A stretch of DNA of 64,000 nt, from NCBI RefSeq assembly GCF_000585495.1, contig NZ_CP007264.1:1054001-1118000 (forward strand). Reading direction: 5' to 3'. Shown here one piece after another: positions 1-64,000 of the stretch (within the stretch, counting starts at the first letter, position 1; every line of letters starts with the position of its first letter). A program made the position numbers and the translations under genes. The notes under the pieces were generated by a model. It worked only from the letters and a program-made list of their open reading frames with translations. It had not been told where the DNA came from and did no database searches. The stretch is from Thermococcus nautili. Lineage in GTDB: Archaea > Methanobacteriota_B > Thermococci > Thermococcales > Thermococcaceae.

Positions 1-90
1 GCACTTTACCCAACGGAAAGGGGCTATGTTCTCGGCGTTGTAAAAACATCGAGAAGAGAACTTCTCGGGAAGGAGGTCGTAATCCTCTAA
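1..90 (+). CDS. C-terminal end of an unidentified protein (partial)
   Basis: Frame 1 is open from the window edge to the TAA at 88-90 and encodes the last 29 residues of a protein, beginning ALYPTERGYVLG and ending KEVVIL. Codon use looks like that of the neighbouring genes, so I take it as a real gene end. The fragment is too short to assign a family. It converges with the next gene on the minus strand, whose stop codon (87-89) overlaps this stop. Confidence 0.6.
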   Translation, partial: ALYPTERGYVLGVVKTSRRELLGKEVVIL

Positions 91-659
91 ATCTCCTCCA
101 GCAGTTTCTTCCTCTTTTCTTCGTACTCTTCCTGGCTTATGACGCCCATGTCGTAGAGTTCCTTCAGCTTCTTCAGCCTGTCCATCGGGTCTTCCTTCTT
201 CTCCTGAACCGGTGCAGTGTGTGAGATTGGGGCCGTTCTCGTGACGAGCTCCTTCGGCTTGTTGAGAACCCATTCCTCGCTGGTGAGGCCCTTTTTGACC
301 GCTATGCTCACTGGCTCGACCGCTATCGCGTTGAGGGCCTCCTTGATGGCGTTTATCGTCTTCCTGGCCTCCTCCTTGTCCATCCAGCCGAGCTTCAGCG
401 TTATGCTCTCCTCGCCCTCTATTATGAACTCGGAGCTCATTATGCCGAGCTTGACAGTGACCCTCTCGAGCTTCTGGTAGGGCAACGCCCTGACGTCGTA
501 CCTCCCGAGAATCTTCTCATCAAGGTAGATAATCCTCCTGTCCGTAACGAGAAGCCACTTGGGCTTTTCAAGGCTCATCTTCTTCTTGACCGAGTAGAGG
601 ACGCGCTCCCCGGGTTCAATAATCTTCCCGAGGGCCTTCGGAAGTTCGGGCTCTCCCAT
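87..659 (-). CDS. PH-like domain protein with C-terminal SHOCT motif
   Basis: A 190-residue cytoplasmic protein of unknown role. The N-terminal two thirds (about residues 10-125) look like a bacterial-type PH/YokE-like domain, with beta-rich segments such as LLVTDRRIIYLDEKILG. The last 35 residues (DPMDRLKKLKELYDMGVI onward) are a typical SHOCT motif, a short C-terminal helix pair thought to aid oligomerisation. No membrane segment or signal peptide is seen. The start is the ATG at 659 rather than the GTG at 668, because GGTG lies six bases upstream of the ATG, the spacing used throughout this window. Function is not known. Confidence 0.8.
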   Translation of the reverse strand: MGEPELPKALGKIIEPGERVLYSVKKKMSLEKPKWLLVTDRRIIYLDEKILGRYDVRALPYQKLERVTVKLGIMSSEFIIEGEESITLKLGWMDKEEARKTINAIKEALNAIAVEPVSIAVKKGLTSEEWVLNKPKELVTRTAPISHTAPVQEKKEDPMDRLKKLKELYDMGVISQEEYEEKRKKLLEEI

Positions 660-750
660 GGACAACACCTAACCTAATTTGGCGGTGGAATATATTAACC
701 TGCCGGAAACCGTTTAAGGAGAAGCCCCCTACGGTTGGGGAGGTGTTGGT

Positions 751-1533
751 ATGGACTTCGAGAGGAAACCGCTCATCGGGATGGTTCACCTCAAGCCCCT
801 CCCCGGCTCGTACCTCTACGACGGCAACCTTGAGACCGTTATTGAGCTCGCCCTGAAGGATGCGAAGACCCTTGAAGAGGCGGGCTTCGACGCGATAATG
901 ATTGAGAACTTCGGCGACGTTCCGTTCCCAAAGACCGTTGACAAGGTGACGGTTGCTTCCTTCACCGCCGTAGCAAAGGCAGTCAGGGACGAGGTGAGCG
1001 TTCCGGTCGGGATTAACGTCCTCAGGAACGACGGGATATCGGCCTATTCAATAGCCTACGCGATTAAAGCGGACTTCATAAGGGTGAACGTGCTGAGCGG
1101 AGTTGCCTTCACCGACCAGGGAATCATCGAGGGCATCGCCCACGAGCTTGCAAGGCTGAGGAAGCTTCTCCCGAGCGGAATCAAGGTTTTCGCCGATGTG
1201 CACGTCAAGCACGCGGTTCACTTCTTCGACTTTGAAGATGCCATAAGGGACACCGTCGAGCGCGGTCTGGCCGATGCGATAGTGGTGAGCGGAAAGGCAA
1301 CCGGAAAGCCCGTGGATTTAGAAAAGCTCGCCCTCGCGAAGAGAATCTCGCCAGTTCCGGTCGTTGTCGGCTCCGGAACGACCTACGACAACCTGCCGGA
1401 GCTGTGGAGGTATGCGGATGCCTTCATCGTCGGCACGTGGCTCAAGCGCGATGGAAAGGTCGAGAACGAGGTTTCCCTTGAGAGGGCCAGAAAGCTCGTT
1501 GAGCTGGCGGAGAAGTTGAGGAGAAGTTCTTAG
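751..1533 (+). CDS. BtpA family TIM-barrel protein
   Basis: A 260-residue protein starting with the family signature GMVHLKPLPGS and continuing with DAIMIENFGDVPF and GINVLRNDG segments typical of the BtpA/SgcQ family. The fold is a (beta/alpha)8 barrel, and the late VVGSGTTYDNLPELW segment resembles a phosphate-binding loop. The cyanobacterial founder BtpA affects photosystem I stability. Archaeal members have no settled function, so the photosynthesis name should not be carried over. GGAGGTG just upstream supports the ATG. The gene stands alone between divergent and co-directional neighbours. Confidence 0.88.
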   Translation: MDFERKPLIGMVHLKPLPGSYLYDGNLETVIELALKDAKTLEEAGFDAIMIENFGDVPFPKTVDKVTVASFTAVAKAVRDEVSVPVGINVLRNDGISAYSIAYAIKADFIRVNVLSGVAFTDQGIIEGIAHELARLRKLLPSGIKVFADVHVKHAVHFFDFEDAIRDTVERGLADAIVVSGKATGKPVDLEKLALAKRISPVPVVVGSGTTYDNLPELWRYADAFIVGTWLKRDGKVENEVSLERARKLVELAEKLRRSS

Positions 1534-1659
1534 CTTTTCCTTCAGAATTCTTCGAATTTTCTTCTCCGAAAGTCTTATTACGATTGGGCGCGTATCTTCT
1601 AGAAGCCCTGTCCCGCTTTTCTCTTCCGCGAGATGGGTTGTTGTTTGGAGGTGCTAAGT

Positions 1660-2043
1660 TTGGGAATCCCGAAGAAACTTGTGGTTGGGTTTTTCCTGCT
1701 CATCTTCCTCGGCGTCGCGGCAATCTTCGGAATGCAGTACTACTACGAAACCGCTTACGACAAGGTTCCGGTCGAGGTCAAGACCGAGACGGTGAGCGGA
1801 GACGTCTTCTACCTCAGCCACGTGCTCGAGCCGGGAAAGTACAAGATAACGGCCGAGAGCGAGGGGACGGTCGAGAAGATAACGATACTCGACGAGAACG
1901 GCAACGTGCTGACCGAGTCCGAGACGGACAGCCTCATCTACGGCTCCAGCGTGCCGTTTCAGGTGCGGGTTGACTACAAGGCGCCCGTTAACGTGGACAG
2001 CTACACTGTCTCGGTCGGCATATACCGGCTTGTCAAGAAATGA
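1660..2043 (+). CDS. Membrane-anchored small extracytoplasmic protein
   Basis: About 127 residues. A short basic start (LGIPKK) is followed by one hydrophobic segment ([17 protein letters not shown]), then an exported beta-rich domain with alternating charged residues. This looks like a signal anchor holding a small beta-sandwich outside the membrane. I chose the TTG at 1660, because GGAGGTG lies at 1647-1653. The ATG at 1633 would place that motif inside the gene. I recognise no family. The exported domain resembles small pre-peptidase-type sandwiches only in general character. Confidence 0.65.
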
Positions 2044-2113
2044 CGAAAGCGTTATATTTTCTTTCCTTTACTTCTTCTCGTCTCATTACTCACTCTTACC
2101 TTGGGTGATGCTC

Positions 2114-3463
2114 ATGGGGAAGTACTTCGGCACGAGCGGAATCAGAGGGCTGTTCAACGAGTGCGTTACCCCCGAGCTGGCGTTGAAGGTTGGAAAGGCT
2201 GTCGGGACTTATCTCGGGGGAGGAAGGGTCGTCGTTGGAATGGACACGAGAACGAGCAGTGAGACCCTCAAGTCGGCCCTAATCAGCGGGCTTCTCAGCA
2301 CGGGCGTCGAGGTGATAGACATAGGTCTGTCCCCAACGCCGCTCACGGGCTTTGCGATAAAGCTTTACGAAGCCGATGCGGGTGTTACGATAACCGCCTC
2401 CCACAATCCTCCGGAATACAACGGGATAAAGGTGTGGCAGTCCAACGGGATGGCCTACACCCCCGACATGGAGGCCGAACTTGAGGGAATCCTCGAATCC
2501 GGGAACTTTAGAAAGGTCCCCTGGAACGAGATTGGGACGCTCAGAAGGGCCGACCCCAGAAAGGAGTACATAAGAAAGGCCCTCGAGATGGTGAAGCTCA
2601 ACGATTCCTATACGGTTGTCGTCGATTCCGGCAACGGCGCCGGCTCAATCCTCAGCCCATACCTCCAGCGCGAGCTGGGCAACAGGGTTATTTCGCTCAA
2701 CTCTCACCCGAGCGGTTTCTTCGTGAGGGAGCTCGAGCCGAACGCGAAGAGCCTTTCAGGACTGGCGAAAACCGTTAGGGTCATGAAAGCGGACGTTGGG
2801 ATAGCGCACGACGGCGACGCCGACAGAATCGGCGTGGTGGACGACGAGGGAAACTTCGTCGAGTACGAGGTCATGCTCTCGCTCATAGCCGGCTACATGC
2901 TCAGGAAGTTCGGGAAGGGAAAGATAGTTACCACCGTCGATGCCGGCTTCGCTCTGGACGACTACGTCAGGCCCTTGGGCGGGGAAGTTATAAGAACGCG
3001 CGTTGGAGATGTGGCGGTTGCCGATGAACTGGCCAAACACGGTGGAATCTTTGGTGGCGAGCCGAGCGGGACGTGGATAATCCCCCAGTGGAACCTGACG
3101 CCGGACGGGATATTCGCGGGGGCACTCGTCCTCGAGATGATAGACAGGCTCGGGCCGATAAGCGAGCTCGCCAGAGAAGTCCCGCGCTACGTAACTTTAA
3201 GGGCGAAGATACCCTGCCCCAACGAGAAGAAAGCTAAGGCGATGGAAATCATAGCGAAGGAGGCTTTGAAGAGCTTCGACTACGAGAGGCTCATAGACAT
3301 CGACGGCATAAGGATTGAGAACTCTGACTGGTGGGTTCTGTTCAGGCCGAGCGGAACCGAGCCGATAATGCGCATAACCCTTGAGGCGCACACCGAGGAG
3401 AAGGCGAAGGAGCTGATGGGAAAGGCTGAGAAGCTCGTCAGGAGCGCGGTGGAGCGGGCTTGA
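2114..3463 (+). CDS. Phosphohexomutase (phosphomannomutase/phosphoglucosamine mutase family)
   Basis: A 449-residue alpha-D-phosphohexomutase that interconverts sugar 1- and 6-phosphates for nucleotide-sugar synthesis. All four family motifs are visible: the N-terminal FGTSGIRG, the catalytic phosphoserine loop [11 protein letters not shown], the metal-binding loop DGDADR and the C-terminal phosphate-binding RPSGTEP. Archaeal relatives act on mannose, glucose or glucosamine phosphates, and sequence alone does not settle which. The start is the ATG at 2114, with GGTG at 2104-2107. Upstream in-frame sequence back to 1970 runs antiframe through the preceding gene and is not coding. The downstream EamA gene begins one base after the stop. 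Confidence 0.92.
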
Positions 3464-3464
3464 A

Positions 3465-3876
3465 ATGAAAACCTACATCATCTACGCCTTCCTCTCTGCC
3501 TTCTTCGCTTCCCTCGTTCCAATCTTTGGAAAAATCGGCCTCAGGGACGTTAACCCAACGCTCGCGACCGCCGTGAGGGCCGTCATAATGGCGGTCTTCC
3601 TCGTCGGCGTCGCCCTCGTGAGCGGTGTAACTCGGGAACCGCTGGGTGGAAAGGCGTTGCTTTTCATAGCGCTCTCAGGAATAGCGGGCGCGCTCTCGTG
3701 GCTCTTCTACTTCATGGCCGTTAAAGCCGGCCGTGTTCCCGCTGTAGTTGCGATAGACAAGACGAGCGTCGCGCTGGCAATCTTCCTCTCGTGGCTCATC
3801 CTCGGAAGCAGGATGGACGTGAAAACAGCGGTGCGCGCTCCTCATAGTCCTCGGCGCGATTCTGGTGGCCCTTTAG
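3465..3876 (+). pseudogene. EamA-type small-molecule transporter, disrupted by a frameshift
   Basis: The protein begins MKTYIIYAFLSAFFAS and shows four hydrophobic segments of a half-size EamA/DMT transporter. After MDVKTAV (about 3828) the reading frame leaves the family and would run to 3938, antisense to the next gene. Shifting by one base near 3830-3835 restores the expected last helix, ALLIVLGAILVAL, ending at the TAG at 3874-3876, right where the converging gene stops. There is therefore one extra base, or a two-base loss, near 3832. It is either a recent inactivation or a sequencing error. In intact form it would be about 137-138 residues and would work as a dimer in the membrane. Confidence 0.8.
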
Positions 3877-4448
3877 GGCTTCAGGGTCTTTCTGAGCCTT
3901 TTAACGCTCTCCTCAACGTCGTCCTTGTCGAACTCTAAAAACTCCGCCTCCGGGAAGCGCTCCATGAGCTCCTCAAAGAGGAGTCCCGGCCCTTCTTTAA
4001 CCTCGAAGGAAAAGCGCTCGATGATTTTCCTGCTCTCCTCAAGCCTCTTCTCCTTGTCCATGTAGAAGAACGCAGGAATCAGACCGTAGTCAAAGGAATC
4101 AGGGTCGTTCGAGGTTGTGTGGAAGACACCGCAGGTTGGGGAGCCTTTAACGCCGATGAAGACCACCCGCTCCGGCTTCTCTTCAGTCAGAACCCTCCCT
4201 ATGAAGTCCGCTATGACCTGAACCCTCTCGCGCATGCCGAGTCTCTCAAAGCTCTCCCTTCCCATCGGGGGCCTCGGCCAGCCGATTAGCTCGAACTCGG
4301 GGCAGGGGTAGGCAAGAACCTGCCATTCCTCGCCGAGTTCGCCAATCAGCTTCCTCAGCTCTCTTGCCGTCCTGTATTCCTTCTCCTTCGGCCCGCGGTA
4401 GACGTAAAACGGACTCAACAGGCAGGGGGCTACGATTAGGAGGTTCAT
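3873..4448 (-). CDS. TudS/DUF523-related putative iron-sulfur protein
   Basis: About 191 residues. Cysteines lie in APCLLSP near the N terminus, in AYPCPE in the middle and in GSPTCGV (around residue 115). This pattern resembles the DUF523/TudS group, in which three cysteines hold a [4Fe-4S] cluster used for desulfuration of thio-nucleobases. Similarity is seen in motif layout only, so the substrate is unknown. The start is the ATG at 4448, with GGTG six bases upstream; the ATG at 4457 is disfavoured. Its stop overlaps the repaired end of the converging EamA gene by four bases. Confidence 0.6.
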   Translation of the reverse strand: MNLLIVAPCLLSPFYVYRGPKEKEYRTARELRKLIGELGEEWQVLAYPCPEFELIGWPRPPMGRESFERLGMRERVQVIADFIGRVLTEEKPERVVFIGVKGSPTCGVFHTTSNDPDSFDYGLIPAFFYMDKEKRLEESRKIIERFSFEVKEGPGLLFEELMERFPEAEFLEFDKDDVEESVKRLRKTLKP

Positions 4449-4453
4449 GGTAA

Positions 4454-4600
4454 TCACCCGATAACTTTTATCAGAGGAACTTTCTCGAAATCCGAGTCAA
4501 AGGTTAGAATGCGCTCAATTTCGTGTTCCGCGCAGGTTGCAACGATGAGGGCATCGTTGGGAAGCAGTTGATACTTCTCCCCAATCTCAGAGCGACTCAT
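4454..4600 (-). pseudogene. PIN-domain toxin (VapC) remnant, N-terminal half missing
   Basis: The 48-residue frame contains only the C-terminal third of a PIN-domain RNase: LLPNDALIVATCAEHEIER and ILTFDSDFEKV, including the last conserved acidic residues. A complete PIN toxin is about 130 residues and has its first catalytic Asp near the N terminus; that part is absent. The remnant directly follows and overlaps the end of the antitoxin gene, where a full vapC would begin. This suggests an internal deletion of roughly 80 codons. It is unlikely to have RNase activity. Confidence 0.75.
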
Positions 4601-4778
4601 AGTATGCCTCCTTAAGGCGCTTGTAGTCGATTTTTTCGACCTTTCTGATGAGCATGGAGTCGAGTATCTCATCAACGTCTGGGGTTATCACTATCCTCAC
4701 CCTCGCGTGCTCCGGCAGGTTGAGCTTCTTCAGGGGCTTCAGCACGCCGTTCTCGTAAACCGCCTCCACAACCTCCAT
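4587..4778 (-). CDS. DUF104 (AF2212-like) antitoxin
   Basis: A 63-residue protein starting MEVVEAVYENGVLKPLKKL, the hallmark of the DUF104 family of small antitoxins paired with PIN toxins in archaea. The N-terminal beta segment would mediate operator binding or dimerisation. The C-terminal EKIDYKRLKEAYYESL helix would occupy the toxin. The start has GGTG and a suitable spacer upstream. The adjacent toxin is only a fragment, so this antitoxin is probably an orphan that persists after loss of its partner. Confidence 0.75.
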   Translation of the reverse strand: MEVVEAVYENGVLKPLKKLNLPEHARVRIVITPDVDEILDSMLIRKVEKIDYKRLKEAYYESL

Positions 4779-4811
4779 GTTCCCACCAGTTACCCTTACT
4801 CCCCACTCCCT

Positions 4812-5387
4812 TTAAGCCTTGCTCAGCTCCTCGATAATCCGCTCCACCTTCTCCTTCAGCTCCTCCAAGGTTCCCTCGTTGACTATAACGTAGTCAGCCA
4901 GGTCCTTGAGTTTGCTCGTGTGGTAGAGCCTTTCCTCGGCGTCGTCCATCTCCTTGAAGTCTTCAAATGTCTTGATTCCCCTGTCCTTACTGGCCTTCCT
5001 TCTCATCAGGCGCTCGAACCTTATCTCCGGCCTTGCCTCGACGTAGATGACCTTCCCGCCGAGCCTCTTTATCGCCTCGATTTCCTCACGCGAGCGGACG
5101 CCGTCTATGACGATATTTTCGCAGTTCCTCTTCTTGTCAACGGCGAGACGAATTAATATATCCCCGCCGTATTTGTCCTTCAGGTACTTTCCGAACTCTA
5201 TGAGCTTCTCGCGCGTCGGCTCTGCCTTCTCTGGCAGTTCCGGAATCCACGAGTAGTCGGAAACGTTGTGGGTAAGCAGGTCAATCAGCGGCTCACTGCA
5301 GGAAACCCTGCAGAAGCCCTTCTTCTCGAAGAATTTAGCGATTGTCGTTTTTCCAGCGGCAATCTTTCCAACGACCCCGATTATCAT
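4812..5387 (-). CDS. UPF0200 family P-loop kinase (adenylate/dephospho-CoA kinase-like)
   Basis: A 191-residue NMP-kinase-fold protein with Walker A GVVGKIAAGKTT at the N terminus and the archaeal UPF0200 pattern RVSCSEPLIDLLTHNV. The middle contains VIDGVRSREEIEAI, a Walker B-like segment found in dephospho-CoA kinase relatives. It probably phosphorylates a nucleotide-like substrate, but the substrate is not established. The start ATG at 5387 overlaps the TGA of the upstream gene (ATGA), so the two are translationally coupled. The ATG at 5411 would extend the protein into the previous gene. Confidence 0.82.
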   Translation of the reverse strand: MIIGVVGKIAAGKTTIAKFFEKKGFCRVSCSEPLIDLLTHNVSDYSWIPELPEKAEPTREKLIEFGKYLKDKYGGDILIRLAVDKKRNCENIVIDGVRSREEIEAIKRLGGKVIYVEARPEIRFERLMRRKASKDRGIKTFEDFKEMDDAEERLYHTSKLKDLADYVIVNEGTLEELKEKVERIIEELSKA

Positions 5388-6187
5388 CTCCTCCGCCTCC
5401 AGTAGCGCCATACAACCTTGGCCCCATCTGTCGACTCCATGAGGCCGTCGTAGGTGAGTTTGGCGACGAACTCAAGGAGGGCCTTCTCATCGACCATCGT
5501 GGGGAATTCGAAGCCAAAAAGGTATTTCAGCTCGAAGAAGCCGATGTGGAGAAGCCTGAAGGGATTGAGGAGGTAAACTCCACCCTTCTCGTCCAGCGGG
5601 AATGGAAAATCTGCCAAAACAAGTCTTGCGCCCCTTTCCCCCGCGATTCTCACGAGCTTGTCCTCATTTGGGAAGAACAGCTCCCTGGGGCCCCCTTCAA
5701 CGGCTTCGTACTCGAGCCTTGGAAAGGTGTACCTCAGTCCGATTGCCCCGTAGGGGAGCTTGAGGGCTTTGGCAAAGCCGAGGAGCGGTTTGGCAGAGAA
5801 GCTCAGGAAGACGAGCGTTTTCAGGTTTCCCGTAACTTCGGGCCACTCCCTCGGCGGGAACCTACGCTCTGCCTCGATTATCGGCGTTAGGAACTCGAGC
5901 TCTTTGGGAAGGAGCCTTTCAGCCTCGTCCAGCGTTTTCCGCTTTATCTCGAGGTCGAGGTTTGAATAGACGGTAACCTGCTTGACTCCGAGCCTCTCGC
6001 GGAGCTTCCCTATGACGAGGCTGTTGCCGATGACGACGCTCTTGTCCGTCCTGTCGTGGGCTATTATGAAGAGCTTGTCCCCCTTTGGGTCGTAGCGGAC
6101 CTCGTCTATCCTGAAGGGGCTCTCCGGAAGGCCGTGCTCAAGCCTTATCTCCCGAACGAGCTCAGATATTGCTTCCGGTGTGAACAT
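5384..6187 (-). CDS. Conserved hypothetical protein of Thermococcales type
   Basis: A 267-residue soluble protein that I do not recognise. It mixes beta strands (KLFIIAHDRTDKSVVIG) and helices, and has a Trp/Tyr-rich tail followed by four arginines. No P-loop, metal-binding cluster, signal peptide or membrane segment is apparent. It is coupled by an ATGA overlap to the UPF0200 kinase gene downstream, so the two probably act in one process. GGGAG lies just before the ATG. Function unknown. Confidence 0.7.
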   Translation of the reverse strand: MFTPEAISELVREIRLEHGLPESPFRIDEVRYDPKGDKLFIIAHDRTDKSVVIGNSLVIGKLRERLGVKQVTVYSNLDLEIKRKTLDEAERLLPKELEFLTPIIEAERRFPPREWPEVTGNLKTLVFLSFSAKPLLGFAKALKLPYGAIGLRYTFPRLEYEAVEGGPRELFFPNEDKLVRIAGERGARLVLADFPFPLDEKGGVYLLNPFRLLHIGFFELKYLFGFEFPTMVDEKALLEFVAKLTYDGLMESTDGAKVVWRYWRRRR

Positions 6188-6220
6188 CGGGCTCCCTTAT
6201 CATGGGAGCTTTTAAGGAGA

Positions 6221-6263
6221 TTGTTCCTTTTTTGGAACAAAGATTTTAAAATTGTGGAACAAA
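6221..6263. promoter_or_regulatory. Inverted-repeat operator upstream of the ECF S component
   Basis: TTGTTCC, six bases (all T-rich), then GGAACAA at 6221-6240 form a perfect inverted repeat with seven-base arms. A further half-site, TGGAACAAA, lies at 6255-6263, shortly before the start at 6282. An archaeal AT-rich promoter element (TTTTAAAATT, 6243-6252) lies between them. This arrangement suggests a repressor controlling the transporter gene, perhaps in response to its vitamin. The regulator is not identified. Confidence 0.55.
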
Positions 6264-6281
6264 CTTGGGTCGGTGGTGGGG

Positions 6282-6905
6282 ATGAAAATTGGGCCCAAGG
6301 AGATAGCGATTTCAGGTGTGATGCTCGGCCTCGCGCTCCTCCTTGACGTCGCTCCAATAGACTTTCCGACGGTCTGGGGCATGAAGATTGACGTCGTAGC
6401 TGTGCCCATAGTAATCGTTTACTTCATCCTGAGCTTCTGGGGAAGCCTCTTCGCCCTCGGCCTGCTCTTCATAGGCCTCAGCGTGGTTTCATCTGCGAGC
6501 TGGCTTGGGGCGATGATGAAGGTAACGGCAACCTTCGCCGTCATACTCGGCCTTGAGTTCGCGAGGAGAGCGGTCGGTCTGGACTTCAGGAACCCGCGCA
6601 GGTTGCTCTTCTTCGGTGCCGTCGCATACATCGTCGGCGTTGCCATAAGGGTTCCGCTTATGCTCCTGTTGAACTACTACGTGGCCCTTCCGATATGGCT
6701 TGGCCTTCCAAGGGAGCAGGTTGTTCGGGCCGTCGAGAACTGGACTCATGTTCCCTTCTGGGTGGCTATAGGCCTTCCGAACGCGGTTCAGAGTGCCATA
6801 GACGTCTTCCTGAGCCTCACGGTTGCGGTTCCGGTTCTCAAAAGACTCCCCCACCTTGGCACGGTGGACGTTTCAACCGGTGACATCGAGGAGAACGCCT
6901 TTTGA
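6282..6905 (+). CDS. ECF transporter S component (vitamin or cofactor uptake)
   Basis: A 207-residue integral membrane protein with about six hydrophobic segments, starting AISGVMLGLALLLDVAPIDF and including a long polar loop before VPFWVAIGLPNAVQSAIDVF. Layout and length match substrate-binding S components of energy-coupling-factor importers (RibU/ThiT-like fold). No ECF ATPase or T component is encoded nearby, which is usual for group II systems where S components share a module. The substrate cannot be read from the sequence; riboflavin or another vitamin is plausible. The start follows GGTGGTGGGG. The upstream inverted repeat points to regulated expression. Confidence 0.75.
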   Translation: MKIGPKEIAISGVMLGLALLLDVAPIDFPTVWGMKIDVVAVPIVIVYFILSFWGSLFALGLLFIGLSVVSSASWLGAMMKVTATFAVILGLEFARRAVGLDFRNPRRLLFFGAVAYIVGVAIRVPLMLLLNYYVALPIWLGLPREQVVRAVENWTHVPFWVAIGLPNAVQSAIDVFLSLTVAVPVLKRLPHLGTVDVSTGDIEENAF

Positions 6906-6934
6906 TTCTCAATTTTTGAAAAAAGAGAAGGAAT

Positions 6935-7390
6935 TCAGAGGTTCCCCAGGATTTCATCTCCCTCAATCGTTCTCTCGCAGTAGTGGCAGCGGAGCTTTAG
7001 TGGGTCCCTGCTCTCGACCTTGAAGCGTGGCCTCACGTACTCGTGGTTGCTGACGCAGTTTGGATTGGGGCAGGTGAGGATTCCGACTATCTCGTCCGGA
7101 ATCGAGACCTTGAACTTCTCCACTATCTTGTAATCCCGGACGATGTTGACGGTAGCGTCCGGCGCGATGAGGGCAATCTTGTTGACCTCCTCCTCGCTCA
7201 AATACCTCCCTTCGACCTTTACGATGTCCTTCCTGCCGAGCTTTTTGCTCGGAACGTTCGAGGCTATGAGGAGGGTCCCCCCGTTCGGTTTCGTCAGGCC
7301 GAGGATTTCGATGACCTTGAGCCACTTTCCTGCCGGAATGTGGTCTATTACCGTTCCCTCGGGGATTACCTCAACCTTCAGCTCGGGCAT
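6935..7390 (-). CDS. pyrI: Aspartate carbamoyltransferase regulatory subunit PyrI
   Basis: 151 residues, the family's usual length. The N-terminal nucleotide-binding domain is followed by a zinc domain with C107, C112 (CPNPNC) and C135, C138 (CHYC), which holds the contact with PyrB. It confers allosteric control by nucleotides on aspartate transcarbamoylase in de novo pyrimidine synthesis. It starts one base after the pyrB stop, so the two are translated from one message in about equal amounts. Confidence 0.96.
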   Translation of the reverse strand: MPELKVEVIPEGTVIDHIPAGKWLKVIEILGLTKPNGGTLLIASNVPSKKLGRKDIVKVEGRYLSEEEVNKIALIAPDATVNIVRDYKIVEKFKVSIPDEIVGILTCPNPNCVSNHEYVRPRFKVESRDPLKLRCHYCERTIEGDEILGNL

Positions 7391-7391
7391 T

Positions 7392-8351
<960 letters not shown>

Positions 8352-8398
8352 TTAAGTCTTTTTTGACATCTATCTGTTGAGTCAATGATTTAAACCCT

Positions 8399-8418
8399 GG
8401 TTAGAACATCCAATAACC
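8399..8418. promoter_or_regulatory. Possible operator upstream of the ThiN-domain regulator
   Basis: GGTTA at 8399-8403 and TAACC at 8414-8418 form an inverted repeat with a ten-base spacer, and the overlapping CCTGGTT motif also occurs as a direct repeat. The site lies about 20 bases upstream of the regulator's start codon, a good position for autoregulation. The assignment is by position and symmetry only. Confidence 0.3.
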
Positions 8419-8436
8419 TGGTTTTAGGGTGATGGT

Positions 8437-9324
8437 ATGAAGACGCCGAGCGTTTACATTGCCGAGGAGCTTATGCCGTATCTGCGCGCGAGGATAGCGG
8501 GAATCCTGTACCGTGAGGGGTTCAGGCAGTCGCGTATAGCGAGCTACCTTGGCATAACTCAGGCGATGGTGAGCAAGTATCTTGGGGGCACCTACAAGCG
8601 CCCTCCCGAGGAAGTTGCCGTGCTCTTAGATGCGATAGCCGAGGAGATTGCCGGGCTAATTCTAACGGGTGCTACGAAGGATGAGATTATAGTCTTCACC
8701 TCAAGGAGGCTCTTTGAGCTTTTCTCTTCCGGTAAACTCTGCAGATACTATGCCAAGTACGCCGGGGTGAGCGAAGATACCTGCAGGTCTCTCTTTGCTT
8801 CCACCCACTCTTCGGCAGTTGAAGAGATGAGGCTGGCCCTCCGCGAGCTCCTCTCGTTGCCTGGGCTTCCAAAGCTCATCCCCGAGGTCAGGAGTAACCT
8901 GGCCTACGCGCCCCCGGGAGCGAAGAGTCCAGCCGATGTAATCGCGATTCCCGGGAGGATAACCCTCGTCAAGGGCAGGCCCTACGCCCTTCCGCCGGAG
9001 CCCGGCGCGAGTAAGTTCACGGCTTCGCTAATCCTCTCCGTTTCCGAGAGGGCTCCGGAAGTGCGGAGCGTCATGAACGTCCGCCTCGACCGCGAGATTG
9101 CCGAGGCAGTTGAGAAATTGGGTCTCAAATACTCCGAGATAAGGACCGGCGGCCTGAGTGACGAAGATGCCATAGAAAGGATGGCGGGCCTGTTTGAGAA
9201 CGATTCCCCTGACTTCGTCCTCGACTGGGGCGGGGAGGGCGTTGAACCACTCACCTACGTCTTCGGCAGGAATCCTCTAGACGTCGTCGGGAAGGTTAAG
9301 GCGCTGTTGGAGGTGATGAAATGA
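8437..9324 (+). CDS. thiR: HTH-ThiN transcriptional regulator of thiamine genes (ThiR type)
   Basis: A 295-residue protein with an N-terminal XRE-like helix-turn-helix (QSRIASYLGITQAMVSKYLG, about residues 29-48) and a C-terminal ThiN-like domain (about residues 125-295). ThiN is the archaeal thiamin-phosphate synthase domain. In HTH-linked versions it is known as the effector-binding part of the regulator ThiR. The segment EGVEPLTYVFGRNP corresponds to a conserved ThiN region but seems to lack an arginine I would expect of a catalytic copy. That fits sensing rather than catalysis and is inference. It is coupled by an ATGA overlap to yjbQ. Confidence 0.82.
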   Translation: MKTPSVYIAEELMPYLRARIAGILYREGFRQSRIASYLGITQAMVSKYLGGTYKRPPEEVAVLLDAIAEEIAGLILTGATKDEIIVFTSRRLFELFSSGKLCRYYAKYAGVSEDTCRSLFASTHSSAVEEMRLALRELLSLPGLPKLIPEVRSNLAYAPPGAKSPADVIAIPGRITLVKGRPYALPPEPGASKFTASLILSVSERAPEVRSVMNVRLDREIAEAVEKLGLKYSEIRTGGLSDEDAIERMAGLFENDSPDFVLDWGGEGVEPLTYVFGRNPLDVVGKVKALLEVMK

Positions 9325-9731
9325 TTTACACAAAGGAGCTCCGGTTTTCAACGAGGGGCGAGATTGACCTCGTGGACATAACGGCCGAGGTTGAGAGGGT
9401 CGTCGAAGAGTCCGGAATCCAGAACGGGCACGTTCTGGTCTTCGTTCCTGGGGCAACGGGTGCGATAGTCACGATAGAGCACGAGTCGGGCCTCTTAGAA
9501 GACTTTAAGAGGGCGTTGATGGAGCTGCTACCAAAAGGTGCCGGCTACCTCCACGACAGGATAGACGACAACGCCCACAGCCACCTGCGCGCGACCCTTC
9601 TCGGTGCGAGCGAGTGCTTTCCGGTCGTAAACGGCCGGCTCGTTCGCGGAACGTGGCAGCAGATTTTCTTCGTCGAGCTGGACGTCAGGCCGAGGCACAG
9701 GCGCGTTATCGTGCAGGTCGTTGGTGAGTGA
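9321..9731 (+). CDS. YjbQ/UPF0047 family protein (secondary thiamin-phosphate synthase activity)
   Basis: A 136-residue single-domain protein with the complete family signature: the VPGATGAIVTIEHESGL segment, HDRIDDNAHSHLRATLLGAS with its conserved histidines, and RGTWQQIFFVELD near the end. The Escherichia coli homologue YjbQ can form thiamin phosphate when over-produced. The start overlaps the stop of the thiamine regulator gene (ATGA). This coupling is independent support for a thiamine-related role. Family members form compact trimers. Confidence 0.9.
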   Translation: MIYTKELRFSTRGEIDLVDITAEVERVVEESGIQNGHVLVFVPGATGAIVTIEHESGLLEDFKRALMELLPKGAGYLHDRIDDNAHSHLRATLLGASECFPVVNGRLVRGTWQQIFFVELDVRPRHRRVIVQVVGE

Positions 9732-9786
9732 GAACTTCTGGTTCTCACCTATTTATACACCTTGAGAAGTGTGAGTTCTCAGGATT
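9729..9786. promoter_or_regulatory. Left paired operator: two GAGAA-N7-TTCTC boxes around a TATA element
   Basis: GAGAA at 9730-9734 with TTCTC at 9742-9746, and GAGAA at 9764-9768 with TTCTC at 9776-9780, form two inverted repeats 34 bases apart. A TATA-like TTTATA (9752-9757) lies between them. By my alignment the 58-base unit matches the unit at 11312-11369 in direct orientation at 45 of 58 positions. It begins at the end of yjbQ and lies upstream of the decayed UPF0175/DUF3368 pair. Confidence 0.65.
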
Positions 9787-9847
9787 ATAAACGCTTCAAT
9801 GCGAAGGCGTTAAACAGTTCAGAGATTAAAATGAGAGTGGTGGGAGG

Positions 9848-9988
9848 ATAGGAAAGAGAATAGTTGTCGAGCTTCCTGAGACAGTAAAACTACCCGAGGA
9901 CGAGATAGAGGAGAGAGTCAAGGTTGAGTTGGCCATAAGACTTTACGAGAGGGGAATCGACCTCAAAGTTCTGGAGGAGCTATCATGA
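9848..9988 (+). pseudogene. UPF0175 family antitoxin, start codon degenerated to ATA
   Basis: Translation from 9848 gives the typical short UPF0175 opening GKRIVVELPETVKLPEDE, followed by VELAIRLYERGIDLKVLEEL and TGA at 9986-9988 (46 codons). A strong ribosome-binding sequence, GGTGGGAGG, sits directly before the ATA at 9848 where ATG is expected, and no other in-frame ATG, GTG or TTG precedes the conserved strand. Full members are longer (about 80-90 residues with a second helical part), so the 3' end is also shortened. It overlaps the next gene by ATGA. It was an antitoxin gene and is now probably not translated well. Confidence 0.6.
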
Positions 9989-10120
9989 GGGTTGCCGCAA
10001 ACTCGTCACCACTCATATTTCTCGCCAAGCTCAGACTGCTCCACATTGTTGATGAACTCTTTGACGAGGTCTACATTACCGATGCCGTCTACTATGAAGA
10101 ATATCTGGGAGGAGGCAGAA
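9985..10120 (+). pseudogene. DUF3368 PIN-like toxin, truncated after about 45 codons
   Basis: The start, MRVAANSSPLIFLAKLRLLH followed by a DEVYITDAVY segment, is the well-conserved N-terminal strand-helix of DUF3368 proteins, the usual toxin partners of UPF0175. After about residue 42 the similarity ends, and the frame runs into the antisense of the ATPase gene, whose stop codon is at 10124. A complete protein would be about 150-160 residues. The cut coincides with the edge of the ATPase gene, so arrival of that gene probably destroyed the toxin. Confidence 0.6.
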
Positions 10121-10123
10121 CTC

Positions 10124-11302
10124 TCAGCCTTCCCACAGCTCCAGCAGGAAGAAGGGCACGTCCTCCCTTTCGAGCACGATTACGTTCCGTGGATATCTCC
10201 TGTGGGCTTTTCCGGCTTTCACCTCCACCTTCAGGTTCCCAGCTATCGCGTCAACCTCGTAGGAGTTCCGGTAGTAGTAAACCTCCCCGAACTTCCTGTG
10301 CAGGTGCTCCTGAACGAGCCACTCATAGAGGGCATCTTCCCTCAGCTCAGCCCCGCTCCAGGCAGAGAAGAGCCTCGCAAGTAGAGGGTCGCGGAAGAAG
10401 AACTTCTTCTCCCTCTTGTACAGGACCCTGTTTCCCTCCCTCAGGTATGCGATTCCGATGATGTACAGCTCCCGGAAGAACTCGATGTAGTCCTGCACGA
10501 CCTTGTAGGAGTAGCCGGAAGTCATTCCCGCTAAAGCCCGAAAGCTCGTAGCCGAGGGCGCGCTCTGAATCAGAGCATAGAACGTTTCCCTCGCTATCTC
10601 GAGGCTCTTCCCAAAGCGGACGAATTCACCTATGTATGCTCCGAGCAGGTCTTCCATCGGTAGACCGTTTATTGAACCGGGGAATCCGCCGGTTTTCAGG
10701 TACTCCTCGAACAGTCCCAGTGTTTTTTCTCTGTGAAGTTCTGGCCTCTTCAGGCCCATGACCTCAGCGTATTCCGCAAATGAAAGAGGCATGACTTCGA
10801 GCGTCTTTCCCTCTCCTCTCCTGCCCGGAAACATCTCGATGTCTCTCTTCACCCTTAGGGAGCTTGAGCCAGTAACCGTGACCACGTCGTTCTCCAACAT
10901 GCCAGCATCGATGAGCGGTTTGAGGCCCCTCCACCAGCCGTCGAGCGACGTTACCTCATCGAGGAAGATGTATCCCGTTTTGATTCCTTCCCGCTTTTTC
11001 ATCCCTTCGAACTCCCTAAGGAGAGACGCTAGTTCCCTGTGGTCTGGGAGAATCTCCACGTTAACGTAGAGAATCGACTCCGGCGGGTTTTCCTTCAGGA
11101 GTTCCTTGATAAGAAGCTTTATCCCCGTCGTCTTTCCCACCTGCCTCGGGCCGAGGACGAAGTTGAGCGAGAACGGTTCGAGCGATAGCTCATCGGTCCA
11201 TTTAGGCCACCAGTGGATTTTCTGCTCTCTCCAGCGTTTAACATGGTAGTCCTCTTTTCCCTCCCACCAAGGGTTCATGTAAACTAAGTCCCCCAATCTC
11301 AT
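10124..11302 (-). CDS. AAA ATPase with DUF4143-type C-terminal domain
   Basis: A 392-residue ATPase: Walker A LGPRQVGKTTG (about residues 50-60), Walker B GYIFLDEVTSL and sensor VTVTGSSSL, then a winged-helix part and a C-terminal restriction-endonuclease-like segment (EVYYYRNSYEVDAIAGNLKVEVKAG). This is the layout of archaeal ATP-binding proteins with DUF4143. They are abundant and sporadically distributed in Thermococcales, and their roles are unknown; defence or mobile-element functions are often suspected. The start follows GGTG plus six bases. Expression is probably governed by the operator pair at 11312-11369. A relative lies at 28237. Confidence 0.85.
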   Translation of the reverse strand: MRLGDLVYMNPWWEGKEDYHVKRWREQKIHWWPKWTDELSLEPFSLNFVLGPRQVGKTTGIKLLIKELLKENPPESILYVNVEILPDHRELASLLREFEGMKKREGIKTGYIFLDEVTSLDGWWRGLKPLIDAGMLENDVVTVTGSSSLRVKRDIEMFPGRRGEGKTLEVMPLSFAEYAEVMGLKRPELHREKTLGLFEEYLKTGGFPGSINGLPMEDLLGAYIGEFVRFGKSLEIARETFYALIQSAPSATSFRALAGMTSGYSYKVVQDYIEFFRELYIIGIAYLREGNRVLYKREKKFFFRDPLLARLFSAWSGAELREDALYEWLVQEHLHRKFGEVYYYRNSYEVDAIAGNLKVEVKAGKAHRRYPRNVIVLEREDVPFFLLELWEG

Positions 11303-11311
11303 GCCCTCACC

Positions 11312-11369
11312 TGAGAATTTCTAGTTCTCACACCTTTATAAACTTTGAGAACTTGCACTTCTCATGATT
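11312..11369. promoter_or_regulatory. Right paired operator: two GAGAA-N7-TTCTC boxes around a TATA element
   Basis: GAGAA at 11313-11317 with TTCTC at 11325-11329, and GAGAA at 11347-11351 with TTCTC at 11359-11363, repeat the geometry of the left copy (34-base period). On the minus strand GTTTATAAAGG (11334-11344) is a good TATA element about 35 bases before the ATPase start, so the boxes flank its core promoter. A dimeric regulator bound at both would block access. Confidence 0.65.
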
Positions 11370-11422
11370 TGTGACTCTTAAAGAGACACCCTCAGTTTCA
11401 GTATTGAACCTCCAAAAACGCC

Positions 11423-11505
11423 GTGAAAGGGGGTAATAACCCGCCCGAGTTCATTGACTCCGCCCTCGGCGGTGCTCCCCGGGCGATTTAGGTTGGACCT
11501 TTCAC
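11423..11505. ncRNA. Candidate structured small RNA (H/ACA-like folding, strand uncertain)
   Basis: Three nested perfect stems occur in a GC-rich island between genes. GTGAAAGG (11423-11430) pairs with CCTTTCAC (11498-11505). CGCCCG (11442-11447) pairs with CGGGCG (11480-11485). CCGCC (11460-11464) pairs with GGCGG (11468-11472) around a three-base loop. Two internal loops separate them; the lower one has about 11 and 12 bases, like a guide pocket, and the upper is asymmetric, as a kink-turn would be. No clean ACA follows the outer stem on the plus strand (ACC is found), so the class is unsure. No reading frame occupies the region. Confidence 0.4.
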
Positions 11506-11518
11506 CATAAAAGGCTTT

Positions 11519-11770
11519 CTACCACACTTTGACCTCTTCTTTTTCGTTCTCCTCGAGCTCGACCTCCTCGTACTTCCCGTTCAGCTTGATTGAGATGGCA
11601 TAGACGAGGGCAACGAACGAGCCGAAGAGAAACGCCATGAAAATCCAGACGAGCCTCTCAGATTCTGGCATAAGTTTCTGATTCTTAACGACGTCGTAGG
11701 TAACCCACGCGAAGCCCGCGATGTTGAGAACCCAAATCAGACCCCAGATTCCGATGACCACGTCGAACAT
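11519..11770 (-). CDS. Small membrane protein with PLDc_N-like two-helix domain
   Basis: 83 residues. Two membrane segments (VIGIWGLIWVLNIAGFAWV and LVWIFMAFLFGSFVALVYAI) flank a short loop, YDVVKNQKLMPESERLVW, with the layout of the PLDc_N domain found in small archaeal and bacterial membrane proteins. A highly acidic tail follows (VELEENEKEEVKVW). No enzymatic part is present and the function is unknown. It lies between a candidate RNA and the cyclic diphosphoglycerate synthetase-like gene. Confidence 0.7.
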   Translation of the reverse strand: MFDVVIGIWGLIWVLNIAGFAWVTYDVVKNQKLMPESERLVWIFMAFLFGSFVALVYAISIKLNGKYEEVELEENEKEEVKVW

Positions 11771-11801
11771 GAAGAAAAATTAGGAGTGGAGGTTAAAAAC
11801 T

Positions 11802-13151
11802 TCACTCCTTCTTGAGCTTCTCGCAGTTCTTGACCCAGTTCTCGAGGATGTCCTTGAGCTTGGGCTGGCCGATTTCCTCGAGCTCGTAGCGGACCCTTAC
11901 AGCTGGCTTGTTGAGGTTCATGAACCTGCGCAGGTCAACCGGGGTTCCGAGTATGACGACGTCGGCATCGGCCCTGTTGATGGTCTCCTCAAGTTCCTTA
12001 ATCTGCTTCTTGCCGTAGCCCATGGCCGGCAGAATGAGGTCGAGGTGCGGGTACTTCTTGTAGGTCTCGACGATTGAGCCGACGGCGTAGGGCCTCGGGT
12101 CAATGATTTCCTTCGCTCCAAACTTCTTGGCGGCGACGTAGCCGGCTCCGTACTTCATGCCGCCGTGGGTGAGGGTCGGACCGTCCTCGACGACGAGAAC
12201 GCGCTTGCCCTTGATGAGCTCGGGGTTATCGACGAATATCGGCGAGGCAGCCTCGATGACGGTGGCGTTCGGGTTGATCTTCTCAATGCTCTCGCGAACC
12301 TTCTGGATGTCGTCCCTGTTGGCGGTGTCAATCTTGTTGATGATTATGACGTCAGCGGCCCTGAAGTTGGTCTCACCTGGGTGGTACTTGAGCTCGTGGC
12401 CGGGCCTGTGCGGGTCGGTGACGACTATCCAGAGGTCGGGCTCGTAGAACGGGAAGTCGTTGTTTCCGCCGTCCCAGAGGATTATGTCGGCCTCCTTCTC
12501 GGCCTCGCGGAGAATCTTCTCGTAGTCAACGCCCGCGTAAACCACCATGCCGCGCTCGATGTAGGGCTCGTACTCCTCGCGCTCCTCGATGGTGCACTCG
12601 TACTTGTCGAGGTCCTCGAAGGTGGCGAAGCGCTGGACGACCTGCTTCCTGAGGTCGCCGTAGGGCATCGGGTGCCTTATGGCAACGACCTTGTAGCCCA
12701 TCTCCTGGAGGAGCTGGGCGACCTTTCTTGAGGTCTGGCTCTTTCCACAGCCGGTTCTGACGGCGGTAACGGCTACAACCGGCTTGCTGGACTTGAGCAT
12801 GGTGCTCTTCGGGCCGAGGAGCCAGAAGTCGGCGCCCGCTGAGTGTGCCCTGCTGGCGAGGTGCATGACGTGCTCGTGGGAGACGTCGGAGTAGGCGAAG
12901 ACGACGATATCAATGTTGTGCTCCTTGATTATCTTCTCCATGTCGTCCTCACTCCATATCGGAATGCCGTTCGGGTAGAGCTCCCCGGCGAGCTCGGGCG
13001 GGTAGAGCCTGCCCTCGATGTCCGGAATCTGAGTGGCGGTGAAGGCGACGACCTCGTAGTCAGGGTTGTCCCTGAAGAACACGTTGAAGTTGTGGAAGTC
13101 CCTTCCGGCCGCTCCGAGAATCAGAACCCTCTTCTTTTTCTTCTCGGCCAT
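11802..13151 (-). CDS. Cyclic 2,3-diphosphoglycerate synthetase-like protein
   Basis: 449 residues. It has an N-terminal Rossmann-like part (RVLILGAAGRDFHNF), then a P-loop domain with TGCGKS at residues 133-138, IILWDGGNNDFPFY and a NKIDTAN-like base-recognition segment. This two-part architecture matches the family of cyclic 2,3-diphosphoglycerate synthetases, which close 2,3-bisphosphoglycerate to the cyclic thermoprotectant in methanogens. Thermococcales homologues carry that name by similarity. Whether cyclic diphosphoglycerate is the real product here is unproven. It is transcribed alone, with a long upstream spacer. Confidence 0.82.
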   Translation of the reverse strand: MAEKKKKRVLILGAAGRDFHNFNVFFRDNPDYEVVAFTATQIPDIEGRLYPPELAGELYPNGIPIWSEDDMEKIIKEHNIDIVVFAYSDVSHEHVMHLASRAHSAGADFWLLGPKSTMLKSSKPVVAVTAVRTGCGKSQTSRKVAQLLQEMGYKVVAIRHPMPYGDLRKQVVQRFATFEDLDKYECTIEEREEYEPYIERGMVVYAGVDYEKILREAEKEADIILWDGGNNDFPFYEPDLWIVVTDPHRPGHELKYHPGETNFRAADVIIINKIDTANRDDIQKVRESIEKINPNATVIEAASPIFVDNPELIKGKRVLVVEDGPTLTHGGMKYGAGYVAAKKFGAKEIIDPRPYAVGSIVETYKKYPHLDLILPAMGYGKKQIKELEETINRADADVVILGTPVDLRRFMNLNKPAVRVRYELEEIGQPKLKDILENWVKNCEKLKKE

Positions 13152-13358
13152 TTTCGTTCACCTCTAAAACTTTGTTCGTTGGTGTATTGAGCTTTACACT
13201 TATAACGGTTTTCGTTTAGCGATGAAAGGCATTTACGTAACTCCTTCGAAATCTTTTAACGTTTCCTGAAAAACCTTCAAAAAACGCTGAACCTCTCCCG
13301 TTCCTGAATTACCCGGTGGGTTAATAAACGATTGCCGAAGACGCTTTCGGGGATTGTC

Positions 13359-13820
13359 ATGGTGAGTGGAGACGTTGAAGTTCGAACTCACACGGCCCTG
13401 CACGTCCTCAAGGGGGCCGTTGTGAAGGTTCTTGGCGAAAAGGCCAAGTGGACGGCCTCGACCTACGTCAACGGCAACCGTGGGGTTTTAGCGGTTAAGT
13501 TCGACCGGAAGCCGACGCCCGAGGAGGTAGAGGAAATAGAGCGCCTCGCCAATGAGAAAGTTAAGGAGAACGTTCCAGTTGAGGTTTACGAGCTTCCGCG
13601 TGAGGAAGCGGAGAAGCGCTTCGGCGAGGATATGTACGACCTGTTTCCCGTTCCCGAGGAGGTTAAAACACTTAAAGTGGTCGTCATCGAGGGCTGGAAC
13701 GTCAACGCGTGCAATAAGGAGCACACGAGGACGACGGGCGAAATAGGGGAGATAAAAATCAGAAAGGCCCGCTTTAGGAGGAGCAGGGGGCTTTTGGAGA
13801 TTAGCTTTGAGGTGCTTTAA
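13359..13820 (+). CDS. alaX: Alanyl-tRNA trans-editing protein AlaX-S
   Basis: A 153-residue free-standing editing domain that hydrolyses Ser-tRNA(Ala). The zinc ligands are visible as H11 and H15 (THTALH) and C118 and H122 (CNKEH), in the order and spacing of the alanyl-tRNA synthetase editing domain. The sequence is close to what I recall of the structurally known Pyrococcus horikoshii AlaX, and it lacks the glycine-rich extension of the medium form. The ATG at 13359 is chosen; the TTG at 13332 would add nine non-conserved residues. Confidence 0.93.
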
Positions 13821-13821
13821 T

Positions 13822-14250
13822 CTATGGAACCATAACGAAGCCGTGAACCGCAAAGTCGCTGTCGAAGGTGAACGCCTTCCTGATTCCAAGCCTCTCCATT
13901 ATCGCAAAGGCCAGGCTGTCGAATAAGTCTATTCCCTGCTGGTCGCGGTACTTGAAGAAAAGCTCCCAGGCCCTTTCCCAGTCCGCTTCGGTTTCCTTCT
14001 CGATGAAGATGAACCTGCTCGCGGTGTAGAGGCGGTACTGCTCCTCGGCAACGTCCTTTCCAACGTGCTTTGCAACGCCGTTTAGGAACTCCATCAGCGT
14101 GGGCCTGCCGATTACGAAAACAGACCCCTCCCTAACGGCGTCCTTAAAGAAGCCCAAGGCCCGCTCGTGCTCAGGGTCGTCCCTGACGAGGAGAGCTATC
14201 ATGGCGCTCGTGTCCATGTAGAAGAGCTCTGGCCTCAGTGGCTTCGCCAT
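13822..14250 (-). CDS. PIN-domain toxin VapC
   Basis: A 142-residue PIN RNase. The acidic active-site residues appear in FYMDTSAMIALL (N-terminal Asp), TLMEFLN (Glu), GIDLFDSLAFAIM (Asp) and FTFDSDF (C-terminal Asp). It starts inside the last codons of the ribbon-helix-helix antitoxin gene upstream (16-base overlap), the standard antitoxin-toxin order. Likely substrates are tRNA or rRNA loops. The toxin ends two bases from the stop of the converging alaX gene. Confidence 0.85.
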   Translation of the reverse strand: MAKPLRPELFYMDTSAMIALLVRDDPEHERALGFFKDAVREGSVFVIGRPTLMEFLNGVAKHVGKDVAEEQYRLYTASRFIFIEKETEADWERAWELFFKYRDQQGIDLFDSLAFAIMERLGIRKAFTFDSDFAVHGFVMVP

Positions 14251-14495
14251 TCGACCACTCCCCAGTCTTCATCGTGGCTCGTCTTCTTGCCTTTAAGCTC
14301 TACCACGCCGAACGCCTTCCAGATTGGGTCTTTTTCTACTTCCTCCTCGGTTATCCCTGCGTTCCTCCTGAGGTATTCCTCTATGGCCTCCTTGAGTATC
14401 TCCTTTATGGGCTTTCCCTCCCTGAGCGATAGGGCCTTGAGCATTGAGTACAGGCTCTCATCAATCTCGGTCTGTACATGTTTTGTAGATGACAT
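14235..14495 (-). CDS. Ribbon-helix-helix antitoxin VapB
   Basis: 86 residues. The N terminus has a ribbon-helix-helix DNA-binding fold: the strand VQTEIDESLYSML, then helices SLREGKPIKEILKEAIEEYL. The acidic, tryptophan-containing C-terminal part (EDWGVVEWRSH) would neutralise the PIN toxin encoded immediately downstream with overlapping frames. As usual for such pairs it probably represses its own promoter, which lies in the 40 bases before 14495. Confidence 0.85.
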   Translation of the reverse strand: MSSTKHVQTEIDESLYSMLKALSLREGKPIKEILKEAIEEYLRRNAGITEEEVEKDPIWKAFGVVELKGKKTSHDEDWGVVEWRSH

Positions 14496-14537
14496 GGAAT
14501 CACCATAAACATGAAGAAGAGAGGAACATTTAAACCT

Positions 14538-15326
14538 TCACTTCCGCACCCACAGCGCCCCTGCCATGCCGAAGTAGGTGGGGCAGGCGTAGGCGCTCGC
14601 CTTCAGCTCGAACTCGGCCTTTCTCATAGCTCCAAGCATTATCAGCATCTGCCAGTAGCTGTCCACGAGGGCCTTCCTAACGAGGTCCTCGGGAATGCTG
14701 AGAAGCTCCTCAAGGCGGTCTTCGTTGATGAGCTTCATTATCAGCCTGTCGTACTCCTCGCTCTCCTTCACCTTCCCGTAGGGGCCTTTTTCATCGTGTC
14801 CATGTCCGTGGTCCGCGCTGATTATCAGCGCAACCCTCTTCTCCTCCCGCTCAAGGACTTCGCCGAGGATTTCGCCGAAGCGGACGAGCGTTTCTCTGCT
14901 CACTCCCCTCGACGGCGTCATCAGGACGAGCGGTTTCCTTTCGAGAAACTGGAGCGGAATCAGCTCGCCCCAGCTCAGGGGCCAGCGCGAGTACTCCCCA
15001 CTGAGCGCGGCAAAGTTTAAATCCACCACTGGCATTCCAGCCTCTTTCTCGGCCCTGTAAATCTTCTCCGCCAGCTCTCTATCTGTTTTCCACTCGCCGG
15101 GCAGTTCCTTCCCCTCGAAGCCGAGCCACGAAACGAGGTTTTCAGCAAGGACGACGCCGAGGTGGTCGCTAATCCTCACGTTGTGGGGGCTTATCAGGAC
15201 GTAGGAGTCCGCATCTCTGAACTCCCCGCCGATTCTCCTCAGGACTTCCGCGAGCCTCTCGGTTTCCTCGTCCGGAGGCTCAAGAACGGGGTTGCCGTGG
15301 GGCATCAGGCCTATTCCGACGAGCAT
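14538..15326 (-). CDS. Class III extradiol dioxygenase (LigB)-like protein
   Basis: A 262-residue protein of the LigB/MEMO-like superfamily. The metal site is probably formed by H10 (LMPHGNP), the PHN motif (LISPHNVRISDH) and the DHGHGHDEKGPYG loop. Relatives include ring-cleaving dioxygenases and MEMO proteins; an aromatic substrate is not evident in this organism. The start is the ATG at 15326, with GGTG six bases upstream; this lies just behind the threonine synthase stop. The cluster of protease, threonine synthase and LigB-like genes seems co-transcribed. Confidence 0.8.
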   Translation of the reverse strand: MLVGIGLMPHGNPVLEPPDEETERLAEVLRRIGGEFRDADSYVLISPHNVRISDHLGVVLAENLVSWLGFEGKELPGEWKTDRELAEKIYRAEKEAGMPVVDLNFAALSGEYSRWPLSWGELIPLQFLERKPLVLMTPSRGVSRETLVRFGEILGEVLEREEKRVALIISADHGHGHDEKGPYGKVKESEEYDRLIMKLINEDRLEELLSIPEDLVRKALVDSYWQMLIMLGAMRKAEFELKASAYACPTYFGMAGALWVRK

Positions 15327-15331
15327 CTCAA

Positions 15332-16462
15332 TCACCTCAGACAGTTTTCAAGCCCTTCAAGCGGGCACTCCGTTATCTTCCCCGCCGGGGCATCTTTCAG
15401 GGTTCTCAATCCAGAACCTGTGAGAATCGAGACAACCTTAACTCCCTCGGGAAGGTTTAGCTTTCCTAGGGCCGCTATTCCCGTCGCGCTCGCCGGCTGG
15501 GCGAAGAGGCCCTCGAGGGCGAGCCTTTTCTGGGCTTTCCTTATTTCATCGTCCGAAACTGAAACGCACCCTCCGCCAAGTTCTCTCAGGAGTTTCAGAA
15601 CCGCGTTCCCGCTCGGCGGGCAGGGGTTCGCTATTGCCTTCGCTATCGTTCTCGGGTTCTCGAAGCGCTCTACTTTTTCCTTCCCTTCACGGAAGGCTTT
15701 GCATATCGGGGAGCAACCCTCAGCCTGAACCGCTATCAGCTTTGGAAGGCCATCAATAAGCCCATTCTCGTAAAGCTCGATGAAGCCTTTGGCTATTCCC
15801 CTGAAAAGACCGCCCGAGCTGGTTGGGATTAGAACGTAGTCCGGGGTAAGCTCCTCGGCTATCTCAAACGCGATACCCTTGTAGCCCTCGATTCTGAAGG
15901 GGTTGTCGGAGTTCATGAAGTAGACCCCAAGCTTTTCTCCAAGCTTGAGGCTCTCGAAGTAGAGCCTCCCGTAGTCCCCGAGAACCCTTATCACTTCTCC
16001 GCCGTAGACAGAGACGGCCTTTAGTTTCTCGTCGCCCGCGCTCTCGGAGACGAGAATCTTGGCTTTAAGTCCGAAGCGTGAAGCGTAAGCCGAAACGCTC
16101 GCCGCCATATTGCCGGTTGAGACCGTCCCGACGGTCTTGTAGCCGGCTTTGAGTGCGTAGCTCATCGCCAGAAACGTTCCCCTGTCCTTGAAGCTCCAGG
16201 TCGGGTTGACGGTCTCGTTCTTGAGGTAGAGCTTAACGCCGAACTCGTCGCCGAGCCTCGACTTCATAAGCGGGGTGTCGCCCTCGCCAAGCGAAAACTC
16301 AAGGGCCGGCTCGACCGGCCAGAAGTCCCAGAACCGCTCCCAGACGCTCTTTCCGATGTAGGGTTCTCCCTTAAAGAGCTCGAACTCGACCGGCTCACCG
16401 CACTCGCACCTCTGGACGGGCTCATCGTATGTTTTTCCGCAGATTGGACACCTAAGCTTCAA
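15332..16462 (-). CDS. thrC: Threonine synthase (pyridoxal phosphate enzyme)
   Basis: A 376-residue fold-type II PLP enzyme. A rubredoxin-like zinc knuckle opens the protein (C5, C8, C19, C21). The catalytic lysine lies in PTWSFKDRG, the cofactor-binding STGNMAAS follows, and TSSGGLFRGI and ILTGSGLR close the phosphate site. It converts O-phosphohomoserine to threonine. The reading frame overlaps the end of the upstream secreted protease gene by 11 bases. The homoserine branch genes are not in this window. Confidence 0.88.
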   Translation of the reverse strand: MKLRCPICGKTYDEPVQRCECGEPVEFELFKGEPYIGKSVWERFWDFWPVEPALEFSLGEGDTPLMKSRLGDEFGVKLYLKNETVNPTWSFKDRGTFLAMSYALKAGYKTVGTVSTGNMAASVSAYASRFGLKAKILVSESAGDEKLKAVSVYGGEVIRVLGDYGRLYFESLKLGEKLGVYFMNSDNPFRIEGYKGIAFEIAEELTPDYVLIPTSSGGLFRGIAKGFIELYENGLIDGLPKLIAVQAEGCSPICKAFREGKEKVERFENPRTIAKAIANPCPPSGNAVLKLLRELGGGCVSVSDDEIRKAQKRLALEGLFAQPASATGIAALGKLNLPEGVKVVSILTGSGLRTLKDAPAGKITECPLEGLENCLR

Positions 16463-17546
16463 CCCGAACCCTCCTCACGGCTTTTAGGGTGACGGTCTTT
16501 CCGTCGAGGGTGATTGTGAACCTCGCGTAGGTGTCTTTTTCGGCGAGGCTCTTGAGGGTTTCGGCAAAGGTTTTCGAGGCGTTCTCGTTTGAGAACTCAA
16601 CCTTCCACAGGAGGACGTAGTCGGTACCGTTGGTCGCGAGGATTAGATGGTCGCCGAGCCACGCGCTTGAAACGTTCCAGACCGTTTCGTTGTCGAGCCT
16701 GGCGACGTCCCTGAGGAGGACGTAGACGTAGAACTCGCCCATCCTGTCGTCCCTCATGACGCTCCAGTTCGCTGGAACGCTCAGCGAAACGTTCACGGGC
16801 GTCACGTTCTCCAGATAGAGTTCGGGGTGCATTATCTGGGCCGTTGAGAGGGGATAGTGCCTGTAGGCCTTGTTTACAAGATTCCAGCCACCTTTCTCGT
16901 AGAGGTAGCGGACGAACCTGTCACCGAAGACGTAGGGGAAGATACCGATGTCCGTTAGAGGGTTCCCGCTGAGGGAGCGTATCTTGTATATGGGAATCCC
17001 GTTCCGCTCGCAGTAGAGGTCGGCCACGAGGTCTGCATCTCCCTCAACCAGCGCCCTCACCGCGAGGGTTCCGTCGAAGGTGCTGGCACCGTACTTTGCA
17101 TCGAACCACTGCTTTTGCAACACGTGCGTGAGCTCATGAGCCAAAGCCCTCTTCGCAATCGCGGGGTTTCCCTCAAAGTTCTCCTCGATGACGTAGATGG
17201 TGTTTCCAACCGTGAGGGCAATCCAGCCGGCGCTCTGCTCCTCCTTCGCCTTGATGAAGGAGTAGTTCCCCGGCAGAAGGAGGGTCATCTTGTAGGTGAG
17301 CTCCTGAACCTTCAGCTCCTCCTCGTTCTGGCTACCTGGCCCGAAGAGCCTTATCGCCTCCGCCCTGCTGATGACGATTACCTTCGGCTTCTCTTTGAAG
17401 TGTAATCCCCTGATTTCCTGAACCTGCTCGATGATGTCGTTAATCTGGTCGAGAATCGCGTCGGTGGAGTAAGCTAGGTCAACGGCCGAGTAGAGCGACA
17501 GAACGACCGTCGCGATGAGAAGAACCGCGAGCGCTTTCTCCTTCAT
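16452..17546 (-). CDS. Secreted or membrane-anchored HELTH metalloprotease-like protein
   Basis: 364 residues. An N-terminal hydrophobic segment (ALAVLLIATVVLSLYSAV) acts as signal peptide or anchor. A gluzincin-like zinc site is seen in AKRALAHELTHVLQKQWF (HExxH), with a third ligand candidate in VRALVEGDADLVADLY about 35 residues later. The C-terminal half has several N-glycosylation sequons (NVT, NVS, NWS, NET), consistent with exposure outside the cell. It probably cleaves peptides in the envelope; the substrate is unknown. Its 3' end overlaps thrC. Confidence 0.75.
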   Translation of the reverse strand: MKEKALAVLLIATVVLSLYSAVDLAYSTDAILDQINDIIEQVQEIRGLHFKEKPKVIVISRAEAIRLFGPGSQNEEELKVQELTYKMTLLLPGNYSFIKAKEEQSAGWIALTVGNTIYVIEENFEGNPAIAKRALAHELTHVLQKQWFDAKYGASTFDGTLAVRALVEGDADLVADLYCERNGIPIYKIRSLSGNPLTDIGIFPYVFGDRFVRYLYEKGGWNLVNKAYRHYPLSTAQIMHPELYLENVTPVNVSLSVPANWSVMRDDRMGEFYVYVLLRDVARLDNETVWNVSSAWLGDHLILATNGTDYVLLWKVEFSNENASKTFAETLKSLAEKDTYARFTITLDGKTVTLKAVRRVRVEA

Positions 17547-17596
17547 TCCCCTCGGAGAAGGTTGGAGGGGGAGTTAAAAAGGGATTTGGTGCAAAT

Positions 17597-18190
17597 CTAA
17601 AACTCGACGAACTCCTCCTTCATGCCGTCCTTCGTGATGACGACGACCTGCACCTTCCTGTCCCCCGTGTAAACGTCGCGCTTTCCGGCGGTTCTGACGG
17701 CCCTAACCGCGAGCTCCTTGGCTTCTTCGACGCTCATGTCCTTCCGGAAGCCCTCTTCGAGGACGGCTATCGCGAAGGGACTGCCGGAGCCAGTGGCCGT
17801 GTACTCGTCGAAGATGAGACCTCCGAGCGGGTCGAGGTTGGCCAGCGTTGGCTCTTCCACGTAACCACCGATGATAATCTGCACCATGTAGGGGAACCAC
17901 TTGTTCTCGTTGAGGATGTTGCTGAGTAGGTGTGCCATCGCCTTGGCCGTCATCGGCCTTCCCCACGTGAACTGGTAGTAGCGCGCCTCGGCTTCCAGCA
18001 TTCTCGCCAGAGCCTGGACGTCTCCGACGCTTCCCGCGGTGGTTATCGCTATCCTGTCCGTTATCGGGATTATCTTTTTGATGTTCAGGGTTTCAACCAT
18101 GTGGTCAAGCGAGGCCTGAGTGTCAGCCGCGAGAACCACCCCGTCTTTGGCCTTTATTCCCACCGTTGTTGTTCCGGTCTTCTTCTCCAC
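17597..18190 (-). CDS. psmB: Proteasome subunit beta
   Basis: 197 residues. The short propeptide MEKKTG precedes the catalytic threonine (T7, mature T1) in [21 protein letters not shown]. The conserved Asp of the ADTQAS loop, the lysine of the NIKKI strand (mature K33 region) and the GSGSPFA segment are present, so the subunit should be active after autoprocessing. It forms the inner rings of the 20S proteasome with the alpha subunit, which is not in this window. Thermococcus genomes usually encode two beta subunits. PAN is encoded at 59549-60739. Confidence 0.96.
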
Positions 18191-18232
18191 CTTCTCTCAC
18201 CTGAAGTAAGAAACGCGCCGAAGTTTTAAACC

Positions 18233-18955
18233 TTAGCCCTTCAGTCCCGGCACGAGGAGGCGCTTCCCCTCGACCTCGATTATCCTCGCCCTTATCCCGT
18301 AGGTGGTCTCTATCACCGCTGGCTCCAGCTTCCTCGACGGCCCCTCCCAGACCTTTTCGCCGTCCTTCAGGACGAGAACCCTGTCGGCGTAGCTTAACGC
18401 GAGGTTGAGGTCGTGGAGGACCGCAACGATAATCTTCTCCCCTTTGAGCTCGTTGAGCAACTCCATCACCATGAGCGCGTGGTTTACGTCGAGGTGGCTC
18501 GTGGGCTCGTCGAGGAGGATTGCCCTGCTCCCCTGTGCCAGAGCCCTCGCTATGAGGACGAGCTGGAATTCCCCACCGCTCAGGCTCGTTACCCTTTCCC
18601 TTCTCCTCTCCCAGAGGCCGACCCTCTCGAGCGCTTTCCTGACGCTCCCCCGCGTTATGTAGGCACCCATCTCCACGAACTCCTCAACTGTGAAGGCGAA
18701 CTGGGGAAGGGAGCTCTGGGGGACGTAGGTTATGAACTTAGCCCTTTCAGCGGGCCTGAGCGATGTCAGCTCAACGCCGTCGAGCCTTGCCGTTCCCCTT
18801 GGCCTTAAAATCCCGACGAGGCACTTGAGGAGTGTGCTCTTCCCTGCTCCGTTGGGCCCGATTACCGCGAGAAGTTCGCCCCTCTCGGCTTTGAGCTCTA
18901 CGTTTTTCAAAACCTCCCTCTCGCCGTAAGCGAAAGAGATTCTCGCCTCAAGCAA
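18233..18955 (-). CDS. ABC transporter ATP-binding protein (FecE/BtuD family)
   Basis: About 240 residues with Walker A GPNGAGKS, signature LSGGEFQLVLIARAL, Walker B AILLDEPTSHLD and the H-loop VLHDLNLAL. The sequence pattern is that of importers for ferric siderophores, heme or cobalamin. It pairs with the permease upstream. I prefer the TTG at 18955 (GGTG plus six bases upstream), giving the usual LLEARISFAYG start; the GTG at 18964 is the alternative. Both overlap or abut the permease stop (18948). Confidence 0.92.
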   Translation of the reverse strand: MLEARISFAYGEREVLKNVELKAERGELLAVIGPNGAGKSTLLKCLVGILRPRGTARLDGVELTSLRPAERAKFITYVPQSSLPQFAFTVEEFVEMGAYITRGSVRKALERVGLWERRRERVTSLSGGEFQLVLIARALAQGSRAILLDEPTSHLDVNHALMVMELLNELKGEKIIVAVLHDLNLALSYADRVLVLKDGEKVWEGPSRKLEPAVIETTYGIRARIIEVEGKRLLVPGLKG

Positions 18956-20033
18956 CGAGCTCACCCCTCTTGTGCCTCATCAGGAGGTAGAGGAAGAAGG
19001 GCGCGCCCATGAGGGCCGTCACTATGCCGACCGGGATTACTGTCGGCTTCGCCACAGTTCTCGCGAGCAAATCTGCGATGACGAGCAGAACCCCACCGAA
19101 GAGGGCCGTTGCTGGCGTTAACTCCCTGTGGTTCGGCCCGAGGAGAAGTCGCATTATGTGGGGGCTTACCAGTCCGATGAAGCCGATTATCCCGGCGGTG
19201 TAAACGGCGAAAGCAGTAAGCGTCGCTATGACGCCGAGGAAGATTTTCCGGTAGAGATGAAGGTCGAGGCCGAGGGCTATGCTCTCCTCGCCGAGGAGTA
19301 TTAGGTTGAGCTCGCGCCAGCGCCAGCTGAGGAAGCCGACGCCGAGAAGTGAGACTATGAGCATTATCCCGACGTCCCGCCAGGTGCTCCCGTTGAAGCT
19401 CCCGAGGAGCCACATCCAGCTTAGATGGCTCTCCTGGGGGTGCGTGACGTAGATGTACCACGTTATCGCGTTTGCAAGGAAGCCGTAGGCTATTCCCGCC
19501 AGGAGGAGGGTGTCAACGGGAACCGCGCCGTTCGTTCTCGCTATCGCGTAGACGATGAAGACCGAGAGGAAGGAAAAGAGGAGCGCGAGGGGGGCCATGT
19601 AGGCCGGGTTAATCAGCGTCCCTATGGCTGAGCCGAGCGCGGCGCCGGAGCTTATTCCGATTATGTATGGGTCGGCGAGGGGGTTTCGAAAGAGAGCCTG
19701 GCTCGCGACTCCGGCACTCGCCAGCGCGAGGCCGACGAAGTAAGCTAGGAGGACCTCCGGAAGGCGGAGTTGCCACACTATGGTGAAGTACTCTGGGGGT
19801 TGGCCTGAAACAATCTCCACTACGTACTTGGCCTCCTCCGCGAGGACGTTCGAGTGGATAACCAGGGCGAGTTTGTCGAGAACCCACGAGAGCCAGCTCG
19901 CGAGGGTTGTTTTTACTCCGTAATCCACGCTCTCGGCGACGTCGTGAAGGCTCAAACTAACCGGGCCGAAGTAAACGCCGAGGAAAATCGAAAGTGCTGA
20001 AAGGATGAGCAGGGCCGGAAGCCATTTCCGCAT
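18948..20033 (-). CDS. FecCD/BtuC family ABC transporter permease
   Basis: A 361-residue integral membrane protein with about ten helices, starting LPALLILSALSIFLGVYF. The FecCD hallmarks are LPEVLLAYFVGLALASAGV, QALFRNPLADPYIIGISSGA and the helix near GFIGLVSPHIMRLLLGPNHR. It would move iron chelates, heme or corrinoids with the overlapping ATPase gene downstream. A solute-binding protein gene is missing from both sides, so it must be elsewhere or lost. An unusual 70-residue insertion (about residues 35-90, with EEAKYVVEIVSGQ) follows the first helix and would lie outside the membrane. Confidence 0.9.
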   Translation of the reverse strand: MRKWLPALLILSALSIFLGVYFGPVSLSLHDVAESVDYGVKTTLASWLSWVLDKLALVIHSNVLAEEAKYVVEIVSGQPPEYFTIVWQLRLPEVLLAYFVGLALASAGVASQALFRNPLADPYIIGISSGAALGSAIGTLINPAYMAPLALLFSFLSVFIVYAIARTNGAVPVDTLLLAGIAYGFLANAITWYIYVTHPQESHLSWMWLLGSFNGSTWRDVGIMLIVSLLGVGFLSWRWRELNLILLGEESIALGLDLHLYRKIFLGVIATLTAFAVYTAGIIGFIGLVSPHIMRLLLGPNHRELTPATALFGGVLLVIADLLARTVAKPTVIPVGIVTALMGAPFFLYLLMRHKRGELVA

Positions 20034-20126
20034 GTGCTGGAGTTTTTGTCCAGCCTTTTAAAGTTGATGTATCAGCCAGGAATCCGGTCATCATCCCGGG
20101 GTCAGGTTCGAGAGTGCTCATCACGT

Positions 20127-20142
20127 TGGGGTGGCCACCCCA
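20127..20142. repeat. Perfect 16-base palindrome between divergent genes
   Basis: TGGGGTGGCCACCCCA is a fully self-complementary sequence in the 156-base spacer between the permease gene (leftward) and rimI (rightward), about 48 bases before the rimI start. It could be an operator or part of a hairpin. The rest of the spacer holds promoter-like AT stretches and no reading frame. Confidence 0.4.
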
Positions 20143-20189
20143 TAGGGAGTCCCCTCAAGCCTTAAAAGCCTTGGGGGAGAGTTATTAAC

Positions 20190-20690
20190 ATGAGCGTCTC
20201 AGCGAGGGAAGTGAAGGCCAGAATACCGCTGGCACTCGTCACGATACGGCCGGCGAAGCTCTTCGACATAAGCGACGTGATGAGAATCGAGAGGGAATCC
20301 TTCCGCGAGGCCTACCCGAGGGGAATCTTCCTCGTCTTCCTCGAGAACAACCCCGAGACCTTTCTCGTTGCCGAGTACAACGGCAGGGTAATCGGCTACG
20401 TCATGGCCTACCTGAGGCCCGACCTCGAGGGACACATAATGAGCATAGCCGTTGACAAGCGCTACCGCGGGAACGGCATAGGCTCGGCCCTGCTCGCCGA
20501 GGCGATAGACAGGCTCATCGCACGGGGGGCCCGCTACATCGGCCTCGAAGTTCGCGTGAGCAACGAAAAGGCCATAAAGCTCTACGAGCGCTTTGGCTTC
20601 CGAAAGGTGAAGCGGATTATCGGCTACTACTCGGACGGCGAAGATGCATACTACATGCTCCTGCCTGCCGAGGAATGGAGGGGAAGCTGA
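20190..20690 (+). CDS. rimI: Ribosomal protein alanine N-acetyltransferase RimI / N-alpha-acetyltransferase
   Basis: A 166-residue GNAT-fold enzyme. The acetyl-CoA pyrophosphate loop is visible as VDKRYRGNGIGSALL (R/Q-x-x-G-x-G/A type), followed by the GLEVRVSNEKAIKLYERFGF motif typical of RimI/Naa10-like enzymes that acetylate protein N termini. The organism probably uses it as a general N-terminal acetyltransferase. Its stop overlaps the start of endA (TGATG), so both are made from one message. Confidence 0.9.
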   Translation: MSVSAREVKARIPLALVTIRPAKLFDISDVMRIERESFREAYPRGIFLVFLENNPETFLVAEYNGRVIGYVMAYLRPDLEGHIMSIAVDKRYRGNGIGSALLAEAIDRLIARGARYIGLEVRVSNEKAIKLYERFGFRKVKRIIGYYSDGEDAYYMLLPAEEWRGS

Positions 20691-21196
20691 TGATAGTCTT
20701 TTACCTGAGCGGGGACAGGGTCTTCTCGACCGACCAGAACGCGATAAACGGCCTCTACAACAAGCGCCACTTCGGGAAGTTAGTCGAGGGCAAGCTCTTC
20801 CTCTCTCTCCTTGAAGCCACCTACCTCGTCGAGAGGGGCAAGATAGAGGTCAGGGACGGGAAGAGAAAGCTAACCGTAGAGGAGCTCATGAACCTCGGGA
20901 GGAAGAGGGACGAGCTGTTCGACGCCAAGTACCTCGTCTACAAGGACCTGCGCGACAGGGGCTACACCGTCAAGTCCGGCCTCAAGTTCGGCTCGCACTT
21001 CCGGGTTTACAGGCGTGGAATGGACGAGCACTCCCAGTGGCTCGTGTGGGTCCTGCCTGAGAACTCCCGCCTGAGCCCGAACGACATAACCGCTCGCGTT
21101 AGAGTAGCTCACGGTGTCAGGAAGAACATGGTGATGGCGATAGTGGATGAGGACGCGGACGTTACATACTACAAGGTCGAGTGGACGAAGTTCTGA
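20690..21196 (+). CDS. endA: tRNA splicing endonuclease EndA
   Basis: A 168-residue homotetramer-type archaeal splicing endonuclease. The catalytic triad is complete: Y107 (FRVYRRG), H114 (DEHSQW) and K145 (GVRKNM). It cuts bulge-helix-bulge motifs in pre-tRNA introns and in rRNA processing stems; such a motif flanks the 23S gene in this window. The ATG at 20690 overlaps the rimI stop and is preceded by GGAGGGGAAG. The earlier ATG at 20675 lies within rimI and would add non-conserved residues. Confidence 0.95.
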   Translation: MIVFYLSGDRVFSTDQNAINGLYNKRHFGKLVEGKLFLSLLEATYLVERGKIEVRDGKRKLTVEELMNLGRKRDELFDAKYLVYKDLRDRGYTVKSGLKFGSHFRVYRRGMDEHSQWLVWVLPENSRLSPNDITARVRVAHGVRKNMVMAIVDEDADVTYYKVEWTKF

Positions 21197-21225
21197 GGCT
21201 TTCTTCAAAAATGAAATTGAGCGAT

Positions 21226-21645
21226 TTACTGGAGGGCCCTTTGAGGTTTTTTCTTGGGAGCCGCTTCCCATGAAAAAGTCCAGATGACGAGGTAGTACCA
21301 CAGGATAAAGAACAGCGTTGCCACCAGCTGGCTCCTCGTTAGGGAAACAAAAGGGAACATGAACATTCCTACCACGGTCAAAATCCACCCGTAGCGGTAC
21401 GGGGAAGGTTTGTCGCCCCTCAACCTTCTGACCACTAACACTAGGATTACCGCTGTGAAAGCCTCAATAAGTGCCCTGGGATGCGTTATACCCCCGAAGA
21501 ATTCGCGAGGATTCACGACAATTCCCTTTGAAAGGGCCCACATCACCACCATATACAGCCAGAAAAGAAAAACAAAGGAGATAATGACCTCCTTTCCTAT
21601 CTTCTCAACCCCCTCCTCGTGGGGTAGAAGCTTAATCCAGTCCAT
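21226..21645 (-). CDS. Small integral membrane protein, unknown
   Basis: 139 residues with about four membrane helices (IISFVFLFWLYMVVMWAL, LIEAFTAVILVLVVR, YGWILTVVGMFMFPFV, LVATLFFILWYYLVIW) and a basic tail. I recognise no family. Its start overlaps the end of the incomplete frame upstream by 14 bases, so they were co-translated. Base composition is more AT-rich than in the flanking genes, and the pair sits in an apparent insertion between endA and kbl. Confidence 0.55.
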   Translation of the reverse strand: MDWIKLLPHEEGVEKIGKEVIISFVFLFWLYMVVMWALSKGIVVNPREFFGGITHPRALIEAFTAVILVLVVRRLRGDKPSPYRYGWILTVVGMFMFPFVSLTRSQLVATLFFILWYYLVIWTFSWEAAPKKKPQRALQ

Positions 21646-22012
21646 TGGATGACCCCCCTATGCTTGTAGGACATATTCCATTCCAGCACGGAGGAAGATT
21701 ACCCTCTGGATATAAAATCAGTGTCTTGGTTTCTGTCTTTTTCCATGAGCCATTGAACTTCTGGAATATGAATAGGTCTGCGGCTGTCCAGGTAACAGAA
21801 GTTGCTAAATTTATTCCAGTTGGAGCGGAATATAACAAGAACGGAAGAGTTAGAGAGCCTATCGTTGATATAGCATCTCCAGTACCCCATGAGTGGAGAT
21901 AGATAAAGTTGGTTTTTAGCTCAAGTCCACGGTATTCTTTTTTGAGGGTCATGTAAACCCACACTCCTTCCGCTGCAACGTCATCGTTCACTGTGGCAAT
22001 AATCCTTAGCAA
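21632..22012 (-). pseudogene. 5'-truncated remnant of an exported-protein gene
   Basis: About 126 residues from a TTG at 22012, without a ribosome-binding site. The frame stays open upstream for about 13 more codons to a TAG, with protein-like sequence (SQWQGTYK) but no start codon. The 5' part therefore seems lost. The remaining protein has beta-strand character and aromatic residues, as in exported domains, and two cysteines near the end. It is AT-rich compared with neighbours. No family recognised. Confidence 0.4.
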
Positions 22013-22282
22013 CTTGTATGTACCTTGCCATTGACTGTAATGACTGGGAAGCTAATTTGCAATGCTAACTATGTAACTTATTCTTATAAATTTTTCCTTT
22101 GTAATTCGTAAAGTCTCTTTCCTTTTTTCGAGTATAAATTCGTTTCAACGTAAGTTTTCCTCACAGAACTCTCCAAAAGAAGCCTGAGTAAATGAGTTGC
22201 ATGATGATACAACCGGTGAGTCTCGGCTTATGGGTTTGCAGGTGGACTAGGAGAATGTAGAAGAATATGAGGAGAAGAAACC
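22013..22282. other. AT-rich spacer without a recognisable gene
   Basis: About 270 bases between the truncated frame and the end of kbl. It is markedly AT-rich, with promoter-like elements (CTTATAAATTTTTCC near 22081 and GTATAAATTC near 22132). No reading frame with protein-like sequence and no stable stem was found. An ATGATGA at 22202-22208 resembles a box C, but no convincing box D follows. It probably belongs to the same acquired or decayed patch as the two frames before it. Confidence 0.4.
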
Positions 22283-23470
22283 TCACTTCAAGAATCCGGT
22301 CTTCTTCCCCAAATCCTCGAACGCATCTATGACGTACTGGAGGTCCTCCTTGCTGTGGGCCGCTGAGGGCTCGAGCCTTATTCTGGCAGTTCCGAGCGGG
22401 ACGGTCGGGTAAACTATCGCCTGCGCGAAGATGTTGTACTCGTCGTATAAGCGTCTGCTGAACTCCTGGGCGAGCTTCTCGTCGTAGAGCATGACCGGCG
22501 TAATTGGGTGCTTGGTGTTGCCGAGGTCGTAGCCGAGGTCTCTGAGACCGTTCTGGAGGAAGTGGGTGTTGTCCCAGAGCTTCTTAACAAGCTCGTCGCT
22601 CCTCTGGAGAATCTCAACGGCCGCTATGGCCGCGGCGACGTCGGGTGGGTTGGGCGCACTCGAGAAGAGGAACGGCCTCGCCCTCTGGCGGAGGTACTCG
22701 ATGGCCTCCTCAGGACCGGCAACGTAACCGCCGATGACACCGAAGGCCTTGCTCAGCGTTCCCATCTCGAAGTCAACGCGGTCGTGAAGCTTGAAGTGGT
22801 CGACGATACCCCTTCCGCTGTCTCCGAGGACTCCTTCACCGTGCGCGTCGTCTATGTAGAGTATCGCGTCGTACTGCTCCGCAAGCTCTGCCATCTCCGG
22901 GAGCGGGGCAAGGTCGCCGTCCATGCTGAAGACACCGTCGCTGACGATGATTTTCTTCTTCTTGTCCTTGTTCTCCTTGAGCCTCTTCTCAAGGTCTTCC
23001 ATGTCGATGTGCTTGTAAATGACCTTCGGCGCACCGCTGAGGCGCATTCCGTCTATAATGCTCGCGTGGTTGAGCTCTTCGCTGATGAAGACTCCGTCTT
23101 CCCCTTTCTTGAGGAGGGCGCTTATCGCTCCGAGATTCGCGTTGTAACCGCTCTGGAAGAGTATGGCCGCTTCGCGCTTCTTGAACTTCGCCAGCTTTTC
23201 TTCAAGTTCGACGTGAAGCTCCATAGTTCCCGCTATCGTTCTAACAGCCCCGGCGCCAACACCGTAGTCGAGAATGGCCCTTATGGCCGCGTATCTAATC
23301 TCCGGGTGAGCCGCCAAACCGAGGTAGTTGTTGGAGCACATGTTGAGAACCTTCTTGCCGTCGACGATGACCCACGGGCCCTGGGCGCTCTCAAGCTTCC
23401 TTATGGTCACGTAGAGGCCCTTATCCTTGAGCTCCTGGAGCTCTTCCCTAATCCAGTCAAGCTTCCCCAT
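22283..23470 (-). CDS. kbl: Alpha-oxoamine synthase (glycine C-acetyltransferase / KBL type)
   Basis: A 395-residue PLP enzyme of the alpha-oxoamine synthase group. The features are [40 protein letters not shown], the DDAHGEG loop and the catalytic lysine in [14 protein letters not shown]. Family members join an amino acid with an acyl-CoA. The best fit is 2-amino-3-ketobutyrate CoA ligase (glycine plus acetyl-CoA), though 8-amino-7-oxononanoate synthase is closely related. Threonine dehydrogenase, its usual partner, is not adjacent. The start is the ATG at 23470, with GGTG six bases upstream. Confidence 0.87.
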
Positions 23471-23525
23471 GAGAACCACCGTTTATAGATGGCCATCGAA
23501 GTATAAAAGTTTTGCACTGAACCGG

Positions 23526-23984
23526 TTAGTGCAGTCTAATTATCGCCGTGAGGATTGCCAAAAGGGCGAGTGCGAAGCTTCCGCCGATTTCCAGCCTGTA
23601 ATCGTGCTTCCTGTCCGGATATCTTTCGATTAGTCTGAGCTCAACCCTAAAATTCCTCGGCCCGGTGACGATAATTGATAATCCCCAGCCCCTCCGCGAG
23701 AGCGGGTAAGCAACGGGCACGACGCCGGTGAAGAAGTCGAGGAACAGATGACTCCCCCAGCCGAGGGCGAAGAGCAGGAACGGACCGCCGAGGTTCAGGC
23801 CGAGGAGAAGAGCCGGGAGAAAGGGCAGGAGGGAGTGGAGGTATGAGCGGTGCTCCTCAGCCAAAGCATCGAGGTCAGGAAAGACCGCGCCGAGGACGAG
23901 GGCGGTGAGTCCAGCTATCGTCGGCTCGCTTGAGAGGGAGAGATAAACGAGGCTCGGAATCGAGGCGTGCTCAAGAGGGTCCAT
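23526..23984 (-). CDS. YdjM/DUF457-like membrane-bound metal-dependent hydrolase
   Basis: About 152 residues, starting MDPLEHASIPSLVYLSLS. The metal ligands of this family are probably in PLEHAS, VFPDLDALAEEHRSYLHSL and GWGSHLFLDFFT, each beside a hydrophobic segment, with a last helix LALLAILTAIIRL. Members are small inner-membrane proteins suspected to be hydrolases, similar to LexA-controlled YdjM. The start is the ATG at 23984; the long upstream extension lies antisense to rfcS and is rejected. Confidence 0.7.
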   Translation of the reverse strand: MDPLEHASIPSLVYLSLSSEPTIAGLTALVLGAVFPDLDALAEEHRSYLHSLLPFLPALLLGLNLGGPFLLFALGWGSHLFLDFFTGVVPVAYPLSRRGWGLSIIVTGPRNFRVELRLIERYPDRKHDYRLEIGGSFALALLAILTAIIRLH

Positions 23985-24032
23985 GGCAAAGCCCTTAAAC
24001 TCTTGGCTCTCATAAAGGTTTAGGTGGAATAC

Positions 24033-26633
24033 ATGGCCGAGGAGATTAGAGAGGTTAAGGTTCTCGAGAAGCCCTGGGTTGAAAAGTACCGCCCTCAGAG
24101 GCTCGATGACATCGTTGGTCAGGAGCACATAGTCAAGAGGCTCAAACACTACGCTAAAACCGGTTCGATGCCCCACCTGCTCTTCGCTGGGCCGCCAGGC
24201 GTTGGAAAGTGCCTTACGGGAGACGCCAAGGTCGTAATCAACGGTGAGCTGACCACCATAGGTGAACTCGTCGAGAAGCTGAGCAACGGTAGATTTGGTC
24301 CAACCCCAGTCAAGGGCCTAACGGTTCTCGGCGTTGATGAGGATGGAAAACTCAGGGAGTTGCCAGTCGAGTACGTTTACAAGGACAGAACCGATGAGCT
24401 CGTCAGGATAAGAACGAGACTCGGCAGGGAGCTCAAGGTAACCCCGTACCACCCGCTCCTCGTGAACAGGAAGGACGGGAGAATAGAGTGGGTCAAGGCC
24501 GAGGAGCTCAGGCCCGGAGACAGGTTGGCAGTTCCGCGCTTCCTCCCGGCGATTCTCGATGAGGACCCCCTGGCTGAGTGGCTCGGCTACTTCATCGGCG
24601 ACGGCCACGCCGACGCCCAAACAAACGCCATAACCTTCACTAACACGGACGAGAAGCTCAGGAAACGTTTCATGGAGCTCACCGAAAGGCTCTTCCCGGA
24701 CGCGAGAATTAAGGAGAGAATCCACAAGGACCGTGCCCCTAACGTTTACGTGAACTCAAGGATGGCAAAGGAGCTCGTTGAGAGCCTCGGCCTTGCCGGC
24801 AGGAAGGCTGATAGGGTTTACATACCCGGGCAGGGCTGGAAGGGTCTGCGCTCCTTCCTCAGGGCCTACTTCGACTGCGACGCGGGCGTTGAGAAGAACG
24901 GGATAGTTCTCTCAACCGCGAGCAGGGAGATGGCAGAGCAGGTCTCTTACGCGTTGGCGGGGCTTGGAGTGGTCGCCAAAGTGAGGAGCAAGGTCGTCAA
25001 AGGACGCACCTACTACTACGTCGTCATCTCGGGCTCCGAGAACATATCGCGCTTCCTCAGGGAGGTCGGCTTCTCGGTCGAGGAGAAGAGGAGGAAGGCT
25101 GAGGCGCTCGTGAAGAAGCCGAACCCCAACATCGGCTCGCTCTACGCTGACAGGGAGCTGATTTCCTACGTCAGGGACAGGCTCAAGCTGAACTTCTACG
25201 ATGACAAGGCCCGGTGGAGCCCGGAGAAGGCCAAGCGGATAGCCTGGGAGCTTATGAAGGAAATCTACTACCGCCTTGACGAGCTCGAAAAGCTTGAAAA
25301 GGCCCTGTCGAGGAGCATCCTCGTAGACTGGAACGAGGTCGCGAGGAGAAGGAAGGAGATAGCTGAGAAGACCGGTATAAGGCATGACAGACTTCTTGAA
25401 TACATTAAGGGCAAGCGGAAGCCGAGTCTGAGGAACTACCTTAAGATTGCTGGTGCCCTTGGAATTCAGCTGGAAGAAACGATAGAGGCCATGCGCACCT
25501 TTGCGAGGAAGTACTCAAGCTATGCCGAGATTGGAAGGCTCGTCGGAACCTGGAACTCAAGTGTGAGGATTGTCCTTGAGAGCAACACCGAGAAGATAGA
25601 GGCCCTTGAGGAGATTAGAAAGGCCGAGCTGAAGCTTTTAAGGGAGATACTCAACGACGAAAAGCTCAAGAGGGGTGTCGCTTACCTGATATTCCTCGCC
25701 CAGAACGAGCTCCTCTGGGACGAGATAATTGAGGTCGAGAAGCTTAAGGGCGACTTCGTAATCTACGACCTCCATGTGCCCGATTACCACAACTTCATAG
25801 GCGGCAACCTTCCGACGGTTCTCCACAACACAACGGCTGCTCTGGCCCTTGCAAGGGAGTTATTTGGCGAAAACTGGCGCCACAACTTCTTAGAGCTCAA
25901 CGCGAGCGATGAGAGGGGCATAAACGTGATTAGGGAGAAGGTCAAGGAGTTCGCAAGGACGAAGCCGATAGGCGGGGCGAGCTTCAAGATAATCTTCCTC
26001 GACGAGGCAGACGCTCTAACGCAGGATGCCCAGCAGGCCTTGAGGAGAACGATGGAGATGTTCTCCAACAACGTTCGCTTTATCCTCAGTTGCAACTACT
26101 CCTCAAAGATAATCGAGCCGATACAGTCGAGGTGTGCAATCTTCCGCTTCAGGCCCCTCAACGATGAGGACATAGCGAAGCGCATAAAATACATCGCCGA
26201 GCAGGAGGGGCTTGAGCTCACCGAGGAGGGCCTTCAGGCGATTCTCTACGTTGCGGAAGGCGATTTGAGGAGGGCAATCAACGTTCTTCAGGCGGCGGCC
26301 GCTCTGGACAAGAAGATAACCGATGAGAACGTCTTCCTCGTTGCCAGCAGGGCCCGTCCCGAGGACGTTCGCGAGATGATGACCCTGGCTCTGGAGGGCA
26401 ACTTCCTGAAAGCTAGAGACAAGCTCAGGGACATACTCCTCAAGCAGGGCCTCAGCGGTGAGGACGTGCTGATTCAGATGCACAAGGAAGTGTTTAACCT
26501 GCCGATTCCCGAGGACAAGAAGGTCGCTCTGGCGGACAAGATAGGCGAGTACAACTTCCGCCTCGTTGAAGGGGCCAACGAGATGATACAGCTCGAGGCG
26601 TTGCTCGCTCAGTTCACGATTATGGGTAAGTGA
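24033..26633 (+). CDS. rfcS: Replication factor C small subunit, interrupted by an intein
   Basis: Clamp loader ATPase that, with RfcL, opens PCNA and places it on DNA. The precursor is 866 residues; removing the 540-residue intein leaves a 326-residue protein, the usual size. The intein splits Walker A directly after GPPGVGK, and the extein resumes with [16 protein letters not shown]. The Walker B-type FLDEADAL and the sensor LSCNYSSKI follow. Splicing is needed for ATP binding. The start is the ATG at 24033 (GGTG plus six bases). The gene is followed by rfcL after five bases. Confidence 0.96.
24210..25829 (+). mobile_element. RFC intein with LAGLIDADG homing endonuclease
   Basis: 540 codons inserted in the P-loop of RfcS. 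Splicing motifs: first residue Cys ([12 protein letters not shown]), block [10 protein letters not shown]-terminal [12 protein letters not shown] and terminal HN; the first extein residue is Thr. The endonuclease carries two dodecapeptide motifs, [11 protein letters not shown] and [11 protein letters not shown], with acidic catalytic residues kept. It may therefore still cut the empty allele. After the second motif a segment of about 150 residues contains a helix-turn-helix-like stretch ([20 protein letters not shown]). Inteins at this position are known in Pyrococcus and Thermococcus. Confidence 0.95.
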
Positions 26634-26638
26634 TTCCT

Positions 26639-28138
26639 ATGGTGGAAGTTCCCTGGGTTGAGAAATACCGGCCGAGGAAGCTGAGCGAGATAGTGAACCA
26701 GGAGAAAGCAATAGAGCAGGTGAGGGCCTGGGTCGAGGCCTGGCTCCACGGCAACCCTCCGAAGAAGAAGGCATTAATCCTCGCCGGCCCTCCAGGCGTC
26801 GGCAAGACGACGACCGTCTACGCCCTGGCCAACGAGTACGGCTTCGAGGTCATCGAGCTGAACGCGAGCGACGAGAGAACCTACGAGAAGATAGAGCGCT
26901 ACGTTCAGGCCGCTTATACGATGGACATCCTTGGAAAGAGGCGGAAGCTAATCTTCCTTGACGAGGCGGACAACATAGAGCCGAGCGGTGCCCGCGAGAT
27001 AGCGAAGCTCATCGATAGGGCCAAGAACCCGATAATCATGAGCGCCAACCACTACTGGGAGGTTCCCAGGGAGATTAGGAACAAAGCCCAGATAGTTGAG
27101 TACAAGCGGCTAACGCAGAGGGACATCATAAAGGCCCTCGTGAGGATTCTAAAGCGTGAAGGAAAGACAGTTCCAAAGGAGATACTCTACGAGATAGCCA
27201 GGCGCGCGAACGGCGATTTGAGAGCGGCGATAAACGACCTCCAGACGGTGGTTACGGGTGGTGTCGAGGACGCGAAGGATGTTTTAGCTTACCGCGACGT
27301 CGAGAAGAGCGTCTTTCAGGCTTTAGCTCAGGTCTTCGCGACCGACAACGCCAAAAGGGCAAAGATGGCGACGCTCGGCGTGGACATGTTCCCGGACGAG
27401 CTCCTACTCTGGATTGACGAGAACGTGCCCTACGTCTATTACAAGCCCGAAGATATAGCGAGAGCTTACGAGGCCCTCAGCAGGGCCGACATATATCTCG
27501 GCAGGGCGAAGAGGACGGGCAACTACTCGCTCTGGAAGTACGCAACGGACATGATGACCGCTGGAGTGGCGGTTGCGGGAGTCAAGAAGAAGGGCTTCGT
27601 GAGGATTTACCCGCCGAAGACGATTAAGCTCCTCACCGAGAGCAAGACCGAGAGAACGCTAAGGGACTCGATAGTCAAGAAGGTCATGAAGGAGATGCAC
27701 ATGGCCAAGCTCGAGGCCCTGGAGACCCTCCACTACCTCCGCGTCATCTTCGAGAAGGACCCGGATTTAGCGGCACACTTCACGGTCTTCCTCGACCTTA
27801 GCGAGAAGGAGGTTGAATTCCTCGCTGGAGATTCGGAGAAGGCCAAAACGATATGGGGCAAGGCTATGAACATCGAGAAGAAGCTCAAGGAGCGGGGCAG
27901 GCTGGAGACGAGCGTCCGCGAGGGTCTCAGGAAGGCGAAGGAGAAGGAAGAGGCTGAGGAAACCGAAGAATTTGAAGAAACTGAAGAGCCTGAAGAAAAG
28001 CCCGAGAAGGAAGAGGAGCTCACAGAGGAGGAGCTTGATGCTGCGGAGAGGGAGATAGAGCCCGTGGGGAAGAAGGAGAAGAAGCCCGAAAAGAAGAAGG
28101 GTAAGCAGGCGACGCTGTTTGATTTCCTGAGGAAGTGA
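26639..28138 (+). CDS. rfcL: Replication factor C large subunit
   Basis: A 499-residue clamp loader subunit. Walker A is GPPGVGKTT (residues 50-58), uninterrupted, with Walker [10 protein letters not shown]. The AAA core and collar helices are followed from about residue 425 by a highly charged linker rich in Glu and Lys, then the PCNA-interacting peptide [11 protein letters not shown] at the very end. The start is the ATG at 26639; the GTG at 26630 overlaps the rfcS stop. Same operon as rfcS. Confidence 0.96.
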
Positions 28139-28147
28139 GTTTCGCTT

Positions 28148-28200
28148 TTTGTATTCTTTGCGATACAAATTTTTGCCATTTTTATATTCCAAAAAATATA
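28148..28200 (+). promoter_or_regulatory. Promoter with two inverted repeats for the ATPase gene
   Basis: TTTGTAT (28148-28154) and ATACAAA (28163-28169) are perfect inverted arms with an eight-base spacer. TATATT (28183-28188) and AATATA (28195-28200) form a second pair that covers the TATA-like TTTATATT. The start codon lies about 37 bases further on. The first repeat starts ten bases after the rfcL stop, so the ATPase gene probably has its own, repressible promoter. Confidence 0.5.
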
Positions 28201-28236
28201 AAATCTCAAGCGTTCTATATCCCCTGGTGGGAAGAA

Positions 28237-31397
<3,161 letters not shown>

Positions 31398-31440
31398 AGT
31401 CCCACCGTTCAAAACTGCGCGCTACTCCACAAAAACCTTT

Positions 31441-32367
31441 CTACCGCCAGTAGGGCTCGCGTTTTAACACAGCTCTCCTGAAAATATCGACCAGTTCGGC
31501 GTCGCTCGCGCCGTTCCTCATGGCCGTCAAAAAGTCTATCAAATCGTCGTTCCTCAGCAGGCAGGTCTTGAACTTCCCGTCGGAGGTGACCCTCAGGCGG
31601 GTGCAGTTGGCGCAGAAGACCGTGTTGTGCATCGCCCTAACGACCTCGACCTCGGCTATTCCGTAGTCCGTCGGAATGAAGTACTTCTTCCTCCTGTGCA
31701 TCCTCCTCTCGCGGATTTCGACAGCCCTCTTTTCGAGCTCCTTCTCAACCGGCCTGAGTGGGTAGAAGTACTTCCGGAAGAAGGCCGTCTCCGTCATCTC
31801 CCTCGGCGCTTCGAGCTCTATGAGCTGGAGTATTGCCCCTGTCTTTGCCGAGAAGTCTATCATGTCCCAGATTTCACCATCGTTGAGGCCCCTCATGACT
31901 GTCATGTTGAGCTTGACTGGAGAGAGATACTTTACCGCCTCCTCGATGCCTTCAAGAACGGTTTCGAGCATATCAACGCCCGTGATTCTCTTGTAAACAT
32001 CTGGCTTGAGGCTGTGGAGCGAGACGTTCACCCTGTCCAGTCCTGCCTTCGCGAGCGGTTCTGCGAGCTCCTTAAGCCTGCTCCCGTTGGTCGTCATGCT
32101 CAGGTCTCTAACGTAGGGCTTAATTCTCCGGACGATTTCAATGATGTCCTCCCGAACGGTTGGCTCACCGCCCGTGAGCTTGACCTTCCTTATTCCGAGG
32201 CGCGAGGCTATTCTAACGAGCCTTTCTATCTCCTCGGGCGTCATCTCGTTTTTGGCTAAAAACCGCTGGCCCTCGCGGTGGCAGAAGAAACAGCGGAAGT
32301 TGCACTCCTGCGTGAGCGAAATCCTGAGGTTCGTCACTGGTCTTCCGAAGCGGTCGTAGAGGGTCAT
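31441..32367 (-). CDS. moaA: GTP 3',8-cyclase MoaA
   Basis: A 308-residue radical SAM enzyme that starts molybdopterin synthesis by rearranging GTP. The SAM cluster motif is C22-NFR-C26-FF-C29, followed by [13 protein letters not shown]. The C-terminal substrate-binding cluster is present in [21 protein letters not shown]. In Thermococcales the cofactor carries tungsten for enzymes such as aldehyde ferredoxin oxidoreductase. The usual C-terminal GG is missing: the protein ends in KREPYWR, as in other archaeal copies as far as I recall. No other molybdopterin gene is adjacent. Confidence 0.92.
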
Positions 32368-32493
32368 GGCAACACCTTAACCCGGTACACGAGCTTTTAA
32401 AAAAGGCTTTCGGGTAAGCGGTTTCGTTTAACTCAGCCAATCGAAAAGTAAAAGTAGGCCTACGGTCAAGTCCTACCTTAGGGGGTTTCGGGG

Positions 32494-33225
32494 ATGGACG
32501 TTGACGAGCTCAGGTCACTTCTCGGGGAGCTTGAGAAGCTTCACTCCCGTTTTGAATCAAAGTTCTCCGAGCTCTACGGTGAGAAGAGCGTTGAGGAACT
32601 TGAAGCTGTTCTCAGGTCACTGCACGAGCTCTCGGCCGAGAAGCTTGAGAGGGCCTCGTCGCTCTACCGTGAGCTGGCGAAGTTCGGTGGAAGGCTGGAG
32701 GAGCTCTCAAAGGAGCTCTACAAGAACGAGCACCAGATGAAGTTCCGCATTGAGGAGGTCCTCTCGCTCCTCCGCGGTGACGACTTCAACTCGCGGGCGA
32801 GGCTGAAGGCTTCCTTCGACAGACTGGTCCAGTTTCACAGGCTCTACGACTACGCGGTGAGGAAGGCGATAGGCGAGCTCTCGGCCGAGGTTGAGGGGTT
32901 GGCCTTCCTGGGCGAAAACCACAAAAAGGTTCCCGTTGGCATACTGGAGGAAATCCACAGAACGAGGTACCTTGAGGAGAGGCTCGACTCACTCGTTCGC
33001 TTCGTTTACAGGCTCTACGCTCATCCTTCCGATGTTCACCGCGTCGAGAGGGCCCTGCTCGAATGGCACTCCAAGGGCCTGCTCTGGGTTGAGGCGAGAA
33101 ACGTGGAGAAGCTCAGCGGAGTGAGAGACGCTGAGGAAATCCTTGAAGGACTGGCGCTCATTGGAGTGGTGGAGAAGAAGATGAGGGGTGGTGAAGGTGT
33201 CTACAGACACAGGGCTTACGGTTAG
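32494..33225 (+). CDS. Coiled-coil protein with C-terminal winged-helix-like part
   Basis: 243 residues, unknown family. Residues 1-90 are strongly heptad-like and rich in Glu, Leu and Lys ([20 protein letters not shown]), suggesting a coiled coil. The last 60 residues ([20 protein letters not shown] to GVYRHRAYG) look like a winged helix, with a final beta wing. It overlaps the start of fau-1 by about 29 bases, so the two may be co-translated and linked to RNA metabolism. The last point is inference from context only. Confidence 0.65.
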
Positions 33226-34612
33226 GATTCGGGGCATCTACTCAACGGCCCTAACGAAGCTCTTCCTTGACAGGGGCTTCGGCATAAGCCAGCCGAGCAA
33301 CAAAATTGTTGAGCGCTTCGGCCTCGAAAAAACCTACGATGAGTTCGACGTTGACATCTACGACAAGAAGGACAGACACGGCGTCGTTCTCGTTGGAAAC
33401 GCCGTTGAAGAGGCCAAAGCCGTTCTCGAAGACGAGCTCATCGACGTCTTCTTCAGGAGGCTCTCCTACCAGCTTTACGGCATCTACAAGGGTCTCGTTG
33501 TTAAGGTTGATGATAGGTACGTTTACGTTGACCTCGGGAGCGCGATAGGAACCCTCCCCAAGAACGAGCTCCCGAGGGCGAACGAAGGGGACGAGGTTCT
33601 CGTCCAGGTGAAGAAGCACAACCTCCTGCCACACCTCAGCACTACCCTCACGATTCCGGGTGACTACGCGGTCCTGATTCCCAAGCCGATAGGCGCGCAG
33701 AGGCACGTGAAGATTTCAAGGAAGATAAGGGACAACCAGGAGCGCGAAAGGCTCAGAATCCTCGGCCTGAGCATAGACCTCGGCGAGTGGGGAATCCTCT
33801 GGAGAACCGCCGCGGCCTACAAGGACTGGAACACCCTGAGGGACGAGATAGTCAGGCTCTCAAAGCTCGCTGACAGGTTAGCCAAGGCCGACACCTACTT
33901 CGCCCCGTCGCTCATCATCGAGGGCAGGAACATCTACGAGGTCGAGTTTGGTGGAGGGGCGAAGAAGAAGCTCGACGAGATAAGGAACAAGGTCGTCCCG
34001 ACCGTTGAGGGCCACCACCAGCTCAAGGCTAAAGACCCCGAGCTCGGCTTCGCGGTTGAGATAGCGGAGGGAATCCTCGCCAAGGTTCCCGGCCAGAGGA
34101 TGAAGGTGAACCAGGGCTTCTGGGAGGCTCTGATAGAGAACAAGGGGCCGAGGAGGGGCTGGCTCTTCAGCCTCGACCACGTCAAGCCCGACGGCCAGAG
34201 GATAAGGATTGGGCCGGGGGAGGTCGTTGAGGTAAGCCACAACCCGCTCAAGGTCACGATAAAGAGGCACCTCAAGCCCGGCAAGTTCTACGACGGCCTC
34301 GACCTTCCGATAGAGTTCGGCGATTATGCCATAACTGAAATCGAGGCCGGCAAGTGGTGGTTCGTGCACAGGTATTACGACAAGAACGGCAACCTGAAGG
34401 GCGAGTACTACAACATCAACACGCCGGTCGAGATTTACCCCGATGGAGCGCGCTACGTTGACCTTGAGGTTGACATCGTCAGGTGGCCGGACGGAACGAA
34501 GGAGATAATCGACAAGGAGAAGTTGGCAGAGCACTACGAGGAGGGCATAATAAGCGAGAAGCTCTACAAGGCCGTGCTGAGGATTACGCAGGAGGTTTAC
34601 GAGAGGATTTAG
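33197..34612 (+). CDS. RNA-binding protein / probable ribonuclease FAU-1
   Basis: A 471-residue homologue of Pyrococcus furiosus FAU-1, an AU-rich-RNA-binding protein related to RNase E/G. An S1-like segment ([20 protein letters not shown]) lies near residue 95, and the C-terminal half is a DUF402 domain ([41 protein letters not shown]). FAU-1 is thought to process 5S rRNA or other AU-rich RNA. I choose the GTG at 33197 (GGTG plus six bases); the GTG at 33188 is the alternative. Confidence 0.9.
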
Positions 34613-34995
34613 GGTAGCACTTTGATTCCAAGTTTTTCCGCCTCTTTTCTCAGCTTTTTATCATAGGTTGCGAGCCTTCCAAAGTCCTTCGCAGTTGCAA
34701 GAATTACCATGTCGTTGAACCGCTTGGGGTTCTTAGTCAGCTTCAGGGCTTCCTTCGTGTATTTCCCGTTGTCGCCGACGACCTTTGTTCTGGGACTTGA
34801 GAGAACCGCGGAGATTACCCCGTTGATGTCTTCCACCGAGTACTCCCTCTTCTTCAAAAACCAGTAGAGTTCGTATAGAACCATGCTCGGAACGACCCAT
34901 CGCTCCAGTGACGCCAGCAGGTTCCTCGCCTCTTCGTTGAGCTCCGAGTCCTTCAGGACCGCATAAAGAAAAACGTTGGTGTCTATGACCGTCAT
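34609..34995 (-). CDS. PIN-domain toxin VapC
   Basis: A 128-residue PIN RNase. Acidic residues are kept in [14 protein letters not shown] (first Asp), [13 protein letters not shown] (Glu), [15 protein letters not shown] (Asp) and LATYDKKL (last Asp). The ATGA overlap with the AbrB-type antitoxin gene upstream is the normal arrangement. It ends on the stop of the converging fau-1 gene with four bases shared. Probably an active toxin controlled by its partner. Confidence 0.85.
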
Positions 34996-35216
34996 TCATC
35001 ATCACCGATGCCTTCGATGATGGTTTCTTCGATTTCCTCAACAGTCAGCCCCTTTCCACCCGGGAGTAGTGGAAGTTCAAGCTCGCTCTTTTTGAGAACC
35101 ACCTTCCCGTCTTCAACCTCAACGAGCAGTATGTCGCCAACTTTGATGCCAAGCTTTTTCCTAACGTCGCTTGGTATAGTAATCTGGTAGTTTCTAGTTA
35201 CTTTTGTCAGACTCAT
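34992..35216 (-). CDS. AbrB/SpoVT-type antitoxin VapB
   Basis: 74 residues. The swapped-hairpin AbrB domain is complete: VTRNYQITIPSDVRKKLGIK, GDILLVEVEDGKVVLKK. An acidic tail ([18 protein letters not shown]) would bind the PIN toxin encoded next. It probably binds its own promoter; a TATA-like CTTTTTAG lies about 40 bases before the start on the minus strand. Confidence 0.87.
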   Translation of the reverse strand: MSLTKVTRNYQITIPSDVRKKLGIKVGDILLVEVEDGKVVLKKSELELPLLPGGKGLTVEEIEETIIEGIGDDE

Positions 35217-35286
35217 AGTCTCACCGAATATAGTTGGGACTTTGAAGACTAAAAAGCTTTCCGAGAATGGCCGGTTTGCTTTGCAA

Positions 35287-35307
35287 ATATTACGGCTTCA
35301 GTAATAT
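35287..35307. repeat. Inverted repeat between radB and the vapBC promoter
   Basis: ATATTAC (35287-35293) and GTAATAT (35301-35307) are perfect inverted arms with a seven-base spacer. The repeat lies 18 bases after the radB stop and about 70 bases before the vapB start on the minus strand. It may be an operator for the antitoxin or a hairpin in the radB 3' end. There is no T-run, so a classic terminator is unlikely. Confidence 0.35.
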
Positions 35308-35324
35308 ACCAAATTGGCAATATC

Positions 35325-35990
35325 TCACTCGCCCACGTCCTCTATTCCCTTCTCCGTAATCCTGAAGTAGACCATCGTCCCCTCTGGGCGGAAGCGGTGC
35401 CTTTCGAGAATGGCCAGTCTCAAGCCTGGCTTCGGAAGCTTGTCGAGTCTCAAAATGTCCTTACAGCGGTAGCCGAGGGTTTGTTCCGCCACTGGCCTCG
35501 TCCTTTCGAGCTTGCTGTCGTAGTGCACCTGGTTGATGACGAGAACCGGAATGTTCTGCTTCCTTGCAATCCAGAGGAGGACCTGCAGTTGTCTGCTAAG
35601 GTCAGTTAGGAGGCCCATCCTGTTCTCCTCGGCACGGTAATGGGCGGTTATGGAATCCACCACGACGAGCGAGAACGAGTCGTCAACGACCTTCTTGAGC
35701 GAGCCTATAATCCTCCTCTGCTCCTTGAAATCGGCGGGAGTGAACAGTATGAAGCGTGATAGGGTTTCCTCGGGGTCGAGGTTTCTCGCCTCTGCCATCT
35801 GCTTCAGCCGTTCGGGAGAAAAGCCCCCCTCCGTGTCCACGTAGGCGACCTTCTTACCGCTCAGAATTCCGGTTTGAACCGCTAAGGTTGTCTTACCTGT
35901 CGCGTAGGGGCCGTAAATCTGGGTGAGCACGCCGGGGGCGAAGCCTCCCCCGAGCAGTTCGTCGAGCTTCCGCGAGCCTGTGGAGAGCAT
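35325..35990 (-). CDS. radB: DNA repair and recombination protein RadB
   Basis: A 221-residue RecA-fold paralogue of RadA, lacking RadA's N-terminal domain. It has Walker A GPYATGKTT (residues 27-35), Walker B LVVVDSITAHYR and a segment LVINQVHYDS. RadB is present across Euryarchaeota; it binds DNA strongly, has weak ATPase activity and is thought to be a RadA mediator. The gene starts ten bases after the stop of the upstream metallo-beta-lactamase gene, so the two probably share a transcript. Confidence 0.95.
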   Translation of the reverse strand: MLSTGSRKLDELLGGGFAPGVLTQIYGPYATGKTTLAVQTGILSGKKVAYVDTEGGFSPERLKQMAEARNLDPEETLSRFILFTPADFKEQRRIIGSLKKVVDDSFSLVVVDSITAHYRAEENRMGLLTDLSRQLQVLLWIARKQNIPVLVINQVHYDSKLERTRPVAEQTLGYRCKDILRLDKLPKPGLRLAILERHRFRPEGTMVYFRITEKGIEDVGE

Positions 35991-35999
35991 GCCTTTCCC

Positions 36000-36635
36000 T
36001 CAGAAGGACATCTCCTCGTAGAGCTGGGGCTCTCTGACGAGCGTCCAGATGCGTCTCTTCCTGAGCTCCTCGGCCAGCTTTGATGGGTCAGCGTCGTTGT
36101 AAACGCCGTAGTGCATCGGGATTACCACCCTCGGTCTCACGTCTTCAACTATCTGAGTTGCTTCCCTCGCGTTCGCAGTTGAGCGACCGCTTATCGGGAC
36201 GAGCAGGATGTCCACCTTACCGCGAAGCCTCTGGAACACGGGGCCTGCGTAGGTGTCGCCTGGGTGGAGGAGCCTCTTGTCGCCCTCTATCAGGTAGCCG
36301 AGCGGGTACTGGCTCGACGGGTGCTCGACGTAGATGGCCGTAACCTTCACGCCGTTTTCGAGCTCTATCGTCTGTCCCGCCTCAATTTCCCTGACCTTCG
36401 TAACGCCATCTGCCACCGCCATCAGGTAGACCTGCTTGGGGCCTATTACCGTGGCGTCGCGGAGCCTTGAGAGGAGCTCGACCTTTCCGTAGTGGTCCGT
36501 GTGCTCGTGGGTTATCAGGATGTAGTCAACCTCGCCAATTCGGTCGTCGTCCACTTCAGGGTAAGGGTCTATCAGTATCTTCACCCCGTTCGTCTCAATC
36601 CAGAAGCATGCGTGACCGTACCAGATGACCTTCAT
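36000..36635 (-). CDS. UPF0173-type metallo-beta-lactamase-fold hydrolase
   Basis: 211 residues. Zinc ligands typical of the fold: GHACFWIE near the start, [13 protein letters not shown] (HxHxDH), HPGDTYAG, and PMHYGVYND near the C terminus. The compact sequence without extra domains matches UPF0173 proteins (UlaG-like), with unknown substrate. The radB gene follows closely downstream. Confidence 0.88.
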
Positions 36636-36729
36636 CGGTTCGACCTCCTCAAGTGCCTTTGATAAAGCGGACTTAAAGTTTTCCCAGCGTTGGTTTTATT
36701 AAGCTCGAAACCTACTAAGGGCGATGGCG

Positions 36730-37092
36730 ATGGAGAGGAAAAAGGGCCTCATCGTGAGGGAACCCTACGCGAGCCTAATCGTAGAGGGCAAGAAGGTGTG
36801 GGAGATTAGAAAGACGAGAACGAAAATCAGAGGGGAGATTCTGATAATCAGCAACGGGAAGGCCATCGGGAAGGCGGAGCTCGTCGACGTTCTCGGGCCG
36901 TTCACGCCGGAGGAGTTAGCTGAACACGAGGACAAACACCGCGCGAGCGTTTCTTTCCTCCGCGAGTACTCCAACGGGAAGCCACTCTACGCGTGGGTGC
37001 TCAGGAACGCCGAGAAGTTCGACCGCCCCAAGGAGGTGGAGATGGCCAAGGGAGTCCAGATTTGGGCCAACGTGGTGGTTAAAGATGAATAA
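36730..37092 (+). CDS. ASCH domain protein
   Basis: A 120-residue ASCH/PUA-like beta-barrel protein: GLIVREPYASLIVEGKKVWE is the typical ligand-groove strand, followed by EIRKTRTKIRGEILIISNGK and a last segment with WANVVV. ASCH domains bind RNA or modified nucleosides; some cleave N4-acetylcytidine. The exact role is open. The ATG at 36730 or the ATG at 36724 could be used. It overlaps the DUF1614 gene by eight bases. Confidence 0.82.
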   Translation: MERKKGLIVREPYASLIVEGKKVWEIRKTRTKIRGEILIISNGKAIGKAELVDVLGPFTPEELAEHEDKHRASVSFLREYSNGKPLYAWVLRNAEKFDRPKEVEMAKGVQIWANVVVKDE

Positions 37093-37792
37093 GGTCCGGC
37101 GCTTCCTGTTTCCTCCCCTCAACTGGCCGTTTCTGATTCTCATAGCGGTTGCCTTCGTCCTCGTCTTCGTTTTCTTCTCCGGTGCGGTTCTCATGGCCTT
37201 CGACAGGCTCGGCCTTCCGCCCGGTGTGGCGGTCACCCTCTTCGTCTTTGCGCTCGTCGGGAGCTTCATAAACATACCCATAGCGGAGGAGGTAACTTAT
37301 GAGCCCGTGATTAGGGTTAGAGAAGTCGGCTTCTTTGGAATCCTCTACCCCATGCCCTACTTCGACTGGGAGGAGCGGAAGACGGTCATAGCGGTCAACG
37401 TCGGCGGTGCCTTGGTCCCGCTGAGCATAGTTCTCTACGAGCTCTTCCGCCTCGTCCACCTCGGGGAGTACGGCCTTCTCCTGAACACCCTTCTCGCGGT
37501 TTTCATCGCCTCGCTTCTCAGCAACGCCGTCGCGAGACCAGTTCGTGGCCTTGGAATCGCGATGCCGACGCTCTTTCCCCCGCTCATAGCTGTTCTCCTC
37601 GGCTGGCTCCTCGGGGACGGGAACCCGACGCTGGTTGCCTACGTCAGCGGAACGCTTGGGGTTCTCATAGGGGCCGACCTGATGAACTGGGAGAAAATCA
37701 AGCGCCTCGGGGCGCCGATGGTCAGCATAGGTGGCGCCGGAACCTTCGATGGAATCTTCCTCGCGGGGGTTATTGCCGTTCTCTTGGTATGA
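37085..37792 (+). CDS. DUF1614 membrane protein
   Basis: 235 residues with about seven hydrophobic segments, beginning with a basic N terminus (MNKVRRFLFPP) and WPFLILIAVAFVLVFVFF. The pattern VGSFINIPIAEEV and the glycine-rich end MVSIGGAGTFDGIFLAGVIA are characteristic of DUF1614. Function unknown; members are scattered in archaea and some bacteria. Translationally coupled to the ASCH protein gene upstream. Confidence 0.82.
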   Translation: MNKVRRFLFPPLNWPFLILIAVAFVLVFVFFSGAVLMAFDRLGLPPGVAVTLFVFALVGSFINIPIAEEVTYEPVIRVREVGFFGILYPMPYFDWEERKTVIAVNVGGALVPLSIVLYELFRLVHLGEYGLLLNTLLAVFIASLLSNAVARPVRGLGIAMPTLFPPLIAVLLGWLLGDGNPTLVAYVSGTLGVLIGADLMNWEKIKRLGAPMVSIGGAGTFDGIFLAGVIAVLLV

Positions 37793-37847
37793 CGGTGGGT
37801 TTATAAGGCGGTAATTCAACAGGAAGCCGTCAAAGGAGGTGGCGCTC

Positions 37848-38687
37848 ATGTTCGTTATCGGGAGCGGTGGGAAGCACCTTGAGGGGGAGCTCAGGGAACT
37901 CGGTGGAGAAATCATCGAGGTCGAGCTGAGGAAGTTCCCAGACGGGGAGAAGTACGTTCGGGTTCTCGGTTCCGGCAACGAAGCAACGGTCGTCAGTTCT
38001 ACCTTCGCACCTCAGGATGAGAAAATCGTTGAGTTGCTTCTCATTGGGGACGCGCTCAGGGAGAAGGGCTTCAAGAAACTCCGTGCCGTCGTTCCCTACT
38101 TCGCCTACAGCAGGCAGGACAGGGTCACGAAGGAGGGTGAGCCGGTAAGCGTAAGGGCGATAATGAAGGCGCTCGGCATCTACTACGATGAACTCTACAT
38201 CTTCGACCTCCACAACCCCGAGACACTGAAGTACTTCCCTGGTAAAGGCGTCAACGTTTCTCCGGCGAGGGTCATAGCGGACTACTTCCGCGAGAAGCTT
38301 GGCGACGGCATAGTCCTTGCCCCGGATAAAGGCGCCCGCGAGAGGGCAAGGGCAGTCGCCCAAGAGTTTGGTCTTGAGTACAGCCACTTCGAGAAGAGGC
38401 GCATATCCCCAACTGAGGTTGAGATGAGACCGGTTGATATAGACGTTAAGGGCAAGAACGTTCTGATAGTTGATGACATCATAAGTACCGGGGGGACCAT
38501 GGTCAAAGCCGCACAAATTTTGAGAAAATTAGGTGCGGGGAAAATATTCGTTGGGGTCACTCACGGGGTCTTTGCCGAGGGTGCCATCGAGAGGGTTAGT
38601 GGTGCGGTTGACGAGCTCGCAGTCACGAACACAATACCCACTCCCGTCTCGAAGATAAGCATTGTGCCGGAAATACTCCGCCTCTGA
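37848..38687 (+). CDS. prs: Ribose-phosphate pyrophosphokinase (PRPP synthetase)
   Basis: 279 residues, the short archaeal type. It transfers pyrophosphate from ATP to ribose 5-phosphate to make PRPP for nucleotide, histidine and tryptophan synthesis. The sequence shows [29 protein letters not shown] for ATP binding, [11 protein letters not shown] for metal, and the PRPP loop [14 protein letters not shown]. The start ATG at 37848 is preceded by GGTG plus six bases. Transcription probably ends before the rRNA promoter region just downstream. Confidence 0.95.
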
Positions 38688-38689
38688 TT

Positions 38690-38796
38690 GCAAAAATTTT
38701 TAACATTTTTATGTCTATTTTTGTGCATTTTGGTTCTCGATTTTAACAGGTTCTTTTTCAAAAATCTCCCCCGTGAGGGGTTTTGCAAAAATTTTT
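38690..38796 (+). promoter_or_regulatory. Putative rRNA operon promoter region with two identical AT boxes
   Basis: GCAAAAATTTTT occurs at 38690-38701 and again at 38785-38796. Each is an AT-palindrome suited to a TATA/BRE element. The second sits about 20-25 bases before the GC-rich leader starts (near 38800) and is the likelier main promoter; the first would begin transcription about 95 bases further up. Between them is a pyrimidine-rich stretch and a small CCCC-GTGA-GGGG hairpin followed by T residues, which could end prs transcripts. Confidence 0.5.
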
Positions 38797-38849
38797 CACT
38801 GCGGGGGTTCGTCCCTATTGGGTGGAGCCCCCGAACAGGGGGCGACGAA

Positions 38850-38932
38850 GACCCGGACGCCAAGACGGCGGCGTCGGGGGGAACGGGTGCAAAGCACCCA
38901 AAGATGAACCCCGCCCTCCAGTCCGGGTCACA
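38850..38932 (+). ncRNA. H/ACA guide-like hairpin in the rRNA leader (candidate)
   Basis: GACCCGGAC (38850-38858) pairs perfectly with GTCCGGGTC (38921-38929), a nine-base lower stem, and ACA follows at once (38930-38932). Inside, G-runs (38876-38881) pair with CCCC (38909-38912) and GGGTGC pairs with GCACCC. The two stems are separated by GAAC on one side and a stretch containing ATGA on the other, as in a kink-turn for L7Ae. The distance from upper stem to ACA is about 16 bases, as in archaeal H/ACA RNAs. The 5' pocket strand is longer than usual, so this remains a candidate. Confidence 0.35.
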
Positions 38933-39005
38933 CCAGGTGCGCTCCCGAGGAAACGCCGAAAGGCGGACCCCTCGGGGGTAAGGCAGGCCCGGCACCCCGA
39001 CCAAA

Positions 39006-39017
39006 CCCCCGGACGGG
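39006..39017 (+). other. Left arm of the 16S rRNA processing stem
   Basis: CCCCCGGACGGG is perfectly complementary to CCCGTCCGGGGG at 40569-40580, behind the 16S gene. Together they close a long stem around the 16S rRNA, from which the precursor is excised. Confidence 0.8.
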
Positions 39018-39069
39018 AATCGGTACTCCCCCATTTGAGGGGAGTTCCACCGGCCGTACTCCTTGCTCA

Positions 39070-40557
<1,488 letters not shown>

Positions 40558-40568
40558 ATCGCCGGAAA

Positions 40569-40580
40569 CCCGTCCGGGGG
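40569..40580 (+). other. Right arm of the 16S rRNA processing stem
   Basis: CCCGTCCGGGGG pairs with 39006-39017. The adjoining internal loop (AAT on the left, AAA on the right, then TCGG against CCGG) resembles a bulge-helix-bulge site but is not a perfect one. The stem ends 12 bases after the mature 16S 3' end. Confidence 0.75.
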
Positions 40581-40609
40581 GGTTTAAGGGGTGCCGGGCC
40601 TGCCAACGT

Positions 40610-40686
40610 GGGCCGGTAGCTCAGCCTGGGAGAGCGCCGGCTTTGCAAGCCGGAGGCCCCGGGTTCGAATCCCGGCCGGTCCACCA
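40610..40686 (+). tRNA. tRNA-Ala (anticodon TGC)
   Basis: A cloverleaf in the 16S-23S spacer. The acceptor is GGGCCGG with CCGGTCC. The anticodon stem CCGGC/GCCGG has loop TTTGCAA (anticodon TGC). The T arm has GGTTCGAAT. The CCA end is encoded (40684-40686). No intron. tRNA-Ala in this spacer is the standard euryarchaeal arrangement. Confidence 0.97.
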
Positions 40687-40752
40687 CGAAGAGGTGCACA
40701 TCCCGAGCTCGGCTCGGGGTGGAAGGGCCTGAGACCCCGAACAGGGGTCACG

Positions 40753-40799
40753 ATGAGGGCCGTGCATAGGCGAGCTGGTCCAGAAAACGCCCCGCCCGG
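40753..40799 (+). other. Left arm of the 23S processing stem with bulge-helix-bulge
   Basis: The outer arm, 40753-40780 (28 bases), and inner arm CGCCCCGCCCGG (40788-40799) are perfectly complementary to 43835-43862 and 43816-43827. Between them CAGA (40781-40784) pairs with TCTG (43828-43831), and three-base bulges AAA (40785-40787) and AGA (43832-43834) lie on opposite sides. This is the ideal substrate of EndA. Confidence 0.92.
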
Positions 40800-43815
<3,016 letters not shown>

Positions 43816-43862
43816 CCGGGCGGGGCGTCTGAGAGACCAGCTCGCCTATGCACGGCCCTCAT
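43816..43862 (+). other. Right arm of the 23S processing stem with bulge-helix-bulge
   Basis: Complement of the left arm: inner CCGGGCGGGGCG (43816-43827), central TCTG, bulge AGA, then the 28-base outer arm to 43862. Cutting within both bulges would release the 23S precursor, and ligation could produce a circular intermediate as known in archaea. Confidence 0.92.
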
Positions 43863-43947
43863 TATGACTTAACTTAACTCGACTCTTCTGCAAGAATCCA
43901 TCCGTAAAAATTAAAATTCTCTGTGATACCTTCTCCTGGTGATTTCC

Positions 43948-44424
43948 ATGAGACTGCTCGTTCTTGATTTGGACGGCACCCTCTGGGACCACGAGGACGC
44001 TTCTGCCTTAGTTCCGCCATACGAGTTCAACGGCGATTGTTTAACTGATTCCCTCGGCCAAAAACTCCGCCTCTTTCCCGGTGTTCGCGAGTTCCTCGAA
44101 TGGGCGAGCGAAAGGTTCATTCTAAGCATTGCGAGCTGGAACATCGAGGAGAGGGTAAGGCCGATTCTCGAGGGCTTTGGTCTATGGGACTACTTCATGT
44201 TTCCAAAAATCGAAGGCCATCCTGACAAGGGCGATATGATTCGAAGAACCATCGAGGAGCTTCGCTCCATCGGCTACGACATCGACGACGTCATTTACAT
44301 TGACGACCGAGTGATTCACATCAACGGCGTCAAAATGGCCGTTCCCTACGTTGATTTCATTCACATGTGGGTGGATGTAAAGAGTTTTGAGGAGCTTAAA
44401 CAACTACTCCAAAAGCTGGGGTGA
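43948..44424 (+). CDS. HAD-family phosphatase (MDP-1-like)
   Basis: A 158-residue HAD-fold phosphatase. The nucleophile motif is VLDLDGTLWDHE, with SIASWN as motif II, and DVIYIDDRVIHI as motif IV. Small size and the W after DGTL recall magnesium-dependent phosphatase 1. The substrate is unknown, perhaps a sugar phosphate or glycated protein. The start ATG at 43948 has GGTG plus six bases. It is followed by the DUF366 gene after four bases. Confidence 0.82.
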   Translation: MRLLVLDLDGTLWDHEDASALVPPYEFNGDCLTDSLGQKLRLFPGVREFLEWASERFILSIASWNIEERVRPILEGFGLWDYFMFPKIEGHPDKGDMIRRTIEELRSIGYDIDDVIYIDDRVIHINGVKMAVPYVDFIHMWVDVKSFEELKQLLQKLG

Positions 44425-44428
44425 TAGC

Positions 44429-44995
44429 ATGGAGTTGCTAGTCGTTAAAGACAAACGCATAGACTACGACGGCTCCGCGATAGGAAGCCACTGGACCTAC
44501 AGGAACTTCGGAATCCTCGGAAACTCGCTCGTCGTCTTCCGCGGAAAGTGCGACGTCAAAGTCGAGGAGATGATTGACATAGAGGACCTCCGCGCGAGCA
44601 AGGAAATCAAGAGCGACGACATGGTGCACTACATAATCGAGGTTTTCGACTTGGTGAACACGCTCTTCGCCTCGACTCTCCAGAAGCTCTTCATAGCCAA
44701 GCTCTGCGAGGTTCTCAACGACTACGGGGTGAAGACCGAGAGAAAGAGCGACGATATCTACGTTAACGGAAAGAAACTAAGCATCTCGATAGCAACCGTT
44801 TCCCCAGTAAGCGTCAAAATCCACATTGGGATAAACGTCGAGGCCAAGGGCATTCCCGAGGGCGTGGAGGCAATAGGCCTCAAGGAAGTTGGCATCACCG
44901 ACGTTGAGGGGTTCATGGAGAGGACTGGAAGAGCACTCGTTGAGGAGTTCAAAAAGGTGAAGAAGGACAGCCTGAAGGTCAGGTGGGCTCAGTAG
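44429..44995 (+). CDS. DUF366 family protein
   Basis: A 188-residue soluble protein. MELLVVKDKRIDYDGSAIGS opens the family domain and LYASxx-like FASTLQKLFIAKLCEVLNDY lies in the middle; length fits DUF366, an archaeal and bacterial family of unknown function. GGGGTGATAGC precedes the ATG at 44429. It forms a two-gene unit with the HAD phosphatase and converges with the polyprenol kinase-like gene, sharing seven bases. Confidence 0.78.
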   Translation: MELLVVKDKRIDYDGSAIGSHWTYRNFGILGNSLVVFRGKCDVKVEEMIDIEDLRASKEIKSDDMVHYIIEVFDLVNTLFASTLQKLFIAKLCEVLNDYGVKTERKSDDIYVNGKKLSISIATVSPVSVKIHIGINVEAKGIPEGVEAIGLKEVGITDVEGFMERTGRALVEEFKKVKKDSLKVRWAQ

Positions 44996-45597
44996 AGAAG
45001 GAACAGCAAACTTCCAACCATCGGCACGGCCAAGTTGTCGTCGAGCCACGGCTGGTACTCCGCTAAGGCCAGTATCACTGCCCACATCACTTTTCTTATT
45101 GTATCCGCGTCGAGGTAAATGAGTGCTATCACCACGGCCGTTGCCAAGTATGCCAGGCTTCCTGTCCAGTGCTTCTTGAGCTTCACGTTGAAGCCGTGCC
45201 GTCTGAAGTAGTAGTGCCTTACCACCCCGGTTACCCCATCACTGATTGCCATCGCGAGGAGGAGCGCCGTTGCATACTCCCTCGGCAAAACAATAGGTAT
45301 TATCGATGCCGAAAACGCGAAGAAGACCTCCCCGTAGTTGTGCTCTATCTGGTACCACGAGAACTCCCGCTTTTTGATGTGGGGCCACAGCTGGAACAGG
45401 GCAAAGGCGAAAGCAGAGGCGCTGAAAACCTCCGCGGGAATTTTTCCGTAGTAGAACATCAGAACGGCCGGAACGATGCTGAAGTGAATTATCTTCCTGT
45501 TTATCCACGCCCATTCCTCGCCCAGCTTCCTCGTGAAGCCGATTGCAAGCAGTATGAGCAGGGCCGCTAAACCCGCGTAGGGCAACCACTCGAACAT
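44989..45597 (-). CDS. Dolichol/phytol kinase-like membrane protein
   Basis: About 202 residues with around six membrane helices. RKIIHFSIVPAVLMFYYGKI, ISDGVTGVVRHYYFRR and KHWTGSLAYLATAVVIA match the layout of CTP-dependent polyprenol, phytol or dolichol kinases: the H and DG motifs for nucleotide, then a KxxxGS-like motif. It probably phosphorylates an isoprenoid alcohol for lipid or glycan carriers. The ATG at 45597 follows GGTG plus six bases; the upstream extension to 45666 overlaps the previous gene and is rejected. Confidence 0.77.
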   Translation of the reverse strand: MFEWLPYAGLAALLILLAIGFTRKLGEEWAWINRKIIHFSIVPAVLMFYYGKIPAEVFSASAFAFALFQLWPHIKKREFSWYQIEHNYGEVFFAFSASIIPIVLPREYATALLLAMAISDGVTGVVRHYYFRRHGFNVKLKKHWTGSLAYLATAVVIALIYLDADTIRKVMWAVILALAEYQPWLDDNLAVPMVGSLLFLLY

Positions 45598-45637
45598 CCA
45601 TTCCACCAAAAAATGAAAGGGATTGAGGCTAATAACT

Positions 45638-46507
45638 TTATCCGAACGTTCCTCCAACGGTTTCAAGGGCGGTGATGAAGTCGGAAGCGCGAACGGCTAT
45701 ATACCAGTCGTCCGTTCTCGTCAGCTCTCCCCTCGACTTCCCAACCAGCTCGCCGTAGAGGCCCTGAATTCTGACCCTAGGCTCCGTTGTCGAGAGCTTT
45801 AGGGTAACTTCAACGGGAGTTCCGTTCTCCCAGACTATTCCGACCCTGAGGCCGGCCTTGGTTTCCTTCCTCTTCCTCAGGCCGAGCTTGAGGTAGCGGA
45901 GCCTCTCCTCGGGGACGCCGTGTTCTTCCGCCTTTTCCCTCAGGTACTCCTCCGCCAGGGTTAGGCCGTGGAGCCCAAAGGAGTAGCCGAAAACAGGAAT
46001 TCCGAGGTCCTTCCTAGTCCTCCCCTTGTAGGCGTAGACCTCAATCCTTCCCCTTGAGCCTTTTGAAGCTGTGTAGAAGCCCCGGTTCTCCCCTTTAAAC
46101 TCTTTCAGTTCTGAGAGGAGCGCGTCGTAAGCTGAGAAGGGCAGTGAGAAGCTCACCCACGTTCCCCAGAGCCTCGGCGGAACCGAGAGAAAGCCGAGCT
46201 CCTCGAGGTGGTACTCCAGTGGCTTAGGCCTTATCACTAGGAAGCCCTTCTCAGTGACTTCGAACTCGATGAGAGCCCTCTCCTCGGGAATCACCGCGAA
46301 CTTATCTTTCATTTCAACATCTTTGGCCTTCAGCAGTCTTCTCCGTCTCAGCTTTCGTCCCTCCATCGAGCTTGAAACCACCGGAACCGGAGTTTTCTTC
46401 CCGGTTTCCTTGTCGTAGGGCACCTTAAAGCCTGCCTTGAGAAGCTCCTCCTGAATCTCCAGCGACGCTGGGAAGAAGACGTTCATTCTCATTAGTTCGA
46501 ACTCCAT
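45638..46507 (-). CDS. Conserved hypothetical protein
   Basis: 289 residues, soluble, unknown family. The N-terminal 70 residues contain a basic patch ([14 protein letters not shown]), which could bind nucleic acid, and the rest is mixed alpha/beta with many aromatic and basic residues ([20 protein letters not shown]). No catalytic motif is visible. The start is the ATG at 46507 with GGTG plus six bases. It diverges from lysS. Confidence 0.65.
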
Positions 46508-46633
46508 GGCGTCCACCTGTTACATTGTTCAGTAGTTTTTACTTTTTGTGCTTATAAATGTTTCTCTTTGAAAGTTGTTCAAATGGAGGCTAACCTTAAA
46601 AGCCCTTTCGAGGAGCTAAGCGCGGTGGTGAGA

Positions 46634-48211
46634 ATGGTTCACTGGGCTGACTACATGGCCGAAAAGATAATCCGCGAAAGGGGCGACAAGGAGGAGTACG
46701 TGGTCGAGAGCGGAATCACGCCGAGCGGTTACGTTCACATAGGCAATTTTAGAGAGTTCTTCACGGCCTACATAGTGGGCCACGCCCTGAGGGACAGGGG
46801 AAAGAAGGTCAGGCACATCCACATGTGGGACGACTACGACAGGTTTAGGAAGGTCCCCAAGAACGTCCCGCAGGAGTGGAAGGAGCACCTCACTAAGCCG
46901 GTCAGGGAAGTCCCCGACCCGTGGGGCTGTCACGACAGCTACGCGGAGCACTTCATGGAGAAGTTTGAGGAGGAAGTGAGAAAGCTTGGCATTGAGGTTG
47001 ATTTCCTCTACGCGAGCGAGCTGTACAAGTCGGGTGAATATGCCGAGGAGATTAAGCTGGCTCTCGAAAAGCGCGACGAAATCAAGGCGGTTCTCGACAA
47101 GTACCGTGAGAGGGCTAAACAGCCGCCCCTTGAGGACGACTGGCAACCTGTTATGGTCTACTGCCCGAAGTGCAGGCGCGAGGCGAAGTTCGTCTCGTGG
47201 GACGGCGGGTGGAAGGTTAAATATCGCTGTGAGCACTGCGGAAGCGAGGGGGAGACCGACATAAGGGAGGGCAACGTTAAGCTCCGCTGGCGCGTCGACT
47301 GGCCGATGCGCTGGGCGCACTTCAGGGTGGACTTCGAGCCAGCTGGAAAAGACCACCTCGCCGCCGGAAGCTCCTACGACACAGGAAGGGAGATTTCCGA
47401 GAAGGTCTTCGGCTGGAAGGCACCGATAGACCTCATGTACGAGTTCGTTGGAATCAAGGGGCAGAAGGGCAAGATGAGTGGCTCTAAGGGCAACGTTATC
47501 CTCCTCAGCGACCTCTACGAGGTGCTCGAGCCGGGAATAATCCGCTTCATCTACGCCAAGGCGAGGCCCAATAAGGAGCTCAAGATAGACCTAGGCCTCG
47601 GCCTGCTCAACCTCTACGACGAGTTCGACAAGGTCGAGAGGATTTACTTCGGCCTTGAGCACGCAAAGAACCCGGAGGAGGAAGAGGAACTCAAGAGAAC
47701 CTACGAGCTCTCGATGCCGAAGGTTCCGGAGAGGCTTATCGCTCAGGCCCCCTTCCGCTTCCTCGTCACTCTCGTCCAGATGCCCCACCTTGACGAGGAG
47801 GGAATAATCAGGGTTCTCCAGGAGCAGGGTCACGTTCCCGAGAACCTGAGCGACGAGGACATTGAGAGGATAAGGCTCCGCATCAGGCTCGCCAAGAACT
47901 GGGTCGAGAAGTACGCTCCTGAGAACGTCAAGTTCAGCCTTCTCGAAGAACTTCCCCAGCTCGAACTCAAGCCCGAAATCAGGGAGGCGATGAGAGAGCT
48001 CGCCGACTGGATTGGGGCCAATACCTTCACCGTGGATGAGCTCAACAACGCAATCTTCGACGTTGCCAAGAAGCGCGGAATCCCGAGCAAGGAGTGGTTC
48101 AAAGCACTCTACAACCTCTTCATAGGAAAGGACCGCGGGCCGAGGCTGGCCCCGTTCTTGGCTTCCCTCGATAAGGAGTTCGTGGTCAAAAGGCTTCGCT
48201 TCGAGGCCTGA
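46634..48211 (+). CDS. lysS: Lysyl-tRNA synthetase, class I
   Basis: A 525-residue class I LysRS, the archaeal form unrelated to the class II enzyme. Signature motifs are GYVHIGN (HIGH-like, residues 33-38 region) and [13 protein letters not shown] (KMSKS-like). A zinc-like cluster YCPKCRR with YRCEHCG lies in the middle. The start [13 protein letters not shown] agrees with Pyrococcus LysRS and has GGTG plus six bases upstream. The frame extends to 46568, but I treat this as leader. Confidence 0.95.
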
Positions 48212-48212
48212 T

Positions 48213-48899
48213 TCATTTTTTCGGTGTGTAAACCTGGAGGTAGGTGTGCTCGTTTATCTTTTCTTCTCCGACCTTCCGGAAGTAGAGCTTCGCTAAGAGT
48301 TCCACCGCTGTCTTTCCCCAGACGTTGAAGCGAACCCTGAAGGACTTCTCCTCGCTCTGGAACTCTATCAGGACGGTTTTTTCGTCCTTATCCGGCAAAA
48401 CCTTGCTAATCCAGTATTCAGCGCCGATTACCTGTCCGTTCATGAGAACCGGAAGGAGTGCCCTAAGGTCAGTGAACTGGAGGATTAGCTTTCCTCCCGG
48501 CTTCAGAACCCTCGCCATCTCGCGGAACGCCTTTCCGAGGTCGAGGGGTTCGAAGTGGACGAGGTTGTCGATGAAGAGGACGTAGTCAAAGGTGTTATCT
48601 TCGAAGGGTAACTCCCTCGCATCTGCCTTGATGAACTCCACCCTCGAGCCCTTCTCTCTGGCAAAACCCTTCGCGAGGGAGAGCATGTAGTCGCTGTTGT
48701 CAACGCCAACGACAGTGAAGCCCAAATCCTCAAGCAGGAACGAGAAGCCCCCCGCCCCACAGCCGAGGTCGAGGACTTTCCCCTTTTCCTTCATGAACTT
48801 CATCAGGAGCGGTTCAAGGTCCTCAATCCTCTTTCTGTACTCGTCGGAATAGATGTCGCTGTAGGCTTTGAAGGCCGAATAGTACTCCTCGAACGTCAT
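48213..48899 (-). CDS. Class I SAM-dependent methyltransferase
   Basis: 228 residues. Motif I VLDLGCGAGGFSFLLEDLG binds SAM, followed by VVGVDNSDYML, the FIKADARELPFEDNTFDYVL segment and VLKPGGKLILQF. The layout is that of UbiE/Methyltransf_11 small-molecule methyltransferases; the substrate is unknown. It converges with lysS with one base between stops, and diverges from the beta-RFAP synthase-like gene across 55 bases. Confidence 0.85.
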   Translation of the reverse strand: MTFEEYYSAFKAYSDIYSDEYRKRIEDLEPLLMKFMKEKGKVLDLGCGAGGFSFLLEDLGFTVVGVDNSDYMLSLAKGFAREKGSRVEFIKADARELPFEDNTFDYVLFIDNLVHFEPLDLGKAFREMARVLKPGGKLILQFTDLRALLPVLMNGQVIGAEYWISKVLPDKDEKTVLIEFQSEEKSFRVRFNVWGKTAVELLAKLYFRKVGEEKINEHTYLQVYTPKK

Positions 48900-48954
48900 G
48901 TTTTTGAGTCCTCACGAGTCCTTAAATAGGTATCCGAAGTTTCCGGTGATGAAC

Positions 48955-49908
48955 ATGATGGTGAGGATTAGCGCGCCGGCTCATCTGCATACTGGAAACC
49001 CCGACCTGAGCGGGGACATGGGACGGCTCTACGGAACGGTTGGCTTCGCCATAGAAAAGCCACGCCTCGAAATAGAGGTCAGAGAAGCTGAAAAAGACTG
49101 CTCCAACGACGAAGATGCGTTGAAGTTCTTGGCGAGGCTCCGCGAGCGCTACGACTTCCCGCCCGTTGAGGTTACGGTGAGGAGCTACATCCCGAAGTGG
49201 GTTGGAATAGGCTTTCATACCACCCTCGCCCTGAGTATAGGAATGGCCGTGAGCGAACTATATGGCCTAAACCTCTCGCTTGAGGAGGTGGCGTTGGCTG
49301 TGAGGCGCGGTCTCATAACTGCCCTCGGCTTCTACGCCCTTAAGGTCGGCGGTTTCATCTACGAGGGTGGCTTCCCTGTGGACAAGCGCGAGAAGGTCGT
49401 TCCACCGCTGATTTTCAGGGGCGACTTTCCAAGCGATTGGCTCTTCGTTGTGGCAATCCCCGAGACCCCGAGGAAGACCCTCGCCGAAATCAGGAAGCGC
49501 GAGGACGAGATACTCGGAAACCTCAAGAAGATGCCACCGGAGCTGGCCGACAGGCTGTCGAGGATAGTGCTTATGAAAATCCTGCCCGCGTTCATCGAGC
49601 GGGACATAAAGACCTTCGGGGAGGGCCTCTACCAGTTCAACCACCTTCTCGGGGAGTTCTGGAGCGACTACCAAGAGAACGTTTACTGTTGCGAAATCGT
49701 GAACGAGGGGATAAGGCTGATGCTGAAGGAAGCCTACTGCGCCTGCCAGACGAGCTGGGGGCCGACCTTCTACGGCCTCGTCAAAGGTCAGGCTCAGGCG
49801 GAAAGGCTAAAATCCATCGTTGAGGATTTCCTCCGCGAGAACGGCGACGGCGGAGAGGTCTTCGTTACGGGCGTTGACAACAGGGGGATGGTGGTGGAGC
49901 GTGGTTAA
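48955..49908 (+). CDS. Beta-ribofuranosylaminobenzene 5'-phosphate synthase-like protein
   Basis: A 317-residue GHMP-kinase-fold protein. MVRISAPAHLHTGNPDLSGD and GVGFAIEKP-like segments match beta-RFAP synthase, which joins PRPP and p-hydroxybenzoate or p-aminobenzoate in methanopterin synthesis. IPKWVGIGFHTTLALSIGMA is the glycine-rich nucleotide loop in modified form. Thermococcales are not methanogens but make modified folates, so a pterin role is plausible. A start at 48955 has GGTG plus six bases. Overlaps the DUF1464 gene by eight bases. Confidence 0.85.
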   Translation: MMVRISAPAHLHTGNPDLSGDMGRLYGTVGFAIEKPRLEIEVREAEKDCSNDEDALKFLARLRERYDFPPVEVTVRSYIPKWVGIGFHTTLALSIGMAVSELYGLNLSLEEVALAVRRGLITALGFYALKVGGFIYEGGFPVDKREKVVPPLIFRGDFPSDWLFVVAIPETPRKTLAEIRKREDEILGNLKKMPPELADRLSRIVLMKILPAFIERDIKTFGEGLYQFNHLLGEFWSDYQENVYCCEIVNEGIRLMLKEAYCACQTSWGPTFYGLVKGQAQAERLKSIVEDFLRENGDGGEVFVTGVDNRGMVVERG

Positions 49909-51052
49909 GGCAGTTGGTATAGACTCCGGGACGAAGAGCATGGATTTGTTCGGCTTCGACGACGAGACCGGGGAGGTGATAGTCGACGTCTCCGTGGACA
50001 GGAACAGGGTAACCGAGAACCCAGCTATAATCGTTGAACTCCTCCGCGAGGTTCAGGAGGAGCACGGGAAGATTGATGCCATCGTCGGTCCCTGTGGCTA
50101 CGGGATACCGCTCAAACCCGCGAGGGAAGCCACCGATGCCGAGATAGCTTTAGCTACGTTCATAACCGAGGCCGATGTGAGGAGAAGGCTCAAGATAGTC
50201 GGTTTGAGGGAGCTCATGCTCCTCCTCAGAGAAGCTAAGGACCTCAACGTTTACTTCACCCCCGGCGTCATACACCTCCCGACCGTCCCGGAGTGGCGGA
50301 AGGCCAACAGGATAGACCTCGGAACGGCCGATAAGGTCTTCACCGTTGCCCTCGCGATGGTGAGGGAAGCCGAGAGAAAGGGAATCCCCTACTCCGAGAC
50401 AAACCTCATAGCGGTTGAGGTCGGCTTCGCCTACACCTCCGCGATGGCAGTCAAGAACGGCCAAATCGTTGACGCCATGGCCGGAACGGCCGGCTTCCCC
50501 GGCTACCTCGGAATGGGCTTCATGGACGGTGAATTAGCCTACGCGCTGGCCAACGCCCTCGACGACTTCGGAAAGCTCGTCCTCTTCCAGGGCGGTGCGT
50601 CCTACGTTGCCGGAATAGACCCGTTCTCGGTTTCGCCAGAGGAGTTCGTAAAGCTCGCGAAGGAGGATGAGAATGTCGCGAAGGGCTACAGCGCCATGAT
50701 AGAGGCCATCGTCAAGGACGTCTTCTCACTGCTTCCCTCCGTCAGGCCTGAGAGCATCTACATCAGCGGTCGCTTCTCGCGGATTCCGGAGTTCTTCAGC
50801 GACGTCAAGGAAGCCCTTGAGGATGCCTTTGGGCGCTACGGCTTCTCGGTCGAGGTTCTCAAACTCGAGAGCAGGGCGAAGGCTAAAGAAGCGGCCGAGG
50901 GGAGCGCGATAATAGCCAACGGCATAGCAGGTGGAATCTACAAAGAACTCGTTGAGAGCCTCAGGTTGGGGGAGAGCAGTGGCTCAATCTTTGACTGGGT
51001 AAACATCAAAGGCCGTGAAAAGCTCAGAATTTTCGAGGAGCTAATCCTCTGA
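49901..51052 (+). CDS. DUF1464 family ASKHA-type kinase-like protein
   Basis: 383 residues with an actin-like fold: VKAVGIDSGTKSMDLFGFDD is a phosphate-1 motif, AVEVGFAYTSAMAVKNGQIV a phosphate-2-like motif, and SIYISGRFSRIPEFF the adenosine part. DUF1464 is an archaeal family once predicted as butyrate-kinase-like; the substrate is unknown. The start is the GTG at 49901, inside the last codons of the beta-RFAP synthase-like gene, so the two are coupled and could work in the same cofactor pathway. A T-run at 51058-51064 follows the stop. Confidence 0.83.
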   Translation: MVKAVGIDSGTKSMDLFGFDDETGEVIVDVSVDRNRVTENPAIIVELLREVQEEHGKIDAIVGPCGYGIPLKPAREATDAEIALATFITEADVRRRLKIVGLRELMLLLREAKDLNVYFTPGVIHLPTVPEWRKANRIDLGTADKVFTVALAMVREAERKGIPYSETNLIAVEVGFAYTSAMAVKNGQIVDAMAGTAGFPGYLGMGFMDGELAYALANALDDFGKLVLFQGGASYVAGIDPFSVSPEEFVKLAKEDENVAKGYSAMIEAIVKDVFSLLPSVRPESIYISGRFSRIPEFFSDVKEALEDAFGRYGFSVEVLKLESRAKAKEAAEGSAIIANGIAGGIYKELVESLRLGESSGSIFDWVNIKGREKLRIFEELIL

Positions 51053-51057
51053 GCGAA

Positions 51058-51064
51058 TTTTTTT
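51058..51064 (+). terminator. T-run after the DUF1464 gene
   Basis: Seven T residues lie five bases behind the stop codon, the usual archaeal termination signal. A TATA-like element for the following gene lies shortly after (near 51073-51080). Confidence 0.45.
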
Positions 51065-51111
51065 GAGCTTAGCTTTTTATTCTCCTCCTCCAACTCCCTA
51101 AGGTGGTGCTC

Positions 51112-51696
51112 ATGGAGTTCAACCTCATCATTACCGGAGTCGGCGGTCAGGGGGGTCTTACCCTTTCGAGAATCGTTGGAAACTCTGCTATGGTCGAGGG
51201 CTACAACGTTCGCATCGGCGAGACCCTCGGAATGAGCCAGCGCTACGGTAGCGTTCTCAGCTACCTCCGGTTCGGAGAGGAGGTCTATTCTCCCCTCATC
51301 GAGGAGGGCAAAGCCAACCTCATGCTCGCCCTTGAGCCGGCCGAGGCGTTAAGGAACGCGCGCTTTCTCGGAAAGGACAGCGTTGCCATAGTGAACGCCT
51401 ACCCCATTCACACGGCGACGACCCTCGTCGGGAAGGAGCGCTATCCGGAGCTCGATGAAATCGAAAAAGCCCTCGGAAGAATCTGCCCGGTTCACATGAT
51501 GAACTTCCAGCGTGAGGCAGACAGGATAAACCCGAGAACTTTGGGCGTCCTGATGCTCGGCTACGCCTACGGAAAGGGCCTGATACCCCTCAAGCGCGAG
51601 AGCCTTCTTGAGGGAATAAGGCTGACCCTCCGCGAGAAGCTCTGGGAGATGAACTTTAAAGCTTTTGAGCGCGGTGAGGAGCTGGCCAAAGCTTGA
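51112..51696 (+). CDS. Indolepyruvate oxidoreductase subunit beta-like protein (IorB/gamma domain)
   Basis: 194 residues. NLIITGVGGQGGLTLSRIVG is the signature of the gamma/IorB domain of 2-oxoacid:ferredoxin oxidoreductases, and the sequence continues as in IorB (GMSQRYGSVLSYLRFG). IorB works with the thiamin-diphosphate subunit IorA to oxidise arylpyruvates, but no iorA is adjacent, so this may be a paralogue with another partner. GGTG plus six bases supports the ATG at 51112. Confidence 0.8.
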   Translation: MEFNLIITGVGGQGGLTLSRIVGNSAMVEGYNVRIGETLGMSQRYGSVLSYLRFGEEVYSPLIEEGKANLMLALEPAEALRNARFLGKDSVAIVNAYPIHTATTLVGKERYPELDEIEKALGRICPVHMMNFQREADRINPRTLGVLMLGYAYGKGLIPLKRESLLEGIRLTLREKLWEMNFKAFERGEELAKA

Positions 51697-51722
51697 TTTC
51701 TGGTTTTTTCCGCCCGGTTTTC

Positions 51723-52892
51723 TCATTCTTCGTTGTGCTTTATGAAGAAGGCGTAGAACAGCCCAGTCGCGAGGGCGTAGAGGAGCGCGGTGGCGTAGAA
51801 AGGATAGGCCAATGAAACCGCGAAGAGGGTCCCGCCGAGTGAGTTGCCCACTCCGCGCATGAAGGTCGAGAAGGCCTGCCTTATGCCATTGGCTGTTGCT
51901 TTTTCCTCAGTCCTGAAAAAGCCCATCATGAAGGAGTCGTTTATTGGCCAGATGATGTTCATGAGTATGGCCCTGAGGACGTAGACCGCCCCCGCGAGTG
52001 CAAACGTCTCTATCGAGGGAAACACAGCGAAGAGGAAGGTGGCGAGTCCTTGAAATGACGTTATGACCTTTACTGGGCCCCATTTCCTAACGAGTTCTGG
52101 TAATCCAAAGGAGCCGAGACCCATCGCCAGTTGCTGGAAGAAGAAAATCCAGCTTATCGCTTGGAGCGTTTCCCCAAACTTGAGCTTGAAGTAGATGCTC
52201 ATGAATGGTATAGTTATCCCCGCGCCGAGGCCTATGAGCGCGCTCGGGAGCGAGAACTTGAGGATTTTGAGGACTAAGCTTCTCTCCCACTTTATCCTCT
52301 TCTCCCTGACCTCAACGTCCCCCACGAGGAGCAGAGCCGGAACGACGAAGACGAACTGGAGTATCGAGAGTGAGAAGGTTATCCTGTAGGCTGTCTCCTC
52401 CGCCAGCGACAGCCCCATGAGGTAGCCCGGCAGAAAGCCAGCCAAGAGAACGCCGAGGGAGTTGAAGAGCGTTCCCAGTCCAAAGCTCTTGGAAAACGCC
52501 TCGTGCCTCCTTTCATCGGGCACCAGCTCGCTCAGGTAGGCGTTGTAGTTCGGCTGTCTCAGCCCCATGTTGATTCCCACCAGGACGAAGCCGAGGAAGA
52601 GGACCGTTGCGTTCAAAGCGAGCACCTGGAGGAGCCTTCCGATGAGTCCGATGAGTGCGCTCAGGAACAGGGTCTTTCGGTAGCCGAGGCGGAGCGAAAG
52701 GTAGCCCGCCAGAAGAAAGAAGAGGCCACCGACTATCGTCTGGGCTGAGAAAAATGCTCCCATAGCCTTCATGTCGTAGCCGAGGGCCTTGAGGTAGAAG
52801 GGCATTATGAAGAACGAGAACCAGAGGAAAGTTTGACCTAAGGCGTTGGCCGTAATGAGTATCTTCGCGTCCCTGCCGTACTCCGAGAGCAT
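51723..52892 (-). CDS. MFS transporter
   Basis: 389 residues with about 12 membrane helices in two halves. The loop GYLSLRLGYRKTLFL after helix 2 is the MFS motif A in variant form, and the long central loop (EVREKRIKWERSLVLK) splits the halves. The substrate is not predictable; it could export a drug-like compound or take up a nutrient. It converges with iorB; the 26 bases between hold T-rich sequence on both strands. Confidence 0.85.
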   Translation of the reverse strand: MLSEYGRDAKILITANALGQTFLWFSFFIMPFYLKALGYDMKAMGAFFSAQTIVGGLFFLLAGYLSLRLGYRKTLFLSALIGLIGRLLQVLALNATVLFLGFVLVGINMGLRQPNYNAYLSELVPDERRHEAFSKSFGLGTLFNSLGVLLAGFLPGYLMGLSLAEETAYRITFSLSILQFVFVVPALLLVGDVEVREKRIKWERSLVLKILKFSLPSALIGLGAGITIPFMSIYFKLKFGETLQAISWIFFFQQLAMGLGSFGLPELVRKWGPVKVITSFQGLATFLFAVFPSIETFALAGAVYVLRAILMNIIWPINDSFMMGFFRTEEKATANGIRQAFSTFMRGVGNSLGGTLFAVSLAYPFYATALLYALATGLFYAFFIKHNEE

Positions 52893-52975
52893 GATGAAAC
52901 GTCCCTCATAGCGTTTATAAGTCTATCGAAGTGAAGCCTTTAACGCCTACCACTATATAGCGTTCGGTGCTGGCT

Positions 52976-53887
52976 ATGGAGTTCAGGAAGATACAGTTTA
53001 CAGGGCGGAGCTCATACATAATTTCTCTTCCAAAGAAGTGGGTCAAGGAGCACAACCTCAAGCAGGGCGACACAATACCGCTGACTATAAACCCCGACGG
53101 CAGTATAACCATCTTCCCCAGCGAGCCCAGAGATGTGAGCGAGAAGAAGATACTGCGCCTCTCCAAGGAGTTCTCGCCGGACATGGCCATAAGGCTCGTG
53201 ATTTCCGCCTACATTCAGGGCTACGACGTCCTTGAGATTCACTTCACGGAGGAGATGCCCATCTACAAGGTCAAGATAAGGAAGGTTCTCCAGAGCCTCC
53301 CTGGCGTTGAGATAATCCTCGACGAGCCCAGCAGGATAGTGGCGAAGAGCCTCCTCGACGAGGACGAGGTGAACCTCGTTGAGCTCCTCAGGCGGATTCG
53401 CTCCCTCGTGGTCTCGATGCTTGGCGACCTCGAACTGCTCATTCAGGGCGAGGACGGCGAGATAAGGCGCGACATAAACGACCTTGAAAACGAGCTTGAC
53501 CGCTTTTACTTCCTCATCGTCAGGACCGTTAACAGGCTTCTCAGCAAGCACACGGTTACAGAGGAGAGCGGAATCGTCAAGAGGACCTTTGACCTCATGG
53601 GAATCCTCTTCATAGCGAGGGAAATCGAGAGGATAGGCGACCACATCATCAGGATAGCCGAGAACCCCGGCGAGGTTGACGTGCCCTACCTGAGGGAGAA
53701 GTTTGAAGCGATGGTGGCCCAGATAGAGAAGCGCGACCTCAAGGCGATAGACAAGCTCATGCTCGAACTCCGCGCCACGATTAAGGCAACCGACTACAGG
53801 CAGTCCATAGCCAAGGAGAGCTTCCGGAGAATCCTCGAGTACATCGAGAACATCGGCGAGACGATAATCAACATGGCCCTCAGCTGA
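52976..53887 (+). CDS. PhoU-type phosphate regulator with AbrB domain
   Basis: 303 residues. The N terminus is an AbrB/SpoVT-like DNA-binding domain (RKIQFTGRSSYIISLPKKWV, KQGDTIPLTINPDGSITIFP). From about residue 115 two helical PhoU repeats follow (FDLMGILFIAREIERIGDHI; SIAKESFRRILEYIENIGE), with acidic metal-cluster residues. Such fusions are archaeal regulators of phosphate uptake. No pst or phosphate transporter gene is adjacent. GGTG plus six bases precedes the ATG at 52976. Confidence 0.88.
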   Translation: MEFRKIQFTGRSSYIISLPKKWVKEHNLKQGDTIPLTINPDGSITIFPSEPRDVSEKKILRLSKEFSPDMAIRLVISAYIQGYDVLEIHFTEEMPIYKVKIRKVLQSLPGVEIILDEPSRIVAKSLLDEDEVNLVELLRRIRSLVVSMLGDLELLIQGEDGEIRRDINDLENELDRFYFLIVRTVNRLLSKHTVTEESGIVKRTFDLMGILFIAREIERIGDHIIRIAENPGEVDVPYLREKFEAMVAQIEKRDLKAIDKLMLELRATIKATDYRQSIAKESFRRILEYIENIGETIINMALS

Positions 53888-53946
53888 TTTCTTCTCGTTT
53901 CCACAACCCTTTTAACCCTTCGAGGGAACTTTTTTCGGTGGTTTTC

Positions 53947-54867
53947 ATGGCCGCGATAATAGTTCACGGGGGAGCGGGCACGATAAGGAAGGAGGAGAGG
54001 ATTCCAAAGGTCATCGAGGGCGTTAGGGAGGCTGTTTTAGCGGGCTGGCGCGAGCTGAAGAGGGGTTCCGCTCTCGATGCGGTTGAAGAGGCCGTTAAAG
54101 CCCTTGAGGACAACCCGATTTTTAACGCCGGAACCGGGAGCGTTTTAACCCTAGACGGCAGGGTCGAGATGGATGCCGCCATAATGCGCGGGAAGACCCT
54201 TGAAGCGGGAGCCGTTGCCGGAATCTGGGGCGTCAAGAACCCGATAAGCGTCGCGAGGAAGGTCATGGAGAAGACCGACCACGTTCTTTTAATCGGTGAA
54301 GGCGCCGTGAAGTTCGCTCGCCTTCTCGGCTTCGAGGAGTACGACCCGGTAACGGAGGAGAGGCTCAAGCAGTGGGAAGAGCTGAGGAAGAAACTTATTG
54401 AAAAGGGCGAAACGAGGCACTGGAAGAAGCTCAACGAGCTCATCAAGGAGTACCCCGAGGTTCTAAGGAGCACCGTTGGAGCGGTTGCCTTCGACGGTGA
54501 GGAGGTCGTTGCCGGAACGTCAACCGGTGGGGTCTTCCTCAAGATGTTCGGTCGCGTTGGCGACACGCCTATAATCGGTGGCGGAACCTACGCCAACGAA
54601 GTGGCTGGAGCTTCCTGCACCGGCCTCGGCGAGGTTGCCATAAAGCTCGCCCTCGCTAAAAGCGCCACCGACCTCGTCAGGCTCGGCCTCGACGCCCAGT
54701 CGGCGAGCGAAGCCGCGATAAGCCTCGCCACGAAGTACTTTGGCAGAGACACCATGGGCATAATCATGGTTGACGCAAGGGGCAACGTGGGCTTCGCCAA
54801 GAACACCAAGCACATGAGCTACGCCTTCATGAAGGACGGCATGGACGAGCCGGAGGCTGGTGTTTAG
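53947..54867 (+). CDS. Plant-type L-asparaginase / isoaspartyl peptidase (Ntn hydrolase)
   Basis: A 306-residue Ntn hydrolase. AAIIVHGGAGTI opens the family, NAGTGSVLTLDGRVEMDA and GIWGVKNPIS follow, and the autocleavage site is before T176 in RSTVGAVAFDG, yielding alpha and beta chains. Glycine normally precedes the threonine; here it is Ser-Thr. Substrate loops GRVGDTPIIGGGTYA and ASCTGLGE are intact. It hydrolyses asparagine or isoaspartyl dipeptides; Thermococcus homologues are active asparaginases. GGTG plus six bases precedes the ATG. Confidence 0.92.
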   Translation: MAAIIVHGGAGTIRKEERIPKVIEGVREAVLAGWRELKRGSALDAVEEAVKALEDNPIFNAGTGSVLTLDGRVEMDAAIMRGKTLEAGAVAGIWGVKNPISVARKVMEKTDHVLLIGEGAVKFARLLGFEEYDPVTEERLKQWEELRKKLIEKGETRHWKKLNELIKEYPEVLRSTVGAVAFDGEEVVAGTSTGGVFLKMFGRVGDTPIIGGGTYANEVAGASCTGLGEVAIKLALAKSATDLVRLGLDAQSASEAAISLATKYFGRDTMGIIMVDARGNVGFAKNTKHMSYAFMKDGMDEPEAGV

Positions 54868-56036
54868 TGGCCTCGATGAGGAACGTCTGGCTCCTCAACA
54901 TCTCGACCTTCTTTTTCTTCCTCGGGATAAGCGTCGTTACCCCTGTCGTTTCCCCGTTCCTCGTCAGCCTTCACGCCGAGCCCTTTCTCGTCGGCCTCGT
55001 CGCCGGCGTCACTTCTTTCCTCGCCCTCGTCTCCAAGCCCATAGGAGGTGCAGTCGGCGACAGAGGTTATCGCTTCCACGCCCTCGTCGGCGGGAACCTG
55101 CTCGGCCTTCTCGCTGGAGTTCTCTACGTGGTCTCGGCAATAAGTGCCAACGTTTACCTCTTCGCCTTCGCAAGGGCCATTCACGGCTTCTCGATGGGCC
55201 TCTTCTTTCCTTCAAGCCTCTCAACGGCCGTTGATTTAGCCCCAGAGGGAAGGGTTGGCGAGACCCTCGGCTGGCGTGGCATGATGTTCTCCCTCGGCAA
55301 CATAATCGGGCCGGCCATAGGTGGCTACGCCTCCGACGTAATAGGCTTCGCCGGAGCTTTCGCTCTCACCGCTCTCTTCTCAGGAGTTGGAGCACTCTTC
55401 GCGCTCACAGCTTGGCGCGAGGCAGGTGAAGTCGTCAAGCCGAGGGAGCACGAGAAGGCCAACTACCGCGAGCTGTTAAGGGTAACCTTCGTTTCCGCCT
55501 CGCTGACGCTCTTCATGTTCTCCGTTAGTTACGCGGGGGTTACCACCTATCTACCGGCCCTTTACAAGTCCCTCTCCCTGCCCCAGAGCCTCTTCGGCTA
55601 CTACATGATGGTCATCGGAATATTCTCCCTCATGACGCGCGTTGTTGGCGGTAAGAGCGCCGACAGGCGCGGGCCTCTTCCAGTGATAACCCTCGGCCTC
55701 ACCCTGCTCCTCCTCGGCTACGTCCTGCTCAACCTTTACACCCTCCCGCCCCGCTCCTACGTCAGCGCCGCCTTAATCGGGGCCGGCTTTGGCTTGGCGG
55801 TTCCCGCGATGCAACTGATGGCCCTCGGCAACCTTCCGAGGAGAATCAGGACGATGGGTTCGGGAATCTACACGATGTTCTTCGACCTCGGAACGCTCGC
55901 CGGTCAGGTCAGCCTCGGCTACGTCGCCCAGCTCTACGGTTACGCCGGCGTCTTCCCGCTCCTCCCGCTCATCCTGGGGGTCGGGTTTATAACCCTCTAC
56001 GCGCCCGTCATCTGGGGGAAGGTCAATGCTCGTTAG
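54867..56036 (+). CDS. MFS transporter
   Basis: 389 residues, 12 helices. The motif A loop SKPIGGAVGDRGYRFHALVG lies between helices 2 and 3, and the second copy, KSADRRGPLPVIT, in the second half. The GTG start at 54867 overlaps the asparaginase stop, with GGAGGCTGGTG upstream, so the transporter is coupled to asparaginase and could move an amino acid or peptide. It also overlaps the radical SAM gene by 11 bases. Confidence 0.85.
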   Translation: MASMRNVWLLNISTFFFFLGISVVTPVVSPFLVSLHAEPFLVGLVAGVTSFLALVSKPIGGAVGDRGYRFHALVGGNLLGLLAGVLYVVSAISANVYLFAFARAIHGFSMGLFFPSSLSTAVDLAPEGRVGETLGWRGMMFSLGNIIGPAIGGYASDVIGFAGAFALTALFSGVGALFALTAWREAGEVVKPREHEKANYRELLRVTFVSASLTLFMFSVSYAGVTTYLPALYKSLSLPQSLFGYYMMVIGIFSLMTRVVGGKSADRRGPLPVITLGLTLLLLGYVLLNLYTLPPRSYVSAALIGAGFGLAVPAMQLMALGNLPRRIRTMGSGIYTMFFDLGTLAGQVSLGYVAQLYGYAGVFPLLPLILGVGFITLYAPVIWGKVNAR

Positions 56037-56964
56037 GGTCTCCTACGGAACGGCGATAGCGATGGGCCTAATCAGGGCGAAGCTCCTGGCCAAGCCGACG
56101 ACCGCGTATCTGATGACCTACTGGCCCGGCAAGTGCGCCAACGACTGTGCCTTCTGCGCCCAGGCGCGCTCCAGCAGGGCAAACCTCGACAGGCTCTCCC
56201 GCGTCATCTGGCCGGCCTTTGAGCTCGAAAAAGTCGTTCAAGCTCTTCCCAACGGCCGTTTCGGGAGGATATGCCTCCAGACGATAGACTACCCCGGAAT
56301 GCTCGACGACGTTCTGGCACTTCTGAGGGCGTTCAAGCCCCTCGGCTTGCCGGTCTCGGTCTCGATAACGCCCGTTTCGAGGGAAACGCTTGAGGAGTTC
56401 AAAGGGCTCGGCGTCGATTACGTTGGAGTTGGCCTTGACGTTGCGAGCGAGAGGCTCTTTAGCGAGATAAAACCCGACTTTGAGTGGGATGAGATGTGGG
56501 ACTTTGCGGAGAGGGTAGTTGACGTCCTCGGTCATGGAAAAGCTCTGATTCACGTCATAGTCGGCCTCGGCGAAACCGACAGGGAGCTGGTAGAGGTCTT
56601 CAAGAGGGCCTACGCTATTGGGGCTGATGTTTCACTCTTCGCATTCACCCCCCTGAAGGGAACGGGGCTTGAGAACCTTGAACCGCCGAGTATCGAGCGC
56701 TACAGGAAGGTCCAGCTGGCGAGGTGGCTCGTTGAGAAGGGCCTGGGCGACAGGATAATCTTCGACGGGGACTCGATAGGGGGCTTTGATTTAGCTGACA
56801 TCGAGGTTTCGCCGGCGGTTTTCGCAACGCACGGCTGTCCTGCCTGCAACAGGCCCTACTACAACGAGAGGCCAAAGAAAGAGCCCTACAACTTCCCATT
56901 TCTGCCGGAAAAAGAGTACGTAAGGGAGTTCCTCACTCGATTAGGCTCTCGAAGACCTCGTTGA
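56026..56964 (+). CDS. Radical SAM protein, probable lipoyl synthase component
   Basis: 312 residues. The radical SAM cluster is C37-AND-C41-AF-C44, followed by a BioB-like barrel (FGRICLQTIDYPGMLDDVL, VIVGLGETDRELVEVF) and a C-terminal THGCPACNRPYYNERP cluster that could hold a second iron-sulfur centre. Thermococcus lipoyl synthase is made of two BioB-like proteins, and from memory one of them (TK2248) lies near the asparaginase TK2246 in T. kodakarensis, as here. The partner is not in the window. Biotin-synthase-like alternatives are less likely. Confidence 0.78.
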   Translation: MLVRVSYGTAIAMGLIRAKLLAKPTTAYLMTYWPGKCANDCAFCAQARSSRANLDRLSRVIWPAFELEKVVQALPNGRFGRICLQTIDYPGMLDDVLALLRAFKPLGLPVSVSITPVSRETLEEFKGLGVDYVGVGLDVASERLFSEIKPDFEWDEMWDFAERVVDVLGHGKALIHVIVGLGETDRELVEVFKRAYAIGADVSLFAFTPLKGTGLENLEPPSIERYRKVQLARWLVEKGLGDRIIFDGDSIGGFDLADIEVSPAVFATHGCPACNRPYYNERPKKEPYNFPFLPEKEYVREFLTRLGSRRPR

Positions 56965-57424
56965 ACTCGGGCAGGATGAACTTCTCCCTCACCCTTTCTC
57001 CCCTCGCGAGCTTCACGAGGGCGAGCGTAAAGCGGTGTAGCTCCTCGTCCTCCTCGATGAGCCTGAGCGTCGCGTCCATGTTCTCGGCCAGCTCCCCCAG
57101 GCGGTTCTCCTTCTTGATTATCGCGAGTATGTCTCCTAACCTCTTCACGCCGAGCCTGTAGTGGTCTTCGCTCGGTGCCCTCAGGATGGCCCGCAGGGCG
57201 CACTTGACCGCTCCCCGGTAGTTGTCCTCCTGGAGGAATATGTCTGCCAGGCGGAAGCAGGCCTCGAAGTAGAACTCCGGCTCAACGTCGAGGCTCTCGT
57301 GAAGTATCTCGTCGAGCTTTTTCTTCGCGGTTTCGAGGTCCTTCCTGTTCTCGGCCTCGATTGCCTCGCGGAAGAGCTTAACAATCCTCTCGCGCCTGTT
57401 AAGGGGTTCGTACTTAATCGTCAT
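56933..57424 (-). CDS. TPR-like helical repeat protein
   Basis: 163 residues of alternating helices: [52 protein letters not shown] and AVKCALRAILRAPSEDHYRL. The pattern resembles two or three tetratricopeptide units, suggesting protein binding. It begins inside the last codons of rio2 (11-base overlap, RBS GGAGGGGT), so it may assist the kinase in ribosome assembly; this is inference. Its 3' end overlaps the converging radical SAM gene by 32 bases. Confidence 0.7.
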   Translation of the reverse strand: MTIKYEPLNRRERIVKLFREAIEAENRKDLETAKKKLDEILHESLDVEPEFYFEACFRLADIFLQEDNYRGAVKCALRAILRAPSEDHYRLGVKRLGDILAIIKKENRLGELAENMDATLRLIEEDEELHRFTLALVKLARGERVREKFILPEFNEVFESLIE

Positions 57425-58346
57425 ACCCCTCCCCCCTGCTCTCGTGCCAGGCCCTCTCGAAGGCCGGCCAGATTTCATCAAAGCTCCTCTCAACCCGCCA
57501 CCTCCGCTTGAAGGCGTTGATTATGACCGCTAAATCCCTCTTCAACAGCTCGTAGCTCTCCGGATGGGCGGTGGTCAGGTGCTGGGCCCAGTCTATTATC
57601 AAGATGTCGTCGCCCGTTAAAACGACGTTGAACTCACTTAAATCCGAGTGGACTATACCAAAGCGCACTATCTTGAGGTACTCCTCGAGGATTCTGTCAA
57701 GGACGTTCTCTGCCTCTTCCCTCGTCAGCTCGTCGTCCCTCAGCTCCGCCAGCTCGGTTCCCTCAACGAACTCCATGACGAGGACGTGCCTGTTCCAGGC
57801 TATCGGCTTAGGAACCCTCGCAATCGGACTGAGCAGAACCAGAGCGTCGTATTCCTTCTTCGCGATGAGCCTTGAGACGTAGAGCCAGCTCGTGTGGTGC
57901 TTATCGGCGAAGACGTGGGAGTGGTAGGTAGCCCTCCGCGAAGCCGTTCTGCCCCCTATCCTGTTGAACTTAACGGCAACTTTCTCGCCGGCTGGCGTTA
58001 TTCCGACGTAAACGTCCGCGTCCTTTCCAACGCCAATCTGCGTCGTGCTTATCGCCTCTACGACGCCTTTCCTCGCGAGGGCCCTTATGGCTAAAACGTC
58101 GTAGCCGTGTATCGTGAGCTGGTAGCCGATGTAGCCTATGTCGCTCCTCCGCCTGACGAGGGACATGTCATCGAGCTTGCCGAGCCTGAACGATGCGGTC
58201 TCAACGTCCACCCTGGCGAAGCGCGCTATGTCCTCTAACGGCACCCACTTGTGGTGCCTCATGTTGAGCTCTACTCCCCTGAGGATTCTGAAGTCCAGGT
58301 CGCGGAGGCTCGGATAAGCCTCGAGCGCCAACAGCTTGCTGACCAT
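57414..58346 (-). CDS. rio2: RIO2-type serine/threonine kinase
   Basis: 310 residues. An N-terminal winged helix (RHHKWVPLEDIARFARVDVE) is followed by the RIO kinase core. IGVGKDADVYVGITPAGEKVAVKF is the nucleotide loop with lysine, MEFVEGTEL the hinge, HSDLSEFNVVL the catalytic loop and ILIIDWAQ the metal-binding DFG equivalent. RIO2 acts in late small-subunit ribosome maturation. The gene is followed by the overlapping TPR-like gene. Confidence 0.93.
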   Translation of the reverse strand: MVSKLLALEAYPSLRDLDFRILRGVELNMRHHKWVPLEDIARFARVDVETASFRLGKLDDMSLVRRRSDIGYIGYQLTIHGYDVLAIRALARKGVVEAISTTQIGVGKDADVYVGITPAGEKVAVKFNRIGGRTASRRATYHSHVFADKHHTSWLYVSRLIAKKEYDALVLLSPIARVPKPIAWNRHVLVMEFVEGTELAELRDDELTREEAENVLDRILEEYLKIVRFGIVHSDLSEFNVVLTGDDILIIDWAQHLTTAHPESYELLKRDLAVIINAFKRRWRVERSFDEIWPAFERAWHESRGEGYDD

Positions 58347-58412
58347 TCGCTCTCTCCTCCCCCGTTACTACCGCTCGGATTCTTATAAACTTTCGTCGGC
58401 CACCTTTGTCCA

Positions 58413-58447
58413 ACAAACTTTTAAGCGCTCAATTCCTCATCGAAACA
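58413..58447 (+). promoter_or_regulatory. Leaderless promoter of the MFS gene
   Basis: AAACTTTTAAGC (58415-58426) is a good archaeal TATA/BRE element centred about 25 bases before the ATG at 58447, and no ribosome-binding sequence precedes this start. Transcription would begin at or very near the first codon. Confidence 0.5.
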
Positions 58448-59562
58448 TGCTCGTTCCGCTTATCCTGATAACCCTCGGCTGGATATTCAACTACGCCCAC
58501 AGGATGGCCGTTTCCCCGCTCCTTCCAATGATAAAGGCAGAGTTCCATCTGAGCAACGCCCAGGCGGGACTTCTAATGACTGCCCTGCTCCTCCCCTACG
58601 CTCTCATTCAGGTTCCAGCAGGCTACCTCGGCGACCGCTTCGGGAGGAAGAGGCTCCTCGCTTTGAGCATATTCGGGTACTCAATCTCCTCCGCGATGCT
58701 CTTCTTCGCTTCCCAGTACTGGGAAGTCCTGGCCTTTAGAGCGCTCTACGGCTTTTTCTCTGGCCTCTACTACGCCCCCGCAACGGCTTTGATAGCCGAA
58801 ACCTATGGAACGAGAAAGGGCTCCGCCCTCGGCGTCTTCATGCTCGGCCCGCCCGTCGGTTCCGGAATAGTTCCGCTCCTCGTCGTGTCTGTGGCTTTGA
58901 ACCTCGGCTGGCGCTACGCCTTCCCGATTCTGGCCGTTATGAGCCTAACCGTTGGAGTCCTGCTCGTAATCTCCCTCAGGACCCTTGAGGAAAGAAGCGG
59001 TAAGGCGAGGCTCTCAATCGAGGTCGGCTCGGTGAACTTAGCGATTGCGAACTTCCTCGCCCTGATGGCCTTCTTCGGCGTTCTAACATTCCTCGTTGCC
59101 TTCCTGACCTCAACGGGGATGGGCGTTGAAAAGGCTTCTTACCTCTTCTCCCTCCTCTCGCTGGTCGGCATCGCGGGTTCCCTCACCGGAGGAGTCCTCT
59201 ACGACAGGCTCGGAAGGAAGGCCCTTGAACTCGCCTTCCTCTCAAACGCGCTCCTAATCGTTCTCCTCGTCTTGAAGCCAGGCTTCCTCTCTGCCCTCGT
59301 CCTCGGCCTGACCTTCTACTCGGTCGGCCCGATGGTTACGGCTTTCACCGCCGAAACTGCAGGAAAGGACAACCTTGGACCGGTTATGGGCTTCGTTAAC
59401 ATGGTGGGCTTCTTCGGGGCAACGGTCGGACCGTACTTCACGGGCTGGCTTATAGACAGGCTTGGCTACAGGGAGGCCTTCTTCGCCATAGCGGTTCTCT
59501 ACGCCCTGGCGTGGAGTGTAATAAAGGGAACGAAGAGGGCAGAAAAGGTCAGCCGTACATGA
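58447..59562 (+). CDS. MFS transporter
   Basis: 371 residues with about 11-12 helices; motif A is [15 protein letters not shown] between helices 2 and 3, repeated as [15 protein letters not shown]. Similar to archaeal MFS carriers for organic anions or sugars, but substrate unknown. I start at the ATG at 58447 ([18 protein letters not shown]), because the upstream extension runs through the promoter and into the rio2 5' region. It converges with PAN, overlapping 14 bases. Confidence 0.84.
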
Positions 59563-60739
59563 CCTCGTGCATCGCTATCGCCTGGGCGAGCCTCTTCTCA
59601 GCTCCAAGAACCTTCTCTACAGCCCTGAGGAAGTCGTCCTGTGTAACGTATTCGCGCCTGTCCCTGATGGCGAACATTCCAGCCTCGGTCGCTATGGCCT
59701 TCAAGTCCGCTCCGCTCGCGCCCTCGGTGAGTTCCGCTATGATGCGCAGGTCAACGTCCCTCAGGTTCATCTTCCTCGTGTGGACCTTGAGTATCTCGAG
59801 CCTTCCGCGGAAGTCCGGGAGCGGGACTTCAATCAGCCTGTCGAATCTTCCCGGCCTCAGCAGGGCTGGGTCGAGTATGTCGGGCCTGTTGGTTGCCGCT
59901 ATGACCTTGACGTTCCCGCGCGGGTCGAAGCCGTCCATCTCAGCGAGGAGTTGCATCAGGGTCCTGTTGACTTCCCTCTCGCCACCGGTCGTCTCGTCCA
60001 TTCTTTTAGCGCCTATGGCGTCAATCTCGTCGATAAAGATTATCGTTGGGGCCTTCTCCTTGGCGAGCTCGAAGAGCTCGTGGACCAGGCGAGCACCCTC
60101 TCCGATGAACTTCCTGACCAGTTCGCTTCCAACGACGCGAATGAAGGTTGCGTTGACCTCTCTCGCGAGGGCCTTCGCCATGAGGGTCTTTCCACAGCCA
60201 GGTGGCCCGTAGAGGAGGACTCCCTTCGGGGGCTCGATTCCAACCTTCTCGAAGAGCTCGGGGTGCTTGAGGGGGAGCTCTATGGCCTCGCGGAGCTCCT
60301 GCAACTGCTTGTCGAGACCGCCGATGTCCTTGTAGGTAACGTTGGGCCTCTCTATGACCTCGAAGCCGAGGACGCTCGGGTCCTTCTCCGTTGGAAGGAG
60401 CTCGACTATCGCCATCGTCCTCTGGTCCAGGGCGACCCTTGAGCCGGGTTTCAGCTTGTCCCTCTCTATCCAGGGGGCGATTCTGACGACGAAGCGTGGA
60501 CCGTTGTAGTTCTGGACTATGGCCCTCTCATCGTCGAGAACCTCGATGACGTTGCCCGCGAAGGCAGGGGGCTGGCGAAGCCTCGACATTTCCATTCTGA
60601 GCCTCGAAAGTTCCCTCTCAAGCCTCTCCTTATCGGCCTCGAGCGTCCTCACCTGGAGCTCGAGTTGCCTTATGCGTCTCTTCAAGAAGGTGATGTAATC
60701 ATCGTAACCTTCGTGAATGTTTGCATCCTCAATGCTCAT
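59549..60739 (-). CDS. pan: Proteasome-activating nucleotidase PAN
   Basis: A 396-residue AAA ATPase ring that unfolds proteins for the 20S proteasome. Residues about 15-55 form the N-terminal coiled coil ([20 protein letters not shown]); an OB domain follows. Walker A is GPPGCGKT (178-185), Walker [12 protein letters not shown], arginine fingers lie in RPGRFDR, and the C terminus ends MYG, an HbYX tail that opens the proteasome gate. It fits with psmB at 17597. Confidence 0.96.
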
Positions 60740-60941
60740 GCTCTCTCACCTCTCCACTGTGTCATTATCACCGGAGTCCTTTTTAACCTTGTTGGGTCGT
60801 CTGTTGTCTCTGCTGGTGTTACTTGATATTCAACATCCATTGCTGACTCTTTAGAGTTGTAACTGAATCGACGTTTGACATGCGAAATTCTTATTAACCT
60901 TGAGTTCCAATTCTTCCTGGTTGAAACCGGGGTGGGGTGGA

Positions 60942-61691
60942 ATGAGAATCGAAATCAAGCTGAGACCCGCTGAGGAAGGAACGATACTGCCCTTCAACTA
61001 CAACTACGAGGTCTACACACAGATTTTAGAGAAGATATACCTCGTTTCTCCAGAGCTGGCCCACGAAGTAGAAACAAGTCACGCGGACCACTTCACGTTC
61101 TCCCGTATTATGGTTCGTAAGAGAGAGCTTCTTCCAGAGGCTGGCATTAAGGTTCTCTCGGACGACGTTTCCCTCTACGTCTCGTCCCACTCCGGGGAGC
61201 TCATCAAGGCCATCGCCGAGGGCTTCCTCGACGACCCTCTCCTTAAGATTGGGGACGCGACGTTCATAGCGGACAACGTTAAGGTTCTCAAAGAGCCCGA
61301 GCTCAAGGACGAGGTCCTGTTCTCGACGCTCAGCCCGATAATGGTCAGGACTGTCAAGTTCGTCAACGGAAGAATGAAGATATGGGACCTGTATCCCGGC
61401 GACGAGATGTTCTTTGACAAGCTCCGCAAGGTAATGCTGATGCGCTACTCGGCCATCTACGGCCACATGCCTGAGGACAAGGAGTTCAAGCTTGAGGTTC
61501 TCAAGTTCAAGCCCGTGAGGATTCTTGTTAGGGACACCTACTTCAGGAGCTCCCTCATGGTGTTCCGCTACACCGGCTCGCGGGAGCTCGCGAAGTTCGG
61601 CTATGAAACCGGCTTTGGAGAAAAAACGAGGTATGGCTTTGGAATGGTCAAAGTAATTGACTCAGAGCCCAGGCGAGAAGACCGAGTGTGA
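60942..61691 (+). CDS. cas6: CRISPR RNA endoribonuclease Cas6
   Basis: A 249-residue Cas6 of the Pyrococcus type, which cuts CRISPR repeat RNA to make crRNA. Two ferredoxin-like halves are seen, with Tyr33 and histidines near residues 41-50 (LAHEVETSHADHF) as candidate catalytic residues and the C-terminal glycine-rich loop TGFGEKTRYGFGMV. The rest of the cas set and any repeat array are absent from the window. The start is the ATG at 60942, after GGGGTGGA. The last 44 bases overlap the converging glycosyltransferase gene. Confidence 0.93.
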   Translation: MRIEIKLRPAEEGTILPFNYNYEVYTQILEKIYLVSPELAHEVETSHADHFTFSRIMVRKRELLPEAGIKVLSDDVSLYVSSHSGELIKAIAEGFLDDPLLKIGDATFIADNVKVLKEPELKDEVLFSTLSPIMVRTVKFVNGRMKIWDLYPGDEMFFDKLRKVMLMRYSAIYGHMPEDKEFKLEVLKFKPVRILVRDTYFRSSLMVFRYTGSRELAKFGYETGFGEKTRYGFGMVKVIDSEPRREDRV

Positions 61692-62544
61692 ACTCTATTC
61701 CCCACACGATTGCCACGAGCTTCGGCTCCGTTACCCTGACCCTTCTCATTATTGTTCCCAGGAAGCTTGGATAGGGTGGGGCCTTCAGAGTCCCGTCCGG
61801 CATTACCTCCGTTCTCCCGTGCCTTCTCACACCAAAGCGGACGCTCAGGGCCTTTATCGTGAAGTCGAGGAAGTGCGGAATCAGCAGGATGGCGGTATAG
61901 ACCTCAACCTTGCCGAGGATTCCGACGAGGCCTATCAAAGCTCCGAGGCTGAGCGTCCCAGTGTCGCCGGGGAAGACCCTGGCTGGATACCTGTTCCACC
62001 AGAGGAAGCCGAGGGAAGCTCCGAGCCCTATCAACGCGAGCTCTCTTGCCGTTCCGTCCGTCATCAGCGCGAGGAAGCCGAGTGCGATGGCGCTCGTGCC
62101 CACCTCAAGTCCGTTGAACCCGGCCAGCATGTTCACGAGGTTCGCCGAGCCTGTGACGAACAGAACCGCGAAAACCGGATATAGGATTCCGAGGTTGAGG
62201 TTGTAGCCGAAGATGTCAACGCTCCTCCCCACGTCCAGGAACGCCACCGGAATCGAGACAAGGAGTGAGAGGACTACCTTGTGGGACTGCCTGAGGGCAG
62301 TTAGGTCGTCTATGACGCCGACGAGGCCAAAGAGCAGGAAAACTGGGAGGACGTCGGGCTTCACCAGCGCTCCGAGGACTCCAACGGTCAGGACTATAGC
62401 AATTCCCCCCATCTCGGGAACTTCCGGCCTTTCCGGCTTGTGGATGTCCCTGCCAACGATTCCCGCTTTCCTCATGAGCTCCCTGACGTATCCAGTGAGG
62501 ACGAGCGAAAGGATTAAAGCTATAAGCGCGAGGAACGTTATCAT
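61648..62544 (-). CDS. Glycosyltransferase family 4 (MraY/GPT-type sugar-1-phosphate transferase)
   Basis: A 298-residue membrane enzyme with about ten helices. GRDIHKPERPEVPEMGGIAIV, FLLFGLVGVIDDLTALRQS (the DDxx metal motif), NLVNMLAGFNGLEVGTS and VFPGDTGTLSLGAL are the conserved loops of UDP-GlcNAc:polyprenyl-phosphate GlcNAc-1-P transferases. It probably starts assembly of the lipid-linked glycan used for N-glycosylation. ATG at 62544, with GGTG plus six bases. Next to the HAD-GT2 fusion gene, which it diverges from. Confidence 0.88.
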   Translation of the reverse strand: MITFLALIALILSLVLTGYVRELMRKAGIVGRDIHKPERPEVPEMGGIAIVLTVGVLGALVKPDVLPVFLLFGLVGVIDDLTALRQSHKVVLSLLVSIPVAFLDVGRSVDIFGYNLNLGILYPVFAVLFVTGSANLVNMLAGFNGLEVGTSAIALGFLALMTDGTARELALIGLGASLGFLWWNRYPARVFPGDTGTLSLGALIGLVGILGKVEVYTAILLIPHFLDFTIKALSVRFGVRRHGRTEVMPDGTLKAPPYPSFLGTIMRRVRVTEPKLVAIVWGIEFTLGLLAWALSQLL

Positions 62545-62597
62545 CTCTGACACCGGCTTCCCTACGCGGGAGCGAAAATAAACCCTTCGGTGGTAGC

Positions 62598-63920
62598 ATG
62601 GACATCAGGGCGGTCCTTTTCGACCTCGATGGAACCCTCGTGGGTGCGGAAAAACCCTTCAGCGAGATAAAGTCAGAGCTCAGGGAGAGGCTAATCTCCC
62701 TCGGAATCCCTGAGGAGCTCATAGGCGACCTAACGCCGATGTACGAGGGCCTTATAGAGCTGTCTAAAAAGACGGGTAGGCCCTTCGAGGAGCTCTACTC
62801 GATTCTCATCGAGCTTGAAGCCGAGAGAATGAACGAGAGCTTCGTCTTTGAGGGTGCGAGGGAGCTCCTTGACTTTCTCAGGAATCGGGGGATAAAGCTC
62901 GCCCTTATGACGAGGAGTTCAAGGAAGGCCACGATGAAGGCCCTTGAGCTTCACGGCCTCAAAGACTACTTCGACATAATCTCGACGCGGGACGACGTTC
63001 CTCCGGAGGAGCTGAAGCCCAACCCCGGCCAGCTGGGGAGAATCCTCGACAAACTCAACGTCCCGCCGGAGAAAGCGGTTGTCGTTGGAGACCACGGCTA
63101 CGACATCATACCAGCTAGGAAGCTCGGCGCGCTCAGCGTTCTCGTTACTGGCCATGACGCGGGCAGGATGAGCTTTCAGGTGGAGGCCGAGCCCAACTTC
63201 GAGGTTGAGAACCTCCTTCACCTTAAGGAGCTCTTTGAAAGGCTGTTCTCAAGCTACGTCGTGGTGCCGGCCTACAACGAGGAGAAGACCATCGGCGCGG
63301 TCATTGAGGACCTTCTCCGCTACTTCAGGCGGGACGAGATAATCGTCGTGAACGACGGCTCCCGCGACAGGACGGAGGAGATAGCACGTTCCTACGGCGT
63401 TCACGTTTTAACGCACCTCGTCAACAGGGGACTCGGCGGTGCCCTCGGAACGGGTTTCGCCTACGCCGTCAGGAGGAACGCGAAGCTCGTCCTGACCTTC
63501 GATGCCGACGGTCAGCATCTCCTAAGTGACGCGCTCCGCGTCATGAAGCCGGTCGCTGAAGGAAAGGTGGACTTCGCCGTCGGTTCGAGGCTTAAGGGGG
63601 ACACGAGTGAGATGCCCTTCGTGAAGAAGTTCGGCAACTTCGTTCTCGACGCGGTGACCGCTGTTTTTGCCCGGAAGTACGTCAGCGACAGCCAGAGCGG
63701 GCTGAGGTGCCTCAGCGGGGACTGCGTGAGGAAGATAAGGATAACCTGCGACCGCTACGCCGTGTCGAGCGAGATTATAATCGAGGCCTCCAAAGCCGGT
63801 TGTAGAATCGTCGAGGTTCCGATTAAGGCCGTCTACACTGAGTACTCGATGAAGAAAGGAACCAACGTTTTGGAGGGTGTTAAGATAGCGCTCAACCTTC
63901 TCTTCGACAAGCTGAGGTGA
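62598..63920 (+). CDS. HAD phosphatase fused to GT2 glycosyltransferase (dolichyl-phosphate sugar synthase-like)
   Basis: 440 residues in two domains. Residues 1-215 are a HAD phosphatase (FDLDGTLVGAEK, LALMTRSSRKATMKA, VVVGDHGYDIIPARK). Residues about 218-440 are a GT2 transferase (VVVPAYNEEKTIGAVIEDLL, DEIIVVNDGSRDRTEEIA, LVLTFDADGQH, DSQSGLRCLSGDCVRKI). The second resembles polyprenyl-phosphate mannose or glucose synthases. Fusing a phosphatase to it suggests coupled handling of the sugar phosphate or nucleotide by-product. Followed at six bases by a DUF2304 gene. Confidence 0.88.
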   Translation: MDIRAVLFDLDGTLVGAEKPFSEIKSELRERLISLGIPEELIGDLTPMYEGLIELSKKTGRPFEELYSILIELEAERMNESFVFEGARELLDFLRNRGIKLALMTRSSRKATMKALELHGLKDYFDIISTRDDVPPEELKPNPGQLGRILDKLNVPPEKAVVVGDHGYDIIPARKLGALSVLVTGHDAGRMSFQVEAEPNFEVENLLHLKELFERLFSSYVVVPAYNEEKTIGAVIEDLLRYFRRDEIIVVNDGSRDRTEEIARSYGVHVLTHLVNRGLGGALGTGFAYAVRRNAKLVLTFDADGQHLLSDALRVMKPVAEGKVDFAVGSRLKGDTSEMPFVKKFGNFVLDAVTAVFARKYVSDSQSGLRCLSGDCVRKIRITCDRYAVSSEIIIEASKAGCRIVEVPIKAVYTEYSMKKGTNVLEGVKIALNLLFDKLR

Positions 63921-63925
63921 TGGGA

Positions 63926-64000
63926 ATGTACGTCGTTCAGATGATTACACTTGTAATCGTGCTCGCCCTTATGGTCTATGTCCTCGGTAAGTACAGGAGG
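63926..64000 (+). CDS. DUF2304 family membrane protein, 5' end only (partial)
   Basis: The first 25 codons before the window edge: MYVVQMITLVIVLALMVYVL followed by GKYRR. A short hydrophobic N-terminal helix followed by a basic stretch is typical of DUF2304 proteins, which usually follow GT2 genes as here. GAGGTGATGGGA precedes the ATG. Assignment is by context. Confidence 0.6.
   Translation, partial: MYVVQMITLVIVLALMVYVLGKYRR

Follow-up and report, generated by a model that had tools for sequence, protein, structure and literature searches.

The 64,000-nucleotide stretch of Thermococcus nautili DNA analysed here (the window) carries on its minus strand, from 11484 to 11429, what homology shows to be almost certainly the ortholog of sRk11, a small RNA of Pyrococcus abyssi. 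The best explanation of the whole, to which we give a probability of roughly 0.6, joins an sRk11 gene with a kink-turn that would make its product an L7Ae ribonucleoprotein (RNP). An initial annotation had drawn nested stems here on the plus strand, within 11423-11505; the stems exist, but both the strand and the limits have to be replaced. Likewise, of its suggestion of a known guide RNA in another guise or a new small RNA, "known" has held and "guide" has not. Positions within the RNA are numbered from its 5' G (window position = 11485 - n), and the features are as follows.

11514-11520, minus strand: BRE-like element, -36 to -30 (position-specific conservation in 88 loci and 33 divergent upstreams)
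11506-11513, minus strand: TATA box CTTTTATG, -29 to -22 (information content over 88 loci)
11429-11484, minus strand: sRk11 ortholog, ncRNA of ~50-56 nt (covariance-model match, alignment, P. abyssi 5'-end match)
11443-11484, minus strand: hairpin 1, with P1 GCCC/GGGC (11481-11484 with 11443-11446), two more pairs, an internal loop and the stem CCGCC/GGCGG (11468-11472 with 11460-11464) (pair counts)
11449-11478, minus strand: predicted standard kink-turn, G7 G8 A9 (11478-11476) against C29 [N30 A31 U32] G33 A34 A35 C36 (11456-11449) (alignment, pair counts, core scan)
11431-11442, minus strand: hairpin 2, GGG UUAUUA CCC, likely the 3' end region (97.7% of cells paired)
11423-11505, plus strand: fold of the initial annotation, its outer 8-bp stem judged a chance pairing (swap test)

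Identity and distribution of the RNA

In P. abyssi, sRk11 was found by Northern blot and primer extension as an ncRNA of about 50 nt, entered in Table 1 of that report with region 197248-197534, minus strand and a 5' start at 197484 mapped by primer extension (Phok 2011, PMC3124441). A TATA box, conservation in all thermococcal genomes and constant expression through all growth phases are also recorded for it, while the main text gives neither a kink-turn nor a function (PMC3124441). Our covariance model matched the source genome at 1065425-1065484(-), that is, window 11425-11484, and a 1,765,118-bp genome (G064) at C1:197425-197484(-), where the end of the match coincides, on the same strand and exactly to the base, with the published 5' end. 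We take G064 to be P. abyssi GE5 on its chromosome length together with this exact match. The 5' end at 11484 is assigned by homology to the published one, and the 3' end in the source genome is a predicted one. The two RNAs agree in 5' end, strand, size class, single locus, upstream TATA box and conservation throughout the Thermococcales, and nothing essential differs between them.

A search of the literature by name returned no relevant report besides Phok et al. 2011 (PMC3124441), and the available text of the T. kodakarensis and T. onnurineus transcriptome papers mentions orphan ncRNAs and does not name sRk11. No Rfam 15 family matched the RNA at gathering or permissive thresholds, whether the window, a 301-nt region or eight orthologous loci were searched. 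The RNA is not new; what is new, within the literature searched, is the reading of its binding partner as L7Ae through a kink-turn.

BLAST with 111 bases matched the RNA core in 89 of 94 Thermococcales genomes, one of these being a weak, false match (locus L102 of G029). The remaining 88 loci, taken on the minus strand, form an alignment with a mean column identity of 87%, which is the basis of the covariance model. With the model, sRk11 was found in 92 of the 94 genomes at one locus each, including four (G012, G022, G029 and G051) that BLAST had missed or mis-hit and that stand outside the alignment and the pair counts. The two genomes lacking a match are 69% and 53% complete, and all 74 genomes of the order with at least 90% completeness and at most 5% contamination gave one. 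The model gave no match in 21 further genomes from elsewhere in the phylum, which were searched under stricter filters at the cost of weak matches. A search of genome_contigs with an exact pattern returned 23 stretches, whose titles all name Thermococcus, Thermococcaceae, Thermococcales or Thermococci, and none in viral contigs. Candidate second copies in G038 and G043 (weak model matches, 23.6 bits) coincide with the start of a coding sequence and seem fortuitous, and a 34-nt perfect piece in G091 adjoins a stretch of N and has the look of an assembly artefact.

Promoter and transcription unit

The BRE and TATA elements keep a fixed spacing relative to the first G of GCCC, both in the 88 loci and in the 33 divergent upstreams (less than 60% identical to each other), with TATA information at -27 reaching 1.44 bits in the former and 1.22 bits in the latter. 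The spacer from the TATA box to the start shows far lower conservation than the RNA does. Within it, a CCAAC-like box at -13 to -8 (window 11492-11497) is conserved in many Thermococcus, with up to 1.17 bits at -10.

The nearest genes on either side vary by genus. The nearest upstream ORF of at least 60 aa points in the direction of the RNA at 79 of 88 loci and the opposite way at nine; downstream, it runs in the same direction at 56, in the opposite direction at 30, and is absent from the range searched at two. Since the RNA has its own promoter, changing neighbours and downstream ORFs on the opposite strand, sRk11 is a gene of its own, not a leader. In the window itself the next same-strand gene, encoding an AAA_14 ATPase (10124-11302), begins 126 nt past the RNA, which could suggest a 5' leader or riboswitch acting on that gene in cis; with downstream neighbours that change both between and within genera, the 30 loci whose nearest downstream ORF is on the opposite strand and the two with none in range, we regard this as very unlikely. 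Our leading guess is an RNP with a housekeeping role that acts in trans, not a cis leader.

In Thermococcus, a frequent upstream neighbour is an 83-aa protein (11519-11770, minus strand in the window); it has no Pfam match above cut-off, and the PLDc_N name given to it by the initial annotation was not borne out. Farther upstream, two adjacent small ORFs (13822-14495, minus strand) look by eye like a putative VapC/VapB toxin-antitoxin pair.

That the island contains no frame, as had been noted, agrees with the comparison of loci. A short translated ORF could open at the AUG at RNA position 31, the only ATG frame in the RNA, and an MN(L/S)GGLLPP-like start is frequent. Over the 88 loci, however, this frame runs from 9 to 231 codons, codon 3 exchanges Leu and Ser, and in some relatives the hairpin loop differs in length by one base, which throws the frame off; translation is highly improbable.

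Secondary structure

The pairing model consists of P1 (1-4/39-42), pairs 5-37, 6-36, 10-29 and 12-28, the stem 13-17/21-25 and the 3' hairpin 43-45/52-54, and leaves 99.4% of cells paired over 59 distinct rows. P1 and the CCGCC/GGCGG stem are paired in 100% and 99.5% of cells, and both-side changes occur at three pairs: at 12-28, 34 of the 59 distinct rows have A-U and the other 25 have G-C, with no intermediate; 15-23 passes from G-C to U-A in three distinct rows; and 17-21 passes from C-G to A-U in one. Pair 5-37 is G-U, A-U or G-C in all 58 distinct rows with letters. Slid versions of the model pair only 27-60% of cells; a shuffle control overstates pair support among related sequences. On a tree of 40 neighbour proteins, which leaves out L070 and proteins shorter than 250 aa, 12-28 changes five times; as this tree is weakly resolved (4 of 37 inner branches well supported), two to five changes is the fair range. 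A GAGY/ACUY pairing was rejected, two of its pairs being unpaired in 19 and 5 of the 59 distinct rows.

All three perfect stems of the initial annotation are present in the plus-strand letters: 8 bp at 11423-11430/11498-11505 (exact reverse complements), 6 bp at 11442-11447/11480-11485 and 5 bp at 11460-11464/11468-11472. The inner two are parts of the conserved RNA, read from the minus strand, and for this inner portion both the conservation and the compensatory changes that had been looked for in relatives were found. The outer stem did not survive comparison. Over 44 non-redundant Thermococcus loci, its own arms gave no longer helices than swapped ones (p = 0.15 for Watson-Crick pairs, 0.64 with G-U), and the plus-strand H/ACA fold was rejected on this test; the arm of this stem at 11498-11505 falls between the TATA box and the transcription start, upstream of the start site. 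In folding energy the 83 nt stand out only mildly, with z = -1.57 for the plus strand (matched by 15 of 200 shuffles) and z = -2.80 for the minus strand (1 of 200), and the 56-nt core gave z = -1.87. Judged from sequence comparison, it is conservation, not folding energy, that raises the core above chance.

A predicted kink-turn and the L7Ae proposal

Under published rules of layout and naming (PMC4316175, PMC6298567), hairpin 1 contains the tandem G-A pairs, the 3-nt bulge and the flanking helices of a standard kink-turn, as far as letters alone can tell. A Kt-7-type core lies in register in 87 of the 88 aligned sequences, again a matter of sequence only, the exception being G060. It also has G at 3n and C:G at -1b:-1n, a combination described for kink-turns able to fold with metal ions alone (PMC6298567). 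The kink-turn suspected by the initial annotation finds support, although both the strand and the register drawn for it have to be changed. A loose form of the core occurs in 24% of dinucleotide shuffles, and its mere presence is for that reason a weak argument; the strict form, defined post hoc after the case had been seen, occurs in 0.2%. Presumably the core of Kt-7 in 23S rRNA, C-NNN-GAAC against GGGGAG, is the same as that of sRk11, and the two differ in three loop letters and in helix context. Invariant positions are uninformative on their own. There are better arguments: 5-37 is never broken, the register of 12-28 puts G10-C29 beside the G-A pairs, and position 30 (L1) is the sole loop position that varies freely among all four letters.

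Against the kink-turn stands the kink-turn scan of Phok et al., whose main text lists sRkB, sRkC and sRk52 alone (PMC3124441), sRk11 being absent from it in this respect. Moreover, both RNAfold and RNAalifold give preference to a competing set of pairs (5-38, 6-37, 7-36, 10-28 and 11-27) that leaves 99.0% of cells paired. This pairing would speak for an sRk11 that acts in trans without L7Ae, its internal loop serving as the site of another protein or as a pairing surface. The rival pairing nevertheless breaks 5-38 in three distinct rows, leaves the A-U to G-C exchange at 12-28 unexplained, and accounts neither for the free L1 nor for the fixed AUGAAC/GGGGAG letters, and we consider this L7Ae-free reading unlikely, if deserving of real weight.

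Returning to the L7Ae proposal, the minus-strand gene would be transcribed from its own BRE/TATA promoter into an RNA of about 50-56 nt with two hairpins. The first would fold into a standard kink-turn to which L7Ae would bind, giving a small, stable, trans-acting RNP; on the strength of the alignment and the pair counts, we hold this step to be on balance probable. sRk11 would then probably form a free-standing L7Ae RNP of small size, which might act as a scaffold, bind target RNAs or hold L7Ae in reserve. The L7Ae-binding ncRNAs sRkB, sRkC and sRk52 of P. abyssi are small Thermococcales ncRNAs with a kink-turn or kink-loop, as sRk11 is predicted to be. Unlike sRk11, which has a single copy in each genome, they are repeated, and they are also longer and akin to transposase sequences.

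Unlikely guide RNA and antisense roles

The fold had been likened to an H/ACA guide. Archaeal H/ACA RNAs and the H/ACA-like guides of Pyrobaculum do carry, within a stem, a kink-turn to which L7Ae could bind, as sRk11 would, and a weak resemblance to PyrR204 was detected (12.4 bits against a cut-off of 71, E 9.3). By published rules, the ANA box of such guides stands 14-16 nt from the pocket-closing pair, and about 10 layers separate the pocket from the kink-turn (PMC4652768). In sRk11, by contrast, no ANA box is present 14-16 nt past the stem, most rows having C/U runs at positions 52-59; the stem from the kink-turn to the base is too short, with six pairs plus non-canonical layers; and the RNA begins at the stem, leaving no 5' guide strand before G1. 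The search with Rfam H/ACA covariance models that the initial annotation had proposed gave no match above cut-off, and contiguous complementarity to 16S and 23S rRNA stayed at shuffle level, the best 16S stretch being reached by 12 of 60 shuffles. Structure and Rfam together exclude sRk11 as an H/ACA guide, and with the plus-strand outer stem not conserved either, a pseudouridine guide of H/ACA or H/ACA-like type on either strand is extremely unlikely. An rRNA antisense role was discarded, as the complementarity does not exceed that of shuffles. No C/D box pair was seen by eye in the 56-nt RNA, and the only Rfam C/D match, sR52, is sub-threshold (15.2 against 50 bits) and lies outside the core. 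Elsewhere in the window, Rfam models match the H/ACA RNA Pab19 (38827-38932, plus strand, 95.8 bits, RF02794), just upstream of the 16S rRNA gene, and the C/D box RNA sR5 (20071-20127, minus strand, 47.2 bits, RF01304).

A tnpB element beside sRk11

In four of 61 Thermococcus genomes (loci L008 in G006, L078 in G016, L096 in G040 and L099 in G019), an opposite-strand tnpB gene has its right end directly next to the 3' hairpin of sRk11; the gene is full-length in two of them and broken in two, and the L008 copy matches Pfam PF07282 and PF01385. An exact search for the 18 bases of this right end gives a single occurrence per genome in these four and no occurrence in the 57 others, and four further matches with two mismatches lie elsewhere, in each case with no tnpB among their two longest frames. 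By the usual TnpB logic, the guide predicted for this element would lie antisense to sRk11. The left boundary of the element is not sharp, and we make no claim that the 3' hairpin was split and rebuilt.

Implications

Tentatively, and with more chance of being wrong than right, sRk11 might represent a third type of stable archaeal L7Ae RNP, one that lacks a guide: a minimal particle with one kink-turn, universal in the Thermococcales, that would occupy or position L7Ae, for example as a reservoir tuning its translational autoregulation, and whose gene would, in some Thermococcus, have become the permanent site of a TnpB element. Strongly conserved in a well-studied archaeal order, sRk11 has been an orphan RNA since 2011. 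The prediction that L7Ae binds through G33/A34 against G8/A9 would open sRk11 to biochemical study in T. kodakarensis, a genetically tractable species, and, if true, would add a new RNP type beside C/D, H/ACA, RNase P and the ribosome.
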